From NCBI RefSeq assembly GCF_004363235.1, contig NZ_SNYW01000011.1, forward strand, positions 1 to 64,000: 64,000 nucleotides of DNA, given 5' to 3'. Origin of the DNA: Dongia mobilis. Its GTDB lineage: Bacteria > Pseudomonadota > Alphaproteobacteria > Dongiales > Dongiaceae. Positions 1 to 64,000 of the stretch are shown one piece after another. A program made the position numbers and the translations under genes. How positions within the stretch are numbered: position 1 is the stretch's first letter; every line of letters begins with the position of its first letter. The notes beneath the pieces are model-generated. The model ran no database searches. It worked only from the letters and a program-made list of their open reading frames with translations, and was not told the origin of the DNA.

Positions 1-496
1 CGCCCGGGAATTCGTACTTCGACAGCAACTCGCGCACTTCCAGCTCGACCAGGTCGAGCAGCTCCGCGTCGTCCACCATGTCGCACTTGTTCATGAACAC
101 AACCAGCGCCGGAACGCCGACCTGGCGCGCCAGCAGGATGTGCTCGCGGGTCTGCGGCATCGGGCCGTCGGCCGCCGAAACCACCAGGATGGCGCCATCC
201 ATCTGCGCCGCACCCGTGATCATGTTCTTCACGTAGTCGGCATGGCCCGGACAGTCCACATGCGCGTAGTGCCGGTTCGTCGTCTCGTACTCGACATGCG
301 CCGTCGAGATCGTGATCCCGCGCGCGCGCTCCTCCGGCGCCTTGTCGATCTGGTCATAGGCCGTGAACGTCGCACCGCCCGTCTCCGCCAGAACCTTCGT
401 GATCGCCGCCGTCAGCGACGTCTTGCCGTGGTCAACGTGGCCGATCGTGCCAATGTTGCAGTGCGGCTTGTTACGCTCGAATTTAGCCTTCGCCAT
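1..496 (-). CDS. tuf: Elongation factor Tu (N-terminal part, cut by window edge)
   Basis: EF-Tu delivers aminoacyl-tRNA to the ribosome as a GTPase. The minus-strand reading from the ATG at 496 gives [19 protein letters not shown] followed by the P-loop GHVDHGKT, which is the classic EF-Tu start. About 165 residues of the G domain are present and the rest lies beyond base 1. The gene sits just downstream of tRNA-Tyr and tRNA-Gly on the same strand, a tRNA-tufB arrangement known in other proteobacteria, although the tRNA-Thr of the E. coli version is absent. Recognition is essentially certain. Confidence 0.98.
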
Positions 497-576
497 GTCC
501 GTATAACCCTAGAACCAGAATTGCGCTCGTCGTCTCAACTCTCAAACCTGCCGACGGCACGCCGTCGGCGAAACTT

Positions 577-650
<74 letters not shown>

Positions 651-747
651 CCACACCACTCCCACAGCGTCTCCCCGCGGCACAGCCTTCTAGAGGCAGA
701 GCCTTACCGCGGCACACCTTCCGGCCAGAATCTGGCCGGGCGGCGGA

Positions 748-833
748 TGGTGGAAGGGGTAGGATTCGAACCTACGTAGGCCGAAGCCAACGGGTTTACA
801 GCCCGTCCCCTTTAGCCACTCGGGCACCCTTCC
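748..833 (-). tRNA. tRNA-Tyr (anticodon GTA)
   Basis: This is a type II tRNA with a long variable arm. The acceptor GGAAGGG pairs with CCCTTCC, the anticodon is GTA in the loop CTGTAAA, and the T arm contains GGTTCGAATCC. An encoded CCA is included. It is the first gene of the tRNA-Tyr, tRNA-Gly, tuf transcription unit. Confidence 0.97.
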
Positions 834-866
834 ATCGCGACCGACTCCGCTGGGCGGAGACGCGGA

Positions 867-894
867 CTTATGAGCATTTAACCGGCCGTGTCAA
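867..894 (-). promoter_or_regulatory. Likely sigma-70 type promoter of the tRNA-Tyr/tRNA-Gly/tuf unit
   Basis: On the minus strand a perfect TTGACA (894-889) is followed after 16 bases by CATAAG (872-867), about 35 bases upstream of the tRNA-Tyr 5' end. The -35 match is perfect and the -10 match is moderate. The position between the tRNA and the divergent rlmB fits a strong stable-RNA promoter. Confidence 0.6.
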
Positions 895-994
895 CTTGAA
901 AACACAGCAAAAACTCCCTGTCGCGCCGATTTCCGTTTCGGCCCGAAGGGAGTTGCGGTAAAGCTCGCTTGTCACCCCAATCATAGAGACAGAG

Positions 995-1903
995 ATGCCC
1001 CCGCGCAAGCATGCCGGCCCACCCAACAGACACCGCCGCAAGGGCCAGCCGGAGGGCAGCGATGGCCGCCCGGCCAAGCGCCCCGAATCGACCGGGAAGC
1101 GGGATTTTTCGGCAACAAAATTGCCCGGCAAGGCCGACAATACCCGGCGCCAGGAATTTTCACCGCCCACCGGCGGGCAATATTGGATGTTCGGCCACCA
1201 TGCCGTGGCCGCCGCCCTGGCCAATTCCCGCCGCCGGATTCACCAGATCGTGGCGACGGCCGACGCCGCCGCGGCAATCCGACGCGGCGAGCGGCCGGAC
1301 CTGCAGGCGGTGGAAACCCCCGGGTTGGACATCGTCGAGCGCGAGGCGCTCGATCGCCTGCTCGGGCGGGATGCCGTGCATCAGGGGCTGGCGGCCCGGG
1401 TATCGCCCCTGCCCGAGGTCGACATCTACGAGATCTGCGACCTGGCCCAGGCCCGCGAACGGGCCGGTCTGGTCGTGCTGGACCAGGTCACCGATCCCCA
1501 CAATGTCGGCGCCATCCTGCGCTCGGCTGCGGCATTCGGCGCCATCGGCGTCATCCTGACCGAACGGCATGCGGCGCCGGAAAGCGGCACCCTCGCCAAG
1601 GCCGCCTCGGGAGCCCTCGAACATGTGCCGCTGGTGCGCGTGACCAATCTCGTCCGTGCCATGGAGGAACTGAAGCAGGCCGGTTTCTGGTGCCTCGGCC
1701 TCGCCGCCGAGGGGCGCCAGACGCTGGCCGAGATGAAGCCCGGCGGCCGAATTGCCCTCTGCCTCGGGGCCGAGGGCAGCGGCCTGCGCCGGCTGACGCG
1801 GGAACATTGCGACGCCCTGGTGCGCCTGCCGACCAGCGGCCCGATCGGTCACCTGAACGTGTCCAACGCCGCCGCCATATCGCTCTATGAACTGGTAAGA
1901 TGA
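995..1903 (+). CDS. rlmB: 23S rRNA 2'-O-methyltransferase, RlmB/TrmH (SpoU) family
   Basis: SpoU-class enzymes transfer a methyl group from S-adenosylmethionine to a ribose 2'-OH; RlmB modifies 23S rRNA. The 302-residue product starts with about 60 basic, low-complexity residues. These are followed by the substrate-binding start YWMFGHHAVAAAL and then the three SPOUT motifs: DQVTDPHNVGAILRSA (near 162), LGAEGSGLRRL (near 258) and GHLNVSNAAAISLYEL (near 285), which form the knotted SAM site. The ATG at 995 follows a GAGACAGAG stretch. The gene is divergent from tRNA-Tyr. The basic N-terminal extension may aid RNA binding. The family is certain, but the exact rRNA target is inferred. Confidence 0.92.
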   Translation: MPPRKHAGPPNRHRRKGQPEGSDGRPAKRPESTGKRDFSATKLPGKADNTRRQEFSPPTGGQYWMFGHHAVAAALANSRRRIHQIVATADAAAAIRRGERPDLQAVETPGLDIVEREALDRLLGRDAVHQGLAARVSPLPEVDIYEICDLAQARERAGLVVLDQVTDPHNVGAILRSAAAFGAIGVILTERHAAPESGTLAKAASGALEHVPLVRVTNLVRAMEELKQAGFWCLGLAAEGRQTLAEMKPGGRIALCLGAEGSGLRRLTREHCDALVRLPTSGPIGHLNVSNAAAISLYELVR

Positions 1904-1958
1904 GCGCCCGCTTCCGCTCGCCAACCGCCGTTTCGCCACTGTTTCCTGGAACTGCCCG

Positions 1959-2384
1959 ATGAAAGCCGCGAACCGCCTGCTCCTGGCCCTGCTCACCCTC
2001 TCCGCCCTCGGCGCGGGAATGCCTGCCCTGGCGCAGGAAAAGGCCGATTTCCGCGCCATGTATTTCAACCGTCTCGACCAGAACAAGGACGGCTTCCTGC
2101 TGCTCGAGGATCTGCAGCGCATCGCCGCCAAGGAATTCCGCCGCATCGATGCCGACCAGAACGGCCGCCTCTCGCTCGACGAATACACCTTCGGGATTCC
2201 GGGCGAGCGGCAGGATGCCATCGACTTTTTCACCGCGCGGTTCCAGCGCTCCGATTTCGATGGCGATGGCCAGGTCGACTTCAACGAGGACCAGGCCTAT
2301 TGCGTCGATTTCCTGGCGCGCGCGGATGCCAATGGCGACGGCCGCATTTCCAGGGATGAATTCCTGGGCGTCGGCGGCAACTGA
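1959..2384 (+). CDS. Exported EF-hand calcium-binding protein
   Basis: The 141-residue protein has a signal peptide at 1-25 (hydrophobic LLLALLTLSALG, ending ALAQ). Four calcium-loop candidates follow: DQNKDGFLLLED (40-51), DADQNGRLSLDE (64-75), DFDGDGQVDFNE (99-110) and DANGDGRISRDE (123-134). Each has the D-x-[DN]-x-[DN]-G spacing, with a final acidic residue at position 12. It is probably periplasmic or secreted and calmodulin-like in layout. The short gap after rlmB could allow read-through, but no functional link is evident. The substrate or partner is unknown. Confidence 0.85.
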   Translation: MKAANRLLLALLTLSALGAGMPALAQEKADFRAMYFNRLDQNKDGFLLLEDLQRIAAKEFRRIDADQNGRLSLDEYTFGIPGERQDAIDFFTARFQRSDFDGDGQVDFNEDQAYCVDFLARADANGDGRISRDEFLGVGGN

Positions 2385-2508
2385 GCAAAGCTCCCCCCGG
2401 GCCCCGGATACGGCTTTCCCGCACCGCTGGCCGCTGCACGGCCCATAGGCGCCGCACACGCCATCCCACATTGCGAAGGGCTTGCAATTGACTGGCAATC
2501 TCATCAGA

Positions 2509-2522
2509 TTGCGAGAACGCAA
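2509..2522. promoter_or_regulatory. Palindrome upstream of the iron-binding protein gene
   Basis: TTGCG-AGAA-CGCAA is a perfect 5-bp-arm inverted repeat about 55 bases before the start of the FutA-like gene. Several other TTGCAA-like words occur between 2480 and 2550. An iron-responsive operator is a reasonable guess from the gene that follows, but the match to any known Fur-type site is weak. Confidence 0.3.
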
Positions 2523-2575
2523 GTGACATTCACTTGCAACACTTGCACCCGTCGCAACCAATCAAGGGAAGTCCC

Positions 2576-3628
2576 ATGCCTTTCGCCAGATCCAGCAATC
2601 TCTCCCGCCGCCAATTCGCGGCCGGCAGCATGGCGCTCGCCGGCCTCGCCGTCGCCGGCAAGGCGGCGCAGGCTGCTGGCGAGGTCAATCTCTACAGCGC
2701 CCGCCACTATCCGGCAGACGATCTGCTCTTTGCCGCCTTCACCCAGGAGACCGGGATCAAGGTCAACATGATCCAGGGCAAGGCCGAGGAACTGATGGAG
2801 CGGGTCAAGCTGGAAGGCAGTTCGTCGCCTTGCGACATCTTCGTCACCGTCGATGCCGGCAATTTGTGGCGCGCCCAGGAAGCCGGCGTCTTTCAGCCGG
2901 TGAAATCCGATTTCCTCAGCCAGCACGTGCCGGCGCAGTATCACGAGCCCGGCGGCCACTGGTTCGGCTTCTCGACCCGCGCCCGCGTCATCGTCTACGA
3001 CAAGGCGAAGGTGAAGCCTGAGGACCTCTCGACCTATGAGGATCTGGCCGATCCCAAATGGAAGGGCCGCATCCTGATCCGCTCCTCCAACAACATCTAC
3101 AACCAGTCCCTGTTGGCCTCGCTGGTCGAGCATCATGGTGAAGCGAAGGCCGAGGAATGGGCAAAGGGCCTGGTCGCCAATTTCGCGCGCAAGCCGGAAG
3201 GCGGCGACACCGACCAGATCAAGGCGCTGATCGCCGGCCAGGGCGACATCGCCATCAGCAACACCTACTACTTCGCGCGCATCCTTGGCGGCGACGATGC
3301 AGAACTGAAGAAGCAGGCTGAGAACCTCGCCGTCTTCTTCCCGAACCAGGGCGATCGCGGCACCCACGTCAATGTCTCGGGCGCCGGCGTCGCGGCACAT
3401 GCACCCAATCGCGACAATGCGGTGAAGTTCCTGGAGTTCATGGCAACGCCGCAGGCGCAGGAAATATTCTCCGGCGCCAACTACGAATACCCCGTGGTGG
3501 CTGGCTCCAAGGTCTCCGACGTCGTCGCTGCCTGGGGCGATTTCAAGCACGACGAACTCAACGTCTCAGCGCTCGGCCGCAACAACCCCGTTGCGGTGAA
3601 GATCATGGACCGGGCCGGCTGGGCCTGA
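2576..3628 (+). CDS. Fe(III) ABC transporter substrate-binding protein (FutA/FbpA-like)
   Basis: This is a 350-residue periplasmic ferric-iron binding protein feeding an ABC importer. The start at 2576 was chosen for the AAGGGAAG ribosome-binding site; a longer frame from 2534 has none. The N-terminus NLSRRQFAAGSMALAGLAVA has a twin-arginine signal, so it may be exported folded. The mature start GEVNLYSARHYPADD and the tyrosine-containing regions NTYYFARI and SGANYEYPV match the transferrin-like iron ABC family, whose iron ligands include C-terminal tyrosines. No permease or ATPase gene is adjacent, so its transporter partners lie outside the window. Confidence 0.88.
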   Translation: MPFARSSNLSRRQFAAGSMALAGLAVAGKAAQAAGEVNLYSARHYPADDLLFAAFTQETGIKVNMIQGKAEELMERVKLEGSSSPCDIFVTVDAGNLWRAQEAGVFQPVKSDFLSQHVPAQYHEPGGHWFGFSTRARVIVYDKAKVKPEDLSTYEDLADPKWKGRILIRSSNNIYNQSLLASLVEHHGEAKAEEWAKGLVANFARKPEGGDTDQIKALIAGQGDIAISNTYYFARILGGDDAELKKQAENLAVFFPNQGDRGTHVNVSGAGVAAHAPNRDNAVKFLEFMATPQAQEIFSGANYEYPVVAGSKVSDVVAAWGDFKHDELNVSALGRNNPVAVKIMDRAGWA

Positions 3629-3688
3629 TCCCGCTGAGCCTGTTCCCGCTGGGGGCTGATCAGGCCGCATCATTTCGCGGTCAAACAG

Positions 3689-3718
3689 AAGCGCCACCGG
3701 ATCACTCCGGCGGCGCTT
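3689..3718. terminator. Hairpin after the iron-binding protein gene
   Basis: AAGCGCC and GGCGCTT arms, extended inward by CCGG/CCGG, form a strong stem 60 bases after the stop codon. It lies between two convergent genes. There is no clear U tract on either side, so termination strength is uncertain. Confidence 0.5.
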
Positions 3719-3742
3719 ACGATTCTGGCAATCGGTACGGTC

Positions 3743-3964
3743 TCAGACGGTGATGTCGAGCCGGCGGTTGCTGGTGCTGCTGGACGCGTCGACACCGTTG
3801 GTTTCATCGACGACTTCGGTCTGGCGCAGACCAGTCTCTTCCGCGACCTCGTTGCTCTGCCGCTGCGCGTTCTGCGTGGCGGCCGATTGCGAGGACTGCT
3901 GCACACCGGAAACACGGGCCGCTTCGATACCGGCGGCAAGCGATCCAACTTGGGCGACGACCAT
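3743..3964 (-). CDS. Small hypothetical protein, 73 residues
   Basis: The product is not recognised. The ATG at 3964 is preceded by an excellent GAGGAGG ribosome-binding site six bases away, which supports a real gene; in-frame codons further upstream lack this. The protein is Ser/Gln/Ala/Glu-rich and probably helical (VGSLAAGIEAARVSGVQQSS), with a polar C-terminus ending RRLDITV. There is no signal peptide or membrane segment. It is convergent with the iron-binding protein gene. Upstream, 3965-4158 is AT-richer and would hold its promoter. Confidence 0.6.
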   Translation of the reverse strand: MVVAQVGSLAAGIEAARVSGVQQSSQSAATQNAQRQSNEVAEETGLRQTEVVDETNGVDASSSTSNRRLDITV

Positions 3965-4158
3965 CGGCACCCTCCTCAAGACAAGGTTATCGTTGCCCAT
4001 AAGATTGGGCTTTTGCCCCGGTCGTGCAAGCGGTATCGCCTCTGAATTTAATCGAACTTTAAGTAATTTTATTGCCGCCCGCCCAAATTCGGCCGTGCAA
4101 GCCTGTCGACCATCCGCCAGCATCCCGGTTAAGCTGCCGCCGCAGAAGGCTTTTTGAA

Positions 4159-5094
4159 ATGCACCGCGAGCAGAGCCGAGAGATGTGCCCTACGCCGAGC
4201 CCGGCGCCGCAAGCGCCACAAAATTTGCGCCATCTCACACCGGGCCAGCATGAGGCTTTCTGGCGCGACGGCTATGTACTGGTCGAGAACGCCCTCTCGA
4301 CACCGGAACTCGACGCCCTCCGCGCGACTTTCGCCGCATGGGTGGCGGAGAGTTGCCACCATCGCCAGCCCTGGGGCGAGATTCTCGACGGCCGGCCGCG
4401 TTTCGATCTGGAACCCGGCCACAGTGCTGAGCGCCCCGCCCTCCGGCGGGTCAATTCGCCGACCGAGATTTCCCCCGCTTACGAGGCCGTCATGGCGACC
4501 AGCCGCATTCCCGCCATGGTCGCCGACCTCATCGGCCCCGATGTGAAATTCCACCATTCCAAGATCAACTCGAAACTGCCTGGCAGCGCCACCCAGGTGA
4601 AATGGCATCAGGACTTCCCCTTCACGCCGCACAGCAATGACGACCTCGTCACGGCACTGATCTTCGTCGACGAGGTCACGCCGGAAAACGGCCCGCTTGA
4701 AGTCCTGCCCGGGTCTCATCGCGGCCCGCTCTACGATTTGTGGCATGACGGTCGCTTCACCGGCGCCGTTGCGCGCGACGACGAGGCCGGGATGCTGGCG
4801 CGCTCGCGTCAATGCGTCGGCCCGGCCGGCGCCGTCTGTTTCATGCACACGCGCCTGCTGCACGGCTCCGCCCCCAATCTTTCGGCACAGCCGCGGACGC
4901 TTTTCATCTGTGTCTATTCGGCCGAGGATGCCGTGCCGCTATCGCCGAATCCCCTGCCCAGCCGCCACGAGGGCCGCATCGTCCACGGAACGCGCAGCGG
5001 CCGCGTGCGTTGCGTGACGAATGAGTTGCGGTTGCCGCAGCTGCCAACGACGGCGTCGTTCTTCGGCCAGCAGGCGGCAAGCTATGACGGCTGA
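4159..5094 (+). CDS. Phytanoyl-CoA dioxygenase (PhyH) family Fe(II)/2-oxoglutarate oxygenase
   Basis: This 311-residue protein belongs to the non-heme iron, 2-oxoglutarate-dependent PhyH family, which hydroxylates diverse small molecules. The iron triad is visible as H150-x-D152 in KWHQDFPFTPH and H235 in RLLHGSAPN. The conserved ENGPLEVLPGSHR stretch and a downstream arginine in QPRTLFI fit 2-oxoglutarate binding. The ATG at 4159 follows AGAAGG at 4143; an alternative ATG lies at 4183. It stands 18 bases before the CoA-binding protein gene and may share its transcript. Its substrate cannot be told from sequence; ectoine-type and other hydroxylases belong to the same family. Confidence 0.85.
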   Translation: MHREQSREMCPTPSPAPQAPQNLRHLTPGQHEAFWRDGYVLVENALSTPELDALRATFAAWVAESCHHRQPWGEILDGRPRFDLEPGHSAERPALRRVNSPTEISPAYEAVMATSRIPAMVADLIGPDVKFHHSKINSKLPGSATQVKWHQDFPFTPHSNDDLVTALIFVDEVTPENGPLEVLPGSHRGPLYDLWHDGRFTGAVARDDEAGMLARSRQCVGPAGAVCFMHTRLLHGSAPNLSAQPRTLFICVYSAEDAVPLSPNPLPSRHEGRIVHGTRSGRVRCVTNELRLPQLPTTASFFGQQAASYDG

Positions 5095-5112
5095 CACGAG
5101 GTCGAGAAAAGA

Positions 5113-5562
5113 ATGACGAGCCATACTGTGACGGACGAATTGCTGCGCCGTATCCTGGGCCAGACGAAGACGATTGCGCTGGTCGGCGCCAGCAACAAGC
5201 CGGAGCGGCCCAGCCATGGCGTGATGCGCTTCCTGCAGCAGCGCGGCTATCGCGTCATCCCGGTCAATCCGGGCCTTGCCGGGCAGACGCTCAACGGCGA
5301 AAAGGTCTATGCGCGCCTCGCCGACATCCCGGAAGCAAGATCGGGCGGCATCGACATGGTCGACATCTTCCGCAATTCCGCCGACGCGCTGGCGGCGGCG
5401 CGGGAGGGCATTGCGATCAAGGCGCGCGCCATCTGGATGCAACTCGGCGTCGTCAACGAGACGGCAGCCGCGGAGGCGCGCGCGGCGGGGATCGATATCG
5501 TCATGGATCGTTGCCCGGCGATCGAGATCCCGCGCCTCTTTGGCGGCCGTCACGAGGACTAG
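5113..5562 (+). CDS. CoA-binding domain protein (YccU-like)
   Basis: The 149-residue protein is a single Rossmann-fold CoA_binding domain. The glycine motif [16 protein letters not shown] lies near residues 21-36, and the family features [27 protein letters not shown] and MDRCPAIE follow. Its length matches the stand-alone YccU family, whose physiological role is unclear. It starts 18 bases after the dioxygenase gene and may be translated from the same message. Confidence 0.88.
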
Positions 5563-5572
5563 TTGCGGCTCA

Positions 5573-5600
5573 GGGCGCAAATCCACGGGCGCAAATCCAC
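5573..5600 (+). repeat. 14-bp tandem duplication
   Basis: GGGCGCAAATCCAC occurs twice head to tail directly after the CoA-binding gene. It looks like a simple slippage duplication in a spacer. Confidence 0.8.
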
Positions 5601-5699
5601 ACACGGCTGCCCCGCCTGTCGCCCAGCGATCCTGCCGCGATCCTTGGCGCCCCTCATGCTTTGCGCTATTGTCGGCCGACAAGGGGTAGAGTTCTGAGG

Positions 5700-5969
5700 A
5701 TGACGATGCCGCGGGGATCAAGTGCCGCCACTGCCAGCGAAAAGCCGACCGAGACCGAGCTGAACTGGCTGACCAAGGGATTGAAGCAACCGGGCGGCAA
5801 GCTGCCCCTGTTCGACGAATGGGGCCAGCGCATCAACGAGCGCACCATCCGCGCCTGCATCGATCACGGCTGGGCCGAGCCCTGGTTCACCAACCCGCTG
5901 AAGCCCGACTGGCTGGTCTGCAAGCTGACCGAGGCCGGCCGCCGCGCCATCGAAGCGACGCGGCACTGA
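5700..5969 (+). CDS. Small conserved-looking hypothetical protein, 89 residues
   Basis: The product is not recognised by name. The frame from the ATG at 5700 is preceded by TTCTGAGG. It encodes a compact, charged protein with LNWLTKGLKQPGGKLPLFDEWG, then RTIRACIDHGWAEPWF, then LVCKLTEAGRRAI. The closing LTEAGRRAIE phrase is typical of winged-helix proteins, so a small DNA-binding fold is possible but unproven. The upstream in-frame extension to 5511 overlaps the preceding gene and lacks coding character. An alternative start is 5706. Confidence 0.6.
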   Translation: MTMPRGSSAATASEKPTETELNWLTKGLKQPGGKLPLFDEWGQRINERTIRACIDHGWAEPWFTNPLKPDWLVCKLTEAGRRAIEATRH

Positions 5970-6036
5970 CTAACGGGCCGTGGCCGGCGGGAGAGCTGCC
6001 GTCCGCAACCTGGCCCGCCACGCGGGATCAAGCCGA

Positions 6037-7209
6037 TCAGCTGGTGAAGGTGAATGCCGCGGGATCAAGCCGCAGCGGATCGAAGAAGCCGTTGACCACG
6101 GCCCGCTGAATGAGGCTGGGACTGGCCTGGGGCCGTTCGGGCAGCGCCGGCGCATCGGACCGGGCGCCGGCGTCAGGCGCCGATTCGGCCATCGCAGTAT
6201 CCTTGGCCGCAGTGTCCTGTTCCGTATTGTCCTTGGCCGCGGCATCCTTCGCCTTGTCGCCATGCACTTCGTCATTGCTGACGGGCAGCGCCGCCAGGGT
6301 TACCAGCAGCAGGGGCGACAGCAAGCCGCCGACGCGGCCGGCGCCGCGAATTTCCGGCACGGTGCCTGATGCAGAATTGCCGGCGGCCAGTGCGCCGGGC
6401 GGCGGCGGCAGACGGCTTCCCGACCAGCCCGCCATGGCGATTAGTCCGGCCGGCGGCTCAATGGCGGCAGCGTTGCGGGATATGTGCGGCGGTGTTTCCT
6501 GACCCGCCGCGGCAAGCTGCGTATCCGCCTCCGCCTCGACCTCTTCCAGTGCGGCGTAGGTCGCCATGTCGGCATTGATGCTCTTCTCAAAGCGCTGATA
6601 GATCTCGGCGACCGATCGCGGCCGGCCGTCCGCGGTATAGAACACCGCCGGATTGGCGGCGGCGGCCTTGGGAAACAGGCTGGCCCCCGTGCGCTCGGGG
6701 TTCGCGGCCTCGGTGCGGAGGAACTTGATTGCCCCGCTGATGCCGAGGAAATGCGCCATGTAGAGATCGGCGCTGGTCACTTCGCGGCCGAGCTTCTCCT
6801 CAAGCTTTGCCTTGTTGTCGGCGGCATGCTCCGCGGCCATGGCGGCGGCAAAGGCGGGATCGCGCCGCAGGTCGAGAATCTCGCGCCGGGTCGCTGCATC
6901 GGCGACGACATAGCGCCCGTCGCCGCGCCGCTCGATCTGGTCGGCAAGGTCGGCCCGGCCGTATTCCGCGCCATGCGCCTTCACCACGCCAAGCCAGGTC
7001 TGTTCGATGAACTGGTAGAGCCCGGCAGCCGAGGACGACTTAGCCTGAGCCGTCGGGTTGAAGCTGCTTTCCCGGTTGGCCTGCGCCATCAGATAGGCGA
7101 AATCCACGCCGGTGGAGGCGCTGGCCTCCTGGATGCCAGAGAGGACGTCCGGCCGGATCGCCACTGCCTGGCCGCTCGCAGTCGAGAGTGTCACCATCCC
7201 GCTCAGCAT
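6037..7209 (-). CDS. Lytic transglycosylase (SLT domain) protein
   Basis: Transglycosylases cleave peptidoglycan glycan strands. Of the 390 residues, the N-terminal third carries the SLT signature ANRESSFNPTAQAKSSSAAG, with the catalytic Glu in the ES pair, followed by GLYQFIEQTW and DLYMAHFLGISGAIKFL. The C-terminal half is Ala/Pro-rich and disordered, with one hydrophobic stretch (GGLLSPLLLVTLAALPV) that could anchor it. No classical N-terminal signal is seen, which suggests export by a dedicated route such as a flagellar rod context. The ATG at 7209 lies inside the end of the upstream small frame; a GTG at 7218 is the alternative. Confidence 0.82.
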   Translation of the reverse strand: MLSGMVTLSTASGQAVAIRPDVLSGIQEASASTGVDFAYLMAQANRESSFNPTAQAKSSSAAGLYQFIEQTWLGVVKAHGAEYGRADLADQIERRGDGRYVVADAATRREILDLRRDPAFAAAMAAEHAADNKAKLEEKLGREVTSADLYMAHFLGISGAIKFLRTEAANPERTGASLFPKAAAANPAVFYTADGRPRSVAEIYQRFEKSINADMATYAALEEVEAEADTQLAAAGQETPPHISRNAAAIEPPAGLIAMAGWSGSRLPPPPGALAAGNSASGTVPEIRGAGRVGGLLSPLLLVTLAALPVSNDEVHGDKAKDAAAKDNTEQDTAAKDTAMAESAPDAGARSDAPALPERPQASPSLIQRAVVNGFFDPLRLDPAAFTFTS

Positions 7210-7433
7210 GCTTTCCACTCCGTTCCGGCAGTCTCAGTGCCGGCGGACATGGCGGTACGCTCGGCAAGTTTTGCCGCCTCCACCCCTTGCGTCGCTGCCT
7301 TCCAGGCCATGAATTTGCCGCTTTCTGCCGCGTGGATCGATTTCAGCGGTAGTTCAGCAAATGGCATGCCAAGCGAACTGCGCCGGTAAATCGCCGCTGA
7401 CTCACCCAGGAATAGAAGCCGACCGGTTTTCAT
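7203..7433 (-). CDS. Possible small protein, 76 residues, overlapping the transglycosylase start
   Basis: The frame MKTGRLLFLGESAAIYRRSS ends at 7203 and overlaps the transglycosylase start, so a ribosome finishing it could restart on the ATG at 7209 (its GCATGCTGA contains both signals). The protein is charged and not recognised. The ribosome-binding site before 7433 is weak, which lowers confidence. It may be a genuine coupled leader gene or a chance frame. Confidence 0.42.
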   Translation of the reverse strand: MKTGRLLFLGESAAIYRRSSLGMPFAELPLKSIHAAESGKFMAWKAATQGVEAAKLAERTAMSAGTETAGTEWKAC

Positions 7434-7495
7434 TCGGCGCGTAACAGTGTCAAATAGCCGTGGGGTGACGAATCAGTTTCCGGACCGACAGATCT

Positions 7496-9025
7496 GTGAA
7501 GAGCGATTCATTTCATCGCCTGGCATTCGAGACGATCGACGTCGGCATCTATCTGGCCGTCCATGGTGGCCCGCTGCTTTCGGCCAACCAGGCCTTTGCC
7601 AGGATGCTGGGCTTTGCCGACGTGCCTGCCCTGATGGCGGCAATCGCCGACCGGCTCGATTCCATCTTCGTCGATCCGCAGGAGCGCCAGCGCCTGATCG
7701 CCAAGATCGCGCGCGAGGGTCACCTGACCCACGAGGTCAGCGAGGTGCTGCGCCCGGATGGCCAGCGCCTGTGGATCTCGCAATCGGTCAGTCTGCACCG
7801 GGATTCGGAAGGCAACTCCGTCGTCGTCGGCACGGCCATCGACGTTACCGCCCTGATCCATTCGCAGCAAAGATTGCGCGAGGCCGAGGAACGCTATCGC
7901 AGCCTGTTCGACAACGCGGTCGGCGGCATCTATGTCTCCAGCCTGGATGGCGGCATGATCAGCGCCAACCAGGCGCTGGCCCGGATCAATGGCTACGACA
8001 GCCCCGAGGAACTGATCCGCTGCGTCAACGACATCGGCAACGAATGGTATGTCGACCCCAATCGACGCGCGCAATTCGTCGAACAGATGAACCGCGACGG
8101 TATCGTGCGCAATTTCGAATCCGAAATCTTCCGCCACAAGACGCGCGAACGAATCTGGATCTCCGAGAATGCGCGCCTGATCCGGGATGCCGATGGCAAA
8201 CCGCTGCATTATGAAGGCTCGGTCGAGGATATTTCGGAACGCAAGAAGGTGGAGCGGCAGTTGCTCCTGGCGCGGCGCGAGGCGGAATCCTCGAACCGCG
8301 CCAAGAGCGAATTCCTGGCCAATATGAGCCACGAGTTGCGCACGCCGCTCAACGCCATCATGGGGTTCTCCGAACTGACCGAGTTGATGACCCGGGACAA
8401 GCCGGAACTTCAGCGCATCAACGAGTATGCGCGCGACATCCATGGCAGCGCCGGCATCTTGGTGACGCTGATCAGCGAGATCCTGGACTATTCCAAGCTT
8501 GAATCGGGCAAGGCGGAACTGGATGAACAGCCGGTCGACATGGTGCAGGTCGTCGAACAGGCGACCACCATCGTCGCCGAGCGTGCCCGCCAGGGCGCGG
8601 TCACCCTGCGCAGCGCGCTGCAGCCCGGACTGCCGATGGTACGCGGTGATCGCCGGCGCCTGCTGCAGGTGCTGCTCAACCTGCTTACCAATGCGGTCAA
8701 GTTCACGCCACGCGGCGGCAGCGTCACGATCGGCCTCGAGGTAGCGCCCGCGGGCGATTTTGTGCTGAGCGTGCGGGACAGCGGGATCGGCATTCCGGCT
8801 GCCGATCTCGGCCGCATCTTCGAACCCTTCGTGCAATCGAACCGGTCGTCGCACCACCAGCGCGAGGGGACCGGACTGGGCCTCGCCATCTGTCGCAGCC
8901 TGATCGAACTGCACCAGGGCAGCATCACGATCGACAGCCGCGTCGGCCACGGCACGACGGTCCGCGCAACATTGCCGTCCGGGCGCGTTCTGGGGCCACC
9001 TGCACGCGTCGCGCCGTCACCCTGA
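7496..9025 (+). CDS. Soluble PAS-PAS sensor histidine kinase (orphan)
   Basis: The 509-residue kinase has no membrane segment. Two PAS sensor domains lie at about 10-120 and 135-250, each followed by a typical closing phrase (TAIDVTALIHSQQ; SVEDISERKK). The dimerisation domain carries the phospho-acceptor H279 in NMSHELRTPLNAIMGFS. The ATPase domain has the N box LLTNAVKFTP, the G1 box DSGIGIPAADLG and the G2 box GTGLGLAICRSL. The likely start is GTG at 7496. No response regulator is adjacent, so its partner is unknown. It probably senses a cytoplasmic or redox-related ligand through PAS. Confidence 0.93.
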   Translation: MKSDSFHRLAFETIDVGIYLAVHGGPLLSANQAFARMLGFADVPALMAAIADRLDSIFVDPQERQRLIAKIAREGHLTHEVSEVLRPDGQRLWISQSVSLHRDSEGNSVVVGTAIDVTALIHSQQRLREAEERYRSLFDNAVGGIYVSSLDGGMISANQALARINGYDSPEELIRCVNDIGNEWYVDPNRRAQFVEQMNRDGIVRNFESEIFRHKTRERIWISENARLIRDADGKPLHYEGSVEDISERKKVERQLLLARREAESSNRAKSEFLANMSHELRTPLNAIMGFSELTELMTRDKPELQRINEYARDIHGSAGILVTLISEILDYSKLESGKAELDEQPVDMVQVVEQATTIVAERARQGAVTLRSALQPGLPMVRGDRRRLLQVLLNLLTNAVKFTPRGGSVTIGLEVAPAGDFVLSVRDSGIGIPAADLGRIFEPFVQSNRSSHHQREGTGLGLAICRSLIELHQGSITIDSRVGHGTTVRATLPSGRVLGPPARVAPSP

Positions 9026-9428
9026 TGTTGCCTCATGGTGGTTGTTTGGCAAATTCCTGCCTCGAGAAATTTTACTAAAATTGAAGCGATCGACTTTTGG
9101 CGAAGAACCCGAAGATTCTTGCTGCAATCCTTCCGGATCGACAACACGCAGTGATTGAATTTCTTTCACACGTTATAGGACGCTGCCACTCAACAGCGCA
9201 GCAAGGGTATGCGCTGGAAGGCTCATATTTTGCGTCCATCCAACACAAATTGAATGGCGAAGCATGCCTGCGGCCACAACCTGGACTCGCATTTCATGCT
9301 TGAATGCAGTGATTTGGTGTGAGTTTAGATAAATTTTATCACTAATAATTTCTTAAGAATCTTGATGAGTACAATCCGCTACTCGACTAGATTCATTGCC
9401 GTATCCGCGGCGTCACTGCGTAACCAGG
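9026..9428. other. Gene-free spacer between kinase and PAS_5 protein
   Basis: This 400-base stretch is AT-richer than its surroundings. A 68-codon frame (9097-9303) starts with TTG and looks spurious. The A/T-rich block 9320-9365 probably contains the promoter of the following gene. No RNA gene or repeat was recognised. Confidence 0.5.
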
Positions 9429-9908
9429 ATGATCAACATCGCTACCGAAGCGCCAAACGGGATAACAGATCCCAGACTGATGTCGCTCTACGGTTACTGG
9501 AGCGACAAGAGAGGCGCGCGCCCGCTGCCCGGGCGCAAGGATATCGATCCGCTGGAAATGAAGGACTGGCTCGGCAATCTGATGCTGGTCGAGTTTCCGG
9601 GCGACATCACCACCTATCGGGTCCGCCTCGACGGCACCAATCTCGAGCACTATTACGGCTCCGCGCGCACCGGCCGCGGCATCGAGACCCTGACCTCGGA
9701 AGAAGAGCGCGAACTGATCCTGGAGCAGTATCGCCCGGTGGTCGAAAGCAAGCGGCCCCGCTACATCGAAAGTGAATTCATCAACAGCGATGGCGTATTC
9801 TCGCGCCAGGCAAAACTGATCCTGCCGCTGTCCAATGACGGCGACCGCGTCGATATGGTGCTGGTTGGGATCTATTTTCGCAGCGACGCCGGCGTCACCA
9901 TGCGCTGA
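9429..9908 (+). CDS. PAS_5-type PAS domain protein
   Basis: The 159-residue protein matches the short alphaproteobacterial PAS family (PF07310-like). It has DPRLMSLYGYWSDKRGARPLPGRKDIDPLEMKDWL in pieces typical of that family, then NLMLVEFPGDITTYRVRLDGTNLE, and ends with MVLVGIYFRSD. It is a lone sensor-type domain without an output module. The ATG at 9429 was preferred because homologous text starts there; the longer frame from 9396 lacks support. Its ligand is unknown. Confidence 0.78.
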   Translation: MINIATEAPNGITDPRLMSLYGYWSDKRGARPLPGRKDIDPLEMKDWLGNLMLVEFPGDITTYRVRLDGTNLEHYYGSARTGRGIETLTSEEERELILEQYRPVVESKRPRYIESEFINSDGVFSRQAKLILPLSNDGDRVDMVLVGIYFRSDAGVTMR

Positions 9909-9915
9909 TTGCGCC

Positions 9916-10347
9916 TCAGCCGCGCACGATATACTCCCGCAATTCCTCGGCCTCGCGCTCGGCATCCTCGACCCGGCGCTTGACCAGATCGCCGATCGAA
10001 ATCATGCCGACGATCTTGTTCTGCGACCGCACCGGCAGATGCCTGAACCGGCGCGCCGTCATCATCGCCATGGTGGCGGCGACGGAATCATCCGGCCCGC
10101 AGCAGATGACATTGCGGGTCATGATCTTGCCGACCGGCTGCATCAGGACCCCGGCACCGTCACGCGCGATCTGCCGGACGATGTCGCGTTCGGAAATGAT
10201 GCCGACCATATCGCCGCCGGAATCCAGCACCGGTACGGCGCCGATATTCTCGCGGGTCAGGATCTGCGCCACGTCGGCAAGGCTGTCTGCTTCCTTGACC
10301 GAGATCAGGCGATCCGACTTCTGCTTGAGGATGCTCGCAACAGTCAT
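9916..10347 (-). CDS. Two-CBS-domain protein
   Basis: The 143-residue protein has two CBS repeats that together form one Bateman module, which usually binds adenosine nucleotides. Repeat 1 includes LTRENIGAVPVLDSGGDMVGIISERDIVR. Repeat 2 includes MTRNVICCGPDDSV and RHLPVRSQNKIVGMISIGDLVKRR. The ATG at 10347 has a GGAGGGG ribosome-binding site; a 12-codon longer frame does not. It is convergent with the PAS_5 gene. Such stand-alone proteins are common in alphaproteobacteria and usually lack a defined target. Confidence 0.9.
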   Translation of the reverse strand: MTVASILKQKSDRLISVKEADSLADVAQILTRENIGAVPVLDSGGDMVGIISERDIVRQIARDGAGVLMQPVGKIMTRNVICCGPDDSVAATMAMMTARRFRHLPVRSQNKIVGMISIGDLVKRRVEDAEREAEELREYIVRG

Positions 10348-10459
10348 CGCAGCCACCCCTCCTAGCGGCCGCAGCGCGGCCATTACTCGGATAGCGTAGC
10401 GCGGTTTTACCCCAAAGCAATCATTTTGGCAGGTGCGAGATGGACAACCCCGCGCGCCT

Positions 10460-11421
<962 letters not shown>

Positions 11422-11425
<4 letters not shown>

Positions 11426-12312
11426 GATGGGGTCACTTCATTGGCGGTATCGCGCCGATCCGGATCGGCGCGCTTCAGGTAGATCGGCCCGAACAGGCTG
11501 TCCTGGCGCAGGTTGATGACGCCCGAACGGGCCAGTTCGAGGCTGGCGGCAAAGGTCGCAGCCACGGCGGCGCGGCGCTGCAGGGGCTGGCGCAGGCCTT
11601 CTGGCAGGAAATTCTGCAGCATGGTCCAGTCCAGCGTCCGGCCGATGAAATCGCCGATCCGCTTCAGCGCGTCATCCATCGAGAACAGATTGAGGGGCTG
11701 GATCTGCAGCATCGCCTCGCGCTTGCGGCCGGGATGGGTGCCGTAGGCCTTGAGGAGGTCGTAGAGCGAAAGCTCGTAGACCGGCACGTCGACCACCTTC
11801 ATCGGTTCCGGGGCGCCGCGCATGAAAGTGTCGCGCCCCAGCTGCGGCAGGTCCAGCATCGCCTGACCGGCCTTCTGCATCGCTTCCAGGCGCTGCAGCT
11901 GGAAGGCCAGGGCGGCGGCCAGTTCGACGCCGGTCGGTTCGCCGTCGCCCGGCGGTTCGGGCAGCAGCAGGCGGGATTTGAGATAGGCGAGCCAGGCCGC
12001 CATGACCAGATAATCGGCCGCCAGTTCCAGGCGCAGCTTGCGCGCCCGGGCGACGAAAGCGAGATACTGGTCGGCCAGTTCCAGGATCGAGATCTTCTTG
12101 AGGTCGACCTTCTGGTCGCGGGCCAGGTTGAGGAGGACGTCGATCGGCCCTTCATAGCCGTCGAGGTCGAGATGCAAATCGCCGTCGTCATTGGCGGCGG
12201 CCGGCGGCTGGTCGTCCCCCCCCTCCGCCGCAGGCGGTACGCCAGCGCCTTCCGGCCCGGACTCGTCCGGCACCGGGTTGTTGTCGTCATCGGCGATCCA
12301 CTGCGCCATCAA
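11422..12312 (-). CDS. scpA: Segregation and condensation protein ScpA
   Basis: ScpA is the kleisin that bridges the heads of the SMC dimer. The 296-residue protein has an acidic, Pro/Ala-rich leader (1-45) and then the kleisin N-domain LDLDGYEGPIDVLLNLARDQ, KVDLKKISILELADQYL and YLVMAAWLAYLKSRLLLP. The C-terminal winged-helix end is ELARSGVINLRQDSLFGPIY. The gene overlaps scpB by four bases and follows the site-2 protease gene on the same strand, within the alphaproteobacterial nagZ-scpAB order. Confidence 0.94.
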
Positions 12313-12333
12313 ACCGAAGCCCTGTTCAAAGAA

Positions 12334-13071
12334 TCACCCCACATCGATCCCGACCAGACGCAGGATCAGATTCACGACATAGGCGGTCGGCGTATGCAAA
12401 AGCCAGCCCAAAATACTGAGATTGGTACCCAATTGCGCACCGATGAAGGGCAGCAGCACGACCAGGGTCAGGATCAGCATCATGCCGAACCTTTCGGTCC
12501 GCATATAGGGGATCGCCAATTGCCGCGGCAGCGCCATCGCCAGCACCCGCCCGCCATCCAGCGGCAGCAAGGGCAACATGTTAAAGAGCGCCAGTATGAC
12601 GTTGAGTATCAAGGAATTCTGCAGCGTCCGCGCCGCCCAGAGATCGACCCCCTCCGGCATCAGCGGCAGCGCGTAGATGGCAAGCGCGGAACAGACCGCC
12701 AGGATAAGGTTGCTGCCGGGCCCCGCCGCCGCCACCAGGGCGGAATCCCGCCGCGGATTCCGCAACCGGCCGAAATTGACCGGTACCGGCTTGGCGTAGC
12801 CGAACGGGATCCCGAAGGAGAAATAGAGCAGTGCCGGCAGGACGACGGTCCCGAAGGGATCGATATGCCGGAACGGGTTGAAGGTGACGCGGCCCAGACG
12901 ATAGGCAGTGTCGTCACCCAGGCGCCAGGCGACATAGCCGTGCGACGCCTCGTGGATCGTGATGGCCAGCAGGACCGGCAGCACCCAGGTCGACGCTGTC
13001 TGAAGGAAACTGCCGATCTCGGCTCCGCTCAAAGTCCCGCTCCCTGTCGCGCCCGAAGCCGGTCGCGACAC
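12334..13071 (-). CDS. Site-2 protease family (M50) membrane metalloprotease
   Basis: This 245-residue integral membrane protein is of the zinc-dependent M50 type that cleaves substrates within the membrane. The zinc motif HEASH appears at about residue 41 in LAITIHEASHGYVAWRLGD. The second metal-binding motif is NMLPLLPLDGGRV. Several hydrophobic segments surround them, and there is no PDZ domain, which fits the small group of bacterial S2P homologs. It lies between nagZ and scpA on the same strand. Its substrate is unknown. Confidence 0.9.
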   Translation of the reverse strand: MSRPASGATGSGTLSGAEIGSFLQTASTWVLPVLLAITIHEASHGYVAWRLGDDTAYRLGRVTFNPFRHIDPFGTVVLPALLYFSFGIPFGYAKPVPVNFGRLRNPRRDSALVAAAGPGSNLILAVCSALAIYALPLMPEGVDLWAARTLQNSLILNVILALFNMLPLLPLDGGRVLAMALPRQLAIPYMRTERFGMMLILTLVVLLPFIGAQLGTNLSILGWLLHTPTAYVVNLILRLVGIDVG

Positions 13072-13095
13072 ATCTGTTCAGTTAAATATTGAAAA

Positions 13096-14100
13096 TCAAG
13101 CCAATAGAGAAGAAAGCTCGTCCAGCATCTCGGCGCGATCCTGGTCCGGTTCCGGGTTGAGGCGCCGCTGGCCCTGTTCATATCGGGCTTCGCCCGCCGG
13201 CGACAAGGGTCTGGCGCCCCGGACCACCTGCTCCATCTCAGCCATGTCGCCATTGCAGTGGAGAACGACGTCGCAGCCGGCGGCAAGGCTGGCCGCGGCC
13301 AGTTCGTCGAGGCCGCCCCTGAGCGCCTTCATGGAGAGATCGTCGGAGACCAGCAGACCGGCAAAGCCGATCTCGCCGCGGATCACCTCGGCGATCACGG
13401 TCGGGCTGAGAGTCGCCGGCTGCATGGGGTCGATCGCGCTGTAGACGATATGGGCGGTCATCGCCCAGGGGATGTCGTTGAGCGCCCGGAAGGGCACGAA
13501 ATCGGTCTCGGCCAGGGTGTCGAAATCGGTCTCCACCCGCGGCAAATCGTGATGGCTGTCGACCATGGACCGGCCATGGCCGGGAATATGCTTGATGACC
13601 GGCATGACCCCGCCCGAGAGCAGCCCCTCGGCTGCCGCCCGCCCCAGATCGGCCACCAGATAGGGATCGGTGCCAAAGGCGCGGTCGCCGATGATGTCGT
13701 GGGCCCCGGGGGCGCGGACATCGACCATCGGCGCGCAATCGACATTGAGCCCGATGTCGCGGAGTTCCGCCGCCATCAGGGCGTGGTTGACCCGGACCGC
13801 CTGGGCGGCCCGTGCCCGGTCGGCGGCGGCCAGCAGGCCGAAGCGCTCGGCCGCCGGCGGATGGCGCCAATGCGGCGGTCGGAGCCGCGCCACCCTTCCC
13901 CCCTCCTGGTCGATGAGTATGGGCGCATCGGCGCGGCCGATGCTGGCCCTGAGATCGGCGCAGAGGCGACGTACCTGGTCCGGATCGACCAGGTTGCGGG
14001 CGAAGAGGATAAAGCCCAGCGGGTCGGCCGACCGGAAGAAATCGCGCTCGGCCGCCGTCAAATCCGGCCCGGCGCAGCCCAGAATGGCTGCCAATGGCAT
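13096..14100 (-). CDS. nagZ: Beta-N-acetylhexosaminidase NagZ
   Basis: NagZ removes N-acetylglucosamine from muropeptides during cytoplasmic cell-wall recycling. The 334-residue GH3 protein shows the family motif KHIPGHGRSMVDSHHDLP, with the catalytic acid/base dyad in the histidine-containing loop, and the nucleophile Asp in LLVSDDLSMKALRG. The substrate-contact phrase LIDQEGGRVARLRPP is also present. No signal peptide is seen, which agrees with a cytosolic enzyme. It is followed by the site-2 protease and scpAB genes in the same direction. Confidence 0.95.
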   Translation of the reverse strand: MPLAAILGCAGPDLTAAERDFFRSADPLGFILFARNLVDPDQVRRLCADLRASIGRADAPILIDQEGGRVARLRPPHWRHPPAAERFGLLAAADRARAAQAVRVNHALMAAELRDIGLNVDCAPMVDVRAPGAHDIIGDRAFGTDPYLVADLGRAAAEGLLSGGVMPVIKHIPGHGRSMVDSHHDLPRVETDFDTLAETDFVPFRALNDIPWAMTAHIVYSAIDPMQPATLSPTVIAEVIRGEIGFAGLLVSDDLSMKALRGGLDELAAASLAAGCDVVLHCNGDMAEMEQVVRGARPLSPAGEARYEQGQRRLNPEPDQDRAEMLDELSSLLA

Positions 14101-14124
14101 CTCAAATTCCCCTGATGTAATGCC

Positions 14125-15474
14125 TCAGTTAGCGACGATACAGGCTTGATTTTTCTGCTTTAAATCGCCGCAAATTTGACGGGCGCTGGCCTTGTCGCCG
14201 AGCGGGCCGGCCTGGACCCGGAAATAGATGTCACCGGGGCTTTTCTCGAAGCGCTCGATATGGAGCTCGAGCCCGCCGAGGATGGCCGGATAGGCCCGCT
14301 GCAGCCGCGACCATTCCGCTCGTGCACCATCCTCGGACTTCACCGAGGCGAGCTGGATGCGGACCTTGCCGCCCGGGACCGGCTGGATCGCCGCCGTCAC
14401 CTTGGGCAGCCCCGTGTCGGCTGTGGCCGGCGCGGCGGCATCCGCGCCGCCGCTCTCCTGCTGCGCGGCCGGCGCTGCCGCCGCCGGTTCCGGCGTGGCT
14501 GTCTGGGTGGCCGCTGCCGGATCGACAGGAGCCTGGTCGGTCGGACCAAGGTCGGTGGGCGCCGGAAGGCTGGGGGCCGGCACGCTGGGAATGGCCGCCA
14601 CGTCCGGGGCGGAAACGCTCGGAATGGCGGCAGCCGGTGCGGCGGCGGGCGCGGCCGGCTCAGTGACCAGTTCCGGCGGCGGCGGGGGCGCCACCGGCTC
14701 CTCCGGTGCCGGCAGGACCGTCTCGCCGGCGGCGGCATTGGCCTCGGTGCCGTCATTGAGGATGGCGACATCCTGGTTGGGGATGTCGAGGCCACCCTCC
14801 TCGGCCGGCTTGACCCGCTCCGGCGAGCTGTCGGCGGCAATGACCGGCACCTCGCCCTCGGGTGCATCGCCGCCGCTGAGGATCCAGAACCCGCCCAGCA
14901 GGGCGATGGCCGCCGCGCCAAGCAACAGGCGGTTGCGCCGGCGACGGTGACGCGCCGCCTCGGCCTCGGCATCCGGCAGGTCGGCTAATGGCGGCGGCGG
15001 CACGCCAATACCCTGCAGCAGATCCGGCTGCTGGTCGCTCGCCTCGGCGGCCGCCGGCTTCAGGCCGGTCAGGCGCTCGAACGCAGATTGTGCGGGGGCA
15101 GATTGTACGGGCGCCGCCTCGTGCGCCGGCGCGCCGGCCGATGCCCCGCCCAATGCCATGCCGCGATCCGGTGCGCCCAATCCGGGCGCATTGGCCCCCG
15201 CCGGCGGCGCATCGACGTCGAAGAGCGGCTCGTCCCCGGTCAGGATCTGGTCGCGCCCGGGATCTCCGGCCGGCATGACGGCCTGCGGCAGCGGGCCCTG
15301 TCCTACAGGACCCTGTGACACCGGACCCTGTGACACCGGACCCTGTGACACCGGACCCTGTGACACCGGGCCTTGCGAAACCGGACCCTGTGCGGGTTCG
15401 CCGCGCAGGCGGCTGAGCGCCGCCGCGACATTGGCTTGGATCTGCTCGGCCCGGGGGCTCGGTTCGGTCGTCAT
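14125..15474 (-). CDS. SPOR-domain envelope protein with N-terminal tandem repeats
   Basis: SPOR domains bind denuded glycan at division sites. The 449-residue protein has a cytoplasmic N-terminus with about six copies of Gln-Gly-Pro-Val-Ser. A single membrane helix follows (NRLLLGAAAIALLGGFWIL), then a long Pro/Ala-rich linker, and then a C-terminal SPOR domain with VRIQLASVKSEDGARAEW and YFRVQAGPLGDKASARQIC. The ATG at 15474 follows AAGGA; a start 14 codons upstream is less likely. It lies between dgt and nagZ, the usual alphaproteobacterial position. Confidence 0.87.
   Translation of the reverse strand: MTTEPSPRAEQIQANVAAALSRLRGEPAQGPVSQGPVSQGPVSQGPVSQGPVSQGPVGQGPLPQAVMPAGDPGRDQILTGDEPLFDVDAPPAGANAPGLGAPDRGMALGGASAGAPAHEAAPVQSAPAQSAFERLTGLKPAAAEASDQQPDLLQGIGVPPPPLADLPDAEAEAARHRRRRNRLLLGAAAIALLGGFWILSGGDAPEGEVPVIAADSSPERVKPAEEGGLDIPNQDVAILNDGTEANAAAGETVLPAPEEPVAPPPPPELVTEPAAPAAAPAAAIPSVSAPDVAAIPSVPAPSLPAPTDLGPTDQAPVDPAAATQTATPEPAAAAPAAQQESGGADAAAPATADTGLPKVTAAIQPVPGGKVRIQLASVKSEDGARAEWSRLQRAYPAILGGLELHIERFEKSPGDIYFRVQAGPLGDKASARQICGDLKQKNQACIVAN
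15296..15395 (-). repeat. 15-bp tandem repeat inside the SPOR protein gene
   Basis: The unit ACCCTGTGACACCGG (plus-strand view) repeats about six times with slight variation at both ends. It encodes the pentapeptide Gln-Gly-Pro-Val-Ser. Unit length is a multiple of three, so copy changes would keep the frame. Confidence 0.9.
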
Positions 15475-15630
15475 CGGCGCATTCCTTGATGGTGCCCCGT
15501 TCTGGCGCCGGGGCAAGGCGCATAGCCGGTCCGGGAATCACCCCGCCAGCCATGCTGGAATCAAACCAGCAGGAAGCCGAGTCGGTCAAGCGACAGGGCC
15601 GTGATCGACGTGGTTAAGACATAGATTCAG

Positions 15631-16818
15631 CTAGGATTTTTCTGAAACAACCGACCCCTCGTCGCGCATCCGCCGATGCGTCTCGAGGGCGAACTTGTCG
15701 GTCATGCCGGCGATGTAATCGGCGACACCCCGGGCGCGCTGGCGGGGGTCGCCGCCGCTGAACTCGCGCGCCCATTCCGGCGGCAGCAGATCGGGCCGCG
15801 CGAAATGCCAGAGAAAGAGATCGCGCACCAGCGCCTTCGCCTCGGCCATGGTCTGGTTGACGCGGTCATGGCGGTACATGTGCTGGAACAGGAAGCGCTT
15901 GAGGCCGATCTCGTTCTCGCGCATCGCCGCCGAGAAGGCGATCACCGGTGAAGCGCGCTGGCGGATGTCGGCGGCCGAGCCGGCGCCGGCCAGCCGCAGG
16001 CGGCTTTCCGCGAGCACGTCGGCCACCATCAGGTTGATCATGCGCCGCACCGCCTCGTGAATGACGCGGCTGACCTCCAGCCCCGGATAGCGCCGCAGCA
16101 CCTCGGCGAAGACCGGCCCGGCCAGCGGCACGTCGCCAAGATCGGCGACCGTGAAGAGGCCGGCGCGCAGCCCGTCATCGAGATCGTGGTTGTTGTAGGC
16201 GATGTCGTCGGAGAGCGCCGCCACTTGCGCCTCGGCACTGGCGAAGCCGGCAAGATCGAGCGGCCAGGCGGCATCGGCCAGGGCGATGGTTGCCGGCACA
16301 CCATGCGCGATTGCCTTCGCACTGGCATGGGGGCCGGTCAACGGCCCGTTATGCTTGACGATCCCCTCCAGCATCTCCCAGGTCAGGTTGAGGCCGTCGA
16401 AGGCGGCATAGCGGCGCTCGAGCCTTGTCAACACGCGGAAGGTCTGTTCGTTGTGGTCGAAGCTGCCGAACTCGGCGAGGCAGGCATTGAGCGCCTCCTC
16501 GCCAGCATGGCCGAAGGGCGGATGGCCGAGATCGTGGGCCAGCGCCAGGGCCTCGGCCAGGTCCTCGTTGAGGCCAAGCGCGCGGGCAATGGTGCGGGCG
16601 ATCTGCGCCACTTCGAGGCTGTGGGTGAGGCGCGTGCGGTAGTGATCGCCCTCATGCGAGACAAAGACCTGGGTCTTGTGCTTGAGGCGGCGGAAGGCGG
16701 TGGAATGGATCACCCGGTCGCGGTCGCGCTGGAAACAGCTGCGCATCGGGCTTTCCGCCTCCGGCACCAGGCGGCCGCGGCTGTCCTTGGGATCACAGGC
16801 ATAAGGGGCAAGCTGCAT
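15631..16818 (-). CDS. dgt: dGTP triphosphohydrolase-like HD protein
   Basis: Dgt-type enzymes hydrolyse dNTPs to the nucleoside and triphosphate. The 395-residue protein begins with the family hallmark [20 protein letters not shown]. The metal-binding HD pattern follows: [17 protein letters not shown], then [16 protein letters not shown], and a later D in [12 protein letters not shown]. The length matches the shorter alphaproteobacterial form. The gene is divergent from erpA and starts the run through the SPOR protein and nagZ, although 156 bases separate it from the SPOR gene. Confidence 0.94.
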
Positions 16819-16917
16819 TGGCCGACCCTAGCAGGCCGAGCCCGCCGGCGCCACCAGAAGCACTTGAAACTATGTGGAAATATCAGGCCGGTGATGCCTG
16901 CCATGCGCCGCCGGCGT

Positions 16918-16946
16918 TTGACTTTTGCCGGATATCTCCTAGATAT
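16918..16946 (+). promoter_or_regulatory. Candidate erpA promoter with an overlapping palindrome
   Basis: TTGACT (16918-16923) is followed after 16 bases by TAGATA (16940-16945), a plausible sigma-70 pair about 70 bases before the erpA start. A perfect palindrome, ATATCT-CCT-AGATAT (16932-16946), covers the spacer and the -10, as an operator would. The binding protein is unknown; an Fe-S sensing regulator would be logical but the site does not clearly match a known consensus. Confidence 0.45.
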
Positions 16947-16954
16947 TTGCTCAG

Positions 16955-16990
16955 GCATAGCTATTGGCATAGCTATTGGCATTGGCATTG
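16955..16990 (+). repeat. Tandem repeat in the erpA leader
   Basis: GCATAGCTATTG occurs twice head to tail and is followed by two copies of its shortened form GCATTG. The block sits between the likely promoter and the erpA start codon, so it would be part of the 5' untranslated leader. Confidence 0.85.
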
Positions 16991-17014
16991 GCACCAGCCG
17001 GTTTGGGATTCCGC

Positions 17015-17362
17015 ATGACCGACATGACACCGCACCCCGAGGTCAGCCTGAGCGCGAGCGCCGCCAGGCGCATCGCCGCCCTCATCGAGATGGAAGGCGA
17101 CCGGGATTTGATGCTGCGCCTCTCGGTCTCGGGCGGTGGCTGCTCGGGCTTCCAATACGGCTTTTCCTTCGACAAGAGCGTGCAGCAGGACGACCGCGTG
17201 TTCGAGCGCGACGGCGTCAAGCTGGTGGTCGACGACACCTCGCTGGAATTGCTGGCGGGCTCGGAAGTGGATTTCGTCGAGGATCTGGTCGGCGCCTCCT
17301 TCCAGGTGAAGAACCCGAACGCGCAATCGAGCTGCGGCTGCGGCAGTTCCTTCTCGCTCTGA
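17015..17362 (+). CDS. erpA: Iron-sulfur cluster insertion protein ErpA (HesB/IscA family)
   Basis: A-type carriers hand Fe-S clusters to target enzymes. The 115-residue protein has the three conserved cysteines: one in SGGGCSGFQYGF and two in SSCGCGSSFSL at the C-terminus. It also has DLMLRLSVSGGGCSGF and the LVVDDTSLELL strand typical of the fold. The start at 17015 was preferred over an in-frame codon at 16976 that lies in the leader repeat. The gene stops 16 bases before the exonuclease gene on the same strand. Confidence 0.94.
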   Translation: MTDMTPHPEVSLSASAARRIAALIEMEGDRDLMLRLSVSGGGCSGFQYGFSFDKSVQQDDRVFERDGVKLVVDDTSLELLAGSEVDFVEDLVGASFQVKNPNAQSSCGCGSSFSL

Positions 17363-17378
17363 CCCGGCACCCGTTCCG

Positions 17379-18173
17379 GTGAAGATCGCCACCTTCAACG
17401 TCAATTCGCTGCGCGCGCGAATCGCCAACGTGCTCGACTGGCTGAAGGATGCGCAGCCGGACGTCGCCCTGCTGCAGGAGATCAAATGCCTCGAGGGCGA
17501 GTTCCCGCGCCTGGAATTCGAGAGCCTCGGCTACAACGCCGCCTGCGTCGGGCAGAAGAGCTATAACGGCGTCGCCATCCTCTCGCGCACGCGCATGGAG
17601 ATCGAGCTGAAGGCGCTGCCCGGCGATCACGGCGACGAGCAGGCGCGCTATCTGGAAGCCATCATCGATGCACCGGACGGGGAGAAATGGAAGGCGCTCC
17701 GCGTCGCCTCGATCTACCTCCCCAACGGCAATCCGGTGGAGAGCGAGAAGTACCCCTACAAGCTTTCCTGGATGAAGCGCCTCAAGGCCCATGCGGCAGA
17801 GCTCCTGAAGCTGGAGGAGCCGACGGTCCTCGGCGGCGATTACAACGTCATCCCGACCGACAACGACGTCTATGACCCGGCGGCCTGGGCCGAGGATGCG
17901 CTCGCCCGGCCGGAGACGCGGGCGCATTTCCGTGCCCTGCAATGGCTCGGCTATACCGATGCCTTCCACCACCTGCATCCCGAGGGCCATCGCTATACCT
18001 TCTGGGATTACCAGGCCGGGCGCTGGCAGCGCGACGAGGGATTGCGCATCGACCATCTGATGCTCTCACCCCAGGCGGCCGATTGCCTCGAGGCCTGCGA
18101 AATCGACCGCGCCCCGCGCAAGAAGGAAAAGCCCAGCGACCACACGCCGATCTGGTGCGAGTTGCGGCTCTAG
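17379..18173 (+). CDS. xth: Exodeoxyribonuclease III (AP endonuclease family)
   Basis: This 264-residue enzyme of the EEP fold cleaves DNA at abasic sites and trims 3' ends. It starts with GTG and reads MKIATFNVNSLRARI. Metal and catalytic motifs follow: LLQEIKC (Glu), ASIYLPNG (Tyr), LGGDYNVIPTDNDV (Asp and Asn), YTFWDYQ, LRIDHLMLS and the final KPSDHTPIW (Asp-His). Length and motif order match the XthA family. It shares a strand and a very short gap with erpA. Confidence 0.94.
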   Translation: MKIATFNVNSLRARIANVLDWLKDAQPDVALLQEIKCLEGEFPRLEFESLGYNAACVGQKSYNGVAILSRTRMEIELKALPGDHGDEQARYLEAIIDAPDGEKWKALRVASIYLPNGNPVESEKYPYKLSWMKRLKAHAAELLKLEEPTVLGGDYNVIPTDNDVYDPAAWAEDALARPETRAHFRALQWLGYTDAFHHLHPEGHRYTFWDYQAGRWQRDEGLRIDHLMLSPQAADCLEACEIDRAPRKKEKPSDHTPIWCELRL

Positions 18174-18253
18174 GCGGCGCGTCTTTCTGGGACCGTTTGG
18201 TGCCTGCTCCTATCGTCCATTCCGCTTTCCCTCGCTTATCTCTCTTCGCCTTC
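18174..18253. other. Spacer after exonuclease III
   Basis: This short stretch leads into the inverted-repeat-bounded element. No gene, RNA or clear terminator was recognised. Confidence 0.4.
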
Positions 18254-18805
18254 GCCGCCGCAGATGGAATGACCCGGACATCAATGCCTTCCCCTGTTAC
18301 GACGGGCGGCTGCCGGGATCCTTTTCCCTGGAACCGGGGGGAGCGCCGACACCCGCAGCGTCCATCGGGGAACCGGCATCCGCCCGGTCCTGGGGCCCTG
18401 GCGTTATCCGGCCATGCCCGAGACCAGGACGCACGCCGCGAGGGGCGCGTTCACCGCCATGCCGGGCCTGCCGGCCGGAGGGGGCGATCACGCGCCGCCA
18501 TCGACCGGCAGGGGCGAACATGGGCATGCCACGCGCCGAGGGGACGCCGGCAACCCGCCGGCCCGGAGGGGAGCCGCTGACCCGCTGGCTCCGGGGGACC
18601 GGCTGCTGCCGGCCTGTAGGCGCTGTGGCTCCCCGGGTGCAGGCGCGAGGGAATCTCCCTCGCGGCTGGACCCACGAGCCGTCACCCCCCAGCGCGAGGG
18701 TTCCGGGATGCGCCGCCCGCTCTCGAACCTCGGAGCGCCCCGCTCAATGGCAGGGTTGAAGCCGGCTTGCCCCTGGGACAACCAGGTCATTCCATCTATG
18801 GCGGC
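18254..18805. repeat. GC-rich, hairpin-rich region bounded by 24-bp inverted repeats
   Basis: The two ends are 18254-18277 and 18782-18805; the second is the reverse complement of the first at 21 of 24 positions, with the shared core AGATGGAATGACC. The interior has no convincing reading frame on either strand. It contains strong stems such as GCGAGGGA-ATC-TCCCTCGC (18645-18663) and GCCGG/CCGGC (18546-18562), and recurring GAGGGG words roughly every 30 bases between 18476 and 18600. It could be a non-autonomous mobile element or a structured RNA. No target duplication is obvious. Confidence 0.45.
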
Positions 18806-18949
18806 AAATGCCGCCGGGTATTTTGTAGTGGTCATCTGGTGCGGTGCCGCTGATCAGGCGGAACCGCCATTGTGTGCACAATGCGTCATATACGCGGTCG
18901 GCGTATGAATGTCAAGAACAAAATAGAAACTCTCTAACCATCTCCCAAT

Positions 18950-19136
18950 CGTCATGCCCGGGCTTGACCCGGGCATCCAGTCTCTCCGTCGCATCACTGG
19001 ATCCCCGGGACTTCGCCCGGGGATGACGGTTGTGGTAGGAGAGGCCCGGCCCGGTCGGACCCGTTCCCTGGGACCCGCCGACGCATGTCGGCAAAGGAAC
19101 TCGTGGATGGCCCGCCTGAAGCGGCCATGACAGGTC
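18950..19136. repeat. Dispersed palindromic intergenic repeat, copy 1
   Basis: The stretch opens with GTCATGCCCGGG and a matching GGGGATGAC, which form nested palindromes typical of alphaproteobacterial intergenic repeats. It ends with the block at 19101-19134 (GATGGCCCGCCTGAAGCGG and then CCATGACAGG). That end block recurs at 43914-43948 almost unchanged. No coding potential is seen. Confidence 0.7.
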
Positions 19137-19216
19137 AATTGCGGCGAGGTGCGAGCCACTGGCGCGCCGATCGCGTACCGTAGTGTGTTACACGCCGGCG
19201 GCGTGTCGGAACCGCG

Positions 19217-19957
19217 TCAGAACCCGGTGACGAGTTGCGAGACGCGTTCGTGGTCGGCGGGGAAATCGACCTCGCCCCAGCGCAGGCCCTCGATCGAGCA
19301 GGTCTCGACCTGGTGGTCCTGCGCGATCTGGCCGATGGCGCGGAGATACCACCATTTGAGGCCTTCGGGCGTGTGCATGATGGCGTCCAGCGTGTCGGTG
19401 AAGAGCTTCGGCCCCTCGCCGCGGAACAGCAGCATGCCGATCGATTCGCCATCGGTGCGGTCGGGGGTCAGGGTCTTGCCGATGTCGAGCAGACGCGTGC
19501 CCTTGAGATGCACCTTCATGTCGTCGGAATCGTAGGATTCCTTCTTGTCGATGGTGACGGTGATGGGTGCCGCAGGACTCGCCATCAATTGCTGGAAGAT
19601 CTTCGGCTCGATCACCGTGTCGCCGTTGAGGATGACGAAATCGCCCTGCATCTCGTGCCGCGCCATCCAGCAGGAGGCGAGATTGTCGGCCAGCTTGTAG
19701 AAGGGATTGTAGACCGTGCGGATCTTCAGCTTGGGCCCTTCCAGCTTTTTGAGCAGCGCCACGACGTCCTGGGCGTGATAGCCCACCACCACGGCGATCT
19801 CGTCGACGCCGCCCTGGGTCAGCGCCCAGATCTGCCATTCGAGCAGCGTCCGGTCGCCCGCGCCCTTGTTGCCGAGGGGCAGCAGGCATTTCGGGCGCCC
19901 TTCGGTCAGGGGCAGCAGTCGCGAACCCTGGCCCGCGCTGAGGATGACGGCCTTCAT
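19217..19957 (-). CDS. NTP-transferase, phosphocholine cytidylyltransferase-like (LicC-like)
   Basis: The 246-residue protein is a sugar or choline-phosphate nucleotidyltransferase. The N-terminal nucleotide motif is ILSAGQGSRLLPLT, followed by RPKCLLPLG. The metal-binding motif NGDTVI lies near residue 110 and the closing motif is WGEVDFPADHERV. The phrase YNPFYKLADNLASCWMAR resembles the LicC-type branch that makes CDP-choline or CDP-ethanolamine. The ATG at 19957 has GGAG upstream, and the longer frame is not supported. Choline kinase-like genes occur elsewhere in the window, which makes the CDP-choline guess reasonable but unproven. Confidence 0.75.
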   Translation of the reverse strand: MKAVILSAGQGSRLLPLTEGRPKCLLPLGNKGAGDRTLLEWQIWALTQGGVDEIAVVVGYHAQDVVALLKKLEGPKLKIRTVYNPFYKLADNLASCWMARHEMQGDFVILNGDTVIEPKIFQQLMASPAAPITVTIDKKESYDSDDMKVHLKGTRLLDIGKTLTPDRTDGESIGMLLFRGEGPKLFTDTLDAIMHTPEGLKWWYLRAIGQIAQDHQVETCSIEGLRWGEVDFPADHERVSQLVTGF

Positions 19958-20222
19958 GGAATCTCCGAAGAATGATCTGGCCCGGCGGCGTTGCGCCGGT
20001 GGGTCGAATGGCGCGGCAGGATCAAGAATGTCGCCCCCGCTGTCAACCCCCGCATGGCCCCGGTGCGACAATCGGCGTCGGGAATTTCCGCGCCGAATCA
20101 GGCGCTTGTGACGGGGAACGGAGATCGCGCCGGGGCAAGAAAGCTGTTTGCAGCAGCGGAATGCCTCTGCTATAAGCTGCCCCGCAACGCTGGCCCCCTC
20201 ACCCGGGGCCGCTGCCGATTTT

Positions 20223-20297
20223 TCCCCGGTAGCTCAGCGGTAGAGCAACCGGCTGTTAACCGGTTGGTCGCTGGTTCGAATCCGGCCCGGGGAGCCA
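20223..20297 (+). tRNA. tRNA-Asn (anticodon GTT)
   Basis: The acceptor TCCCCGG pairs with CCGGGGA, the anticodon GTT sits in CTGTTAA with the stem CCGG/CCGG, and the T arm contains GGTTCGAATCC. CCA is encoded. It stands alone between the nucleotidyltransferase gene and nnrS. Confidence 0.97.
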
Positions 20298-20304
20298 TCA
20301 TCAG

Positions 20305-20341
20305 AAAGCGCCGCCATCGCGACCCGATGGCGGCGCTTTTG
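20305..20341. terminator. Bidirectional terminator between tRNA-Asn and nnrS
   Basis: The arms AAAGCGCCGCCATCG and CGATGGCGGCGCTTTT enclose a five-base loop and end in T runs on both strands. It can stop transcription from the tRNA and from the convergent nnrS operon. Confidence 0.85.
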
Positions 20342-20342
20342 C

Positions 20343-21575
20343 TTAGCGCGCCGGCTCGGTCACCTGGGTGAGGTCGCGCGCCGATTCCGGGCGCGGCTGG
20401 TAGCGCGGCCCCAGCAGCATGCCGCCATAGGCCAGCAGGAAGAGCCCGAAGGCCGCCACCCAGAGCAGCGCCGCCAGCGACCAGAGCGGCATCGACCAGT
20501 CGGGCACCAGCGCCGCGACGACGCGGGTCAGCGCCGCCAGGTTGATGGCGAGATAGAGCATGGCGGTGCGGCGGTCGGCGACAAGATCGCGCCCGGTATG
20601 GCCGCGCGTCGCCCGGGTCATCACGGCGAGGATCATGACGGCGGCGGCACCGGCGGTGAGCGCGTGGATGGCGGCACTCTGCGGGACGAGATCGGGTGCC
20701 ACGGTGGCCGCCCCCAGCAGGGTGAGGCCGAGGACCAGCCAGGCATAGCCGAAATGGAGGACGACGAGCAGCGGATCGGAAACCGTGGCGGCGCCGCACC
20801 AGCGCGCGAGGCGCAGGCCGTGCAGCAGGCCGACCGCCAGCAACAGCAGGCCGACCAGCGCCTGATCCGGCAGCAGGCTCCAGCCGAGCAGGGCCAGGAC
20901 CAGCGTCAGGAGGGCGACGCGGTCGACCCAGCCGAAGGGCGCCGGCAGATGGGTGGCCTTGCGCTTCACCAGCCAGTTGCGGGTGAAGCTGGGGATGATG
21001 CGCCCGCCCACCACGGCGATGAGGACGAGGATCGCGGCGAGGCCGAGGCGCCAGCCGAGGCCCGGTGGAATGGAGAAGCCGAGGGCTTCCAGATGCATCA
21101 GCAGATTGGCGAGGCCAAGCACACTGATCGGCAGCAGCATGACGAGGTTGCGCCAGTTGCGCCCGGCGACGATCTCGCGCGCGCCGACGAAAACGAGGGC
21201 AGCCGGCAGCGCAAGATCGACGGCGACGACCAGCAGCGGCGGCCAGCCGGCACCCAGCAGCGAGACGAGGCGGCCGGCCAGCCAGAGCAGCACCAGGATG
21301 GCGAGCGGCCCACCCTTGACCGGCAGGCGGCCGGTCCAGTTGGGAATGGCGGTCAACAGGAAGCCGGCCACCGCCGCCATGACGAAGCCGAACAGCATTT
21401 CATGCACATGCCAGGCAAGCGGATCGAAATGGCTGGGGAGCGCCACGCCGATGGACAAGGCGGCCAGCCACAGGCCGAGGGCGATGACACTCCAGGCGGC
21501 GGCCAGAAAGAAGAACGGCCGGAAGCCGTAGCTGAGCACGGGAAAGCGCTCGGAATCGGATGCGGGGCGGGACAT
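20343..21575 (-). CDS. nnrS: NnrS family membrane protein
   Basis: NnrS is a heme- and copper-associated membrane protein that protects cells from nitrosative stress. The 410-residue protein has about twelve hydrophobic segments. It has the family start FPVLSYGFRPFFFLAAAW, the histidine-containing WHVHEMLFGFVMAAVAGFLLTAIPNWTG in the first third, and later VVGGRIIPSFTRNWL and MTRATRGHTGRDL. The start at 21575 has the strong site AGGAGG eight bases upstream. It follows the SirB2-like gene by 11 bases, and both sit behind a likely NsrR site. Confidence 0.92.
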   Translation of the reverse strand: MSRPASDSERFPVLSYGFRPFFFLAAAWSVIALGLWLAALSIGVALPSHFDPLAWHVHEMLFGFVMAAVAGFLLTAIPNWTGRLPVKGGPLAILVLLWLAGRLVSLLGAGWPPLLVVAVDLALPAALVFVGAREIVAGRNWRNLVMLLPISVLGLANLLMHLEALGFSIPPGLGWRLGLAAILVLIAVVGGRIIPSFTRNWLVKRKATHLPAPFGWVDRVALLTLVLALLGWSLLPDQALVGLLLLAVGLLHGLRLARWCGAATVSDPLLVVLHFGYAWLVLGLTLLGAATVAPDLVPQSAAIHALTAGAAAVMILAVMTRATRGHTGRDLVADRRTAMLYLAINLAALTRVVAALVPDWSMPLWSLAALLWVAAFGLFLLAYGGMLLGPRYQPRPESARDLTQVTEPAR

Positions 21576-21586
21576 GGCGTGTCCTC

Positions 21587-21994
21587 CTATGACCGGATGA
21601 AGGCGAGCAGGCCGAGCGGATCGCGCGATCGCGCAATGCCGACGACAAAAGCGAAAACGAGAAGTGCCGCCAGGAAGCAGAGGCGGCGCGCGGCAATTCC
21701 CCGCGCGCGCTTCAGCGCGAAGCTGCCGAGCACGATATAGAGCAGCACCAGCAGCAGCTTGACGGAAAGCCAGGCATCGCTCGCGGGATATTGCGCGGTC
21801 GCCACCATCAGCAGCAGGGCCGAGGCGAGCAGGACCGTGTCGATGGCATAGGTGGTGAGGCGGAGCGGCAGCGCCATCGCCCAAGGAGCACCCGCCTCGC
21901 GCGCGAGGCCGCGCAGCAGGAAGAGGAAGCCGCTCAACGCCACCGCCGTGACATGGGCGAAGCGCAGCGCCGGATAGAGACTATCGAGGGTCAT
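21587..21994 (-). CDS. SirB2-like membrane protein
   Basis: This 135-residue hydrophobic protein has four predicted membrane helices (for example FAHVTAVALSGFLFLLRG and WLSVKLLLVLLYIVLGSFAL) and the KLLLVLLYI...LKRA layout of the SirB2 family. The function is uncharacterised, but SirB2-like genes often accompany denitrification and NO-response genes. It is the first gene of the nnrS operon; the ATG at 21994 sits 26 bases downstream of the NsrR-like palindrome. The longer frame from 22024 would run through that palindrome. Confidence 0.78.
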   Translation of the reverse strand: MTLDSLYPALRFAHVTAVALSGFLFLLRGLAREAGAPWAMALPLRLTTYAIDTVLLASALLLMVATAQYPASDAWLSVKLLLVLLYIVLGSFALKRARGIAARRLCFLAALLVFAFVVGIARSRDPLGLLAFIRS

Positions 21995-22019
21995 CGGGCG
22001 AATCCGGTTCGCCTGGTTA

Positions 22020-22042
22020 AACATACATTTAAAATATACCTT
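22020..22042 (-). promoter_or_regulatory. Likely NsrR operator for the SirB2-nnrS operon
   Basis: The 23-bp site has the half-sites AACATACATTT and AAATATACCTT separated by one base. The second is the reverse complement of the first at 8 of 11 positions. This layout and AT-rich wording match the 11-1-11 inverted repeat recognised by the NO-sensing repressor NsrR. It stands immediately upstream of genes that are typical NsrR targets. The assignment is by resemblance. Confidence 0.7.
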
Positions 22043-22239
22043 TTAAGACGCACCCGGCAAGAAGGCGCCGCTGCGGCAAAAACGCCGGGCTCGGACTTGC
22101 CGGGCGCCCCGGAAAGGGTGAACCGACCCCGCACAAACCGACGCCGGATCAAGCTGTTGGCGCCGGGCCGGGTCTGGCGGATGGTGGCATGATCCATGCT
22201 TGTCCGAAGGCAGGAACCTGACCCAAGCCGAGGCTGACG

Positions 22240-22740
22240 ATGCGCCACCCCCACCCCCTCGCCGCCTGCCTGCTGGCAAGCCTGTGGCTCGCCGGCTGCA
22301 CCTCCACCGAATTGCTGAGCAAGCCGGACATCACGGCCCGGATCGACCAGCCGCCGATGGTCATGTCCGGCTGCCTCAACGAGCAGCTGGCGGTGCAGTT
22401 TCCCGGCACCTATCCCGACCTGCAGCAATTCGGACCGAAGGCGGAGATCAGCCTCTATGCGCCGCGCGGCGGCCTCATCGCCTTCGTCACCGTGGAGCCG
22501 CATCCCAACGGCAAGTCGCTGGTGAAGTATTACAACGGCGATCTCTATTGGCCGACGCACCAGGTGAGCGGCGTCTATCCCGACATGATGCGCGACAACT
22601 GGCACCGGGTGGAGGCGGCCTTGCGCGCCTGCGCACCGGTGACCGCGCAATTGCCGCCGCCGGCCGCCAATCCGGCAGCACCGCCCCAGCCGGCACCGCC
22701 CGCCATCCTCACGCCGACGGTCACCAGCCAGCCGCTCTAG
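22240..22740 (+). CDS. Putative lipoprotein, 166 residues
   Basis: The N-terminus MRHPHPLAACLLASLWLAGC ends in a lipobox (L-A-G-C, lipidated Cys at about 20), so the protein is predicted to be anchored in the membrane. The mature part is not recognised; it includes DITARIDQPPMVMSGCLNEQ and KYYNGDLYWPTHQVSGVYPD, and ends in a Pro/Ala-rich tail. It is followed 95 bases later by a small DMT-type membrane protein on the same strand. No function can be assigned. Confidence 0.72.
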   Translation: MRHPHPLAACLLASLWLAGCTSTELLSKPDITARIDQPPMVMSGCLNEQLAVQFPGTYPDLQQFGPKAEISLYAPRGGLIAFVTVEPHPNGKSLVKYYNGDLYWPTHQVSGVYPDMMRDNWHRVEAALRACAPVTAQLPPPAANPAAPPQPAPPAILTPTVTSQPL

Positions 22741-22835
22741 GCAGCGCAGCAGGTACCGGACCAGGTGGGCTTGTGATGGGCGGGGCCATCCGTCAGGATC
22801 AGGTCCCGCCAACCAGCCTGAGGGATTCGGTCGCG

Positions 22836-23192
22836 ATGATTGCCAAGGAGATGTGGGGCGCCCTCTTCCTCTATGCGCTGATCCTGTCGGCCGGCCAGCT
22901 GCTGTTCAAGAAGGCGGCGCTCAGCACCGGGACGCTGGCCAGCATCGCCGATCTACGCCAGGTGGTGTTCAACCTGTGGCTCTGGATCGCCTTCTTCCTC
23001 TATGTCGGCGCCACCTTCCTCTATGTCGTGATCCTGCAGCGCGTGCCGGTCTCGACCGCGGTGCTGTTCAACGCCCTCTGTTTCGTGCTGGTGCCGCTGG
23101 GCGCCATGGCCCTCTTCGGCGAGACGCTGGGCTGGCGGCATGTGATCGGCGTCGCCCTCATCGTCGCCGGCCTCGTCGTGGTGACGCGCTAG
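22836..23192 (+). CDS. Small DMT/EamA-type membrane protein
   Basis: The 118-residue protein has four membrane helices, including WGALFLYALILSAGQLLFKKAAL, FFLYVGATFLYVVIL and VIGVALIVAGLVVV. This is the size of an SMR or ArnE-type half transporter of the drug/metabolite superfamily, and the VPVSTAVLFNALCFVLVPLGA stretch fits that group. A GTG-rich upstream ATG at 22776, with AGGTGGGC before it, is an alternative start adding 20 residues. The substrate is unknown; lipid-linked sugars or polyamines are possible. Confidence 0.75.
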   Translation: MIAKEMWGALFLYALILSAGQLLFKKAALSTGTLASIADLRQVVFNLWLWIAFFLYVGATFLYVVILQRVPVSTAVLFNALCFVLVPLGAMALFGETLGWRHVIGVALIVAGLVVVTR

Positions 23193-23202
23193 GGCGCGCC
23201 GC

Positions 23203-24465
23203 CTAGACGAGGGCGTGGCCGCGCTGCAATTCCGTGAGCTTCAAGGCGTCGCCGGCGCCGCTGGCGCCATAGACCGGGATCGCCGGCAGGCTGTTGTAGA
23301 CGAAGGGCGTCGAGAAATAATAGGCGCCGGTATCGTGCAGCATGACGAAATCGCCGGGGTCGAGGCGCGGCAGCGGCCGGGCATGGGCGACCACGTCGCC
23401 GGCAAAGCAGCAGGGGCCGGCCACATCCTGTTCGATCCGCTCGCCCGTCTTCGGACGCAATTGCGGGTCAAGCGCGCTCACCCGGATCTTCCAGAGATCG
23501 GGCATGAAGACGGTGCGCGTCGCCACCTGGGCGCCGGCATGGGTGATGGCGATGGGATGGCCGCCGGTCTCCTTGGTGTATTCGACCCGCGCCAGGATGA
23601 TGCCGGCCTTGGCCAGGACCGAGCGGCCGAATTCGGTGACCACCTTGAACTCGCCGGAAAAGAGGCCCGGCACGCCCGCCTTCAAACTGGCGACGTAATC
23701 CCGGAAGCTGGGCAGGACACGGTCGCTCTCGAAATTGACCGGCAGGCCGCCGCCGATGTCGAGGGTCGCGATCTGCTTGCGGCCGAGCGAGGCGTTGATG
23801 TCGACCGCCAGCGCATAGGTCTTGGCGATGCCGGCGGCGATCAGTTCCAGCGGGCAGCCCTGCGAGCCGACATGGCAATGGAGAGCGGTCAGCCAGGGGC
23901 GCGCTTCATAGGCGGCGAGGATGCGGGCGCGGTTGTCGCCGTCCTCGAGGCCGATGCCGAATTTGGAGGTGCGCGTCGCGGTGCTCATCGCCGCTATGGC
24001 GCCGATGCCGACCTGCGGGTTGACGCGGATGCCGATGATGGAGCTCGACTTGCCCTTGGCCAGCCAGTCGTCGACGCGGGCGAGTTCCTGCCAATTGTCG
24101 ATGTTGAGGGTGGCGCCGCTCTTCAGCGCCGCGTCGATCTCCCAGCGGGTCTTGGCGGGGGAATCGAAGACGATCTCCTCGCCCGCGAATCCGGCGGCCT
24201 GGGCCGCCTCGAACTCGCCGGGGCTCGCCACCTCGCAGGACATGCCGGCATCGCGCACGAATTTGAGGATCGCCGGCATGGTGTTGGCCTTGGCGGCGAA
24301 GGCGTGGCGGAAGAAATTCGGAAAACTGGAGCGGAGATCGTCGATGGTGCCGCGCAGCGCGTCCATGTCGATAATGCCGATCAGCGGCGCCTCCTCGGCC
24401 AGCAGGCCAGCGCGATGGCTTGCTGCCGCGAGGGCGGCCTTGCGCGGCGAAACGCTGTCATCCAT
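23203..24465 (-). CDS. PLP-dependent decarboxylase, alanine-racemase fold (ornithine/diaminopimelate type)
   Basis: The 420-residue protein is a fold type III decarboxylase. The PLP lysine is in AFAAKANTMPAIL (about residue 60), followed by LHCHVGSQ, the glycine loop DIGGGLPVNFE and the cofactor-phosphate motif TEFGRSVLAKAG, where related enzymes usually have EPGR. The second-subunit Cys region is GPCCFAGDVV. The start at 24465 has GGAGAGG. It is the last gene of the ABC transporter-DMGDH-kinase run. Whether it acts on diaminopimelate, ornithine or another amino acid is open. Confidence 0.8.
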   Translation of the reverse strand: MDDSVSPRKAALAAASHRAGLLAEEAPLIGIIDMDALRGTIDDLRSSFPNFFRHAFAAKANTMPAILKFVRDAGMSCEVASPGEFEAAQAAGFAGEEIVFDSPAKTRWEIDAALKSGATLNIDNWQELARVDDWLAKGKSSSIIGIRVNPQVGIGAIAAMSTATRTSKFGIGLEDGDNRARILAAYEARPWLTALHCHVGSQGCPLELIAAGIAKTYALAVDINASLGRKQIATLDIGGGLPVNFESDRVLPSFRDYVASLKAGVPGLFSGEFKVVTEFGRSVLAKAGIILARVEYTKETGGHPIAITHAGAQVATRTVFMPDLWKIRVSALDPQLRPKTGERIEQDVAGPCCFAGDVVAHARPLPRLDPGDFVMLHDTGAYYFSTPFVYNSLPAIPVYGASGAGDALKLTELQRGHALV

Positions 24466-24567
24466 GGGAAACCTCTCCAGTCGAACCGGCGCCATAGGGA
24501 CCAGAAAGCCCCGGCAAAGGCAACCCTGTTGGCGTAACCCCTGCCCTGCAAGGCGGGTATGGCACCC

Positions 24568-25500
24568 TCAGCCGTCGATGGTCGCCTGCAGCGCGCGGGC
24601 GAAGGCAGGCGAGCCCATCAGCTTCTTGCAGCGCTCGAAGCGGTTCACCGCATAGGCCCAGAAATCGTCGGCCGGATTCTCGTTCACATGCTGGATGATG
24701 CCCCAGAGCGTCCAGAGGAGATCGCACATCGCCTTGTAGAGCACCATGCGCCCGGCCTCGCCCGGCGGCACGCGGCCACCGAAATAGGCCTCCATCAGCG
24801 CCGCATCCTGGTCGGGGCCGAAGCCGGCCTCGACCGAGACATCGCCCAGATCCCACATCGGATCGTTGTTGCCGGCATATTCCCAGTCGATGACATAGAC
24901 CTTCTCGCCCGTGTCGAGGAAATTCTCGGCCAGGGGATCGCAATGGCAGGGGACCACCGGCAAGGGCCGCCGGGCGAGGGCCGCCCGGACCGCCTCCGCC
25001 TCGCGCTTCACCTCGTGATAGCCGTCGGGCAGCGGCGCGTCCTTCTTCGCCAGGATGTCGAGATAGTCGTCGATCATCTGAAAGAGCTCGAAGCGGTTGC
25101 GAAAGGATTTGCCGCTGTCATGCACCCGGCGCAGACTTTCGGCCGAGCGGCGCACGGCGCCAAGATCGCGGAAGCGCTCGGCATTCAGCGTCGCCGCGCC
25201 CTCGATATAGCCGGCCAGCTGCACGCCATCCGCCTCGTCGAAGAAATGCAAGGGCGCATTGACGCCGATCTCTGACGTGGTGCGGGCGGCATGGGCCTCG
25301 TTCACCCGCGAGATGTATTCGCCCGTACCCTCGCCCGGAATGCGCAGCACGAACTTGCCCTGCGGCGTCCCCAGCAGGAAGTTGCGGTTGGTGAGGCCAC
25401 CGAGGCGCTCGGTCGTCACGTCGTCGATTCCGAGCCCGGCCAGCAGCGGAATCCGCCGCATCGCCTGTTCCATCGCCTGCCGGTCTGCCGCATCGGTCAT
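24568..25500 (-). CDS. Choline/ethanolamine kinase-like phosphotransferase (copy 1)
   Basis: The 310-residue APH/choline-kinase fold protein phosphorylates a small hydroxylated substrate. The nucleotide region is RLGGLTNRNFLLG with KFVLRIPG. The catalytic loop is CHCDPLAENFL (Brenner H-x-D-x4-N pattern) and the metal-binding motif is VIDWEYAGNNDPMWDLG. The start at 25500 follows GGAGGC-like purines. It lies 67 bases after the DMGDH-like gene, on the same strand. A second copy of this pair occurs at 55174-58548. The preferred substrate is inferred to be choline or a related amine from the operon. Confidence 0.82.
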   Translation of the reverse strand: MTDAADRQAMEQAMRRIPLLAGLGIDDVTTERLGGLTNRNFLLGTPQGKFVLRIPGEGTGEYISRVNEAHAARTTSEIGVNAPLHFFDEADGVQLAGYIEGAATLNAERFRDLGAVRRSAESLRRVHDSGKSFRNRFELFQMIDDYLDILAKKDAPLPDGYHEVKREAEAVRAALARRPLPVVPCHCDPLAENFLDTGEKVYVIDWEYAGNNDPMWDLGDVSVEAGFGPDQDAALMEAYFGGRVPPGEAGRMVLYKAMCDLLWTLWGIIQHVNENPADDFWAYAVNRFERCKKLMGSPAFARALQATIDG

Positions 25501-25567
25501 GTCGCCTGCCCCCTCGCTTGTTCGACGCGTGGATGCCCGAGCGAAGACCCGGCAATCCACTCTCTCC

Positions 25568-28000
25568 TCACGCTTTCAATTTTCCATTGGCCGGATCGTA
25601 GAGCGCGCCGTCATGGCGCGTGGCCGGCGATTGTTCGGTGAAGGCCTCAATCGTAAAGCCCTGGCCGCCCGCCAGATCGACCGGCAGATAGGCATAGGCG
25701 ACCGATTTGCCGATGGTGTGGCCGAAATTGCCGCTGCTGGTCACCCCCACCACCTTGCCGTCGTGGAGCACCGCCTCGCCGCCATAGAGGGCGAGTGGCT
25801 TCTCGGTGGTGAAGGTACAGAGCTTCTGGCGGATGCCCGCTTCCTTCTGCCGCACGAGCGCGTCGCGGCCGATGAAGTCGCCCTTCCTCAGGTTGACGCG
25901 GAAGCCAAGCCCGGCCTCATAAGGGGTGTAGTCCGGGGTGATGTCGCTGGACCAGTAGAGATAGTTCTTTTCCATGCGCAGCGAATCGATGGCGCGATAG
26001 CCGATATCGCGGATGCCGAATTCGGCGCCGGCTTCGCGCAGCACGTCATGGACATGGGCGGCATATTCGGTGGGGATGTGCAACTCCCAGCCGAGCTCGC
26101 CGACATAGCCGATGCGGATGGCAAGCACCGGTGCCGCCCCCACCGTGATCTGGCGGCAGGTGGCGAAGGGAAAGGCGGCGTTGGAGACATCCTCTTCCGC
26201 CACCCGTTCCAGCACGGCGCGAGCATGGGGGCCGCACAGATTGATGACGGCGCGCGCCGAGGTCATATCGATGATCCGTGCCGAGCCGTCCTGCGGCAGA
26301 TGGCTTTCGATCCATTGCCGGTCATGCAGGCCAAAGGCGCTGCCGGTCACGAAATAGTAGCGGTCCGGGCCGAGCCGCGAGAAGGTGAGGTCGCATTCGA
26401 TGCCGCCCTTCTCGTTGCAGAGCTGGGTATAGATGGTGCTGCCGACCGGCTTTGCCATGTCGGAGACGGTAAGCCGCTGCAGGGCAGATTCGGCACCGGG
26501 GCCGATGATCTCGAACTTGGCGAAGGAGGTCTGGTCGATGAGGGCGACGCCCGTGCGCACCGCCCGGTGTTCGGCAGCGACATGGGGGAACCAGTTGGTC
26601 TTCGCCCGGTCGAAGGCGGGTTCGTCCCGGGGCTCGACGCCCTCGGGCGCGAACCAGTTGGGCCTCTCCCACCCGCCGCGCGAGCCGAACACGGCGCCAC
26701 GCGCCTTCAGTGTTTCATGGAGCGGCGAGCGGCGCAGCCCACGCATCGTCTCGTGCTCGTCGCCCGGCCGGTGCAGCTTGTAGTGATGGCCGTAAAGTTC
26801 CACCGCGCGCGGATACATGAAATGGCGGGTGCAGTGGTGAAAGTTGAATCGGCGCACGTCAAGCGGCCAGAGGTTGAGACTGGGCGCGCCGTCGATGATC
26901 CATTCCGCCATCATGCGCCCGGCGCCGCCACCGGCCGCGATGCCATAGAGAAAGCCCGCCGAGACGAAGACATTGTCGAGCTCGGGCACCTTGCCCATGA
27001 CGAAATCGGAATCGGCCGAATAAGGGATGGGGCCGTTGATGAGTTGGCGCACGCCGACCGTGTTGATGACCGGCGTGCGCTTGCCCCCCAGCTTTGCCAG
27101 CAGCTCGAAACGCTCGAAATTGCCGGGCAGCAATTCCTGGGCAAAATGGCGCGGGATTCCCCCGGGCGCGAAGGGCAGCGTGTCGGGCTCGTAGCCACCG
27201 ATGACGAGGCCGCGCACCTCCGGCTTGTAATAGACCAGGTGGTCGGGATCGCGCATGGTCGGCATGCGCTTCGGCACGTCGGGGATGGGATCGGTGATGA
27301 GATATTGGTGCTCGACTGCAAAACTGGGGATGCGGGTCCCCATCAGCTTGCCCACCTCGTTGCCCCACATGCCCGCGCAATTGACCAGGATGTCGCAGGT
27401 CCAGGTCCCCTCTTCCGTCTCGACCGAGACGACGCGGCTGTTCTCGACCCGGATCGCATTCACCCGTGCGCCGGTGACGATGCGCGCCCCCTGGTCCTTC
27501 GCCCCCTTGGCGAGGGCCTGGCAGACGCCGGCCGGGTCGATATAGCCGTCGGAGGGAATATAGACGGCCGAGCGCACATCCTCGGTCGACATGATCGGGA
27601 AGAGCTCCTGCGCCTCCTTCGGCGACAATTCGCTCATCTCGAGGCCGAAGCTTTTCGCCATGGTGAGGGAGCGCTTGTTCTCCATCTCGCGTTCCGGCGA
27701 ACAGGCGAGGCGCAGGCTGCCGTATTTTTTCCAGTCGATCGCCATGCCGGTCTCGGCCTCGAGCCGGTCATAGAGTTCGACCGAGTGGCGCAGCATGCGG
27801 GTCACGTTGCGCGAGGAGCGGAGCTGGCCGACCAGGCCGGCCGCATGCCAGGTGGCGCCATGGGTGATGCCGCTTTTTTCCAGGATGGCGACGTCCTTGC
27901 GGCCCATCCGGGTCAGGTGATAGGCGATGGAGCAGCCGATGATGCCCGCGCCGATGATGAGGATTTCGGCGTGAAGCCGGCCGGCCTGGTTGTCGCTCAT
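25568..28000 (-). CDS. FAD-dependent dimethylglycine/sarcosine dehydrogenase-like protein with GcvT domains (copy 1)
   Basis: The 810-residue enzyme probably demethylates an N-methyl amine and passes the C1 unit to tetrahydrofolate. The FAD Rossmann motif IIGAGIIGCSIAYHL is at about residue 15. The histidine in ATWHAAGLVGQ matches the site of covalent FAD attachment in DMGDH and sarcosine dehydrogenase. The middle part (FAO_M) leads to the folate-binding GcvT half, with ERPNWFAPEG, DQTSFAKFEI, GYVGELGWELHIP and a C-terminal GcvT_C part. It lies between the DeoR gene and the kinase gene, 67 bases from the latter. The true methyl donor is not known. Confidence 0.9.
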   Translation of the reverse strand: MSDNQAGRLHAEILIIGAGIIGCSIAYHLTRMGRKDVAILEKSGITHGATWHAAGLVGQLRSSRNVTRMLRHSVELYDRLEAETGMAIDWKKYGSLRLACSPEREMENKRSLTMAKSFGLEMSELSPKEAQELFPIMSTEDVRSAVYIPSDGYIDPAGVCQALAKGAKDQGARIVTGARVNAIRVENSRVVSVETEEGTWTCDILVNCAGMWGNEVGKLMGTRIPSFAVEHQYLITDPIPDVPKRMPTMRDPDHLVYYKPEVRGLVIGGYEPDTLPFAPGGIPRHFAQELLPGNFERFELLAKLGGKRTPVINTVGVRQLINGPIPYSADSDFVMGKVPELDNVFVSAGFLYGIAAGGGAGRMMAEWIIDGAPSLNLWPLDVRRFNFHHCTRHFMYPRAVELYGHHYKLHRPGDEHETMRGLRRSPLHETLKARGAVFGSRGGWERPNWFAPEGVEPRDEPAFDRAKTNWFPHVAAEHRAVRTGVALIDQTSFAKFEIIGPGAESALQRLTVSDMAKPVGSTIYTQLCNEKGGIECDLTFSRLGPDRYYFVTGSAFGLHDRQWIESHLPQDGSARIIDMTSARAVINLCGPHARAVLERVAEEDVSNAAFPFATCRQITVGAAPVLAIRIGYVGELGWELHIPTEYAAHVHDVLREAGAEFGIRDIGYRAIDSLRMEKNYLYWSSDITPDYTPYEAGLGFRVNLRKGDFIGRDALVRQKEAGIRQKLCTFTTEKPLALYGGEAVLHDGKVVGVTSSGNFGHTIGKSVAYAYLPVDLAGGQGFTIEAFTEQSPATRHDGALYDPANGKLKA

Positions 28001-28037
28001 GATGTCCTTGCTGTGCTGGCGTGGGTTGCCTGGTCGG

Positions 28038-28835
28038 TCAGTGCGGCTCTGCCAGTAGAACCTGCACGTCCGCCGCCTCGAGTGCCGCGGCCAGATCGCC
28101 GCCGGGCTGCGTGTCGGTGACCAGCAGATCGATATCGCCGAGTTCCACCGCGGAAACGAGGCAGCGGCGCTCGAACTTGGTATGGTCGACGCCGACGATC
28201 ACCCGTTCGCAATGGCCCAGCACCGAACGCGACACCTCGGCCTCGCACAGGTGATTGTCCATGACGCCGAGATTGGCATCGAGGCCGGAGGCGCTGATGA
28301 TCGCCGTCTTGACCATGAATTGCTGCAGGAAGGCGATGGCCGCCGGGCCGAAGGCGGCACTGTCATCGGCACGCAGTTCGCCGCCGGCGAGATAGACCTT
28401 GCTGCCCTCGCCGGTCAGCAGATGCTGGGCAATCGGCGCCGAATTGGTGACCACGGTCAGGTGGCGCCGCCCCTTGAGCGCCTGCGCCACATAGATGTTG
28501 GTCGATCCGGTATCGATGAAGATCGATTCGCCGTCGCTGATTTCGTCGGCGATGGCGGCGGCGATGGCCTTCTTGGAGGCCATGTTGTCGAGCATGCGGC
28601 GCTGCAACGGCTGGTCCTCGGAGCGGTCGCGCCAGCGGACATTGCCGTGGCTTTTCTCGACCAGGCCCTTGGCACCCAGCAGCCTGAGATCGCGGCGGAT
28701 GGTCTCGCCCGAGACCTCGAGGATTTCGGCAAGATGTGTCACCGCCAGCACATGCTCGCGGCGCAGGACCTCGAGAATGCGCGCTTGGCGCGCATTCAGC
28801 CGGAGGTCGGACAATGTGCCAATTTCCTTGCTCAT
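28038..28835 (-). CDS. DeoR/GlpR family transcriptional regulator
   Basis: The 265-residue protein starts with a DeoR-type helix-turn-helix: RQARILEVLRREHVLAVTHLA and then SGETIRRDLRLLGAKG. The effector domain shows the sugar-phosphate-isomerase-like motifs ESIFIDTGSTN and VVTNSAPIAQHL, and VYLAGGELRADDSAAFGP follows. Such regulators usually respond to phosphorylated metabolites, which fits the neighbouring kinase gene. It lies between the ABC permease and the DMGDH-like gene. It may bind the shared motif found upstream of both betaine loci, but this is speculation. Confidence 0.9.
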   Translation of the reverse strand: MSKEIGTLSDLRLNARQARILEVLRREHVLAVTHLAEILEVSGETIRRDLRLLGAKGLVEKSHGNVRWRDRSEDQPLQRRMLDNMASKKAIAAAIADEISDGESIFIDTGSTNIYVAQALKGRRHLTVVTNSAPIAQHLLTGEGSKVYLAGGELRADDSAAFGPAAIAFLQQFMVKTAIISASGLDANLGVMDNHLCEAEVSRSVLGHCERVIVGVDHTKFERRCLVSAVELGDIDLLVTDTQPGGDLAAALEAADVQVLLAEPH

Positions 28836-28884
28836 GTTCGTGTCCCGCCGCCACGGGGCGGCAGCCTGTGATCAGAGATGTTCG

Positions 28885-30861
28885 TCATTCATCCGGCAGG
28901 CCGAGGCGGCGGCGCAGGCGCGCGGCACCCGCCACGATCAGCCGGTCCGCCACGATACCCAGGAACGCCACGCAAAGGCCGGCCACAAGGCCGCGCCCGA
29001 TATCGGCCTTGGCAAGACCGATGAAGACTTCCTGGCCGAGATCGCGGGTGCCGATCATCGCCGTGATGATCAGCATGGCGAGGCCCATCAGCAGGGTCTG
29101 GTTGATGCCCAGCATGATCTCCGGCATGGCCAGCGGCAATTTCACGCGCCAGAAGATCTGGCGCTGGGTGCAGCCCACCGCCCGCGCCGCCTCGATGAGG
29201 TGCGGCGGCACCTGACGCAGACCGTGATTGGTGTAACGGATCGCCGTCGTCACCGCGAACAGCACGATGGCGATCATGGCGCTGACATCACCGATGCCGA
29301 ACAGCATGACGGCCGGGATGATGAAGACGAAGATCGGGATAGTCTGCAGCGTGTCGATGACGATGGTGACCACCCGGTTGCGCCATTCCCGGGTCGAGGC
29401 CCAGGCGCCGACCGGAATGCCGATGAGGGCCGCGAAGAAGACCGAGATGGAGCAGAGATAGACCGCGATCATGGTCTTTTCCCACAGCCCCACCAGGACC
29501 GGAAAGAGAATGAGCGGCGCCACCAGGACGGCGAGGCGCCAGCCGCCCAGCTGATAGCCGAGCAGGCCGGTGGCGGCCACCACGGAGATCCAGGGCAGGT
29601 CCAGCAGGAAGGCCTTGTAGGGATTGAGCAGATTGACCAGCAGCCAGACCTTCACCGCCTCGATCTGGTCGAAGAAGGTGACGTTGATCCAGGCGACCAC
29701 CTCGTCCAGCATGGTCTTGGTCGAGAAGGTGAGCGCCTCGGGCACAGCCGCAAGACCGTCAAACGCCATGCCGCCGAAGGTGGTGAGCGCCAGCCAGGCG
29801 GCGGCCATGACCACGAAGGGATGGCGCTGCATGAAGCTGCCCTGCGGCGGCGCCTGCCAGCGGCCGTCCTGATGGGCGGCGGCGAGGCTCATGCGGTCAA
29901 GCGCGATGGCGATGACGACAATGGCAAAACCCGCCTCCATCGCGGGACCGATGTCGAGCCGGCGCAGCGCCACCAGCACGTCGAAGCCGAGGCCGCCGGC
30001 GCCGATCATCGAGGCGATGATGACCATATTCAGCGACATCATGATGACCTGGTTGATGCCGACCAGCAGCAGCGGCTTGGCGGTCGGCAGCATCACCCGC
30101 CACAGGCGCTGGCGCCTGGTGCAGCCGAACATGTCGGCCATGCTGGTGATCTCTTCCGGCACCTGTTCGAGCGCCAGCTTGGTCGCCCGCACCATGGGCG
30201 GTGTTGCAAAGATGACGGTTGCCACCATGGCCGGGACCGGGCCGGAGCCGAACAGCAGCAGCACCGGCACCAGATAGGCGAAGGCCGGCATGGTCTGGGC
30301 GATGTCGAGGGACGGCCGGATCACCCAGTCGTAGAGCCAAGTGAAGCGGAAGCAGAGGATGCCGAAGACAAGCCCGCAGACAATGCCAATGGGCACACAG
30401 AGCGCCACCGAAGCGAGGGTCAGCATGGCGCTGTCCCATTTGCCGATCACGGCGAGATAGGCGAAGCAAAGGAAGCTGACGACCGCGACGCGTACACCGC
30501 CCAGGGCATAGCCGGCAATGGTCATGGCGCCGATGACACCGAGCCAGGAGAGGCGCGGGAAAATCACGTCCTGGCCGGCCGTGATGAACCCCTTGGCCAG
30601 CAGCGCCTGCAGCAGGTCGAAGGGCAACTCGATCAGCGCGGCGATGGCACGGGTGAACGGCGTGACGTAGTCGATGGTGGCGGTCTTGAAATCGTTGATC
30701 CAGGCGATCAGCGGCACGAACATGCTGCGCGGATACTTGACCAGCCATTTGGCGATGTCCGGGTTCGACCACAGCACCAGGCTGGCCACACCCAGGACCA
30801 GCCAGAATGCCCAGAAATAGGCACGCGGGACCGCACCCAGCCTGAGCGCCAGCGCCGTCAT
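28885..30861 (-). CDS. Betaine/proline-type ABC permease, two fused domains
   Basis: At 658 residues the protein is a tandem duplication of a MetI-like (ProW-type) permease, with about twelve helices in total. Each half has an EAA-like loop: one at AARAVGCTQRQIFWRVKLP and another at MADMFGCTRRQRLWRVMLP. Ordinary ProW is half this length, so this single chain can supply both permease halves. It overlaps the ATPase gene by four bases and is followed by the DeoR gene. The importer probably carries glycine betaine, choline or a similar cation. Confidence 0.88.
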   Translation of the reverse strand: MTALALRLGAVPRAYFWAFWLVLGVASLVLWSNPDIAKWLVKYPRSMFVPLIAWINDFKTATIDYVTPFTRAIAALIELPFDLLQALLAKGFITAGQDVIFPRLSWLGVIGAMTIAGYALGGVRVAVVSFLCFAYLAVIGKWDSAMLTLASVALCVPIGIVCGLVFGILCFRFTWLYDWVIRPSLDIAQTMPAFAYLVPVLLLFGSGPVPAMVATVIFATPPMVRATKLALEQVPEEITSMADMFGCTRRQRLWRVMLPTAKPLLLVGINQVIMMSLNMVIIASMIGAGGLGFDVLVALRRLDIGPAMEAGFAIVVIAIALDRMSLAAAHQDGRWQAPPQGSFMQRHPFVVMAAAWLALTTFGGMAFDGLAAVPEALTFSTKTMLDEVVAWINVTFFDQIEAVKVWLLVNLLNPYKAFLLDLPWISVVAATGLLGYQLGGWRLAVLVAPLILFPVLVGLWEKTMIAVYLCSISVFFAALIGIPVGAWASTREWRNRVVTIVIDTLQTIPIFVFIIPAVMLFGIGDVSAMIAIVLFAVTTAIRYTNHGLRQVPPHLIEAARAVGCTQRQIFWRVKLPLAMPEIMLGINQTLLMGLAMLIITAMIGTRDLGQEVFIGLAKADIGRGLVAGLCVAFLGIVADRLIVAGAARLRRRLGLPDE

Positions 30862-31898
30862 GTGCGGGCGTCCCGGCCGATCAGGGTGTCGATCACCGCC
30901 TGCGGCGCCAGTGTGCCGATGACGGCGCCGCTGTCGTCGGTGACGGCCACCGGCTTGCCGGCGCCGATGACGATGGGGGCGACGTCGGCGATCTTGTCGG
31001 TGGCTCGCACCTGGCCGATCGCGGCCACGCCATTGACCGGGCTCATGATGCTGCGCGCGGTCAGCACCTTGGCGCGCTGCACGTTGCGGGTGAAGGCGGC
31101 GACATAATCGGTCGCCGGGTTCATCACCAGTTCCTCCGGCGTGCCGATCTGGATGACGCGGCCGTCCTTCATGATGGCGATGCGGTCGGCGAGCTTGATC
31201 GCCTCGTCGAAATCATGGGTCACGAAGATCATGGTCTTCCTGAGCACCTTCTGCAGGCGGATGAGTTCGTCCTGCATCTCGCCGCGGATCAGCGGATCGA
31301 GCGCGGAGAAAGGCTCGTCGAGAAACCAGAGCTCGGGCTTCACCGCGAGCGACCGGGCGATGCCGACGCGCTGCTGCTGGCCGCCGGACAGCTGGCGGGG
31401 ATAGGCATTCTCGCGCCCGCCGAGGCCGACCAGTTCGATGACTTCCCGCGCGCGCTGCTCGCGTTCGGCCTTCGCCACCTTCTGGATGGCGAGCGGGAAG
31501 GCGACGTTTTCGAGCACGGTCAAATGCGGCAGCAGGGCGAAGTGCTGGAACACCATGCCCATCTTGTGGCGGCGGATGTCGATCAGTTCGGCCTCGCTGG
31601 CCTTGAGCAGGTCGCGGCCCTCGAACAGCACCTCGCCGGCGCTGGGCTCGATCAGGCGCGACATGCACCGCAGCAGGGTCGACTTGCCCGAACCGGAGAG
31701 ACCCATGACGATGAAGATCTCGCCCTCGCCGATCTCGACCGTCACATCGCGCACGCCGGCCATCAGCCCGGCCTCGGCCATGGCCTCGGGCGTCAGCGCC
31801 TCCGGCCCGGGCCCCGCCGCCATATAGGCCTCGGCCCCGCGGCCGAACACTTTCCATACGCCGCGACAGGCGAGTTTAACCGTGGCGACGTCCGTCAT
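30858..31898 (-). CDS. Betaine/proline-type ABC ATPase (ProV-like)
   Basis: The 346-residue ATPase has the Walker A motif GLSGSGKST, the Q-loop region HKMGMVFQHFALLPH, the signature LSGGQQQRVGIA, the Walker B motif ELWFLDEP and the switch VTHDFDEA. A C-terminal CBS-like tail (from about residue 280) resembles ProV/OpuA osmosensing modules. The ATG at 31898 was chosen because homologous sequence starts there; the longer frame is not supported. The gene overlaps the permease gene by the ATGA signal and lies 81 bases after the binding protein gene. Confidence 0.92.
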   Translation of the reverse strand: MTDVATVKLACRGVWKVFGRGAEAYMAAGPGPEALTPEAMAEAGLMAGVRDVTVEIGEGEIFIVMGLSGSGKSTLLRCMSRLIEPSAGEVLFEGRDLLKASEAELIDIRRHKMGMVFQHFALLPHLTVLENVAFPLAIQKVAKAEREQRAREVIELVGLGGRENAYPRQLSGGQQQRVGIARSLAVKPELWFLDEPFSALDPLIRGEMQDELIRLQKVLRKTMIFVTHDFDEAIKLADRIAIMKDGRVIQIGTPEELVMNPATDYVAAFTRNVQRAKVLTARSIMSPVNGVAAIGQVRATDKIADVAPIVIGAGKPVAVTDDSGAVIGTLAPQAVIDTLIGRDART

Positions 31899-31979
31899 CT
31901 TCCAGGTCTCGTGATCATGGTGAAAAAGGCGCCGCGCCGATGCATCCAGCATCGGCGCGGTTCGGTCGTAAACGGTTGG

Positions 31980-32957
31980 TTACTGCGCCCAGGACGCGAT
32001 CTTGTCCTTGTTCGCCTCGATCCAGCCGGCGGCCGCATCCTCGATCGACTTGCCGTCGAGGTCGACCTGGCCCGACAGCGCATTGAGATCGTCGGCGCTG
32101 ATCGAGTAGTTGGTGGCGATCTTGTGGGCGACCGGCCACTTGTCCTTCATGCCGGCCCAGGCGTATTTCCAGATCTCGCCGAAGGGCTTGCCGCAATCAT
32201 AGGCCATGTCGGGATTCACGCCGACCGAGGGGTCCTCGTAGCATTCCTTGGAGTATTCGGGGAACTCGACCCACTCGCCTTCATACTTGGCGGGCGCCCA
32301 ATGCGGGGAATAGACCCAGAGCATCACCGGCGCCTTGCGCTGATAGGCGGATTCAAGTTCGGCGAACATGGCGGCATCGGTGCCGGCATGGATCACCTCG
32401 AAGGGCAGGCCGAGAGCCTCGACGCGCTCGTCGTCAAAGCCTTCCCAGGTTACCGGGCCACCCACGTACCGACCCTTGGGCGCCGTCTCCGGCGTCGAGA
32501 AGGCTTCGGCGCAGGCAGGATCCTTCAAGGCCTCCCAATTCGGCAGGCCCGGGCATTTCTCTTTCATATAGAGCGGATACCACCATTCCTCCTTGGCCTT
32601 GGGCCCCAGCGCGCCAAGTCGCTCGGTCTTGCCGCTGGCATCGGCCGCGGCCATCGCCTCGCCCGCCGTGGTGTCCCAGAACTCCATGCCGATGGTGAGG
32701 TCGCCCGTCTGCAAGCCGGTCTGCAGCGAGGACAGATAGTCGGAGGTCACCAACTCGACATTATAGCCCTGGGCTTTCAGTATCTGCGCCAGGATGGTCG
32801 CGTTGATGTTGACGCTGGTCCAGTCGAACAAGGCAATCTTGATGGGATCGGTGCTCTCCGGCACCGATTGCGCACTGGCCGGCAGCGAAAGCAGGCCCGC
32901 GCTTAAACCCATTGCCACTGTGGTAGCGACAGCTCCACGGCGGATCATCTCCAACAT
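31980..32957 (-). CDS. Betaine-type ABC substrate-binding protein (OpuAC/ProX-like)
   Basis: The 325-residue periplasmic protein has a cleavable signal peptide (AGLLSLPASAQSVPES). It has the OpuAC fold with aromatic-cage candidates in KIALFDWTSVNINAT, GMEFWDTT and WVYSPHW, which fit quaternary-amine binding. The ATG at 32957 is preceded by AGGGAGG; an upstream in-frame codon at 32975 is less likely. It starts the long minus-strand run through the ATPase, permease, DeoR, DMGDH-like, kinase and decarboxylase genes. The ligand may be glycine betaine, choline, dimethylglycine or a relative. Confidence 0.9.
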   Translation of the reverse strand: MLEMIRRGAVATTVAMGLSAGLLSLPASAQSVPESTDPIKIALFDWTSVNINATILAQILKAQGYNVELVTSDYLSSLQTGLQTGDLTIGMEFWDTTAGEAMAAADASGKTERLGALGPKAKEEWWYPLYMKEKCPGLPNWEALKDPACAEAFSTPETAPKGRYVGGPVTWEGFDDERVEALGLPFEVIHAGTDAAMFAELESAYQRKAPVMLWVYSPHWAPAKYEGEWVEFPEYSKECYEDPSVGVNPDMAYDCGKPFGEIWKYAWAGMKDKWPVAHKIATNYSISADDLNALSGQVDLDGKSIEDAAAGWIEANKDKIASWAQ

Positions 32958-33074
32958 CGCTAACCTCCCTGTCATGAGTGTGACCCCCGTTTGCTCGGGG
33001 TGTTCTGTTGTGGTTTCAAACTCTATCCACAGGGTTTTGGGCTTCGCAAGTCAATTTCGCGAGATTCGTGGAAA

Positions 33075-33089
33075 TCCTGTTGATTTGAT
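33075..33089 (-). promoter_or_regulatory. Motif shared with the second betaine locus (copy 1)
   Basis: TCCTGTTGATTTGAT (plus-strand view) lies 118 bases before the binding-protein gene. It differs by one base from the word at 58635-58649 upstream of the second kinase-demethylase pair. A TTGACT -35-like word follows about 25 bases downstream on the minus strand, so the motif would be at an activator position. Confidence 0.5.
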
Positions 33090-33136
33090 CGAGTCGGGTC
33101 TCGGCATTCCCGCGTCGGGTATCCAAGCAAACGCAA

Positions 33137-33166
33137 ACCGGCCCGGCGCTGTCGCGCCGGGCCGGT
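33137..33166 (-). terminator. Terminator after grxD
   Basis: A 13-bp perfect stem, ACCGGCCCGGCGC with GCGCCGGGCCGGT, encloses a four-base loop 30 bases after the grxD stop. On the minus strand it is followed by TTTGCGTTTGC. It closes the purine-bolA-grxD run. Confidence 0.75.
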
Positions 33167-33196
33167 CCAAAACCGACAGGAATTGCCGCTGCGGGA

Positions 33197-33538
33197 TCAG
33201 GCGGCCTGGTTGCCCGCGACGCCCTTGTCAGCCAGCAATTGCTGCAGCTCGCCGGACTGGTACATCTCGCGGACGATATCGCAGCCGCCGACGAACTCGC
33301 CCTTCACATAGAGCTGCGGGATGGTCGGCCAGCTGGCGAATTCCTTGATGCCCTGCCGCAGGCTGGGATCCTGCAGCACGTCGACGCCCTTGAACTTGAC
33401 GCCGAGATGGCTCAGCACCTGCACCACCGCCGCGGAAAAGCCGCATTGCGGGAAGACCGGCGTGCCCTTCATGAACAGCACCACATCGGTGTTGCCGATC
33501 TCGTCACGGATGCGGTCGAAGACTGCGTTGTCGCTCAT
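33197..33538 (-). CDS. grxD: Monothiol glutaredoxin Grx4/GrxD
   Basis: The 113-residue monothiol glutaredoxin has the CGFS active site in KGTPVFPQCGFSAAVV, plus the glutathione-binding features WPTIPQLYVKGEF and GGCDIVREM. Such proteins carry a [2Fe-2S] cluster shared between two monomers with glutathione and often form heterodimers with BolA. The bolA gene stands just upstream on the same strand, which supports that partnership. Its role is in iron-sulfur trafficking and iron signalling. Confidence 0.96.
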   Translation of the reverse strand: MSDNAVFDRIRDEIGNTDVVLFMKGTPVFPQCGFSAAVVQVLSHLGVKFKGVDVLQDPSLRQGIKEFASWPTIPQLYVKGEFVGGCDIVREMYQSGELQQLLADKGVAGNQAA

Positions 33539-33667
33539 GTGTCGTTCCTCAATCTCTTGCCCTTGCCGGCGATATGGCGGGCCGGTCCCGGAAAGTCAAT
33601 GTTGCCGCCATTCTGACGCCTCTGCCGCCGCCGCGCCAGCCCGGAATACCCTTAACTTCCGCGGCAG

Positions 33668-33901
33668 TTAGGCCGGGGCCGAGGTCTGCAGGGCGAGGGC
33701 GTGCAACTCGTCGCCCATCTTGCCCTTGAGGGCGGCATAGACGATCTGGTGCTGCTGTACCCGCGACTTGCCGGCGAAGGCCGCCGAGACCACCCGGGCG
33801 GCATAATGGTCGCCGTCGCCGCGCAGATCCTCGATCGTCACCTCGGCATCCGGCAGGGCTTCCTTGATCAGCCGGGCGATCTCGCTTGCTTCCATGGCCA
33901 T
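33668..33901 (-). CDS. BolA family protein
   Basis: The 77-residue protein has the BolA class II-like fold with DLRGDGDHYAARVVSAAFAGKS and the conserved HQIVYAAL. BolA proteins bind monothiol glutaredoxins through a shared Fe-S cluster, and here grxD is the next gene downstream. Start MAM or the second ATG two codons later are both possible. It lies 47 bases after purL on the same strand, an order frequent in alphaproteobacteria. Confidence 0.93.
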   Translation of the reverse strand: MAMEASEIARLIKEALPDAEVTIEDLRGDGDHYAARVVSAAFAGKSRVQQHQIVYAALKGKMGDELHALALQTSAPA

Positions 33902-33948
33902 GATGTCGGGACTCCCGTAGCTGGTCAGGTTGTTTGTCAGTTTGCCGG

Positions 33949-36150
33949 TCAGGCGGCGCCCATCAGGCGCGGCAGGAAGGATTCATGCGCCCCCTTGAGC
34001 TCGGCCAGCTTCAGCGAGCGGCCGTCGAGGGACAAGGCATCGCCGCCGGTTTCGCCGAGGATGGCGACCGGCACACCCGCCGCCTTGGCGCGCGTCATGA
34101 CGGCAGCCGCCTCTCCACCCGGCACGGCGATGACATAGCGCGCCTGGTCTTCACCGAACCAGAAGGCATGGGCCTCGGCCGCATCCTTGGGCGTCACCAG
34201 ATTGGCACCGATGCCGCCGGCCAGGGCCATCTCGGCCACCGCCACCAGCAGGCCGCCATCCGACACGTCGTGACAGGTGACAAGCGCGCCGGCCTCGATC
34301 ACGCCGCGCACGAAATCGCCGTTGCGACGCTCGGCGGCGAGGTCGACCGGAGGTGGCGCCCCCGCTTCCCTGCCCGCAATCTCGCGCAGATATATCGACT
34401 GGCCGAGCCAGCCCCGGGTCTCGCCCAGCAGCAGCACGGTCTCGGCCTTCGCCTTGAAGGCGATGGTCGCCATGCGCGCGACATCGGCCATGACGCCGAC
34501 ACCGCCGATGGTGGGTGTGGGCAGGATGCCCTTGCCGTTGGTCTCGTTGTAGAGCGAGACGTTGCCGGAGACGACCGGGTAGTCGAGGGCCTTGCAGGCC
34601 TCGGCCATGCCCTCGATCGAGAGCGCGAACTGGCCCATGATCTCGGGCCGCTGCGGGTTGCCGAAATTCATGTTGTCGGTGATGGCAAGCGGCCTGGCCC
34701 CCACCGCGGTCAGGTTGCGCCAGGTCTCGGCCACCGCCTGGGCACCGCCCGTCTTCGGATCGGCGAAGACATAGCGCGGCGTGCAATCGGAGGTCATGGC
34801 AAGCGCCTTGGCGCTGTCCGGCAGGCGGACGACGGCGGCATCGCCGCCCGGGCGCTGGGCGGTGTGGCCCATGACCAGGTGGTCGTATTGCTCCCAGACC
34901 CAGCGGCGGCTGGCGAGGTCGGCCGAGCCCAGCATGGTCTTCAAGGCACTCAGCAGATCATTGGGCGCCGGCACATCCCGCGCGGCGATTTCCGCCTGCG
35001 CCGGGGTCGGCACCCAGGGGCGCTCGTAGACCGGCGCCTTCTCGACCAGGGGTGCCACCGGCATGTCGGCGGCCACTTCGCCATCCTTCTTCAGCACCAG
35101 ATGACCGGTGTCGGTCAAGCGGCCGATCTCGGCGAAATCCAGTTCCCATTTCTCGAAGATGGCGCGGGCCTTGTCCATGGCCTCGGGCTTCAAGACCATG
35201 AGCATGCGCTCCTGGCTTTCCGAAAGCATGATCTCGTAGGCGGTCATGTGCGTCTCGCGCACCGGCACCTTGTCGAGATCGAGCTCGATGCCGAGGCCGC
35301 CCTTGGACGACATCTCGACCGAAGACGAGGTGAGGCCGGCCGCCCCCATGTCCTGGATGGCGACGATGGCATCGGTCGCCATCAGTTCCAGGCAGGCTTC
35401 CAGCAGCAGCTTTTCGGTGAAGGGATCGCCGACCTGGACGGTCGGGCGCTTTTCCTCGGAATCCTCGGTGAATTCGGCGGACGCCATGGTGGCACCGTGA
35501 ATGCCGTCGCGCCCGGTCTTGGCGCCGACATAGATCACCGGATTGCCGACACCCGCCGCCGCCGAATAGAAGATCTTGTCGGCATCGGCGAGGCCGACGG
35601 TCATGGCATTGACCAGGATGTTGCCGTTATAGCTGGCGTGGAAATTGACCTCGCCACCCACCGTCGGCACGCCCATGCAATTGCCATAGCCGCCGATGCC
35701 GGCGACGACGCCGGAAACGAGATGGCGCGTCTTCGGATCGTTGGGCTCGCCGAAGCGCAGTGCGTTGAGGTTGGCGATGGGCCGCGCACCCATGGTGAAG
35801 ACGTCGCGCATGATTCCGCCCACCCCGGTCGCGGCACCCTGATAGGGCTCGATGAACGAGGGATGGTTGTGGCTTTCCATCTTGAAGACCGCCGCCTGGC
35901 CGTCGCCGATGTCGATGACGCCGGCATTCTCGCCCGGTCCCTGGATCACCCAGGGCGCGCTCGTCGGCAGCTTCTTCAGGTGCACCTTCGAGGATTTGTA
36001 CGAGCAGTGCTCGGACCACATGACCGAGAAGATGCCGAGCTCGGTCATCGAGGGTTCGCGGCCCATGATCTCGAGCACCAGCTTGTACTCGTCGGCGGAG
36101 AGCCCGTGTTCGGCGACAATCTCGGGGGTAATCTTCTGGACCTTGCTCAC
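33949..36150 (-). CDS. purL: Phosphoribosylformylglycinamidine synthase, large subunit
   Basis: PurL catalyses ATP-dependent FGAR to FGAM conversion in purine biosynthesis. The 733-residue length is the small PurL type that needs PurS and PurQ. Visible motifs include [46 protein letters not shown] and [11 protein letters not shown]. The gene overlaps purQ by four bases, and the glutaminase and PurS genes precede it in the order purS-purQ-purL. Confidence 0.97.
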
Positions 36151-36836
36151 GACACGGCCTCCACCATGCTCGTGAACAGGGCCTTGCCATCGGTGGAGCC
36201 GTGCAGCGGCTCGATCGCGTTTTCGGGATGCGGCATCAGTCCCAGCACATTGCGCTTCTTGTTGAGGATGCCGGCGATGTGCCGGATCGATCCGTTCGGG
36301 TTGTAGACGGAATCAAGCCGCCCTTCCGGCCCGCAATAGCGGAAGGCGATGCGGTCCTCCGCCTCGAGCTCATCCAGCGTCCGGGGGTCGGCGAAGTAAT
36401 TGCCGTCGTGATGGGCGACCGGGATCGAGAGCACCTGGCCCTTCTTGTAGCCGGCGGTAAAGCGCGAGCCCGAGGTCTCGACGCGCAGGCCGACATTGCG
36501 GCAGACGAATTTGAGGTTGGCGTTGCGCAACAGCACGCCCGGCAGCAAGCCGGCCTCGGTGATGATCTGGAAGCCGTTGCAGATGCCGATCACCGCCATG
36601 CCGCCTTCGGCCCGCGCCTTCACCTCGCGCAGCACCGGCGAGTTGGCGGCGATGGCGCCGCAGCGCAGGTAGTCGCCATAGGAGAAGCCGCCCGGCACCA
36701 GCACCAGATCGACCTTGGGCAGCGCAGTGTCGCGATGCCAGACCATGATCGGATCCTTGCCGGTGGCCTGCTTCAGCGCCGCTTTGGCGTCGCCTTCGCG
36801 ATTGGAACCCGGAAATACGACGATCGCCGACTTCAT
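36147..36836 (-). CDS. purQ: FGAM synthase glutaminase subunit
   Basis: The 229-residue class I glutamine amidotransferase supplies ammonia to PurL. The nucleophile Cys is in [15 protein letters not shown], the oxyanion region is [14 protein letters not shown], and the His/Glu pair is in [14 protein letters not shown]. It overlaps purL by four bases and follows purS by three bases, so the three subunits are translated as a unit. Confidence 0.97.
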
Positions 36837-36839
36837 GTC

Positions 36840-37082
36840 TCAGTCCACCAGTTCGATGGCGTAGTTCTCGATCACGGTATTGGCCAGCAGCCTGTTGCAC
36901 ATCTGCTCGACCGCGGCCTTCGCCTTGCCCTTGTCGGTCTCGGCGAGATCGACCTCGATATACTTGCCCTGGCGCACGTCGCCGACGGAATTGAAGCCGA
37001 GGGCGTGAAGCGCGCTGGCGATGGCGCGGCCCTGGGGATCGAGCACGCCGTTCTTCAGGGTGATGTGGATTCGGGCCTTCAT
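36840..37082 (-). CDS. purS: FGAM synthase subunit PurS
   Basis: This 80-residue protein is the small subunit that links PurQ and PurL. It reads KARIHITLKNGVLDPQGRAI, followed by HALGFNSVGDVRQGKYIEVD, typical of PurS. It lies directly before purQ with a three-base gap. Confidence 0.96.
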   Translation of the reverse strand: MKARIHITLKNGVLDPQGRAIASALHALGFNSVGDVRQGKYIEVDLAETDKGKAKAAVEQMCNRLLANTVIENYAIELVD

Positions 37083-37108
37083 GAAGTTCCCTCAGTTCGA
37101 CAGGTAAG

Positions 37109-37138
37109 CACTGACTTGGTTTAGTCACTGACTTGGTT
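37109..37138. repeat. 13-bp direct repeat between purC and purS
   Basis: CACTGACTTGGTT occurs at 37109-37121 and again at 37126-37138, with a 17-base period. It lies in the spacer between the end of purC and the start of purS and looks like a local duplication. Confidence 0.8.
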
Positions 37139-37196
37139 CTTGGGGTGGAATGAATGGGGCGCCAACCGGCGCCCTGTGTCTCCCGGCCTGGCGGCC

Positions 37197-37961
37197 CTAT
37201 TGCATGGTACTCGGGCCCTTCATGTCGCGGGGGCCGCCTTCCGGCAGGATGCCGAGGCGCCGCGCCACTTCCTGATAGGCCTCCTCGACATTGCCGAGGT
37301 CGCGGCGGAAGCGGTCCTTGTCCAGCTTCTCGCCGGTCTTGACGTCCCAGAGGCGGCAATTGTCGGGGCTGATCTCGTCGGCAAGAACGATGCGCATCTC
37401 GTCATTCTCGTAGAGCCGGCCGAATTCCAGCTTGAAATCGACCAGGCGCAGGCCGACACCCAGCATCAGGCCGGTGAGGAAATCGTTCACCCGCAAGGCG
37501 AGGTTGATCATCTCGTCGAGGTCCTGCGGCATGGCCCAGCCGAAGGCGGTGATGTGCTCTTCCGAGACGATCGGGTCGCCGAGTTCGTCCGACTTGTAAT
37601 AGTACTCGATGATCGAGCGCGGCAGCTGGGTCCCTTCCGGGATGCCGAGACGCTTCGAGAGGGAGCCCGCCGCCACGTTCCGCACCACCACTTCGAGCGG
37701 GATGATCTCGACCTCGCGCACCAATTGCTCGCGCATATTGAGGCGGCGCACAAAATGGGTCGGAATGCCGATTTCGCCCAGGCGCAGCATCAGGTATTCG
37801 GAGATGCGGTTGTTGAGCACCCCCTTGCCGGTGATGGTGCCCTTCTTCTGGTTGTTGAAGGCGCTGGCGTCGTCCTTGAAATACTGCACCAGCGTGCCCG
37901 GCTCCGGGCCCTCGAACAGGACCTTGGCCTTGCCTTCGTAGATGCGGCGGCGGCGCGACAT
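37197..37961 (-). CDS. purC: SAICAR synthetase
   Basis: PurC joins aspartate to CAIR in purine biosynthesis. The 254-residue protein starts [20 protein letters not shown] and has [31 protein letters not shown] and [10 protein letters not shown], all typical. The ATG at 37961 follows CCCTGGA; the frame continues upstream but without homologous content. It precedes purS, purQ and purL on the same strand, giving the run purC-purS-purQ-purL-bolA-grxD. Confidence 0.96.
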
Positions 37962-38124
37962 TCCAGGGGGTCTCCAATGCTGCCCGGACCGAAGCCGGAT
38001 CGACTCTGGCGGCCGGCGGTCGGGATTCGGCCTTCTTCTAGCAGCATGGCACCGGCAATACAATGATCGCCGGTCCCCTGAGCAGACTCGCCGCAGGTCA
38101 ATTAATGCGTTCTATTCCAGCATG

Positions 38125-39069
38125 TTAGGCCGAAGCCGGTCCGGCCAAGGCCAGGACCAGCAGGCCGCCACCGACCGCAATCACGAAAAGCGGGCCAAGT
38201 AGGGCAAGAAAGCGCGCCCAATACCCCCCGGCCGGCAGGCGCAGGCTGACCTGGCGGCGCAGGAGAATGCTGGCGATGCCGAGGAGGGCCAGGGTCAGGC
38301 CCATGCCGAAGGCGATGGCGCCGGCCATGGCGATGCCGGCGAGGATCAGGCCGTTGGCGAGGGCGAAGAGCAGGACCAGAATCGCCCCGGAACAGGGCAC
38401 GAAGCCGGCGGCGATGGCGAGGGCGCGCTGTTCCAGCCTGCGCCCCCTGCCCCCAGCGGAATCCCGGGCGGCCTCACCGATGCCATGATTACAGGCGTGG
38501 CCGTGATGATGGTGATGGGCCGCATGGTCCCGCCCCAGCCACCATTCGCGCAGCATCAGGAGGCCGATCGCCAGGATCGCGCCATAGCTGACCACGCGCA
38601 GCCAGAAGAACTGGCTGGTGGGCGAGACCAGAGCTCTCGAGAGGACAAGATGCGCCAGCCCGACGATCACCACGGCGCCGACCACATGGCTGATGGCGAT
38701 CCAGCTTGCCATGGCAACACCGCGGACGGGCCGTGCCTCGCGGCCCAGGAAGTAACCGATGACGACGCTTTTGCCATGGCCCGGACCCAGGGCATGGAAG
38801 ACGCCATAGAGAAAGGCAAACAGGATGCCGGCCCAGAGGGCGCCCCGATCCTCGCCGCGCTTGATGGCGACAAGGCGCGCATTGAGGGCACGGTTGACGT
38901 CGCGTTGCCAGGCATAGATCTGGTGCCGGACCGGCTGCAGGAAGCCGCCGGAGGCGGCCGGTTCCGGCGCCGCAGCGACGGCGCCGCCACCGAACGGGCT
39001 GGCTTCCTGGGCGCGCGCCTCTATCGTCCCCACGCCCAGCAGGAGAAGCAGGAGAACAACGAATCTCAT
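38125..39069 (-). CDS. NicO/RcnA-type nickel-cobalt-class metal transporter
   Basis: The 314-residue membrane protein starts with a signal-like helix (VVLLLLLLGVGTIEARAQ). It has the NicO hallmarks FHALGPGHGKSVVIGYFLG and AIAAGFVPCSGAILVLLFALANG. A histidine-rich loop (AHHHHHGHACNHG) may bind metal. The start at 39069 overlaps the stop of the DUF1007 gene in ATGA; the ATG at 39075 is an alternative. The pairing with DUF1007 and a Zur-controlled znuA suggests zinc transport rather than nickel, although the family's best-studied members export nickel and cobalt. Confidence 0.87.
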   Translation of the reverse strand: MRFVVLLLLLLGVGTIEARAQEASPFGGGAVAAAPEPAASGGFLQPVRHQIYAWQRDVNRALNARLVAIKRGEDRGALWAGILFAFLYGVFHALGPGHGKSVVIGYFLGREARPVRGVAMASWIAISHVVGAVVIVGLAHLVLSRALVSPTSQFFWLRVVSYGAILAIGLLMLREWWLGRDHAAHHHHHGHACNHGIGEAARDSAGGRGRRLEQRALAIAAGFVPCSGAILVLLFALANGLILAGIAMAGAIAFGMGLTLALLGIASILLRRQVSLRLPAGGYWARFLALLGPLFVIAVGGGLLVLALAGPASA

Positions 39070-39662
39070 TGGCATGATACCGATATGGCCTGGGGAATGA
39101 CGAAGCCGCCGTAATAGGCATTGGCCGGATCGTCGCGCACGACGGCCTCGCATCTGTCGCTGCCCGCGCCTTCCAGGGCGATCGGATTGTCGGCAGCCAG
39201 AAGCACCTCGACGTAATACTCGCGGTCGCTGATTTCGAGGCGAAGCGCCTGTGTGCGAGGATCGACCGGCGCCGGCAATGTGAAGGTCAGTTCGAAATGC
39301 AGGGCCCCCTCCTGCTTCCGCGCGGCGAAGGCCGAGGGGGCCAGGTCGCGGTAATCGGTGCCGTCGACCGAGACATGGGTGAAATAGCGAAAGCTGGCCA
39401 GATTGGGCAGGGTTCCCTCGCCCATCGCGGCACTCTCGGCCGCGCTGATAGCCCCGTCCGCATCGGCGTCGTAGTGCAGCATCATGTCTTCGGTAAAGAT
39501 CTCGTCGAAACGCCAATCGGTGCGGAAGCCGACAAGTTTTCCGCCCTCGAAATGCAGCACGACGCGGTTGTCGATGAAGACATGGGGATGGGCCACGGCA
39601 GTGGCGGACCCGCCCGTCATGAGCAACAGCGCGGCGAAGCCCGATAATACAAACCGGTTCAC
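39066..39662 (-). CDS. DUF1007 family periplasmic protein
   Basis: The 198-residue protein starts at GTG 39662, has a signal peptide (LSGFAALLLMTGGSATAVAHP) and continues with the family opening HPHVFIDNRVVLHFEGGKL. An EF-hand-like acidic stretch (DADADGAISAAE) follows. DUF1007 proteins regularly accompany NicO transporters in metal-responsive gene sets and may be their periplasmic partner. It is coupled to the transporter gene by a four-base overlap and follows the 96-residue protein by 13 bases. Confidence 0.8.
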   Translation of the reverse strand: MNRFVLSGFAALLLMTGGSATAVAHPHVFIDNRVVLHFEGGKLVGFRTDWRFDEIFTEDMMLHYDADADGAISAAESAAMGEGTLPNLASFRYFTHVSVDGTDYRDLAPSAFAARKQEGALHFELTFTLPAPVDPRTQALRLEISDREYYVEVLLAADNPIALEGAGSDRCEAVVRDDPANAYYGGFVIPQAISVSCQ

Positions 39663-39675
39663 GTTCGCGTGATGA

Positions 39676-39966
39676 CTAGAGCGATTTGTCCGGCGCCACG
39701 CTGAGCGAGCAGCTGCAGAAGGGGCAGGAAACGGTCGTCCGGTAATCCGCCGGCACATGGCCGGCCGCCACCTCGCCATTGAGGAAGCTGCGCATCGCCG
39801 TCACCAACTCGTCATGGGAGGTGGTGGCGCGGCAGGACAGCGCCATCGCCTCCCGGTCCGCCAGCGACAGGGGTTCGCTGGAGAGCGCCCGCGCGGTACC
39901 CGTGCCCAGGACCGAGAACGGCAAGGCCATGGTCGTGGCTTTCAGCAGAAGGCGTCTTGTCAGCAT
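39676..39966 (-). CDS. Exported 96-residue protein with a Cys-rich C-terminus, unknown function
   Basis: The ATG at 39966 has GGAGAA upstream. The N-terminus MLTRRLLLKATTMALPFSVL carries a twin-arginine-like signal, and the mature part ends with VSCPFCSCSLSVAPDKSL, where three cysteines in CPFCSC could bind a metal. I do not recognise the family. It lies between znuA and the DUF1007 gene in a Zur-controlled run, so a periplasmic metal-handling role is a fair inference. Confidence 0.72.
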   Translation of the reverse strand: MLTRRLLLKATTMALPFSVLGTGTARALSSEPLSLADREAMALSCRATTSHDELVTAMRSFLNGEVAAGHVPADYRTTVSCPFCSCSLSVAPDKSL

Positions 39967-40007
39967 GTGGCATTCTCCGTTCCCGGCGATCTCAACGGCA
40001 GAATAGG

Positions 40008-41012
40008 TCAACGCAACGCTTCGAGCAACGTCGCCTGATTGTACCGGAACAGGGATTGGAGCGTCGGCGCGGGACCATCCGGGCCGGACAAGGCGTCGGC
40101 ATAGAGCGCGCCACCGATCCGGATGCCGGTATCGGCGGCGAGAGTCTCGATGAGGCGCGGATCGGTCATGTTCTCAAGGAAGGCGGCGCCGACGCGGCCG
40201 GCCTTGGCCTGTTCGACGATCTTCTTCATATCCTGGGCGCTGGGCTCGGCCTCCGTGCTGGCCCCCTGCACGCTCACGAAGTCGAGGCCGTAGGCGCGGC
40301 CGAAATAGGCAAAGGCGTCATGGGAGGTGAGCACGCGGCGTCGCTCGGCCGGCAGCTCGCCGAAGGCCGCTTTGAGTTCTGCATCGATGGCGGCGAACTC
40401 GGCCTTCAGGGCATCCGCCCGCGCAGAAAAGCCGGCGGCCAGGCCGGGCCGCGCCTCAGCCAGGCCGGCGGCGATGTTGTCGATATAGCCCAGCACCAGC
40501 CGTGCGTCCTGAAAGGCATGGGGATCCGATTCGCCGTGATCGTGGTGATCAGGGCCGGCGCCCGGGGCACGATCCGCATCGTGATCGTGGTCGTGGTCGT
40601 GGTCTTCGCCCTCATGTGCGTGTTCATGTTCATGTTCGTGTACATCCCCGGCTTCGGTCCAGGCCAGCGGCTCGATGCCGGCGGTCGCTGTCACTATGCG
40701 CCCCTCGAAACCGGCGGCATCCGTCAGTCGCTCCAGCCAGGACTCGAAGCCAAGGCCATTGGCGATCAGAAGCTCCGCCCCGGCCACGGCACGCTGATCC
40801 GCGGCACCCGGGTCGAAACCATGGGCGTCCTGGTCGGGCCCGACCAGGACGGTGAGGTCGACACCATCGCCGCCGATCTGGCGCACCAGATCGCCCAGAA
40901 TGCTGAAGGTGGCGACCACCCTGACCGGCTCCTGCGCGGTGGCCAGAACCGGCTGCAGGCAGAAACCAGCGGCCGAGAAGGCGAGAAAGGTGATGAACTG
41001 GCGAAGGCGCAT
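40008..41012 (-). CDS. znuA: Zinc ABC substrate-binding protein ZnuA
   Basis: The 334-residue periplasmic protein has a signal peptide (FLAFSAAGFCLQPVLATAQ) and the cluster A-I fold: VVATFSILGDLVRQIGGD, LVGPDQDAHGFDPGAAD and LTSHDAFAYFGRAYGLD. A long His/Asp/Glu-rich loop near residues 125-160 is typical of ZnuA and may gather zinc. It starts at 41012, only 14 bases downstream of a near-perfect Zur site. No znuB or znuC gene follows; instead a 96-residue protein, DUF1007 and a NicO transporter do. Confidence 0.94.
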   Translation of the reverse strand: MRLRQFITFLAFSAAGFCLQPVLATAQEPVRVVATFSILGDLVRQIGGDGVDLTVLVGPDQDAHGFDPGAADQRAVAGAELLIANGLGFESWLERLTDAAGFEGRIVTATAGIEPLAWTEAGDVHEHEHEHAHEGEDHDHDHDHDADRAPGAGPDHHDHGESDPHAFQDARLVLGYIDNIAAGLAEARPGLAAGFSARADALKAEFAAIDAELKAAFGELPAERRRVLTSHDAFAYFGRAYGLDFVSVQGASTEAEPSAQDMKKIVEQAKAGRVGAAFLENMTDPRLIETLAADTGIRIGGALYADALSGPDGPAPTLQSLFRYNQATLLEALR

Positions 41013-41025
41013 GGCAGCATCCAAT

Positions 41026-41048
41026 GAAATGTTATAATATAACACTCA
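41026..41048 (-). promoter_or_regulatory. Zur box upstream of znuA
   Basis: The plus strand reads GAAATGTTATA, one base, then TATAACACTCA. It matches the Zur consensus described for gamma-proteobacteria (GAAATGTTATA-N-TATAACATTTC) at 19 of 22 defined positions, and the first half is perfect. The position right before znuA makes zinc-Zur repression of the whole operon very likely. Confidence 0.9.
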
Positions 41049-41120
41049 TAGCGCAGCGTTGCGCGGTGTGCAAGCCACCTGCCCCGCGATCAGGCCTTTT
41101 GCCCAACAGCTGAGAAACCT

Positions 41121-41870
41121 TCAGGCGAGGTCGATCTCCTGCCAGGCGATTGTCTCCGGCCGCCCGCCGAGGAACCGCCAGACCGGCAACCGCTCCGAAT
41201 GCTGCACGGAAGGCAAGGCGATCAGGGACGAACTCATCGTGCCGAAACCGGTATTGGAGACGATGTGCATGGCGTCGAACACATCCCCGCCCGGTTCGTG
41301 CCGGCGGGAGCCCAGCAGGGCTTCCCACTCCCGCCAGTCCTGCCGCTCCGGCAGCGGCGCCTCTGCCGCCTGCCATTGCGGCAAATAGTAGCGGATTCGG
41401 CGGCTGCCGGGATCGTTGCGGTCATGGGCGGTGATCATGGAAAGGCCGGGGGGCAGCGTTTCGGCGATAAGCTGCGTGCCGTCATTGCGCAACCAGAAGG
41501 CGGCCGAATTGTCGGCGACGAACATGTTGAACGGTCGATAGGCGGCGGCATCCAGCTGCGCCAGCATCTCGATCGCTGCATCGGCGTCGGCGAGGTCGAG
41601 CGCATCCAGCACCAGTTCGCCGCGCGACCGCTTGCCGGCCTGTGGGCCCAGCGTGTTGGGGCGGTTGAGAATGCCGGCGACGACGCCGAAATCGTTGATG
41701 CCCAGCCAGGAGCCACCGGCCAGCAGGTCCTGCCCGGCGACAATCTCCGGCCGGTCAGGCCAGTGCCGCGCCGGCGGCAGCCACGGCCGGTCGTGCATCT
41801 CGTCACGATTGGCGGCAATCAGGATGGGCCAGTCATGGCCGGGCCGGTTCAGGATGATGACGCTGCACAT
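41121..41870 (-). CDS. NRDE family (TANGO2-like) protein
   Basis: The 249-residue protein begins MCSVIILNRPGHDWPILIAA and then NRDE, which gives the family its name. GGSWLGINDFGVVAGILNRP and a C-terminal region with HIVSNTGFG are also typical. TANGO2-type proteins have been linked to heme and lipid handling, but a bacterial function is not settled. The start at 41870 follows the usual Met-Cys; the catalytic-type N-terminal Cys would be exposed after Met removal. It is convergent with nothing nearby and has its own spacer. Confidence 0.9.
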   Translation of the reverse strand: MCSVIILNRPGHDWPILIAANRDEMHDRPWLPPARHWPDRPEIVAGQDLLAGGSWLGINDFGVVAGILNRPNTLGPQAGKRSRGELVLDALDLADADAAIEMLAQLDAAAYRPFNMFVADNSAAFWLRNDGTQLIAETLPPGLSMITAHDRNDPGSRRIRYYLPQWQAAEAPLPERQDWREWEALLGSRRHEPGGDVFDAMHIVSNTGFGTMSSSLIALPSVQHSERLPVWRFLGGRPETIAWQEIDLA

Positions 41871-42054
41871 GTCTGGACTGTCGCGAAGGAGGAATTGCGT
41901 GATCTGCGAGCAGGTTGCGCCGGGAAACAAGCCCGCCGCGCCAGCCCGTCGTCAGGTCTATTAGACTTGACGGGACGCGGCCGGCCAACCATTTTTCCAG
42001 ACGAATGCCGGCGCCGATCCCGGGGGCCGGGGAACAGCAAGGGATTGCAGCCGC

Positions 42055-42384
42055 ATGACGAGTTTCAACGACCGCGAAGCCGCCTTCGAGAACAAGTTCA
42101 AGCATGACAAGGAGCTTGAGTTCAAGGTCAACAACCGGCGCAACAAGCTGCTGGGCCTTTGGGCAGCCAAGCTGCTGGGCATCGACGGCGCCGAAGCCGA
42201 GGCTTATGCCAAAGCGGTGGTGGCCGCCGATTTCGAGAAGCCGGGCGATTCCGACGTCGTCGAGAAAGTGATGGCCGATTTCAAGGCGAAGAATGTCGAC
42301 ATGAGCGAGCATCGCCTGCGCAAGTACATGGAAGAACTGATGGCCGCGGCGAAGCAGCAGGTCATGACCGAATCCGGTTCCTGA
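42055..42384 (+). CDS. DUF1476 protein, F1 ATPase zeta-type inhibitor
   Basis: The 109-residue helical protein reads MTSFNDREAAFENKFKHDKE, followed by NRRNKLLGLWAAKLLG and EHRLRKYMEELMAAAKQQV. This is the alphaproteobacterial DUF1476 family, one member of which is the zeta subunit that inhibits reverse ATP hydrolysis by the F1FO ATP synthase. That function is known for Paracoccus and inferred here. The gene is isolated, convergent with purB, and ends in a strong terminator. Confidence 0.94.
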   Translation: MTSFNDREAAFENKFKHDKELEFKVNNRRNKLLGLWAAKLLGIDGAEAEAYAKAVVAADFEKPGDSDVVEKVMADFKAKNVDMSEHRLRKYMEELMAAAKQQVMTESGS

Positions 42385-42403
42385 TCCGGCGCAACGGCGT
42401 ACG

Positions 42404-42441
42404 AAAAAAGGGCGGCGATGCACCGGCATCGCCGCCCTTTT
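42404..42441. terminator. Bidirectional terminator between the zeta-type gene and purB
   Basis: AAAAAAGGGCGGCGATG and CATCGCCGCCCTTTT form an 11-bp stem with a six-base loop. The A run on one side and the T run on the other let it terminate both convergent genes. Confidence 0.92.
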
Positions 42442-42461
42442 CAGTTTTGTTGCACACCGCC

Positions 42462-43760
42462 TCAGGCGCGGCCGAAAACGCGGCGGAAGATGTCGTCGAC
42501 ATGCTTGTAGTGGTAGCCGAGGTCGAAGCATTCCTCGAGCGCCCTGGCCTCGATCTTCGCCGAGACCAGCGGATCGCCCTTGAGTTCGGTAAGGAAATCC
42601 TTGCCTTCCAGCCAGACCTTCATCGCATTGCGCTGCACCGCCTGGTAGGAATCCTCGCGGCTCAACCCCGCCTGGGTGAGGGCGAGGAGCACGCGCTGCG
42701 AATGCACGAGGCCGCCATAGCGGTCGAGATTGGCCTGCATGTTCTCAGGATAAACGATCAGCTTGTCGATGAGGCCGACCAGGCGGTTGAGCGCGAAATC
42801 GAGGGCGATGGTGGCATCGGGGCCGAAGACGCGCTCGACCGAGGAATGGCTGATGTCGCGCTCGTGCCAGAGGGCCACGTTCTCGAGTGCCGGCGTCACC
42901 GCCGCGCGCACGATGCGGGCCAGGCCGGTCAGGTTCTCGGAGAGGACCGGGTTGCGCTTGTGCGGCATGGCGCTGGAGCCTTTCTGGCCCGGCGAGAAAT
43001 ATTCCTCGGCCTCGCGCACTTCCGAACGCTGCAGATGACGGATCTCGATCGAGAGATTCTCGATGGAACTCGCGATGACGCCAAGGACCGAGAAATACAT
43101 GGCGTGGCGGTCGCGCGGGATCACCTGGGTGGAAATGGGCTCGATGCCGAGGCCCATCTTCGCCGCCACATGCGCCTCGACCCGGGGGTCGATATTGGCG
43201 AAGGTGCCGACGGCACCCGAAATGGCGCAGGTCGCGATGTCGGCGCGGGCCGCCACCAGGCGTTCGCGGTCGCGCTTGAAGGCGGCGTAATGGGTCGCAA
43301 GCTTGAGGCCGAAGGTGGTGGGCTCGGCATGGATGCCGTGGCTGCGGCCCATGGTGGGGGTGAGCTTGTGCTCGAAGGCGCGCTTCTCGAGCGCCTTCAG
43401 CAGCCGGTCGAGATCGTCGAGCAGGATATCGGTCGCCTGGGCCAGCTGCACCGCAAGGCAGGTGTCGAGCAAGTCGGACGAGGTCATGCCCTGGTGCACG
43501 AAGCGCGCGGCGGGGCCGACATATTCGGCCAGATTGGTGAGGAAGGCGATGACGTCATGCTTGGTCTCGCGCTCGATCTCGTCGATCCGCGCCACCTCCC
43601 ACTGGCCCTTGGCCCAGATCTCGGCCGCCGCCTCCTTCGGGATGACGCCCAGTTCCGCCAGCGCATCGCAGGCATGGGCCTCGATCTCGAACCAGATACG
43701 GAAGCGGTTCTCGGGGTCCCAGATCCGGGTCATTTCGGGGCGGGAATAGCGGGGAATCAT
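42462..43760 (-). CDS. purB: Adenylosuccinate lyase
   Basis: PurB splits SAICAR and adenylosuccinate to release fumarate. The 432-residue protein has MIPRYSRPEMTRIWDPENRF, VHQGMTSSDLLDTC and the signature GSSAMPHKRNPV. The catalytic His is in MGRSHGIHAEPTTFG. It stands apart from the purCSQL cluster and is convergent with the DUF1476 gene. Confidence 0.97.
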   Translation of the reverse strand: MIPRYSRPEMTRIWDPENRFRIWFEIEAHACDALAELGVIPKEAAAEIWAKGQWEVARIDEIERETKHDVIAFLTNLAEYVGPAARFVHQGMTSSDLLDTCLAVQLAQATDILLDDLDRLLKALEKRAFEHKLTPTMGRSHGIHAEPTTFGLKLATHYAAFKRDRERLVAARADIATCAISGAVGTFANIDPRVEAHVAAKMGLGIEPISTQVIPRDRHAMYFSVLGVIASSIENLSIEIRHLQRSEVREAEEYFSPGQKGSSAMPHKRNPVLSENLTGLARIVRAAVTPALENVALWHERDISHSSVERVFGPDATIALDFALNRLVGLIDKLIVYPENMQANLDRYGGLVHSQRVLLALTQAGLSREDSYQAVQRNAMKVWLEGKDFLTELKGDPLVSAKIEARALEECFDLGYHYKHVDDIFRRVFGRA

Positions 43761-43853
43761 CGGGGCCTCGCGGGGAATGGCGGGAAATTCGGCGCCAAAT
43801 CAGCGGCAAAGGCCGGCAAAGTCAACCGGGAATCCGAGCCTGCCAGCGCCCAT

Positions 43854-43948
43854 TTCTCATCCCCTGGCTTGGCCAGGGGATCCACGGGTTGCTTTCATCG
43901 GTTGCCGACAAACTCGTAGATGGCCCGCCTGAAGCGGGCCATGACAGG
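43854..43948. repeat. Dispersed palindromic intergenic repeat, copy 2
   Basis: The start forms the palindrome CCCCTGG-CTTGG-CCAGGGG (43861 on), and the end block at 43914-43948 is almost the same as in copy 1 (GATGGCCCGCCTGAAGCGG, then CCATGACAGG). It lies between purB and the cupin regulator, with no gene in it. Confidence 0.7.
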
Positions 43949-43967
43949 AGGCATGAAGCGCAAATCC

Positions 43968-44558
43968 TCAGTATAGCGGCGGGGTGAAGGCGAAAAGCGC
44001 CACGGTCCGGGCGGATTTCGAGGGATTGCTGAAGGTATGGGGGCGGCGGGGGTCGAAGGTCATGGCATCCCCCTCCTCCAGCAGCGTCTCCTGGCCGGCC
44101 ACCGTCATGACGAGGCGCCCCTCGATCACCATGACGAATTCCTCCTCGGCCGGGATGGCATAGAGTTCGTCGCCACCGGAGCCCCCCGGCCCCATCTCGC
44201 TCCAGACCACCTGGATGCGGCTGCGCGTCGAGGGCGAGAGCAGGTAGTCGTGCAGCCCCTTGCCGCCGAATTCGATGCGCCGACGCTTGGCCCGGCGCAC
44301 CACGGCGGTTTCCGTGCCCTCGAACAGGGCGCCGACCGGCATGCCGAGGGCATTGCAGATCGCCACCAGGGAAGCGACCGAGGGCGAGGCCAGATCGCGC
44401 TCGATCGAGGAGAGGTGCCCCTTGGTGAGGCCGACCCGGCCGGCGAGATCGTCGATGGAGAGACCGAGCTGGCGTCGCCTTTCGCGCAATTGCGGACCGA
44501 TCAGCGGCTTGGGCTGCGGTTCGCTGAGGAGTTTCGGGGGGACGGTCGGCTTGGCCAT
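43968..44558 (-). CDS. XRE-family regulator with C-terminal cupin
   Basis: The 196-residue protein has an N-terminal helix-turn-helix (LRERRRQLGLSIDDLAGRVG, then LTKGHLSSIERDLASPSVAS) and a C-terminal cupin sensor (YAIPAEEEFVMVIEGRLVMTV and TFDPRRPHTFSNPS). Proteins of this build regulate polyamine and amine catabolism; E. coli PuuR has the same build. It is divergent from the agmatinase-family gene, and a palindrome lies in between, so it is likely to control itself and that gene. Confidence 0.9.
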   Translation of the reverse strand: MAKPTVPPKLLSEPQPKPLIGPQLRERRRQLGLSIDDLAGRVGLTKGHLSSIERDLASPSVASLVAICNALGMPVGALFEGTETAVVRRAKRRRIEFGGKGLHDYLLSPSTRSRIQVVWSEMGPGGSGGDELYAIPAEEEFVMVIEGRLVMTVAGQETLLEEGDAMTFDPRRPHTFSNPSKSARTVALFAFTPPLY

Positions 44559-44580
44559 GTGTTCAGTATAGCCAAACTTA

Positions 44581-44593
44581 GTTGACTATCAAC
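44581..44593. promoter_or_regulatory. Palindromic operator candidate between the cupin regulator and the agmatinase-family gene
   Basis: GTTGA-CTA-TCAAC is a perfect 5-3-5 inverted repeat in the 96-base divergent spacer. It is embedded in TTAGTTGACTATCAACAAA. XRE-cupin regulators bind such short palindromes, so this is the natural candidate site. Confidence 0.55.
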
Positions 44594-44654
44594 AAACCTC
44601 GCGGAATCATCCGGGCAGCCATCACGCCAGCCACCCCATCCCAACGAGGCAGCC

Positions 44655-45683
44655 ATGACCGAGAAGCCCATCGCGCAACCGATTACCGATGCCGTCTATG
44701 CCGAACGCGCGAAGGAGATGGAGAACTGGTACTGGTGGGGGGTCCAGACCTTTTTCAAATGCGCCTTCAACCCGGATCCCGCCGCCTGCGACATCGCGCT
44801 GGTGGGGGTGCCGCATTCATCCGGCAACGGCTCGACCGAACGCGACCAGCATCTGGCCCCGCGCGCGATCCGCAATGCGTCCGGCTGGTATCGCCGGGCG
44901 CATCAGAAATTCCAGCTGCGCCCCTGGGATGCCTGCCGCATCAACGATATTGGCGACGTACCGCTGCCCGAAGCGATGGTCAACGACATCTGCGTCGACC
45001 ATATCGAGGAATTCTACAAGCGCCTCGACCTCGCCGGCACCAGGCCCGTCTCGATCGGCGGCGACCATTCCATCACCGGGCCGATCCTCCGCGCCCTCGG
45101 CGGCAAGGAAGGCCGCCTCTCTGGCGGCAGCAAGATCGCGCTCGTGCATTTCGACGCGCATCGCGACGATTACGAGCACCTGCCGCATTGGCTGGGCAGC
45201 CGGCGCTCGGCGGCGCATTGGGCGGCCTATACCATCCATGAGGAGATCGTCGACCCGGCGCATTCGATCCAGCTGGGCATGCGCGGCAACCCGATGAAGG
45301 CGAGGAAAGACCCGGCGCAAAGCGACATGGGTTACGAGATCATCCCGGCCGAGCACATCTTCGAGCGGGGCATGGAGGACGTGGGCAAGGCGATCCGCGC
45401 CCGCGTCGGCGACATGCCAGTCTATATCACCTTCGACCTCGACGTGCTCGACCCCTGCGACGCGCCGGGCGTTTCCAACCTGGAACCAGGCTATCGCGGC
45501 CTGCGCTCATACGAGGCGATCAAGCTGGTGCAGTCGCTGCGCGGCACCAATGTGATCGGCGGCGACATCGTCTGCATGATCCCCTCCAAGGACAACGAGA
45601 CGCATATCACGGCGATGAATTCGGTCGTCCTCATGTTCGAGATGCTGAGCCTGATCGCGGACCGGCATTTCCGGAAGGATTGA
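44655..45683 (+). CDS. Ureohydrolase family enzyme (agmatinase/guanidinobutyrase-like)
   Basis: The 342-residue enzyme belongs to the binuclear manganese ureohydrolases, which cut a guanidino group to release urea. The metal motifs are GGDHS (near 137), the second set AHRDD in HFDAHRDDYE (usually DAHxD), and YITFDLDVLDPC. Residues around SSGNGSTERDQHLAPRAIRNAS fit the family. The substrate cannot be set by sequence; agmatine or 4-guanidinobutyrate are likely. It is divergent from an amine-catabolism-type regulator. Confidence 0.88.
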   Translation: MTEKPIAQPITDAVYAERAKEMENWYWWGVQTFFKCAFNPDPAACDIALVGVPHSSGNGSTERDQHLAPRAIRNASGWYRRAHQKFQLRPWDACRINDIGDVPLPEAMVNDICVDHIEEFYKRLDLAGTRPVSIGGDHSITGPILRALGGKEGRLSGGSKIALVHFDAHRDDYEHLPHWLGSRRSAAHWAAYTIHEEIVDPAHSIQLGMRGNPMKARKDPAQSDMGYEIIPAEHIFERGMEDVGKAIRARVGDMPVYITFDLDVLDPCDAPGVSNLEPGYRGLRSYEAIKLVQSLRGTNVIGGDIVCMIPSKDNETHITAMNSVVLMFEMLSLIADRHFRKD

Positions 45684-45817
45684 GCCCTGCGCCCGGACGG
45701 GCGGCCATGTCGAAAAAGTACAACTGCCCTGCCGTGGCGGGCCTTCAAACGGCCGGGCGGACAGGCTAGCTTGGCGGCCAGTTTCCCACCGTCCAGCCAG
45801 AAATCGAGCCAGAGACC

Positions 45818-47785
45818 ATGAGCACCGCCCTGCCGCATCTGTTCGAGCCTTTCGAGATTCGCGGCTGCCGCATCAAGAACCGCATCTTCTCGACCGGCCA
45901 TGACACGACCATGCCGACTGACGGCACGCCCAACAAGCGTCTTGCCGCCTATCACGAGGCGCGGGCGGCGGGTGGTGCCGGGCTGATCATCATGCAGGTG
46001 GCGGGGGTGCATGAGACGGCGCGCTATACTTCGCATCTGATCATGGCGACGACGGATGATTGCATCCCGGGCTACCGCGACGTGGTGGCGGCCTGCAAGC
46101 CATACGGCACGCGCCTCTTCGGGCAGTTGTTCCATCCGGGCCGCGAGATCATGGAGAGCCAGGATGGTACCGCGCCGGTCGCCTTCGCCCCCTCGGCCGT
46201 GCCCAATGAGCGCTTCCACGTCATGCCGAAGCCGATGTCGAAGCGCATGATCCATGAGATCATCGATGGCTATGCCGCCGCCGCCCTGCGGCTGAAGAAA
46301 GGCGGGCTCGACGGCGTCGAGATCGTGGCGAGCCATGGCTATCTACCGGCGCAGTTCCTGAACGAACGCGTCAACCGGCGCGAGGATGAATATGGCGGCT
46401 CGTTCGAGAATCGCCTCCGCTTCCTGCGCGAGGTGTGCCAGGCGGTGCGCGACCGCGTCGGCGACGAGATGGTGGTCGGCATCCGCATCACCGGCGACGA
46501 GAAGGACCCGGAAGGCCTGCAGGAGAGCGAGAGCCTGGCCGCCATTGCCGCCCTCGATGGCGCGGTCGATTTCTTCAACGTGATCGCCGGCACCTCGGCC
46601 AGTTTCGGCGGTGCCGTGCATATCGCGCCCCCCATGGCGATCGCCAATGGCTATGTGGCGCCCTTCGCCGCCGCCGTGAAGCAGAAGGTAAAGGCGGCGG
46701 TGCTGGTGGCCGGGCGCATCAACCAGCCGCAGGACGCCGAGAAGATCCTAGCCAGCGGTGCCGCCGATTTGATCGGCATGACGCGCGCCATGATCTGCGA
46801 CCCCGACATGCCGAGGAAGGCCGAGGCGGGCAGGCTCGACGACATCCGCGCCTGCATCGCCTGCAACCAGGCCTGCATCGGGCATTTCCATCTCGGCTAT
46901 CCGATCTCCTGCATCCAGCATCCGGAAACGGGGCGCGAACTGACCTACGGCGCGCTGAAGCCCGCGGCGCGCAAGAAGAAGATCCTGATCGCCGGCGGCG
47001 GGCCCGCTGGCATGAAGGCCGCCGCCATCGCCGGCGCGCGCGGCCATGAAGTCATCCTGTGCGAGGCGTCCGAGCGCCTGGGCGGCCAGGCGCTGATCGC
47101 GCAATTGCTCCCCAGCCGCGCCGAGTTCGGCGGCATCGTCACCAACCTTGCGCGCGAGGTCGAGCGCGCCGGCGTCACGGTGCGGACGCGGACGACAGTC
47201 ACCCGCGCGCTGGTCGAGCAGGAAAAACCCGATGCCGTCATCATCGCGACCGGCGCCCGGCCGCGCCTTGCCGCGGAAGCCGGCATCGAGGGGGTCGAGG
47301 AAGGGTCCCATGTGGTCTCGGCCTGGGCGGCGATCCGGGACGAGGCCAATATCGGCCGCTCGGTCGTGATCGCCGATTGGCGCTGCGACTGGATCGGCCT
47401 CGGCCTCGCCGAGAAGCTGGCGCGCAATGGTTGCCATGTGCGCCTCTGCGTCGATGGCTATATGGCCGGGCAGCGCATCCACCAATATGTCCGCGACCAT
47501 TGGGTGGGCGAGCTGCACAAGCTCAATGTCGAGGTGGTGCCCTATGCCAGACTCTACGGCATCGACGGCGAGACGGTCTATTTCCAGCACGCGACCTCGG
47601 GCGAGCCGATCATCTTCGAGGGCGTCGACACGCTGGTCACCTCGCTCGGCCATCACCGCGTCGCCGGGCTGGAGGAGGAATTGGCCGACTGGCAGGGCGA
47701 GGTGCATGTGATCGGCGACAGTCTGACGCCGCGCACCGCCGAGGAAGCCGTGCTGGAAGGCCTCAAGGTGACGGCGGAGATCTGA
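45818..47785 (+). CDS. TMADH-type iron-sulfur flavoenzyme (NADH:flavin oxidoreductase)
   Basis: The 655-residue protein has an N-terminal old-yellow-enzyme barrel and C-terminal FAD/NAD domains. The 4Fe-4S motif is C-x2-C-x3-C-x11-C, beginning at C346 in CIACNQACIGHFHLG. The nucleotide motif is ILIAGGGPAGMKAAA near 388. Such enzymes oxidise dimethyl- or trimethylamine, or demethylate N-methylproline in betaine pathways. The betaine-type loci elsewhere in the window support a methylamine role, but the substrate is an inference. It is followed 10 bases later by the AbrB-family gene. Confidence 0.87.
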   Translation: MSTALPHLFEPFEIRGCRIKNRIFSTGHDTTMPTDGTPNKRLAAYHEARAAGGAGLIIMQVAGVHETARYTSHLIMATTDDCIPGYRDVVAACKPYGTRLFGQLFHPGREIMESQDGTAPVAFAPSAVPNERFHVMPKPMSKRMIHEIIDGYAAAALRLKKGGLDGVEIVASHGYLPAQFLNERVNRREDEYGGSFENRLRFLREVCQAVRDRVGDEMVVGIRITGDEKDPEGLQESESLAAIAALDGAVDFFNVIAGTSASFGGAVHIAPPMAIANGYVAPFAAAVKQKVKAAVLVAGRINQPQDAEKILASGAADLIGMTRAMICDPDMPRKAEAGRLDDIRACIACNQACIGHFHLGYPISCIQHPETGRELTYGALKPAARKKKILIAGGGPAGMKAAAIAGARGHEVILCEASERLGGQALIAQLLPSRAEFGGIVTNLAREVERAGVTVRTRTTVTRALVEQEKPDAVIIATGARPRLAAEAGIEGVEEGSHVVSAWAAIRDEANIGRSVVIADWRCDWIGLGLAEKLARNGCHVRLCVDGYMAGQRIHQYVRDHWVGELHKLNVEVVPYARLYGIDGETVYFQHATSGEPIIFEGVDTLVTSLGHHRVAGLEEELADWQGEVHVIGDSLTPRTAEEAVLEGLKVTAEI

Positions 47786-47795
47786 TTCCATCACG

Positions 47796-48851
47796 ATGCT
47801 GGCCAGTTTCACCCCGCCCTCGCGCGCGCATCTGCTCTGCCTCGTCATCGGCGCCGCTGGCGGATTCGTCTTCTACCTGCTGCACATGCCGCTGCCCTGG
47901 ATGCTGGGGGCGATGGCCTTCACCACATTGGCGGCGGTCTCGGGCGTGCGCATCGCGCTGATGCCGCGGGTGCGCATGGTCTTCGTCGCCGTGCTGGGCA
48001 TCATGCTGGGCAGCCAGTTCTCGCCCGCCATCCTCGACCATGTCGCGATGTGGCTGGTGAGCTTCCTGTGGCTGGGGCTCTATGTCGTGATCGCCACCTG
48101 GGCGGTGCGCTGGTTCTATGTGAAGATCGCGCGCTACGACCCGGTTACCGCCTATTTCGCGGCGGCCCCCGGCGGGCTCTCCGAGATGATCCTGGCTGGC
48201 AGCGCCTTCGGCGGGGACGAGGCGCGCATTTCGCTGGCCCATGGGGCCCGCATCCTGGTGGCGGTCTTCGCCCTTTCCTTCGGCTATCGCTGGTTCGGCG
48301 GTTATGCCCCCGGCGGCGCGCCGATGCTGGGAACCACCGCGCCGCTGGCGACCATCGACATCTTCTGGCTGGCCCTCGCCGGTTTCGCCGGCTATTTCGT
48401 GGCCCGGCTCATCCGCCTGCCGGCCCATGCCCTGGTCGGGCCGATGTTCCTCTCCGCCGCCCTGCATCTCGCCGGTGTGACCGAGTCCAAGCCGCCGCAG
48501 GAAGTGGTTGTCATCGCCCAGGTGGTGATCGGCTCGATGATCGGGGCGCGCTTCACCGGGCTCGCTTTCGGCCTGGTGCTGCGCGGCATCCTGCTGGCAG
48601 TCGGCGCCACCGCCCTGCTGCTGGGCCTCGCCGCCGCTTTCGGCCTCGCCGTCGCCTGGAGTGCGGGCCTGCCCTTCGCCTCGACCCTGCTCGCCTTCGC
48701 GCCGGGCGGCCTTGCCGAGATGAGCCTCATCGCGCTCGCGCTTGGCATCGACGCCGCCTATGTCTCCAGCCACCATGTGGTCAGGATCTTCATGATCATC
48801 GTGGCGGCGCCGCTGGTGTTCAGGTTACTGGGCGGCCGACGCAGCGGTTAG
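47796..48851 (+). CDS. AbrB family membrane protein (PF05145-like)
   Basis: The 351-residue protein has about ten membrane helices arranged as two similar halves. The halves carry the matching phrases FAAAPGGLSEM and FAPGGLAEM, typical of the PF05145 family, whose members are annotated as AbrB-like transporters or regulators of ammonia monooxygenase. Its real function is unclear. It lies just after the TMADH-like gene and its 3' end overlaps the Aas-like gene on the other strand by 27 bases. Confidence 0.85.
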   Translation: MLASFTPPSRAHLLCLVIGAAGGFVFYLLHMPLPWMLGAMAFTTLAAVSGVRIALMPRVRMVFVAVLGIMLGSQFSPAILDHVAMWLVSFLWLGLYVVIATWAVRWFYVKIARYDPVTAYFAAAPGGLSEMILAGSAFGGDEARISLAHGARILVAVFALSFGYRWFGGYAPGGAPMLGTTAPLATIDIFWLALAGFAGYFVARLIRLPAHALVGPMFLSAALHLAGVTESKPPQEVVVIAQVVIGSMIGARFTGLAFGLVLRGILLAVGATALLLGLAAAFGLAVAWSAGLPFASTLLAFAPGGLAEMSLIALALGIDAAYVSSHHVVRIFMIIVAAPLVFRLLGGRRSG

Positions 48852-51800
48852 CGCCATCGCCTTCAGGCGCTTGAGATCGGTCTTGCCGGTACCCAGCACC
48901 GGCAGTTCCTCGATGCGGTAGAGATCGGCGGCCTTGGGGATCCAGATTTTCGGCATCTCGCTCTCGTTGAGTTGGCGCCAGACCAATGCCGGCTCCAGTG
49001 GCTCTTCCGCCACATAGAAGCCGACCAGGCGTTCGCCCTTGGCGGCATCGGGCACGGCGGTGACATTGGCGCCACTGACGCCGGGGATGCGCAGCAGCGC
49101 CTCCTCGACCTTCAAATGCGGCACCATCTCGCCGCCGATCTTGGAGAAGCGCGACAGGCGGTCGGTGATGCGGATGAAGCCGTCATCATCCAGAAGGGCG
49201 ATATCGCCGGTGACATACCAGCCGTCGCGCAGGACCTCGGCGGTCTTTTCCGGGTTGTTGAGATAGCCCAGCATGCGGGCGGGACTTTTGAGGAGCAGCA
49301 GCCCCTCCTCGCCCGGCGCCTTCTCGGCGAAGGTGTCGGGATCGACGATACGCGCGGCCACGCCGGGGATGGGATGGCCGACCGTGCCCGGCTTGTGCCC
49401 CACCTGGCGGTCGGTGGCGGTGCCGTTGTCGAAATCGGGCACGTTGACGGCGACCACCGGTCCCATCTCCGTGGTGCCGTAGCCTTCCAGCATGTCGAGG
49501 CCGTATTTCTCCTTGAACTGGGCGGCGAAATCGGGGCGCAGCTTCTCGGCCCCCACCACGACATGGCGGAGGGTGGCGAAATCCTCCTTCGGCACCACGC
49601 GGTAATAGCCCTGGCAGAAGGTCGGCGTCGCGATCATGATGGTGGCGCGGTATTTCCTGACCATGCCGCCGATGGTCTTCGCATCCAGCGGATTGGGGTG
49701 ATAGACGGCGCCCAGCCCCACTACGAGGGGCAGGCAGAGGGTGCCGGTGAAGCCGAAGGAATGGAAGAAGGGGAGGACACCCATGATGCGGTCGTCCTTC
49801 TGCGCCCAGAGAATCTGGGCGAGCGCCTCCAGATTCGAGACCACATTGTGCTGCGAAAGCATGACGCCCTTGGGCTCACCTGTGGAACCGGAGGAGAACA
49901 TCACCGTGCAGAGATCGTCGACCTTTTGCCCGCGCGGGCCGATAAGGAGGGTGAGCAGGCTGGTCGGCGTCAGCATCGTCTTCAGATAGGCGACGAGGCG
50001 AGTCACCTTGGAAATGCCGCCGAGCAGGTCCTCGGCATAGATCATCTCCGGGCGTTCCTCCAGCTTGGCCTTGGCGAGGAAGGGCTTCGCCGTGACGATG
50101 GTCCTGATACCACATTGGCGGATGGCGGCTTCCATGGCCTCCGGCCCGATGGTGAAATTGAGATTGACCGGCACCTTGCCGGCCAGCAGCAGGCCCATGT
50201 TGACGAGGGCGGCACCGACCGAGCCCGGCAGCAGGACACCCACCATTTCCTCATTCGGCCGCTGGCGCTTGAACCAGTCGCTCAGGATTCTGGCCCCGGT
50301 GAGGGCCTGGCCGAAATTCATCTCGCGCCCGAGTGAATCCGCCATGGCGAAGCTGAACCAGCGCGCCTTCGCCGTCCGGATGAAGCGGTTGGCGACGAGG
50401 TCGTCCTTGCGGCGGCGGTGGCGGAAGGAATCGCCCGCCATCTCCAGCAATTTCTGCCGCACCTCGAAGGCCCTGGCGCTGGAGGGAAGCGGTTTTCCGA
50501 AGGTGATGGTGACCGGATAGAAGAAGCGGCTGGGCCATTTCCAGAAGAAACGCCCATCCTTGAAACTGAAGATCGAGCCCCAGACCTGGTCGAGATGGAC
50601 CGGGATCACCGGCGCCTCGATGCCCTCGCTGATCCGCTCGAAGCCGCGCTTGAAGGGCAGCATGTTGCCGGTGCGGGTGATCGCCCCCTCGGCGAAGATG
50701 CAGACCACATGCCCGCCTTCGAGCTCGGCCCGGGCGCGGCGGATCGGTTCCGCCACCTTGCCGCCGCCGGTCGGGATGGCGTGCATCTTCCGGAGGAACA
50801 GGCCGAGGCCGGGAATCTGGAAGAAGGGCGCATAGACCATGAAGCGCACGAAGCGCTGTACGCAGGAACCGACCAGCAGGCCGTCGATGAAGGAGAGATG
50901 GTTGCAGACCAGCAGCGCCGGGCCGTTGATCGGCACGTTCTCGGCACCGACGATGCGGATGCGGTAGATCGAATGGGTGAGCGACCAGAGCACGAAGCGG
51001 ATGAAGAAATCCGGAAGCAGCAGGAAGATATAGCCGGTGACCAGGAAGGAGAGCACGCCGCCGGCGAAGATCACCTGGTCCGGGGCGAAAGCCAGCAGGC
51101 TGCCGAAGACGTAGTTGGCAAGGGCCGCCAGCAGGATGGCGATGAAGTTGAGGACGTTGTTGGCGGCGATGACGCGGCCGCGATTGCTGGCCATGGATTT
51201 CTGCTGCAGCATCGCATTCAACGGCACCACGAAGAAGCCGCCGAAGAAGCCGAGCAGGCCGAGGCAAAGCGTGGCGCCCCAGGCGCTGTCCGCCGTCACC
51301 AGCAGCATGGCGAAAAGGCCCATGCCCACCGAGCCGATGGGCACCAGGCCCAGCTCGACCTTGTGGCCGGAGAGGCGGCCGGCAGCGATGCTGCCGACAC
51401 CGATGCCGATGGCGACCGCCGCCCAGAGCAGTCCGGTCTCGCCCTCGCCGAGGCCGAGGATCCGGGTCCCGTAGAGCGGGATCGAGATCTGCAGCAGGGC
51501 GCCCAGGAACCAGAACCAGGAAATACCGAGCACCGTCAGGAACAGGCGCCGGTTGCCGAACAGCTCGGCCAGGCCGCGGTCGATGCCGGCCAGCGGATCC
51601 CAGCTGAACGGCGCGCGGATGTTGGGCGCCGGTGTCCGGCCGATGCCGAAGCTCGCCGCCGTGCCGATGACGGCGATGGCAAGGACGATCGCGCCCAGCA
51701 CCGCCGGCTGGCCGCGCAGATCCTCGAACAATTGTCCCCCCGCCCAGGTGCCAAGGATGATGGCAAGGAAAGTGCTCATCTCGATAAGCGCATTGCCGCG

Positions 51801-52238
51801 GGAGAGATCGCGGTCGGGCAGCAATTCCGGCAGGCAGGAATACTTCGCCGGGCTGAACAGGGTCGATTGCAGCGCCATCAGGAACATGACGCCCATCATC
51901 AGCACGAGATCATTCAGCACGAAGGCGACGAAGCCGATGCCCATGGCGACGATCTCGATGCTTTTGGTGGCGATCAGCACGCTGCGCTTGGGGTGGCGGT
52001 CGGCCAGCTGCCCCGCATAACCCGAGAACAGGATATAGGGCAGCACGAAAAGGGCGGCGATGATGGAAAGGTAGGTGGTCGCGTCGAAGCCGTCCTGCTG
52101 GCTTCCCGCCATGGCGATAGCGAGAAACGTCACGATGAAGCGGTAGACGTTGTCGTTGAAGGCGCCGAGAAACTGGGTCAGCAGCATCCAGCGGAATCCC
52201 CGGTCGAGGATGAGCTGCCTGTAGGAACGGTCGTGCAT
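48825..52238 (-). CDS. Fused MFS - PlsC acyltransferase - acyl-ACP/CoA ligase (Aas-like)
   Basis: The 1137-residue protein has three parts. First is an MFS permease (1 to about 400; LTQFLGAFNDNVYRFIVTF) related to the lysophospholipid transporter LplT. Second is a glycerol-phosphate-type acyltransferase with HLSFID (about 445) and FAEGAITRTG. Third is an AMP-binding ligase with FSSGSTGEPKG (about 780) and GYGTTEMGP. Together these would import, acylate and activate for lysophospholipid repair, as with Aas plus LplT. The start at 52238 has GGGAGAAGG. The longer reading frame to 52616 is not used. It is tail-to-tail with the AbrB gene. Confidence 0.92.
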   Translation of the reverse strand: MHDRSYRQLILDRGFRWMLLTQFLGAFNDNVYRFIVTFLAIAMAGSQQDGFDATTYLSIIAALFVLPYILFSGYAGQLADRHPKRSVLIATKSIEIVAMGIGFVAFVLNDLVLMMGVMFLMALQSTLFSPAKYSCLPELLPDRDLSRGNALIEMSTFLAIILGTWAGGQLFEDLRGQPAVLGAIVLAIAVIGTAASFGIGRTPAPNIRAPFSWDPLAGIDRGLAELFGNRRLFLTVLGISWFWFLGALLQISIPLYGTRILGLGEGETGLLWAAVAIGIGVGSIAAGRLSGHKVELGLVPIGSVGMGLFAMLLVTADSAWGATLCLGLLGFFGGFFVVPLNAMLQQKSMASNRGRVIAANNVLNFIAILLAALANYVFGSLLAFAPDQVIFAGGVLSFLVTGYIFLLLPDFFIRFVLWSLTHSIYRIRIVGAENVPINGPALLVCNHLSFIDGLLVGSCVQRFVRFMVYAPFFQIPGLGLFLRKMHAIPTGGGKVAEPIRRARAELEGGHVVCIFAEGAITRTGNMLPFKRGFERISEGIEAPVIPVHLDQVWGSIFSFKDGRFFWKWPSRFFYPVTITFGKPLPSSARAFEVRQKLLEMAGDSFRHRRRKDDLVANRFIRTAKARWFSFAMADSLGREMNFGQALTGARILSDWFKRQRPNEEMVGVLLPGSVGAALVNMGLLLAGKVPVNLNFTIGPEAMEAAIRQCGIRTIVTAKPFLAKAKLEERPEMIYAEDLLGGISKVTRLVAYLKTMLTPTSLLTLLIGPRGQKVDDLCTVMFSSGSTGEPKGVMLSQHNVVSNLEALAQILWAQKDDRIMGVLPFFHSFGFTGTLCLPLVVGLGAVYHPNPLDAKTIGGMVRKYRATIMIATPTFCQGYYRVVPKEDFATLRHVVVGAEKLRPDFAAQFKEKYGLDMLEGYGTTEMGPVVAVNVPDFDNGTATDRQVGHKPGTVGHPIPGVAARIVDPDTFAEKAPGEEGLLLLKSPARMLGYLNNPEKTAEVLRDGWYVTGDIALLDDDGFIRITDRLSRFSKIGGEMVPHLKVEEALLRIPGVSGANVTAVPDAAKGERLVGFYVAEEPLEPALVWRQLNESEMPKIWIPKAADLYRIEELPVLGTGKTDLKRLKAMALTAASAAQ

Positions 52239-52352
52239 GTGGCGCCTTCTCCCTGTTATCCCAGCAAAATCGGGGGGAGCGGCGGGCAAGTCAAGCGGGC
52301 GCGCGGGAGACCCGTTCACAACCACCAATCGGGGCGCTAGAGTGACAACATC

Positions 52353-54404
52353 ATGACAGACAGCCATACAGCCAGAGACGATCAGGGCCGGGAGATCATC
52401 CGCACCACCTGCCCGCGCGATTGCTACGATGCCTGCGGCATTGCCGTGGTCAAGGCCAGCGGCGGCCGCATCAAGGTCCTGGGCGACCCGGACCATGCAG
52501 TGAGCCGGGGGGCGCTGTGCGGGAAATGCGCCATCGCCTATAACGGCGCCTATCTTGACCCCAAGGCGCGCCTGACCCAGCCCCTGCGCCGGACGGGGCC
52601 CAAGGGCAGCGGACAATACCAGGCGGTGAGCTGGGAATCAGCGATCAGCGAGATCGCCGACCGCCTCAGGGGGATCGTCGCCAAGAGCGGGCCGGAGGCG
52701 ATCTGGCACACGCATTACACCGGCACCTGCTCGGCCATCGCCGGTGGCTTCCCGCAACGCTTCTTCCATCGCCTCTGCGCCAGCGAGGTCGACCCCGACA
52801 GCATCTGCAACGCCGCCGGACATGCGGCGCTGGGCTATCTCATAGGCACGGGGAGCGACGGCTTCGATCCGCGCATGGCGGAACAGGCCGATTGCATCAT
52901 GGTCTGGGGAGCCAACCCGTCGGCTTCGGCACCGCACCGCCACAAGCACTGGCTGAAGGAGACCAAGGCCAAGGTGATCGTGGTCGACCCGGTGCGGCAC
53001 GAGACGGCGGCCGAGGCCGATCTGCACCTGCAACCCTTTCCCGGCAGCGATGCGGCGCTGGCCTTCGGCCTGCTGCATGTGTTGGTGAAGGAAAAACTGA
53101 CCGACGACGCTTTCATCCGCGACCACACCATCGGTTGGGACGAAATCGCCGGCACGATCGCGGCGGCGACACCGGCGCGCACCGCCGCCCTCACCGGCGT
53201 GCCGGAAGCCGACATCATCGAAGCGGCGCGGCTTTATGGCAGTGGCCCGGCTTTGCTGTGGCTGGGCCAGGGCCTGCAGCGCCAGCCCATGGGCGGCAAC
53301 ATCTTCCGCGCCATCGGCCTGCTGCCGGCGGCGACCGGGAATTTCGGCAAGCCCGGCGCCGGGCTGCTGTTCCTGAATGGCGGCGCCAGGCGCGGCATCG
53401 ACGGCGACTATCTGGAAGCGCCGCATCTGCGGTCGAATGAGCGCCAGGTCGCGAGCCATATGGATCTGGTCGACCTGCTGAACGACCGCAGCCGCGCCCA
53501 GGCGCTGGTCACCTGGAACATCAACATCGCCGCCTCCAACCCGCGCCAGGCCGATCTCAGGGCAGTCCTGCAAAGCGAAGACCTCTTCCACGTCGCCATC
53601 GATCTCTTCCCGACCGACACCGTGGATCTGGCCGACATCATTCTGCCGGCGGCTTCCTTCCTGGAGTTCGACGACATAGTGATGTCGTATTTTGATCTCA
53701 CGATCTCGGCCCAGGCGAAGGCAATGGAGCCGATGGGTGAGGCCCTGCCCAACCAGGAAATCTTCCGCCGCCTCGCCGCCGCCATGGGCTATGACGAGCC
53801 GGAACTGTTCGAGCGTGACAACGCCATCCTCGACAACCTCGCCCGCCAATTGGGCGAGAGGGATTTCGCGGCCCTGAAGGCCGCCGGCACGAAGCCGCGC
53901 TGGGTAGAACCGGTGGTGCAATTCCCGGATCTCGTCTTTCCAACCCCCTCGGGCAGGATCGAGATCGCCAGCGAGCGGGCGGCGGCCGACGGCCTGCCGC
54001 GCGTGCCGCATGCGGAGGTCGATGCCCATCCGGCCGCGGGTCGCCTGCGCCTGCTGTCACCCGCCTCGAAATGGCTGATGAACAGCTCCTACCACAACGA
54101 CCCGAAGATCGCGGCGAAGCTGGGCCCGGAACATGTCGTGCTGCACCCCGACGATGCGGCCGCGCGCGGCATCGCAGGCGGCAGCCAGATCCGCGTCTCC
54201 AACGCCACCGGCAGCATCACCATGATCGCCGACATCGCCGACACGATTCCACGCGGCGTGGCACTCGCCGCCAAGAGCCGATGGCCGAAACTGGTGCCGG
54301 GCGGCCTCACCGTCAACGCGCTCAATCCCGGCCAGAAGGCGGACATGGCAGAGAGTTCCAGCGTGCATGGGGTCGAGGTGGAGGTGGCACCACTTCTTTT
54401 TTAG
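52353..54404 (+). CDS. Molybdopterin oxidoreductase with a 4Fe-4S cluster
   Basis: The 683-residue enzyme belongs to the DMSO reductase superfamily (formate dehydrogenase/BisC-like). The cluster cysteines are C20, C24, C28 and C56 (C-x3-C-x3-C-x27-C). The bis-MGD region includes VWGANPSASAPH and LWLGQGLQRQ, and the C-terminal fold has LLSPASKWLMNSSYHND. There is no obvious Tat signal, which suggests a cytoplasmic enzyme. The true substrate is unknown. No redox partner gene adjoins it. Its stop lies five bases before the end of the AbiV gene. Confidence 0.87.
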   Translation: MTDSHTARDDQGREIIRTTCPRDCYDACGIAVVKASGGRIKVLGDPDHAVSRGALCGKCAIAYNGAYLDPKARLTQPLRRTGPKGSGQYQAVSWESAISEIADRLRGIVAKSGPEAIWHTHYTGTCSAIAGGFPQRFFHRLCASEVDPDSICNAAGHAALGYLIGTGSDGFDPRMAEQADCIMVWGANPSASAPHRHKHWLKETKAKVIVVDPVRHETAAEADLHLQPFPGSDAALAFGLLHVLVKEKLTDDAFIRDHTIGWDEIAGTIAAATPARTAALTGVPEADIIEAARLYGSGPALLWLGQGLQRQPMGGNIFRAIGLLPAATGNFGKPGAGLLFLNGGARRGIDGDYLEAPHLRSNERQVASHMDLVDLLNDRSRAQALVTWNINIAASNPRQADLRAVLQSEDLFHVAIDLFPTDTVDLADIILPAASFLEFDDIVMSYFDLTISAQAKAMEPMGEALPNQEIFRRLAAAMGYDEPELFERDNAILDNLARQLGERDFAALKAAGTKPRWVEPVVQFPDLVFPTPSGRIEIASERAAADGLPRVPHAEVDAHPAAGRLRLLSPASKWLMNSSYHNDPKIAAKLGPEHVVLHPDDAAARGIAGGSQIRVSNATGSITMIADIADTIPRGVALAAKSRWPKLVPGGLTVNALNPGQKADMAESSSVHGVEVEVAPLLF

Positions 54405-54409
54405 ACCAG

Positions 54410-55126
54410 TTAACGCTGCCTCTTGGCGTTTCGCTGATCTTTGATGATCTGACGCATTACGTCGATCACAGGTTTCATTTGCGGACCATTCACGATTTTC
54501 TTTGCCGCCAAGGCTCCTATGGCCAATGCAGGTGTTGTAGACACGATCCTTAACGCACGATCGATAACCTCAATCATCTGCATCACATCTTTCTGCTCCG
54601 CTGATGATGGCAGGCGATCATAGATCGGATCTCGATCTGAGTAGAGTGCTCCGTGCTTCACATGCTGCCACTCACCGAAAAATGACATCGCAATGATAGA
54701 GGCATGAGGATCCGATCCAAGCAAATCGGTAAGCATCGTTGGCCATTTTTCAATTATTTGGGGGTCAGTTTGAAGCCTGGCATTCACATCAGTTAAAACT
54801 TCCGTAAAACGGTCTCCAGTTACAGCCTCAGAAACCTGAGCCGCACGCAACCCACTTCGAAAGAGTAGTTCAGCAAATATCAAGCAGGCGAAGGCTTCCT
54901 GCTTTGCATTGTGCGACCGAAGTGTTTCTTCCAGTCGACCATTAGCTTCATACTCTTGCCATGCCAATATGAGAAATTTTCCGAGTTCTTCAGCAGCAAT
55001 ACAGGCAAGGAAATATGCTGAGGCAAATCTGTTATTGCAGCACAAGAAGTGTGCATCGTTCATTAAACGAAGAGCGTTATCAACGCACTCCTTTGCTGCA
55101 ATTGAATGAACGGTGATGTTTACCAC
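54410..55126 (-). CDS. AbiV-type abortive infection protein (HEPN family)
   Basis: AbiV proteins block phage development, and the family belongs to the HEPN fold. Of the 238 residues, the N-terminal part CVDNALRLMNDAHFLCCNNR and AYFLACIAAEELGKFLI is the typical AbiV pattern with the EELGK motif. KHGALYSDRDPIYDRLP follows. A GTG start at 55126 with a GGAG site is chosen; frames read further upstream to a TTG at 55147. The gene is much AT-richer than every neighbour and ends five bases from the molybdopterin gene, suggesting recent transfer. The exact target is unknown. Confidence 0.82.
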   Translation of the reverse strand: MVNITVHSIAAKECVDNALRLMNDAHFLCCNNRFASAYFLACIAAEELGKFLILAWQEYEANGRLEETLRSHNAKQEAFACLIFAELLFRSGLRAAQVSEAVTGDRFTEVLTDVNARLQTDPQIIEKWPTMLTDLLGSDPHASIIAMSFFGEWQHVKHGALYSDRDPIYDRLPSSAEQKDVMQMIEVIDRALRIVSTTPALAIGALAAKKIVNGPQMKPVIDVMRQIIKDQRNAKRQR

Positions 55127-55173
55127 CACTCCACTCCAACAAACCAAAGTAAAATTGCACTAACGAAGACCCC

Positions 55174-57663
55174 CTACCCCTTCACCCGTTCCATCTTCGG
55201 GTCATAGAGCGGCTGCAGGCTGACCTTGGCCGGGTAGCGCTCGCAGGCGATTTCAAGCTCGTAGGTGCCGGAAAGAACGTCCTCGGGGCTGACGCCGTTT
55301 TCGGGATCGCGCACATAGCCGATGCCGATATTGGTCTCCAGCGTATAGCCATAGCCGCCGGAAGCGAGCCAGCCACATTGCCTGCCGTTCCTGAAGATGG
55401 TCTCGCGGCCGAGGAGCACGATGGCGGGATCATCGACGGTGAAGCAGGCCAGCAGCTTTGGCAGTTTCTTCTGCGCGCCGCCCTTCTCCACTTGCGCGAC
55501 GAGCGCCTCGCGCCCGAGGAAAGGCGTGTTCTTGCGGAGCTTGACCGCCCAGCCCATGCCGGCCTCGAGCGGCGAATGGTCGGGCGTGATATCGGAGGAC
55601 CAGGCGCGGTAGAATTTCTCGAGGCGCAGGCTCTCGATGGCGCGATAGCCAGCATTGGCGATGCCGTGCTTGCCGCCCGCTGCCCAGAGCGCGTCGTAGA
55701 CGGCGACCATGGATTCCACCGGGATGTGCAGTTCCCAGCCGAGTTCGCCGACATAGGTGACGCGCAGCGCGCGCACCATGGCGCCGGCCACGGCGATCTC
55801 ACGCGCCATGCCGAAGGGAAAGGCGGCGTTCGAGACATCGGCGTCGGTGACGGCGGCCAGCACATCGCGCGCCTTCGGTCCCATCAGCGAGAGGACGCCG
55901 TAGGCCGAGCTGACGTCGATCAGCCGAGCATCCAGGCCGGCGGGAATATGCGTCGCGATCCAGTGGAAATCATGGGTGGCATAGCCGGTACCGGTGACGA
56001 TGTAATAGGCGTCATCGGCAACGCGCGTCACCGTGAGGTCGCATTCGATGCCGCCGCGCTGGTTCAGCATCTGGGTATAGACGATGGAACCCGGTTTCTT
56101 CGCGACATCGTTGGCGGCGATCCAGGAGAGGGCCGCCTCGGCATCGCGGCCCACCAGCATGAATTTGGCAAAGGAGGTCTGGTCGATCAGCACCACGCGC
56201 TCGCGCGCGCACCGGTGCTCGCTGCCGACATGCTCGAACCAGTTCTGGCGGCCGTAGGAGTAGACGTCCCTGGGCTCAACACCCTGGGGCGCGAACCAGT
56301 TCGGCCGCTCCCAGCCCAGTTTCCAGCCGAAGACGGCGCCCTGGTCCTTGAGCTTTTGATAGAGCGGCGAAACGCGCACGGGGCGCACGCTCTCCAGCTC
56401 CTCATGCGGCCAGGCCATGGAATAGTGGTGGGCATAGGCTTCGAGCGTGCGGGTCAGCACCCAGTTGCGGTCGCGATGCACGGAACCGAAGCGGCGGATA
56501 TCGACCGGCCAGAGGTCCATCGGCGGCTCGCCGCCGGCGACCCATTCGGCCAAGGCCCGGCCGGCACCGCCGCCAGAGGCGATGCCGAAGGCGTTGAAGC
56601 CGGCGCCGACATAGAAGTTCCGGACCTCCGGCGCCTCGCCGAGGATGAAATTGCCGTCCGGCGTGAAGCTCTCTGGGCCGTTGATCATCTGCTTGACGCC
56701 GGCCTTCTCCAGCGCCGGCACGCGGATCAGCGCCTGTTCCATCAACTGGCCGAAATGATCCCAGTCATTCTCAAGCAGCTGGAAGGCGAAGTCACCAGGC
56801 AGCGCGAAACGATCCCCCCGAGATGGTTTGGGGCCGGGCAGCCAGGGGATCGGGTTGTGCTCGTAGCCGCCCATGACGAGGCCGCCCACCTCTTCCTTGA
56901 AATAGATCAGGCGGTCGGGATCGCGCAGCGTGGGGAGATTTTTCGGCACGCCGGCCATGGCCTCGGTGACGATGTACTGGTGCTGGACCGATTGCAGCGG
57001 CACGTTGACGCCGGCCAGCGCCCCCAATTCGCGCGCCCATTGCCCGGCGCAATTGACGATGACATCGGCGGCGATGCGGCCCTTGTCGGTCATCACCGCG
57101 ACCGCCCTGCCCTTCGCCACCTCGATGCCGGTGACGGCGGTTTCCTCGAAGATCCTGACACCGTTCATTCGCGCGCCCTTGGCGAGGGATTGCGAAATAT
57201 CGGCCGGGTTGGCCTGGCCGTCGGTCGGCAGGAAGGCCGCCCCGACGAGATCGCCGATATCCATGATCGGCCAGAGGTCCTGCGCTTCCTTGGGGCTCAG
57301 CAGATGCATCTCAAGGCCGAAGGAATGTGCCGTCGTCGCCTGGCGCCTGATCTCGGTCATGCGCTCATTGTTGCAGGCAAGGCGCAGGCCGCCATTCATC
57401 TTCCAGCCGGTGGCAAGGCCGGTCTCGGCCTCCAGCCGGTTGTAGAGCTCGACCGAATATTTGAGGAGCTGGGTGATGTTGGCCGATGTGCGCAGCTGAC
57501 CGACCAGCCCCGCCGCGTGCCAGGTGGAACCGGAGGTGAGCTTGCCCCGCTCGAGAAGGATCACGTCCTTCCAGCCGAGTTTCGCGAGGTGATAGGCGGT
57601 CGAGCAGCCGATGATGCCGCCACCGATGATGATTGCGCGCGCCGATGCCGGCAGGTCGCCCAT
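55174..57663 (-). CDS. FAD-dependent dimethylglycine/sarcosine dehydrogenase-like protein with GcvT domains (copy 2)
   Basis: The 829-residue paralog of the enzyme at 25568-28000 keeps IIIGGGIIGCSTAYHLAKLG and the flavin-linking TWHAAGLVGQL. The folate-binding half has ERPNWFAPQG, DQTSFAKFMLVG and YVGELGWELHIP. Domain order and length match copy 1. The gene is nine bases after the second kinase-like gene, on the same strand. The two copies differ across their length, so they may act on different methylamines. Confidence 0.9.
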   Translation of the reverse strand: MGDLPASARAIIIGGGIIGCSTAYHLAKLGWKDVILLERGKLTSGSTWHAAGLVGQLRTSANITQLLKYSVELYNRLEAETGLATGWKMNGGLRLACNNERMTEIRRQATTAHSFGLEMHLLSPKEAQDLWPIMDIGDLVGAAFLPTDGQANPADISQSLAKGARMNGVRIFEETAVTGIEVAKGRAVAVMTDKGRIAADVIVNCAGQWARELGALAGVNVPLQSVQHQYIVTEAMAGVPKNLPTLRDPDRLIYFKEEVGGLVMGGYEHNPIPWLPGPKPSRGDRFALPGDFAFQLLENDWDHFGQLMEQALIRVPALEKAGVKQMINGPESFTPDGNFILGEAPEVRNFYVGAGFNAFGIASGGGAGRALAEWVAGGEPPMDLWPVDIRRFGSVHRDRNWVLTRTLEAYAHHYSMAWPHEELESVRPVRVSPLYQKLKDQGAVFGWKLGWERPNWFAPQGVEPRDVYSYGRQNWFEHVGSEHRCARERVVLIDQTSFAKFMLVGRDAEAALSWIAANDVAKKPGSIVYTQMLNQRGGIECDLTVTRVADDAYYIVTGTGYATHDFHWIATHIPAGLDARLIDVSSAYGVLSLMGPKARDVLAAVTDADVSNAAFPFGMAREIAVAGAMVRALRVTYVGELGWELHIPVESMVAVYDALWAAGGKHGIANAGYRAIESLRLEKFYRAWSSDITPDHSPLEAGMGWAVKLRKNTPFLGREALVAQVEKGGAQKKLPKLLACFTVDDPAIVLLGRETIFRNGRQCGWLASGGYGYTLETNIGIGYVRDPENGVSPEDVLSGTYELEIACERYPAKVSLQPLYDPKMERVKG

Positions 57664-57672
57664 GGAAAACTC

Positions 57673-58548
57673 CTACATGTTCCTGAAGTCGCCGAGGGCG
57701 CGTTCGAAGCGCGCCAAATTCTCGGCGGTATAGGCCTGGTAATCGAAATCGAGGGTGGAGTGGATCTCAGAGATCATGCTCCACATGGTCTCGCGCAGCA
57801 GCGAGGCGCATTTCATGGCGTGGTAGCGGCGCATCAGCTCGGCGCCGGCGGGCTTCTCGAAATAAGCCTCGATCAGCCGCTGCTCGTCCGCCGCCGGCAC
57901 CTCGTTGTTGGAGCAGAGATTGGCGAGATCGAAGAGCGGCGAGTTAAAGCCGGCGTAATCCCAGTCGATCAGCCAGAGGCGGCTGCCGTCATCGATCAAA
58001 TTGGTCGGCAGCAGATCGTTATGGCCATAGACGATTTCGACGGGCCCCACCGCCTTTTCCAGCTCGGCGGCGATGTCGAGGAGCCGCGGCAGAATGCCGA
58101 GATGGCGGCTGTTCCCGGCCTTGAGCGAGTGGCCGTAATCGCGCAGCACATGGAACACCCAGAAGATCAACGCCGGGCCGGTGACATGAAGCGGCATCTC
58201 GCGATGGCAGCGGCGGATCAGTGGCAGGATGCGGTCGAGCATCTCCGGCCGCCGCACATCCTCGGCGGCGAGGGTATGGCCCTGGACGAAGTCGAAGACG
58301 ATGGCGCCGGGTTCGGCATGGATGACGGCGGGCGACAGGCCGCATTCGGCGGCTGCCCGGCTGGCCGCCAGTTCGTTGAAACGCATGACGCCATGGACCG
58401 GGATGTCGTCGCCGATGCGGACGAAACAGGTCCGGTCGCCATCGACGACGCGGAAATTGGCATTGGTGATGCCGCCCTTGATGATCTCGGGCGCGACCGG
58501 CCCCGACCAGCAGGCGAGCGCGCGCGCCCGTGCCATCGCCTCCTGCAT
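57673..58548 (-). CDS. Choline/ethanolamine kinase-like phosphotransferase (copy 2)
   Basis: The 291-residue protein has the catalytic loop GHNDLLPTNL and the metal motif LIDWDYAGFNSPLFDLAN. The nucleotide region is IKGGITNANFRVVDGDRTCF. It is a distant relative of the kinase at 24568-25500, with which it shares the IDW[ED]YAG phrase. It stands directly before the second DMGDH-like gene. A shared upstream motif (58635-58649) links it to the ABC transporter operon. Choline-like substrates are likely but not proven. Confidence 0.8.
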   Translation of the reverse strand: MQEAMARARALACWSGPVAPEIIKGGITNANFRVVDGDRTCFVRIGDDIPVHGVMRFNELAASRAAAECGLSPAVIHAEPGAIVFDFVQGHTLAAEDVRRPEMLDRILPLIRRCHREMPLHVTGPALIFWVFHVLRDYGHSLKAGNSRHLGILPRLLDIAAELEKAVGPVEIVYGHNDLLPTNLIDDGSRLWLIDWDYAGFNSPLFDLANLCSNNEVPAADEQRLIEAYFEKPAGAELMRRYHAMKCASLLRETMWSMISEIHSTLDFDYQAYTAENLARFERALGDFRNM

Positions 58549-58634
58549 GAACCTGCCGTCTCCCGCCGCCGGTTATCCCTGTCCGACAACCATTCGCCAC
58601 CAATTGCGGGAAATGTCAACACTCAAGGCACAAT

Positions 58635-58649
58635 TCATGTTGATTTGAT
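58635..58649 (-). promoter_or_regulatory. Motif shared with the ABC transporter locus (copy 2)
   Basis: TCATGTTGATTTGAT (plus-strand view) lies 87 bases before the second kinase-like gene. It matches 14 of 15 bases of the word at 33075-33089. A TTGACA-like -35 word follows 18 bases further downstream on the minus strand, so the motif is in an activator-type position. Confidence 0.5.
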
Positions 58650-58671
58650 GTTGTAACCGACCCTCCGATGA

Positions 58672-60636
58672 TCAAAGCGCCCGCACATCGCTCAGAAATC
58701 CCTTCACCAGATGGTCCAATTGGGCCGATTGCCGCGCCAGTTCGCCGGCCGAAATGCGGACCGTTTCCGCCGCTTCGGAACTGGACCTTGCCGCATCGCT
58801 GACCACGGCAATGTTCTGGGTCACCTCCTCGGTGCCCTTGGCCGCTTCTTCGACATTGCGGGCGATCTCCTTGGTGGCGGCGTTCTGTTCCTCGACCGCC
58901 GCGGCGATGGTGGCGGCGATCTCGTGGCTGCGCTTGATCGTGGTGGAAATCTGCTGGATGGCGGTGACCGCCGTGCCGGTCGATTGCTGCACGTCGCCGA
59001 TCTGCTGGCCGATCTCCTCGGTGGCGCGGCCGGTCTGCTGGGCAAGGTTCTTGACCTCGGAGGCGACCACGGCAAAGCCGCGCCCGGCCTCGCCTGCCCG
59101 CGCCGCCTCGATGGTGGCGTTGAGGGCCAGCAGGTTAGTCTGGTTGGCGATGTCCTGGATCAGGGTCACCACCTGGCCGATGCGGTCGGCGGCGGCGGCA
59201 AGGCCGGTCACCACTTCGCTGGTGCGCTCCGCCTCGCCCACCGCTTCCTCGGCGACGCGGGTCGACATGTTGACCTGGTTGCCGATCTCGCCGATGGAGG
59301 CGTTGAGTTCCTCGGTCGCCGCGGCCACGGTCTGGACGTTGGTCGAGGCCTCGGTGGCCCCCGCTGACACGGCCTGGGCGCCGGTGCTGACCGACTGCGC
59401 CGATTGTGCCATCCTCCGAGCCGTATCCTCCATGGCGGCAACGGCGCTGTTGACCTGGGCCAGCGCTGCCGCGACCTCGTTGTCGAAACTGCGCGTGAGC
59501 GCCAGCATGCGCTCGCTGCGCTCCAATTGCCGGCGCTGCGCCTCGGCCTGCTCGCTGGCGAGGCGCTGCGATTCCAGCATGGCATTCTTGAACACTTCGA
59601 CGCTCTGCGCCATGCGGCCAATCTCGTTGCGGTAATCGGTTGCCGGAATCGGCGTGTCCTGCTGCCCGCCGGCCAGCGCATGCATGGCCCCGGTCATGGC
59701 ACCGATCGGGGTCGAGATGCGTCGCCCGATATACATGGCAACCAGTGCCGCCACGATCGCGGTCAGAATGATCGCCAGCAGGATCCAGCGCGCGGTCTCA
59801 ACGCCCAGCTCCGCCGCGCGGGCATTCGCCGACCTGAAGTCGCCGTCGATCCGTTCGATCATTGCCGTCACCACGGGGTCGACTTCGGCGAAGGCCGCGG
59901 AGAGCGCCTTCTCGTCATCGATCAGCTTGAGGCGCAGTTCCGCCACACGCTGGAAATCGGCGGCATAACTTTCCATCAGCACCCTGATGGCATCGCGATC
60001 CTCGGCGAACAGGTTAGCAGCGCCGAGGTCGGCCAGGAACGCCGCCGTGGTCTTGGCATGGCGTTCCACATAGCTGGCATCGAGGCGCAGCAGGAAATCC
60101 TTCTCGGCACGGCGCAGCATCAGCATGGTGATGGTGAGCTTGTCGAGACCCAGGGTCTTCAGCTTTTCCTCGACATTGTGCACCGACTTGCGCAACTGGC
60201 CGCGCAGCCCGAGTTCATCGGTGAGGCCAATCTCGATCCAGTGCCCGGCCAGGGTCTGGAAGGCGGCGCGATAGACGCCCACCCCGTCGCGGATGGCAGC
60301 GATGTCGGACTTGAAGGCGCCGGCCTTGTCTGCTGCCTCCACCTGGGCGAGGTCGGCCTCGATTGCCTGCATGACGGCGTCGTGATCGGCGACATATTTC
60401 TCCTCGAGGCGGATGATGAAATCCTTTTCGCGGCGGCGCGCGTTCAGGAACTCGTAGCGCAGTTCCTGTGCCGTCACATAGATTCCCGTCGCGGCATTGG
60501 CGCGGACCTGCTCGCGTTCGCGCGCGCCGTCAACCAGCAGATAGACGACAAGGATGGCGGCGAAGCCGAGGCCCGCCATCAGACTGACCAGCTGGATCTG
60601 CCAGGAGATCTTGAGGTTCTTGAAAAGCGCGGTCAT
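58672..60636 (-). CDS. Methyl-accepting chemotaxis protein with an HBM-type sensor
   Basis: The 654-residue chemoreceptor has two membrane helices (about 18-38 and 285-305). Between them is a helical bimodular-type sensor domain with two matching parts: [20 protein letters not shown] and [25 protein letters not shown] domain (about 305-360) and a methyl-accepting signalling domain follow, with the tip motif [20 protein letters not shown] and [10 protein letters not shown]. The ATG at 60636 has GGAGGC upstream. HBM receptors such as McpS bind organic acids of the TCA cycle; the ligand here is not known. Confidence 0.93.
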
Positions 60637-60804
60637 CAAACGCCTCCATCGCGGCTGGAGAATGCAAACGGACGCAACAGACAATGCGCCAGTATTGCCT
60701 CAAATTTGATGCGATAGAGTTAATGCCATACCGGTGAATCTCGCCGAGGCGGCGCTTCAGTTGGCAATGAAAGCCCAAAGGAACCCGCTTATACGCCGAC
60801 GTTC

Positions 60805-61665
60805 CTAGCTGGAGCGGCGGCGTTGGGAATGAGTGCCGGAGGACGGCAGCGCGGCAAGAATCTCCAGCAGATCCTCGCGCGTGCGCAGGCGGTGATCGGC
60901 AAGACCGGGATGGAGAGCCGTCAGGGCCGCAATCAGGCGCGGGAGATAGGGCGCTTCCAGCCCCGCCGCGGCAAAGGTCGCGGCGTCGCCGCCCAGTTCC
61001 GCACTTGCCCCGCTTGCCAGGACGCGACCGCGATGCAACAGGACCAGGTGATCGGCGAAGGCATAGGCAAGATCGGCGTCATGGGTCGAGAAGACGATCT
61101 GCACGCCGCGCATCGCCAAGCCGTCGAGCGTCGCCAGCAGGTTCCTCTTGGCGAGCGGATCGAGGCCGGCCGTGGGCTCGTCCAGCACCAGGATCTCGGG
61201 CCGCATGGAAAGGGCGCCGGCAATGGCGACGCGCTTCCTTTGGCCGAAACTCAACGCATGGGTGGCGCGACGGGCGAGATCGGCGATATCCATCTCGGCC
61301 AGTGCCTCCGCGACACGCGCCGCGACCGCGGCCCGGTCGAGCCCCAGATTCATCGGCCCGAACGAAACATCCTCGGCCACCGTCGCGGCAAAGAGCTGGT
61401 CGTCGGGGTCCTGCAGCACCAGGGCGACGCGCTGCCGCAGAGAGGTGAGGCCGGCGGAATCATAGCTGGCGTCGGCGCCATCGATGCGAACCCTGCCACC
61501 GGTTGGCCGCAGGCTGCCGTTCATGTGCAGGAGCAGCGTCGTCTTGCCGGCGCCATTGCACCCCAGGAGGGCGATCCGCCGCGCCGCGAGATCGAGCGAG
61601 ACAGCCTCCAGCGCCGGGCTGCCATCGGCGTAGCGATAGTGCACCTGATCGAAGGAAAGCTTCAC
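60805..61665 (-). CDS. cbiO: Cobalt ECF-type ABC ATPase CbiO
   Basis: The 286-residue ATPase of the CbiMNQO cobalt importer has the Walker A motif GCNGAGKTT, the Q-loop in LVLQDPDDQLF, the signature LSFGQRKRVAIAG, the Walker B motif ILVLDEPTAGLD and the switch STHDADLA. It starts with GTG at 61665 and overlaps the CbiQ stop by the GTGA signal. The cluster is preceded by a cobalamin riboswitch. Confidence 0.94.
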   Translation of the reverse strand: MKLSFDQVHYRYADGSPALEAVSLDLAARRIALLGCNGAGKTTLLLHMNGSLRPTGGRVRIDGADASYDSAGLTSLRQRVALVLQDPDDQLFAATVAEDVSFGPMNLGLDRAAVAARVAEALAEMDIADLARRATHALSFGQRKRVAIAGALSMRPEILVLDEPTAGLDPLAKRNLLATLDGLAMRGVQIVFSTHDADLAYAFADHLVLLHRGRVLASGASAELGGDAATFAAAGLEAPYLPRLIAALTALHPGLADHRLRTREDLLEILAALPSSGTHSQRRRSS

Positions 61666-62423
61666 GGTGCCACCGGCAGCAATGCGGCAGCAAGCGCGGT
61701 CGCTGCGAGGACCAGGCCCGTCACGGCGATTCGTGCCGGCGAGGCAGCCGCGCCGGATTCGAGAAAGGCCAGCCGGCCGCCGAAATTGCGCGCCGCCAGC
61801 CCCAGCTCCAGGCGGTGCGAACGCGCGAGGAGACGCGGGAACAAGGTTGCCGCCACGATACCCAGCGAGCGCAGCGTGCCGCGATAGCCGCCGAAGCCGA
61901 GCCGCGCCCTTTGCGCGGCAATGCTGCGCTCGACGATTTCGGCGGTCACCCAGATCTGGCGATAGATCATCAGCGCGAGATCGGTGAGGAAGGCCGGCAC
62001 GCCGACGCGCCCCAGAAAGGCCAGCAGATCGCTGACCGGCGTGGTCGTGGCGAGGCCGATCAGGCAGGCAAGCGTCGCCAGCACCCGCACGCAGGGCGGC
62101 CAGATCGTCGCCCAGGCATCGGGCGCCAGCGCCAGGCGCCAGCCATCCGACCAGTCGAGCGAGACGGCGAGCGTCGCCACGCTGGTCAGCAGGAAGCCGG
62201 TCGGCACCGCGACCAGGCCAAGATAGAGCCGTGTCGGCACCCGCGCGAGGCACAGGGAGGCGATGACTGCGACGATGCCGACGCCAATCCCCGCTGCCGG
62301 CAGATGCGCCCGGGGTGCCGCCATGACGATGGCAAGGCCGCCCAGATACAGCACCATCTTTTCCGCCGGGTGGCGCCCGGCCCAGCGATTGCCGCGCGCC
62401 GCGATGTCGATCGCGCGGATCAT
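61662..62423 (-). CDS. cbiQ: Cobalt ECF-type transmembrane protein CbiQ
   Basis: The 253-residue membrane protein starts at 62423, MIRAIDIAARGNRWAGRHP, and has about six helices plus the CbiQ/EcfT coupling region AAQRARLGFGGYRGTLR and ELGLAARNFGG. It connects CbiO to the substrate-specific CbiMN part. It overlaps cbiO by four bases and follows cbiN by 10 bases. Confidence 0.92.
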   Translation of the reverse strand: MIRAIDIAARGNRWAGRHPAEKMVLYLGGLAIVMAAPRAHLPAAGIGVGIVAVIASLCLARVPTRLYLGLVAVPTGFLLTSVATLAVSLDWSDGWRLALAPDAWATIWPPCVRVLATLACLIGLATTTPVSDLLAFLGRVGVPAFLTDLALMIYRQIWVTAEIVERSIAAQRARLGFGGYRGTLRSLGIVAATLFPRLLARSHRLELGLAARNFGGRLAFLESGAAASPARIAVTGLVLAATALAAALLPVAP

Positions 62424-62433
62424 GCTTGCGGGG

Positions 62434-62712
62434 TCAGGCGGATTTGCGGCCGTGCCGGCGCCCGAGCACATAGCCGAGGATACCGGCACCGATCGCCGCC
62501 TGCAGCGCGAAAAGCGCGCTTTCGATCTCGCCCGAGGGCGGTTCCCAGAGCGGCGCCGCCCAGGGTTCATAGGTCGGGTGCAGTTCCTGGATGATGCCCT
62601 CCGCCTGGCCATCGGCGCCGCTGAACTCGGCCGAGCCGTCACTGAACATGAACAGCGGCAGAATGGAGATGGCGATCGCCAAGGCGATGAGGATCAGGTT
62701 CTGGCGGGTCAT
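62434..62712 (-). CDS. cbiN: Cobalt transport protein CbiN
   Basis: The 92-residue protein has two membrane helices. The first is LILIALAIAISILPLFMF and the second is ALQAAIGAGILGYVLGRRHG, with an acidic external loop between them (SAEFSGADGQAEGIIQELHP). This is the CbiN layout. Its start codon overlaps the CbiM stop (TGATG). Confidence 0.9.
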   Translation of the reverse strand: MTRQNLILIALAIAISILPLFMFSDGSAEFSGADGQAEGIIQELHPTYEPWAAPLWEPPSGEIESALFALQAAIGAGILGYVLGRRHGRKSA

Positions 62713-63383
62713 CACAGCGCACTCCGCGACAGGGTCTGCAGGCTGGCATCCTTGTTGACGCCGCGCTGCAGCAGCAGGTTGACGACGACGACGGTCAGCA
62801 GCGCCTCGGTGATGGCGAGCGGCACCTGGGTGATCGCGAACACGCCGAGGAACTTGGTCGCCGCACCGGCAATGCCGCTGGCCGGGTCCGGGAAGGCCAG
62901 CGCCAGCTGCAGCGAGGTGACGACATAGGTGCCGAGATCGGCAAAGAAGGCCGCCAGGAAGACGCCGATGCCGATGCCTGCCCCCAGCGCCTTGGCGCCC
63001 TTGAAGACGGCATAGGCGATGAGCGGACCGGCAATGCCCATGGAGAAGATGTTGGCCCCCAAAGTGGTGAGACCGCCATGGGCCAGCAGCAGCGACTGGA
63101 ACAGCAGCACGATGGCGCTCAGCACCGCGACCACCGAGGGGCCGAACAACACGGTGCCGAGACCGGCCCCGGTCGGATGCGAGCAGCTGCCAGTCACCGA
63201 GGGCAGCTTCAAGGCCGAGAGCACGAACAGGAACGCACCGGAGACCGCCAGCATCGGCCGCGCCTCCGGCTGTTCGCGCAGAATTTTCCGAATCCTGTTG
63301 GCGCCGTGCACCAGAAACGGCGCACTGGCGAGACCCCAACCGATGCTGTGCTGCACCGGCAGGAAACCTTCCATGATATGCAT
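62712..63383 (-). CDS. cbiM: Cobalt-specific component CbiM
   Basis: CbiM binds cobalt through its N-terminal Met-His. The 223-residue protein starts [16 protein letters not shown] and has [18 protein letters not shown], with the His-rich CSHPTG typical of CbiM/NikM proteins. Several membrane helices follow. A GGGGAGTGG ribosome-binding site precedes the start. The cobalamin riboswitch begins 122 bases upstream, so cobalt uptake is reduced when B12 is abundant. Confidence 0.95.
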
Positions 63384-63504
63384 GAATCCACTCCCCGAGA
63401 GAACACGCAGTTGCCGAAGCGCGCTGGCGGGAATGGCAGCGGGGCAAGCCGGGCCGGCCCCCTGCTATCCGGTGAAGATACTCCCCCGTATTCTTCCCGT
63501 TTCG

Positions 63505-63700
63505 CGACGCCGGTGGCAGGTCTCCTGGCTCACGGCTCGACGGTCTCTGGCGGCCTTCCCGGCTCGTTATCGAGCCAGTGGCAATGCGCCGGAAACCTCG
63601 CCGCTTACAGTTGCGGGGGCAGCCACGGTATAGGCCCCTTCTGGGTCGTCCGCACCGTGTTCCCTATTAATCCCCTGGACTTCATCCGTCGGGGAACCAC
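63505..63700 (-). ncRNA. Cobalamin (B12) riboswitch
   Basis: On the minus strand the element runs from GGTTCCCCGACGG (near 63700) to GACCTGCCACCGGCGTCG (near 63505). The conserved CCGCAACTGTAAGCGG lies at 63616-63601, the B12 box GCCACTGG at 63582-63575, and AATAGGGAA near 63665. The closing CCAGGAGACCTGCC is at 63515-63531. It controls the cbiMNQO operon. No intrinsic terminator follows, so control is probably at translation. Confidence 0.95.
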
Positions 63701-63756
63701 CGCCGGATCGTCTAGCAGATCGGTCGGGACGGCACAAGCCGGACGGGAAACGGCGC

Positions 63757-64000
63757 CTATTTCATGAAGCGGAGCAGTTGCCCAACGAGGCGGGGCATCA
63801 TCATCGGCCGCAGCAGGCGGGAATCGTAGCCGGCCATGCGGCGGTCGTTCTCGCTGAGGCAGAGCTGGAAGAATTTCTTCTTGGAGAAGCCCCGGGCAAC
63901 CGAACTGGCGCCAGCGGTGAGGAAGTTCGACTTGACCTTGCTGCGCCTGCGCCGGGTCTCGATCGCCATGCCGATCCGGTTGGCGAACTGCTCGGCGATC
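63757..64000 (-). CDS. Hypothetical protein, C-terminal part (runs off the window)
   Basis: The minus-strand frame is open to base 64000 without a stop (IAEQFANRIGMAIETRRRRS), so an internal ATG at 63969 need not be the start. The visible 80 residues are basic and end in LRPMMMPRLVGQLLRFMK. The product is not recognised. It ends 57 bases before the riboswitch. Confidence 0.5.
   Translation of the reverse strand, partial: IAEQFANRIGMAIETRRRRSKVKSNFLTAGASSVARGFSKKKFFQLCLSENDRRMAGYDSRLLRPMMMPRLVGQLLRFMK

Follow-up and report, generated by a model that had tools for sequence, protein, structure and literature searches.

The first 64,000 nucleotides of contig NZ_SNYW01000011.1 of Dongia mobilis (hereafter the window) contain an operon that is likely to be one of the two main Zur-box operons of a split zinc-uptake system. 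The window operon carries the gene for a binding protein, while the ATPase and permease genes of the same type lie on another contig behind a box of their own; the other three genes of the window operon would be helpers.

Layout of the operon

From a Zur-type operator at 41029-41045, four genes follow on the - strand. They encode a ZnuA-family zinc-binding protein whose nearest relative is AztC (40008-41012; PF01297, 252 bits), a Cys-rich protein of 96 residues with a twin-Arg (Tat-type) leader and a C...H...CPxCxC motif conserved in a family alignment of 14 sequences (39676-39966), an exported DUF1007 protein (39066-39662; PF06226, 120 bits), and a NicO-family membrane transporter with a His-rich loop (38125-39069; PF03824, 58 bits). 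Because the first two genes are separated by only 41 bp, the next two by 13 bp, and the DUF1007 and NicO genes overlap by 4 bp, the four are likely to form a single transcription unit. The neighbors on either side are a TANGO2-like gene and purC, and no znuB or znuC was found among the flanking genes. The first-pass annotation, which had placed a Zur box ahead of znuA and named a Cys-rich exported protein, DUF1007 and NicO as the products that follow, is confirmed. The NicO gene is placed just beyond the interval 39066-41048 that it had assigned to the operon.

The Zur-type box and a candidate regulator

We searched for the pattern RTGTTATANTATAACAY and found one match with at most three mismatches in the window, the palindrome GTGTTATATTATAACAT (- strand) at 41029-41045, which has no mismatches and ends 16 bp before the start of the ZnuA-family gene. 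None of 100 dinucleotide shuffles of the window contained a match. Across the genome this is the best site and the only one without mismatches, and the only site with one mismatch is C2:495543, upstream of an ATPase and a permease gene. At up to three mismatches the true and the reversed pattern each matched six times, so only the best sites count. A conserved upstream palindrome is a mark of a Zur regulon, and a box with zero to two mismatches precedes the ZnuA-family gene in all 11 genomes with the same arrangement, the present one included. As the first-pass annotation had proposed, we looked for zur elsewhere in the genome: a Zur-like regulator (135.6 of 167 bits) is encoded on contig C9, alongside IrrA- and Fur-type regulators. 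These observations support the reading of the palindrome as a Zur site, through which Zur would control the operon.

The first-pass annotation had considered a gamma-type box odd in an alphaproteobacterium. This is not supported: according to PMC4176598, Caulobacter Zur shifts promoter fragments with predicted sites of the same core, for example GATGTTATATCATAACAAT, in EMSA. Because of that binding, and because relatives keep the box, we rejected lateral transfer as an explanation for it.

A binding protein and its probable distant partners

The window binding protein, which carries a His/Asp-rich loop, is the only PF01297 match in a genome-wide profile search; no second ZnuA was found elsewhere in the genome. 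Among NCBIfam models it scored 255.9 of 350 bits with AztC and 77 of 268 bits with ZnuA, below both cut-offs, and the best solved structures for it, 5kzj and 5w56, are both titled 'periplasmic solute binding protein'. The ATPase and permease genes on contig C2 have no binding-protein gene with them. Their products showed the same preference, again below all cut-offs: 203.6 of 220 bits for AztA versus 79 of 306 for ZnuC, and 245.8 of 280 bits for AztB versus 97 of 284 for ZnuB. In other words, the equivalog cut-offs of ZnuA, ZnuB and ZnuC were all missed. The C2 permease is the one strong PF00950 match in the genome; there are two weak ones, a FecCD permease and a match of 19.5 bits. Thus the claim that the operon lacks znuB and znuC stands for its immediate surroundings, but a different contig carries an ATPase and a permease gene behind a box that belongs to them; that znuBC might simply lie elsewhere with its own znuA proved true only for znuBC. 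With the Azt models best, if below cut-off, the window and C2 genes appear to encode a split Azt-type zinc importer, whose two halves would assemble into one complex. A membrane micropeptide of 30 residues may be the first product of the C2 half-operon.

All 11 genomes from two genera show the split arrangement, seven from the genus of D. mobilis (its own included) and four from a second genus; in none of them are aztA, aztB and aztC contiguous. Two further genomes, G012 and G013, carry an AztC-type gene directly after a similar pair of ATPase and permease genes, and the same order occurs in Skermanella, Azospirillum, Gemmobacter, Phyllobacterium and Paracoccus plasmids. In Paracoccus alcaliphilus, aztABCD adjoins a NicO gene and DUF1007. 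As a point against the model, no box with up to two mismatches was found at the ATPase-permease-AztC operon of G012, at the Cys-rich, DUF1007 and nicO genes of G013, or at the znuA-DUF1007-nicO cluster of a third genome, G016.

The companion proteins

In the DUF1007 protein, HPHVF directly follows an A-x-A signal-peptidase motif, and an EF-hand-like loop and a conserved Cys pair are present. D122 and C147 are invariant in an alignment of 49 sequences and C173 is conserved in at least 90%; HPH is also invariant there, but only because frames with HPH alone were taken into the alignment. Likewise, the count of 85 of 96 DUF1007 loci is not independent, because the HPH motif helped to choose the reading frame.

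At the 96 other alphaproteobacterial loci, many of them from congeners, NicO lies within 1.5 kb of DUF1007 in 91, and znuA, znuB, znuC or zur in 34. A Zur box with at most two mismatches, accepted on either side of the gene rather than only upstream, lies within the same distance in 24, compared with a mean of 0.4 and a maximum of 2 in shuffles and 1 for the reversed pattern. Outside the class, 34 DUF1007 loci include 31 with NicO, 4 with a znu gene or zur, and 8 with a box, against 0 for the reversed pattern, the only control used there. The zinc link made in the first-pass annotation is therefore supported for DUF1007 and NicO over part of their range. At 59 of the 96 loci, however, both a zinc-uptake gene and a box are absent from the surrounding 1.5 kb, so some of the DUF1007 family may act on different metals or be under different control. 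Among the literature matches listed, we found no report of DUF1007-NicO in a Zur regulon.

The structure model of the DUF1007 protein (pLDDT 79.7) had no Foldseek match at E ≤ 1e-3. Its best VIA-align result (Z 9.3, rmsd 4.0 over 152 residues) was with extracellular domains of pentameric ligand-gated channels, a modeled likeness that may reflect only a common beta-sandwich. A sequence search for solved relatives gave none that was convincing, the weak matches being mostly EF-hand proteins. A profile comparison did not show homology to the zinc-binding protein ZrgA (hhalign probability 0.8%); a ZrgA structure, 8ezw, at rank 12 in Foldseek (E 0.03), is a lead only.

The Cys-rich family was found in 31 of 385 genomes of the class. 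C45, H51, C81, P82, C84 and C86 are invariant in the 14 aligned sequences (own included), and the C...H...CPxCxC motif recurs in distant members. The TAT_signal model is weak, matching 3 of the 14, and neither Pfam nor NCBIfam gave a match for the protein at E ≤ 0.001. Of 25 distant loci, 13 have the gene close to zinc or DUF1007/NicO genes and 12 have it away from zinc genes; the scan for the motif ended at locus L060, where none was found, and locus L038 covers only 0.7 kb upstream. The structure model (pLDDT 66.0) was too weak for a fold search, and solved relatives sought by sequence gave weak matches only, none convincing.

Comparison with known systems

According to PMC5387054, AztABCD is a zinc ABC transporter of Paracoccus denitrificans. 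The system described here resembles it in the Azt-model preference of all three parts, in the Zur-type box, and in the A-B-C order of G012 and G013; it differs in having two loci, equivalog scores below cut-off, and no AztD (NF038015, 0 matches in the genome). The divergent ZnuABC-Zur cluster is resembled by G016, in which a classical znuA-DUF1007-nicO operon faces zur-znuC-znuB, but the window protein falls outside the ZnuA equivalog and zur is on another contig.

A parallel for DUF1007 and NicO is ZevAB, reportedly described by Rosadini et al. in 2011 as a zinc system of non-typeable Haemophilus influenzae. ZevA (HI1249) is said to be exported and disulfide-bearing and ZevB (HI1248) to be a membrane protein; we take them to belong to the DUF1007 and NicO families. 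Both pairs combine an exported binder and a membrane transporter in one operon, but the operon of the window pair stands behind a Zur box and also encodes an ABC binding protein and a protein of Tat type. Brief mentions of ZevAB of this organism are found in PMC3872050, PMC10563805 and PMC8000910. In Bordetella pertussis, PMC9858536 places a TonB receptor, a nickel/cobalt transporter, DUF1007 and an ABC transporter in one operon, BP3077-BP3082, next to an oppositely transcribed Fur-family regulator. This gene set recalls the window; a difference is that the authors liken the ABC transporter to a manganese importer, leaving the metal unsettled.

A proposed split importer and its alternatives

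Under zinc shortage, Zur would leave both boxes. The window operon would then supply a periplasmic AztC-like zinc-binding protein and the C2 operon an AztA-like ATPase and an AztB-like permease, together one ABC importer with zinc as its metal. The companions would be co-expressed helpers: DUF1007 and NicO would act as a periplasmic binder and membrane transporter pair, working like ZevAB, and the Tat-type protein would be folded and would carry or buffer zinc in the periplasm. Because the three companion proteins are often near zinc genes in relatives, the window genes probably belong together for zinc uptake and are not a stray remnant. The first-pass annotation had offered an alternative uptake route or a zinc-sparing set; as far as the operon goes, the latter was rejected, since no paralogue of a zinc protein lies there.

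A faulty assembly or a recent rearrangement confined to this strain can practically be dismissed as the cause of the arrangement: the assembly does consist of 14 contigs, but the site lies some 40 kb into a contig of 289 kb, and the same split in 10 other genomes refutes the idea. It is also quite improbable that the binding protein follows a separate route, serving another permease (for example, that of the third, FecCD-type ABC transporter) or buffering zinc alone. A third Zur-like box, at C3:354093 ahead of an EitA/EitC-like transporter, points that way, but the binding protein that comes with this transporter belongs to a different family (PF01497), the genome search gave no further PF01297 protein as a partner for the C2 pair, which is of the same Azt type, and the ATPase-permease-AztC order of G012, G013 and the plasmids joins just these partners.

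We also think it unlikely, though worth weighing, that the metal of DUF1007 and NicO is nickel or cobalt rather than zinc. NicO would then export nickel or cobalt leaking in upon induction of the zinc importer, or import cobalt to replace zinc, which would account for its control by Zur. NicO proteins are named for these metals and some export; records read 'nickel/cobalt transporter', the window NicO weakly matches the nickel/cobalt efflux model PRK10019 (NF007454), presumably RcnA, and the 59 loci lacking a zinc link would fit. Yet the match, at 39 of 195 bits, missed the cut-off, in many lineages zinc genes and Zur boxes accompany the DUF1007-NicO pair, and ZevA reportedly binds zinc, which is said to rescue zevAB mutants.

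An extension of the split-importer model, possible but tentative, is that alphaproteobacterial zinc uptake has two unrecognized small parts, a Tat-exported C...H...CPxCGC zinc donor and a Zur-controlled micropeptide. The donor would be folded, and perhaps loaded, in the cytoplasm and would hand zinc to periplasmic AztC/ZnuA or the DUF1007 protein, as the third part of a ZevAB-like system. The single-span micropeptide, of about 30-48 residues and encoded just before aztA, would be a small ABC-importer subunit like KdpF, the small subunit of the Kdp pump.

What looked like half an operon thus becomes a testable model in which two Zur-box loci together encode a single zinc importer, and it brings to light a family of Tat-type proteins with many metal ligands that has yet to be named. 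In some of the Proteobacteria the DUF1007-NicO pair is tied to Zur, while records still say 'nickel/cobalt transporter' and 'unknown function'. If the ZevAB reading is true, many annotations may need to change from nickel/cobalt to zinc.

Zur-type box and zinc-uptake operon

The window contains a real, conserved and mostly explicable zinc-uptake operon on the minus strand. A Zur-type palindrome at 41029-41045 lies 16 bp ahead of the ATG of a ZnuA-family protein of 334 residues (40008-41012), and is followed in turn by genes for a Cys-rich protein of 96 residues (39676-39966), a DUF1007 protein (39066-39662) and a NicO transporter (38125-39069), the gene order that the first-pass annotation had described. 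The palindrome matches the Zur pattern with 0 mismatches and is the sole match in the window at up to 3 mismatches; 100 shuffles of the window sequence gave none at that threshold. The gamma-type box had been considered out of place in an alphaproteobacterium, a view that we abandon: PMC4176598 reports gel shifts by Caulobacter Zur of promoter fragments that carry predicted sites, among them GATGTTATATCATAACAAT and AATGTTACTTTATAACACG.

The operon was also said to lack znuB and znuC. We searched the whole genome (4.19 Mb in 14 contigs, listed as 100% complete) and found that the transporter parts are present on contig C2. The Zur pattern occurs with 0 mismatches in the window, 1 at C2:495543 and 2 at C3:354091; at up to 3 mismatches the true pattern gives 6 matches per strand and the reversed pattern also 6, so only the best sites are meaningful. 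The box at C2:495543 stands immediately 5' of an ATPase gene and a permease gene, with no binding-protein gene adjoining the pair. This permease is the one strong match to PF00950 (C2:496551), the other two being weak and one of them a FecCD permease, and the single PF01297 match is the window protein, with no second ZnuA-type protein found in the genome. A gene for a Zur-like regulator was likewise located: the three FUR-family proteins are a Zur-like one (135.6 of 167 bits), IrrA and a Fur-like one.

A probable split Azt-type importer

Among NCBIfam models, the window binding protein scores higher against AztC (255.9, cut-off 350) than ZnuA (77, cut-off 268), the C2 ATPase prefers AztA (203.6, cut-off 220) and the C2 permease AztB (245.8, cut-off 280). 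Because none of the three reaches its Azt cut-off, we call them Azt-type rather than Azt. Judged by sequence, they probably form one transporter encoded in two places.

In the family search the Cys-rich protein was found in 15 of 17 genomes, and in 11 of those its gene shares a locus with DUF1007 and the AztC-like gene, namely all seven genomes of the organism's own genus, itself included, and all four of a second genus. NicO belongs to the group in 10 of the 11; in the other (G006) the contig ends there. In each of the 11, the AztC-like gene has a box 5' of it (0 to 2 mismatches), and the ATPase-permease pair lies at another place, where the 1.5 kb around the permease contain no AztC-like gene. 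A box precedes this pair with up to 2 mismatches in nine genomes and 3 in one; in the remaining one the contig start is too near to show a box. Loci L061-L064 (labelled Dongia twice, Proteobacteria and Rhodospirillaceae) are the same DNA as those of G005, G007, G002 and G006, and were counted once.

In two relatives, G012 and G013, an AztC-type gene comes after the genes for a similar ATPase and permease, with a good box in G013 and only one with 3 mismatches in G012. G012 also retains a Cys-rich gene and, near it, the TANGO2-like gene that flanks the window operon, with no binding protein between the two. Another, G016, carries a classical znuA-DUF1007-nicO operon opposite zur-znuC-znuB, a cluster with no box at up to 2 mismatches.

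A putative micropeptide ahead of the ATPase gene

The interval from the C2 box to the ATPase gene contains an unannotated open frame of 30 codons (L004:7612-7704) that would encode a hydrophobic single span. In all 10 genomes of the two genera with enough upstream sequence, the organism's own included, a frame of 30-38 residues lies 23-52 bp behind the box. Differences among the five 30-residue frames number 95, 66 and 145 by codon position, counted pairwise and thus not independent, a distribution that would be expected for coding sequence. Similar frames 5' of the ATPase gene were found in G012 (L193), L099, L102 and L118, and the same scan found none in L106, L123, L124, L129 and L197. Five of six plasmid-borne loci examined contain the ATPase gene, Roseomonas being the one without it. 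A similar frame precedes it in Azospirillum lipoferum and in Skermanella rosea, where it is annotated 'hypothetical protein'; the candidate in Gemmobacter aquarius is uncertain and would overlap the ATPase frame, and none was found in the Phyllobacterium or Paracoccus plasmid loci. The micropeptide is possibly a small subunit of the importer.

The DUF1007-NicO pair and Zur

Sampling 385 genomes of the class gave DUF1007 matches in 100, at 102 places. We left out five places of the organism's own genus and one partial match below cut-off, and viewed the remaining 96 loci, which include several from congeners and are not 96 independent events, with 1.5 kb on either side. NicO is nearby in 91 of them, and znuA, znuB, znuC or zur in 34. 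A box lies near DUF1007 with up to 2 mismatches in 24 loci, up to 1 in 13 and 0 in 7; for the 24, the reversed pattern gave 1, and 20 shuffling runs a mean of 0.4 and at most 2. In all, 37 loci have a zinc gene or a box and 59 have neither. DUF1007 was also present in 98 of 398 genomes drawn from the phylum, and in the 34 of these outside the class, viewed the same way, NicO was near in 31, zinc genes in 4 and a box in 8 (reversed pattern, 0). On plasmid p402633 of Paracoccus alcaliphilus (L275/L276), aztABCD is followed, convergently, by a NicO gene and DUF1007; the product of this NicO gene, annotated 'hypothetical protein', is 31% identical to the window NicO and has the HALGPGHGK signature.

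The DUF1007 protein opens with HPHxW/F behind a predicted signal peptide. Of its Cys pair, C147 is invariant in 49 sequences and C173 present in at least 90%; EF-hand models give weak matches in part of the family, in up to 11 of the 49 at E <= 1. The best alignment of the fold predicted for the window protein is to the extracellular part of pentameric channels (Z 9.3, rmsd 4.0 over 152 residues), a likeness that may be no more than a shared beta-sandwich; ZrgA aligns weakly.

A comparison is ZevAB of H. influenzae, which may be a pair of the DUF1007/NicO kind. ZevA (HI1249) was reportedly found as a likely DsbA substrate and binds zinc, and zevAB mutants are said not to grow in EDTA unless zinc is supplied. 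Mentions of ZevAB in PMC3872050, PMC10563805 and PMC8000910 confirm only that it is a zinc system, and we therefore state a likeness in working, not membership: by analogy, DUF1007 and NicO may work as ZevAB does. In Bordetella pertussis, PMC9858536 describes BP3077-BP3082 as a DUF1007-NicO pair, an ABC transporter and a TonB receptor beside a Fur-family regulator. Its authors lean to manganese; the pattern at the present loci suggests zinc instead.

The Cys-rich protein

Six residues (C45, H51, C81, P82, C84 and C86) are common to an alignment of 14 family sequences, the organism's own included. Searches of Pfam and NCBIfam assign the protein to no family at E <= 0.001, and only 3 of the 14 give a match, a weak one, to the Pfam TAT_signal model (best E 0.005). 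The family is present in 31 of 385 class genomes, and nearly all distant members keep the twin Arg and C...H...CPxCGC, except that in the L058 member the first Cys is absent, as is the last, and that L060 showed no such motif. Tat export, if true, suggests that the protein folds, perhaps with metal, ahead of export.

We examined 25 distant loci (one further match had no locus). In 13, zur, znuA, DUF1007 or NicO lies within 1.5 kb, and in 12 none does (L036, L038, L039, L040, L041, L043, L052, L053, L055, L056, L058 and L059). Because of these loci away from zinc genes, the role of the protein may be wider than zinc uptake. Short-chain dehydrogenases adjoin the gene in L038, L041 and L043.

A third box, and what the operon contains

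The C3 site (L005:4093-4110) is directly 5' of an EitA/EitC-like siderophore-type ABC transporter (L005:4134-7026). Against a palindrome written after the Paracoccus Zur motif in Table 7 of PMC5387054 it has 1 mismatch, a better fit, and the reversed control gave 0. Three congeners (L083, L084 and L087) have a like box just 5' of the equivalent binding-protein gene. Zincophore uptake is a possible function of this transporter.

The window operon comprises its share of a probable split Azt-type importer, a ZevAB-like pair and one undescribed Tat-type protein. Its interest is not a missing transporter; it is the two small proteins and the breadth of the link between DUF1007-NicO and Zur.
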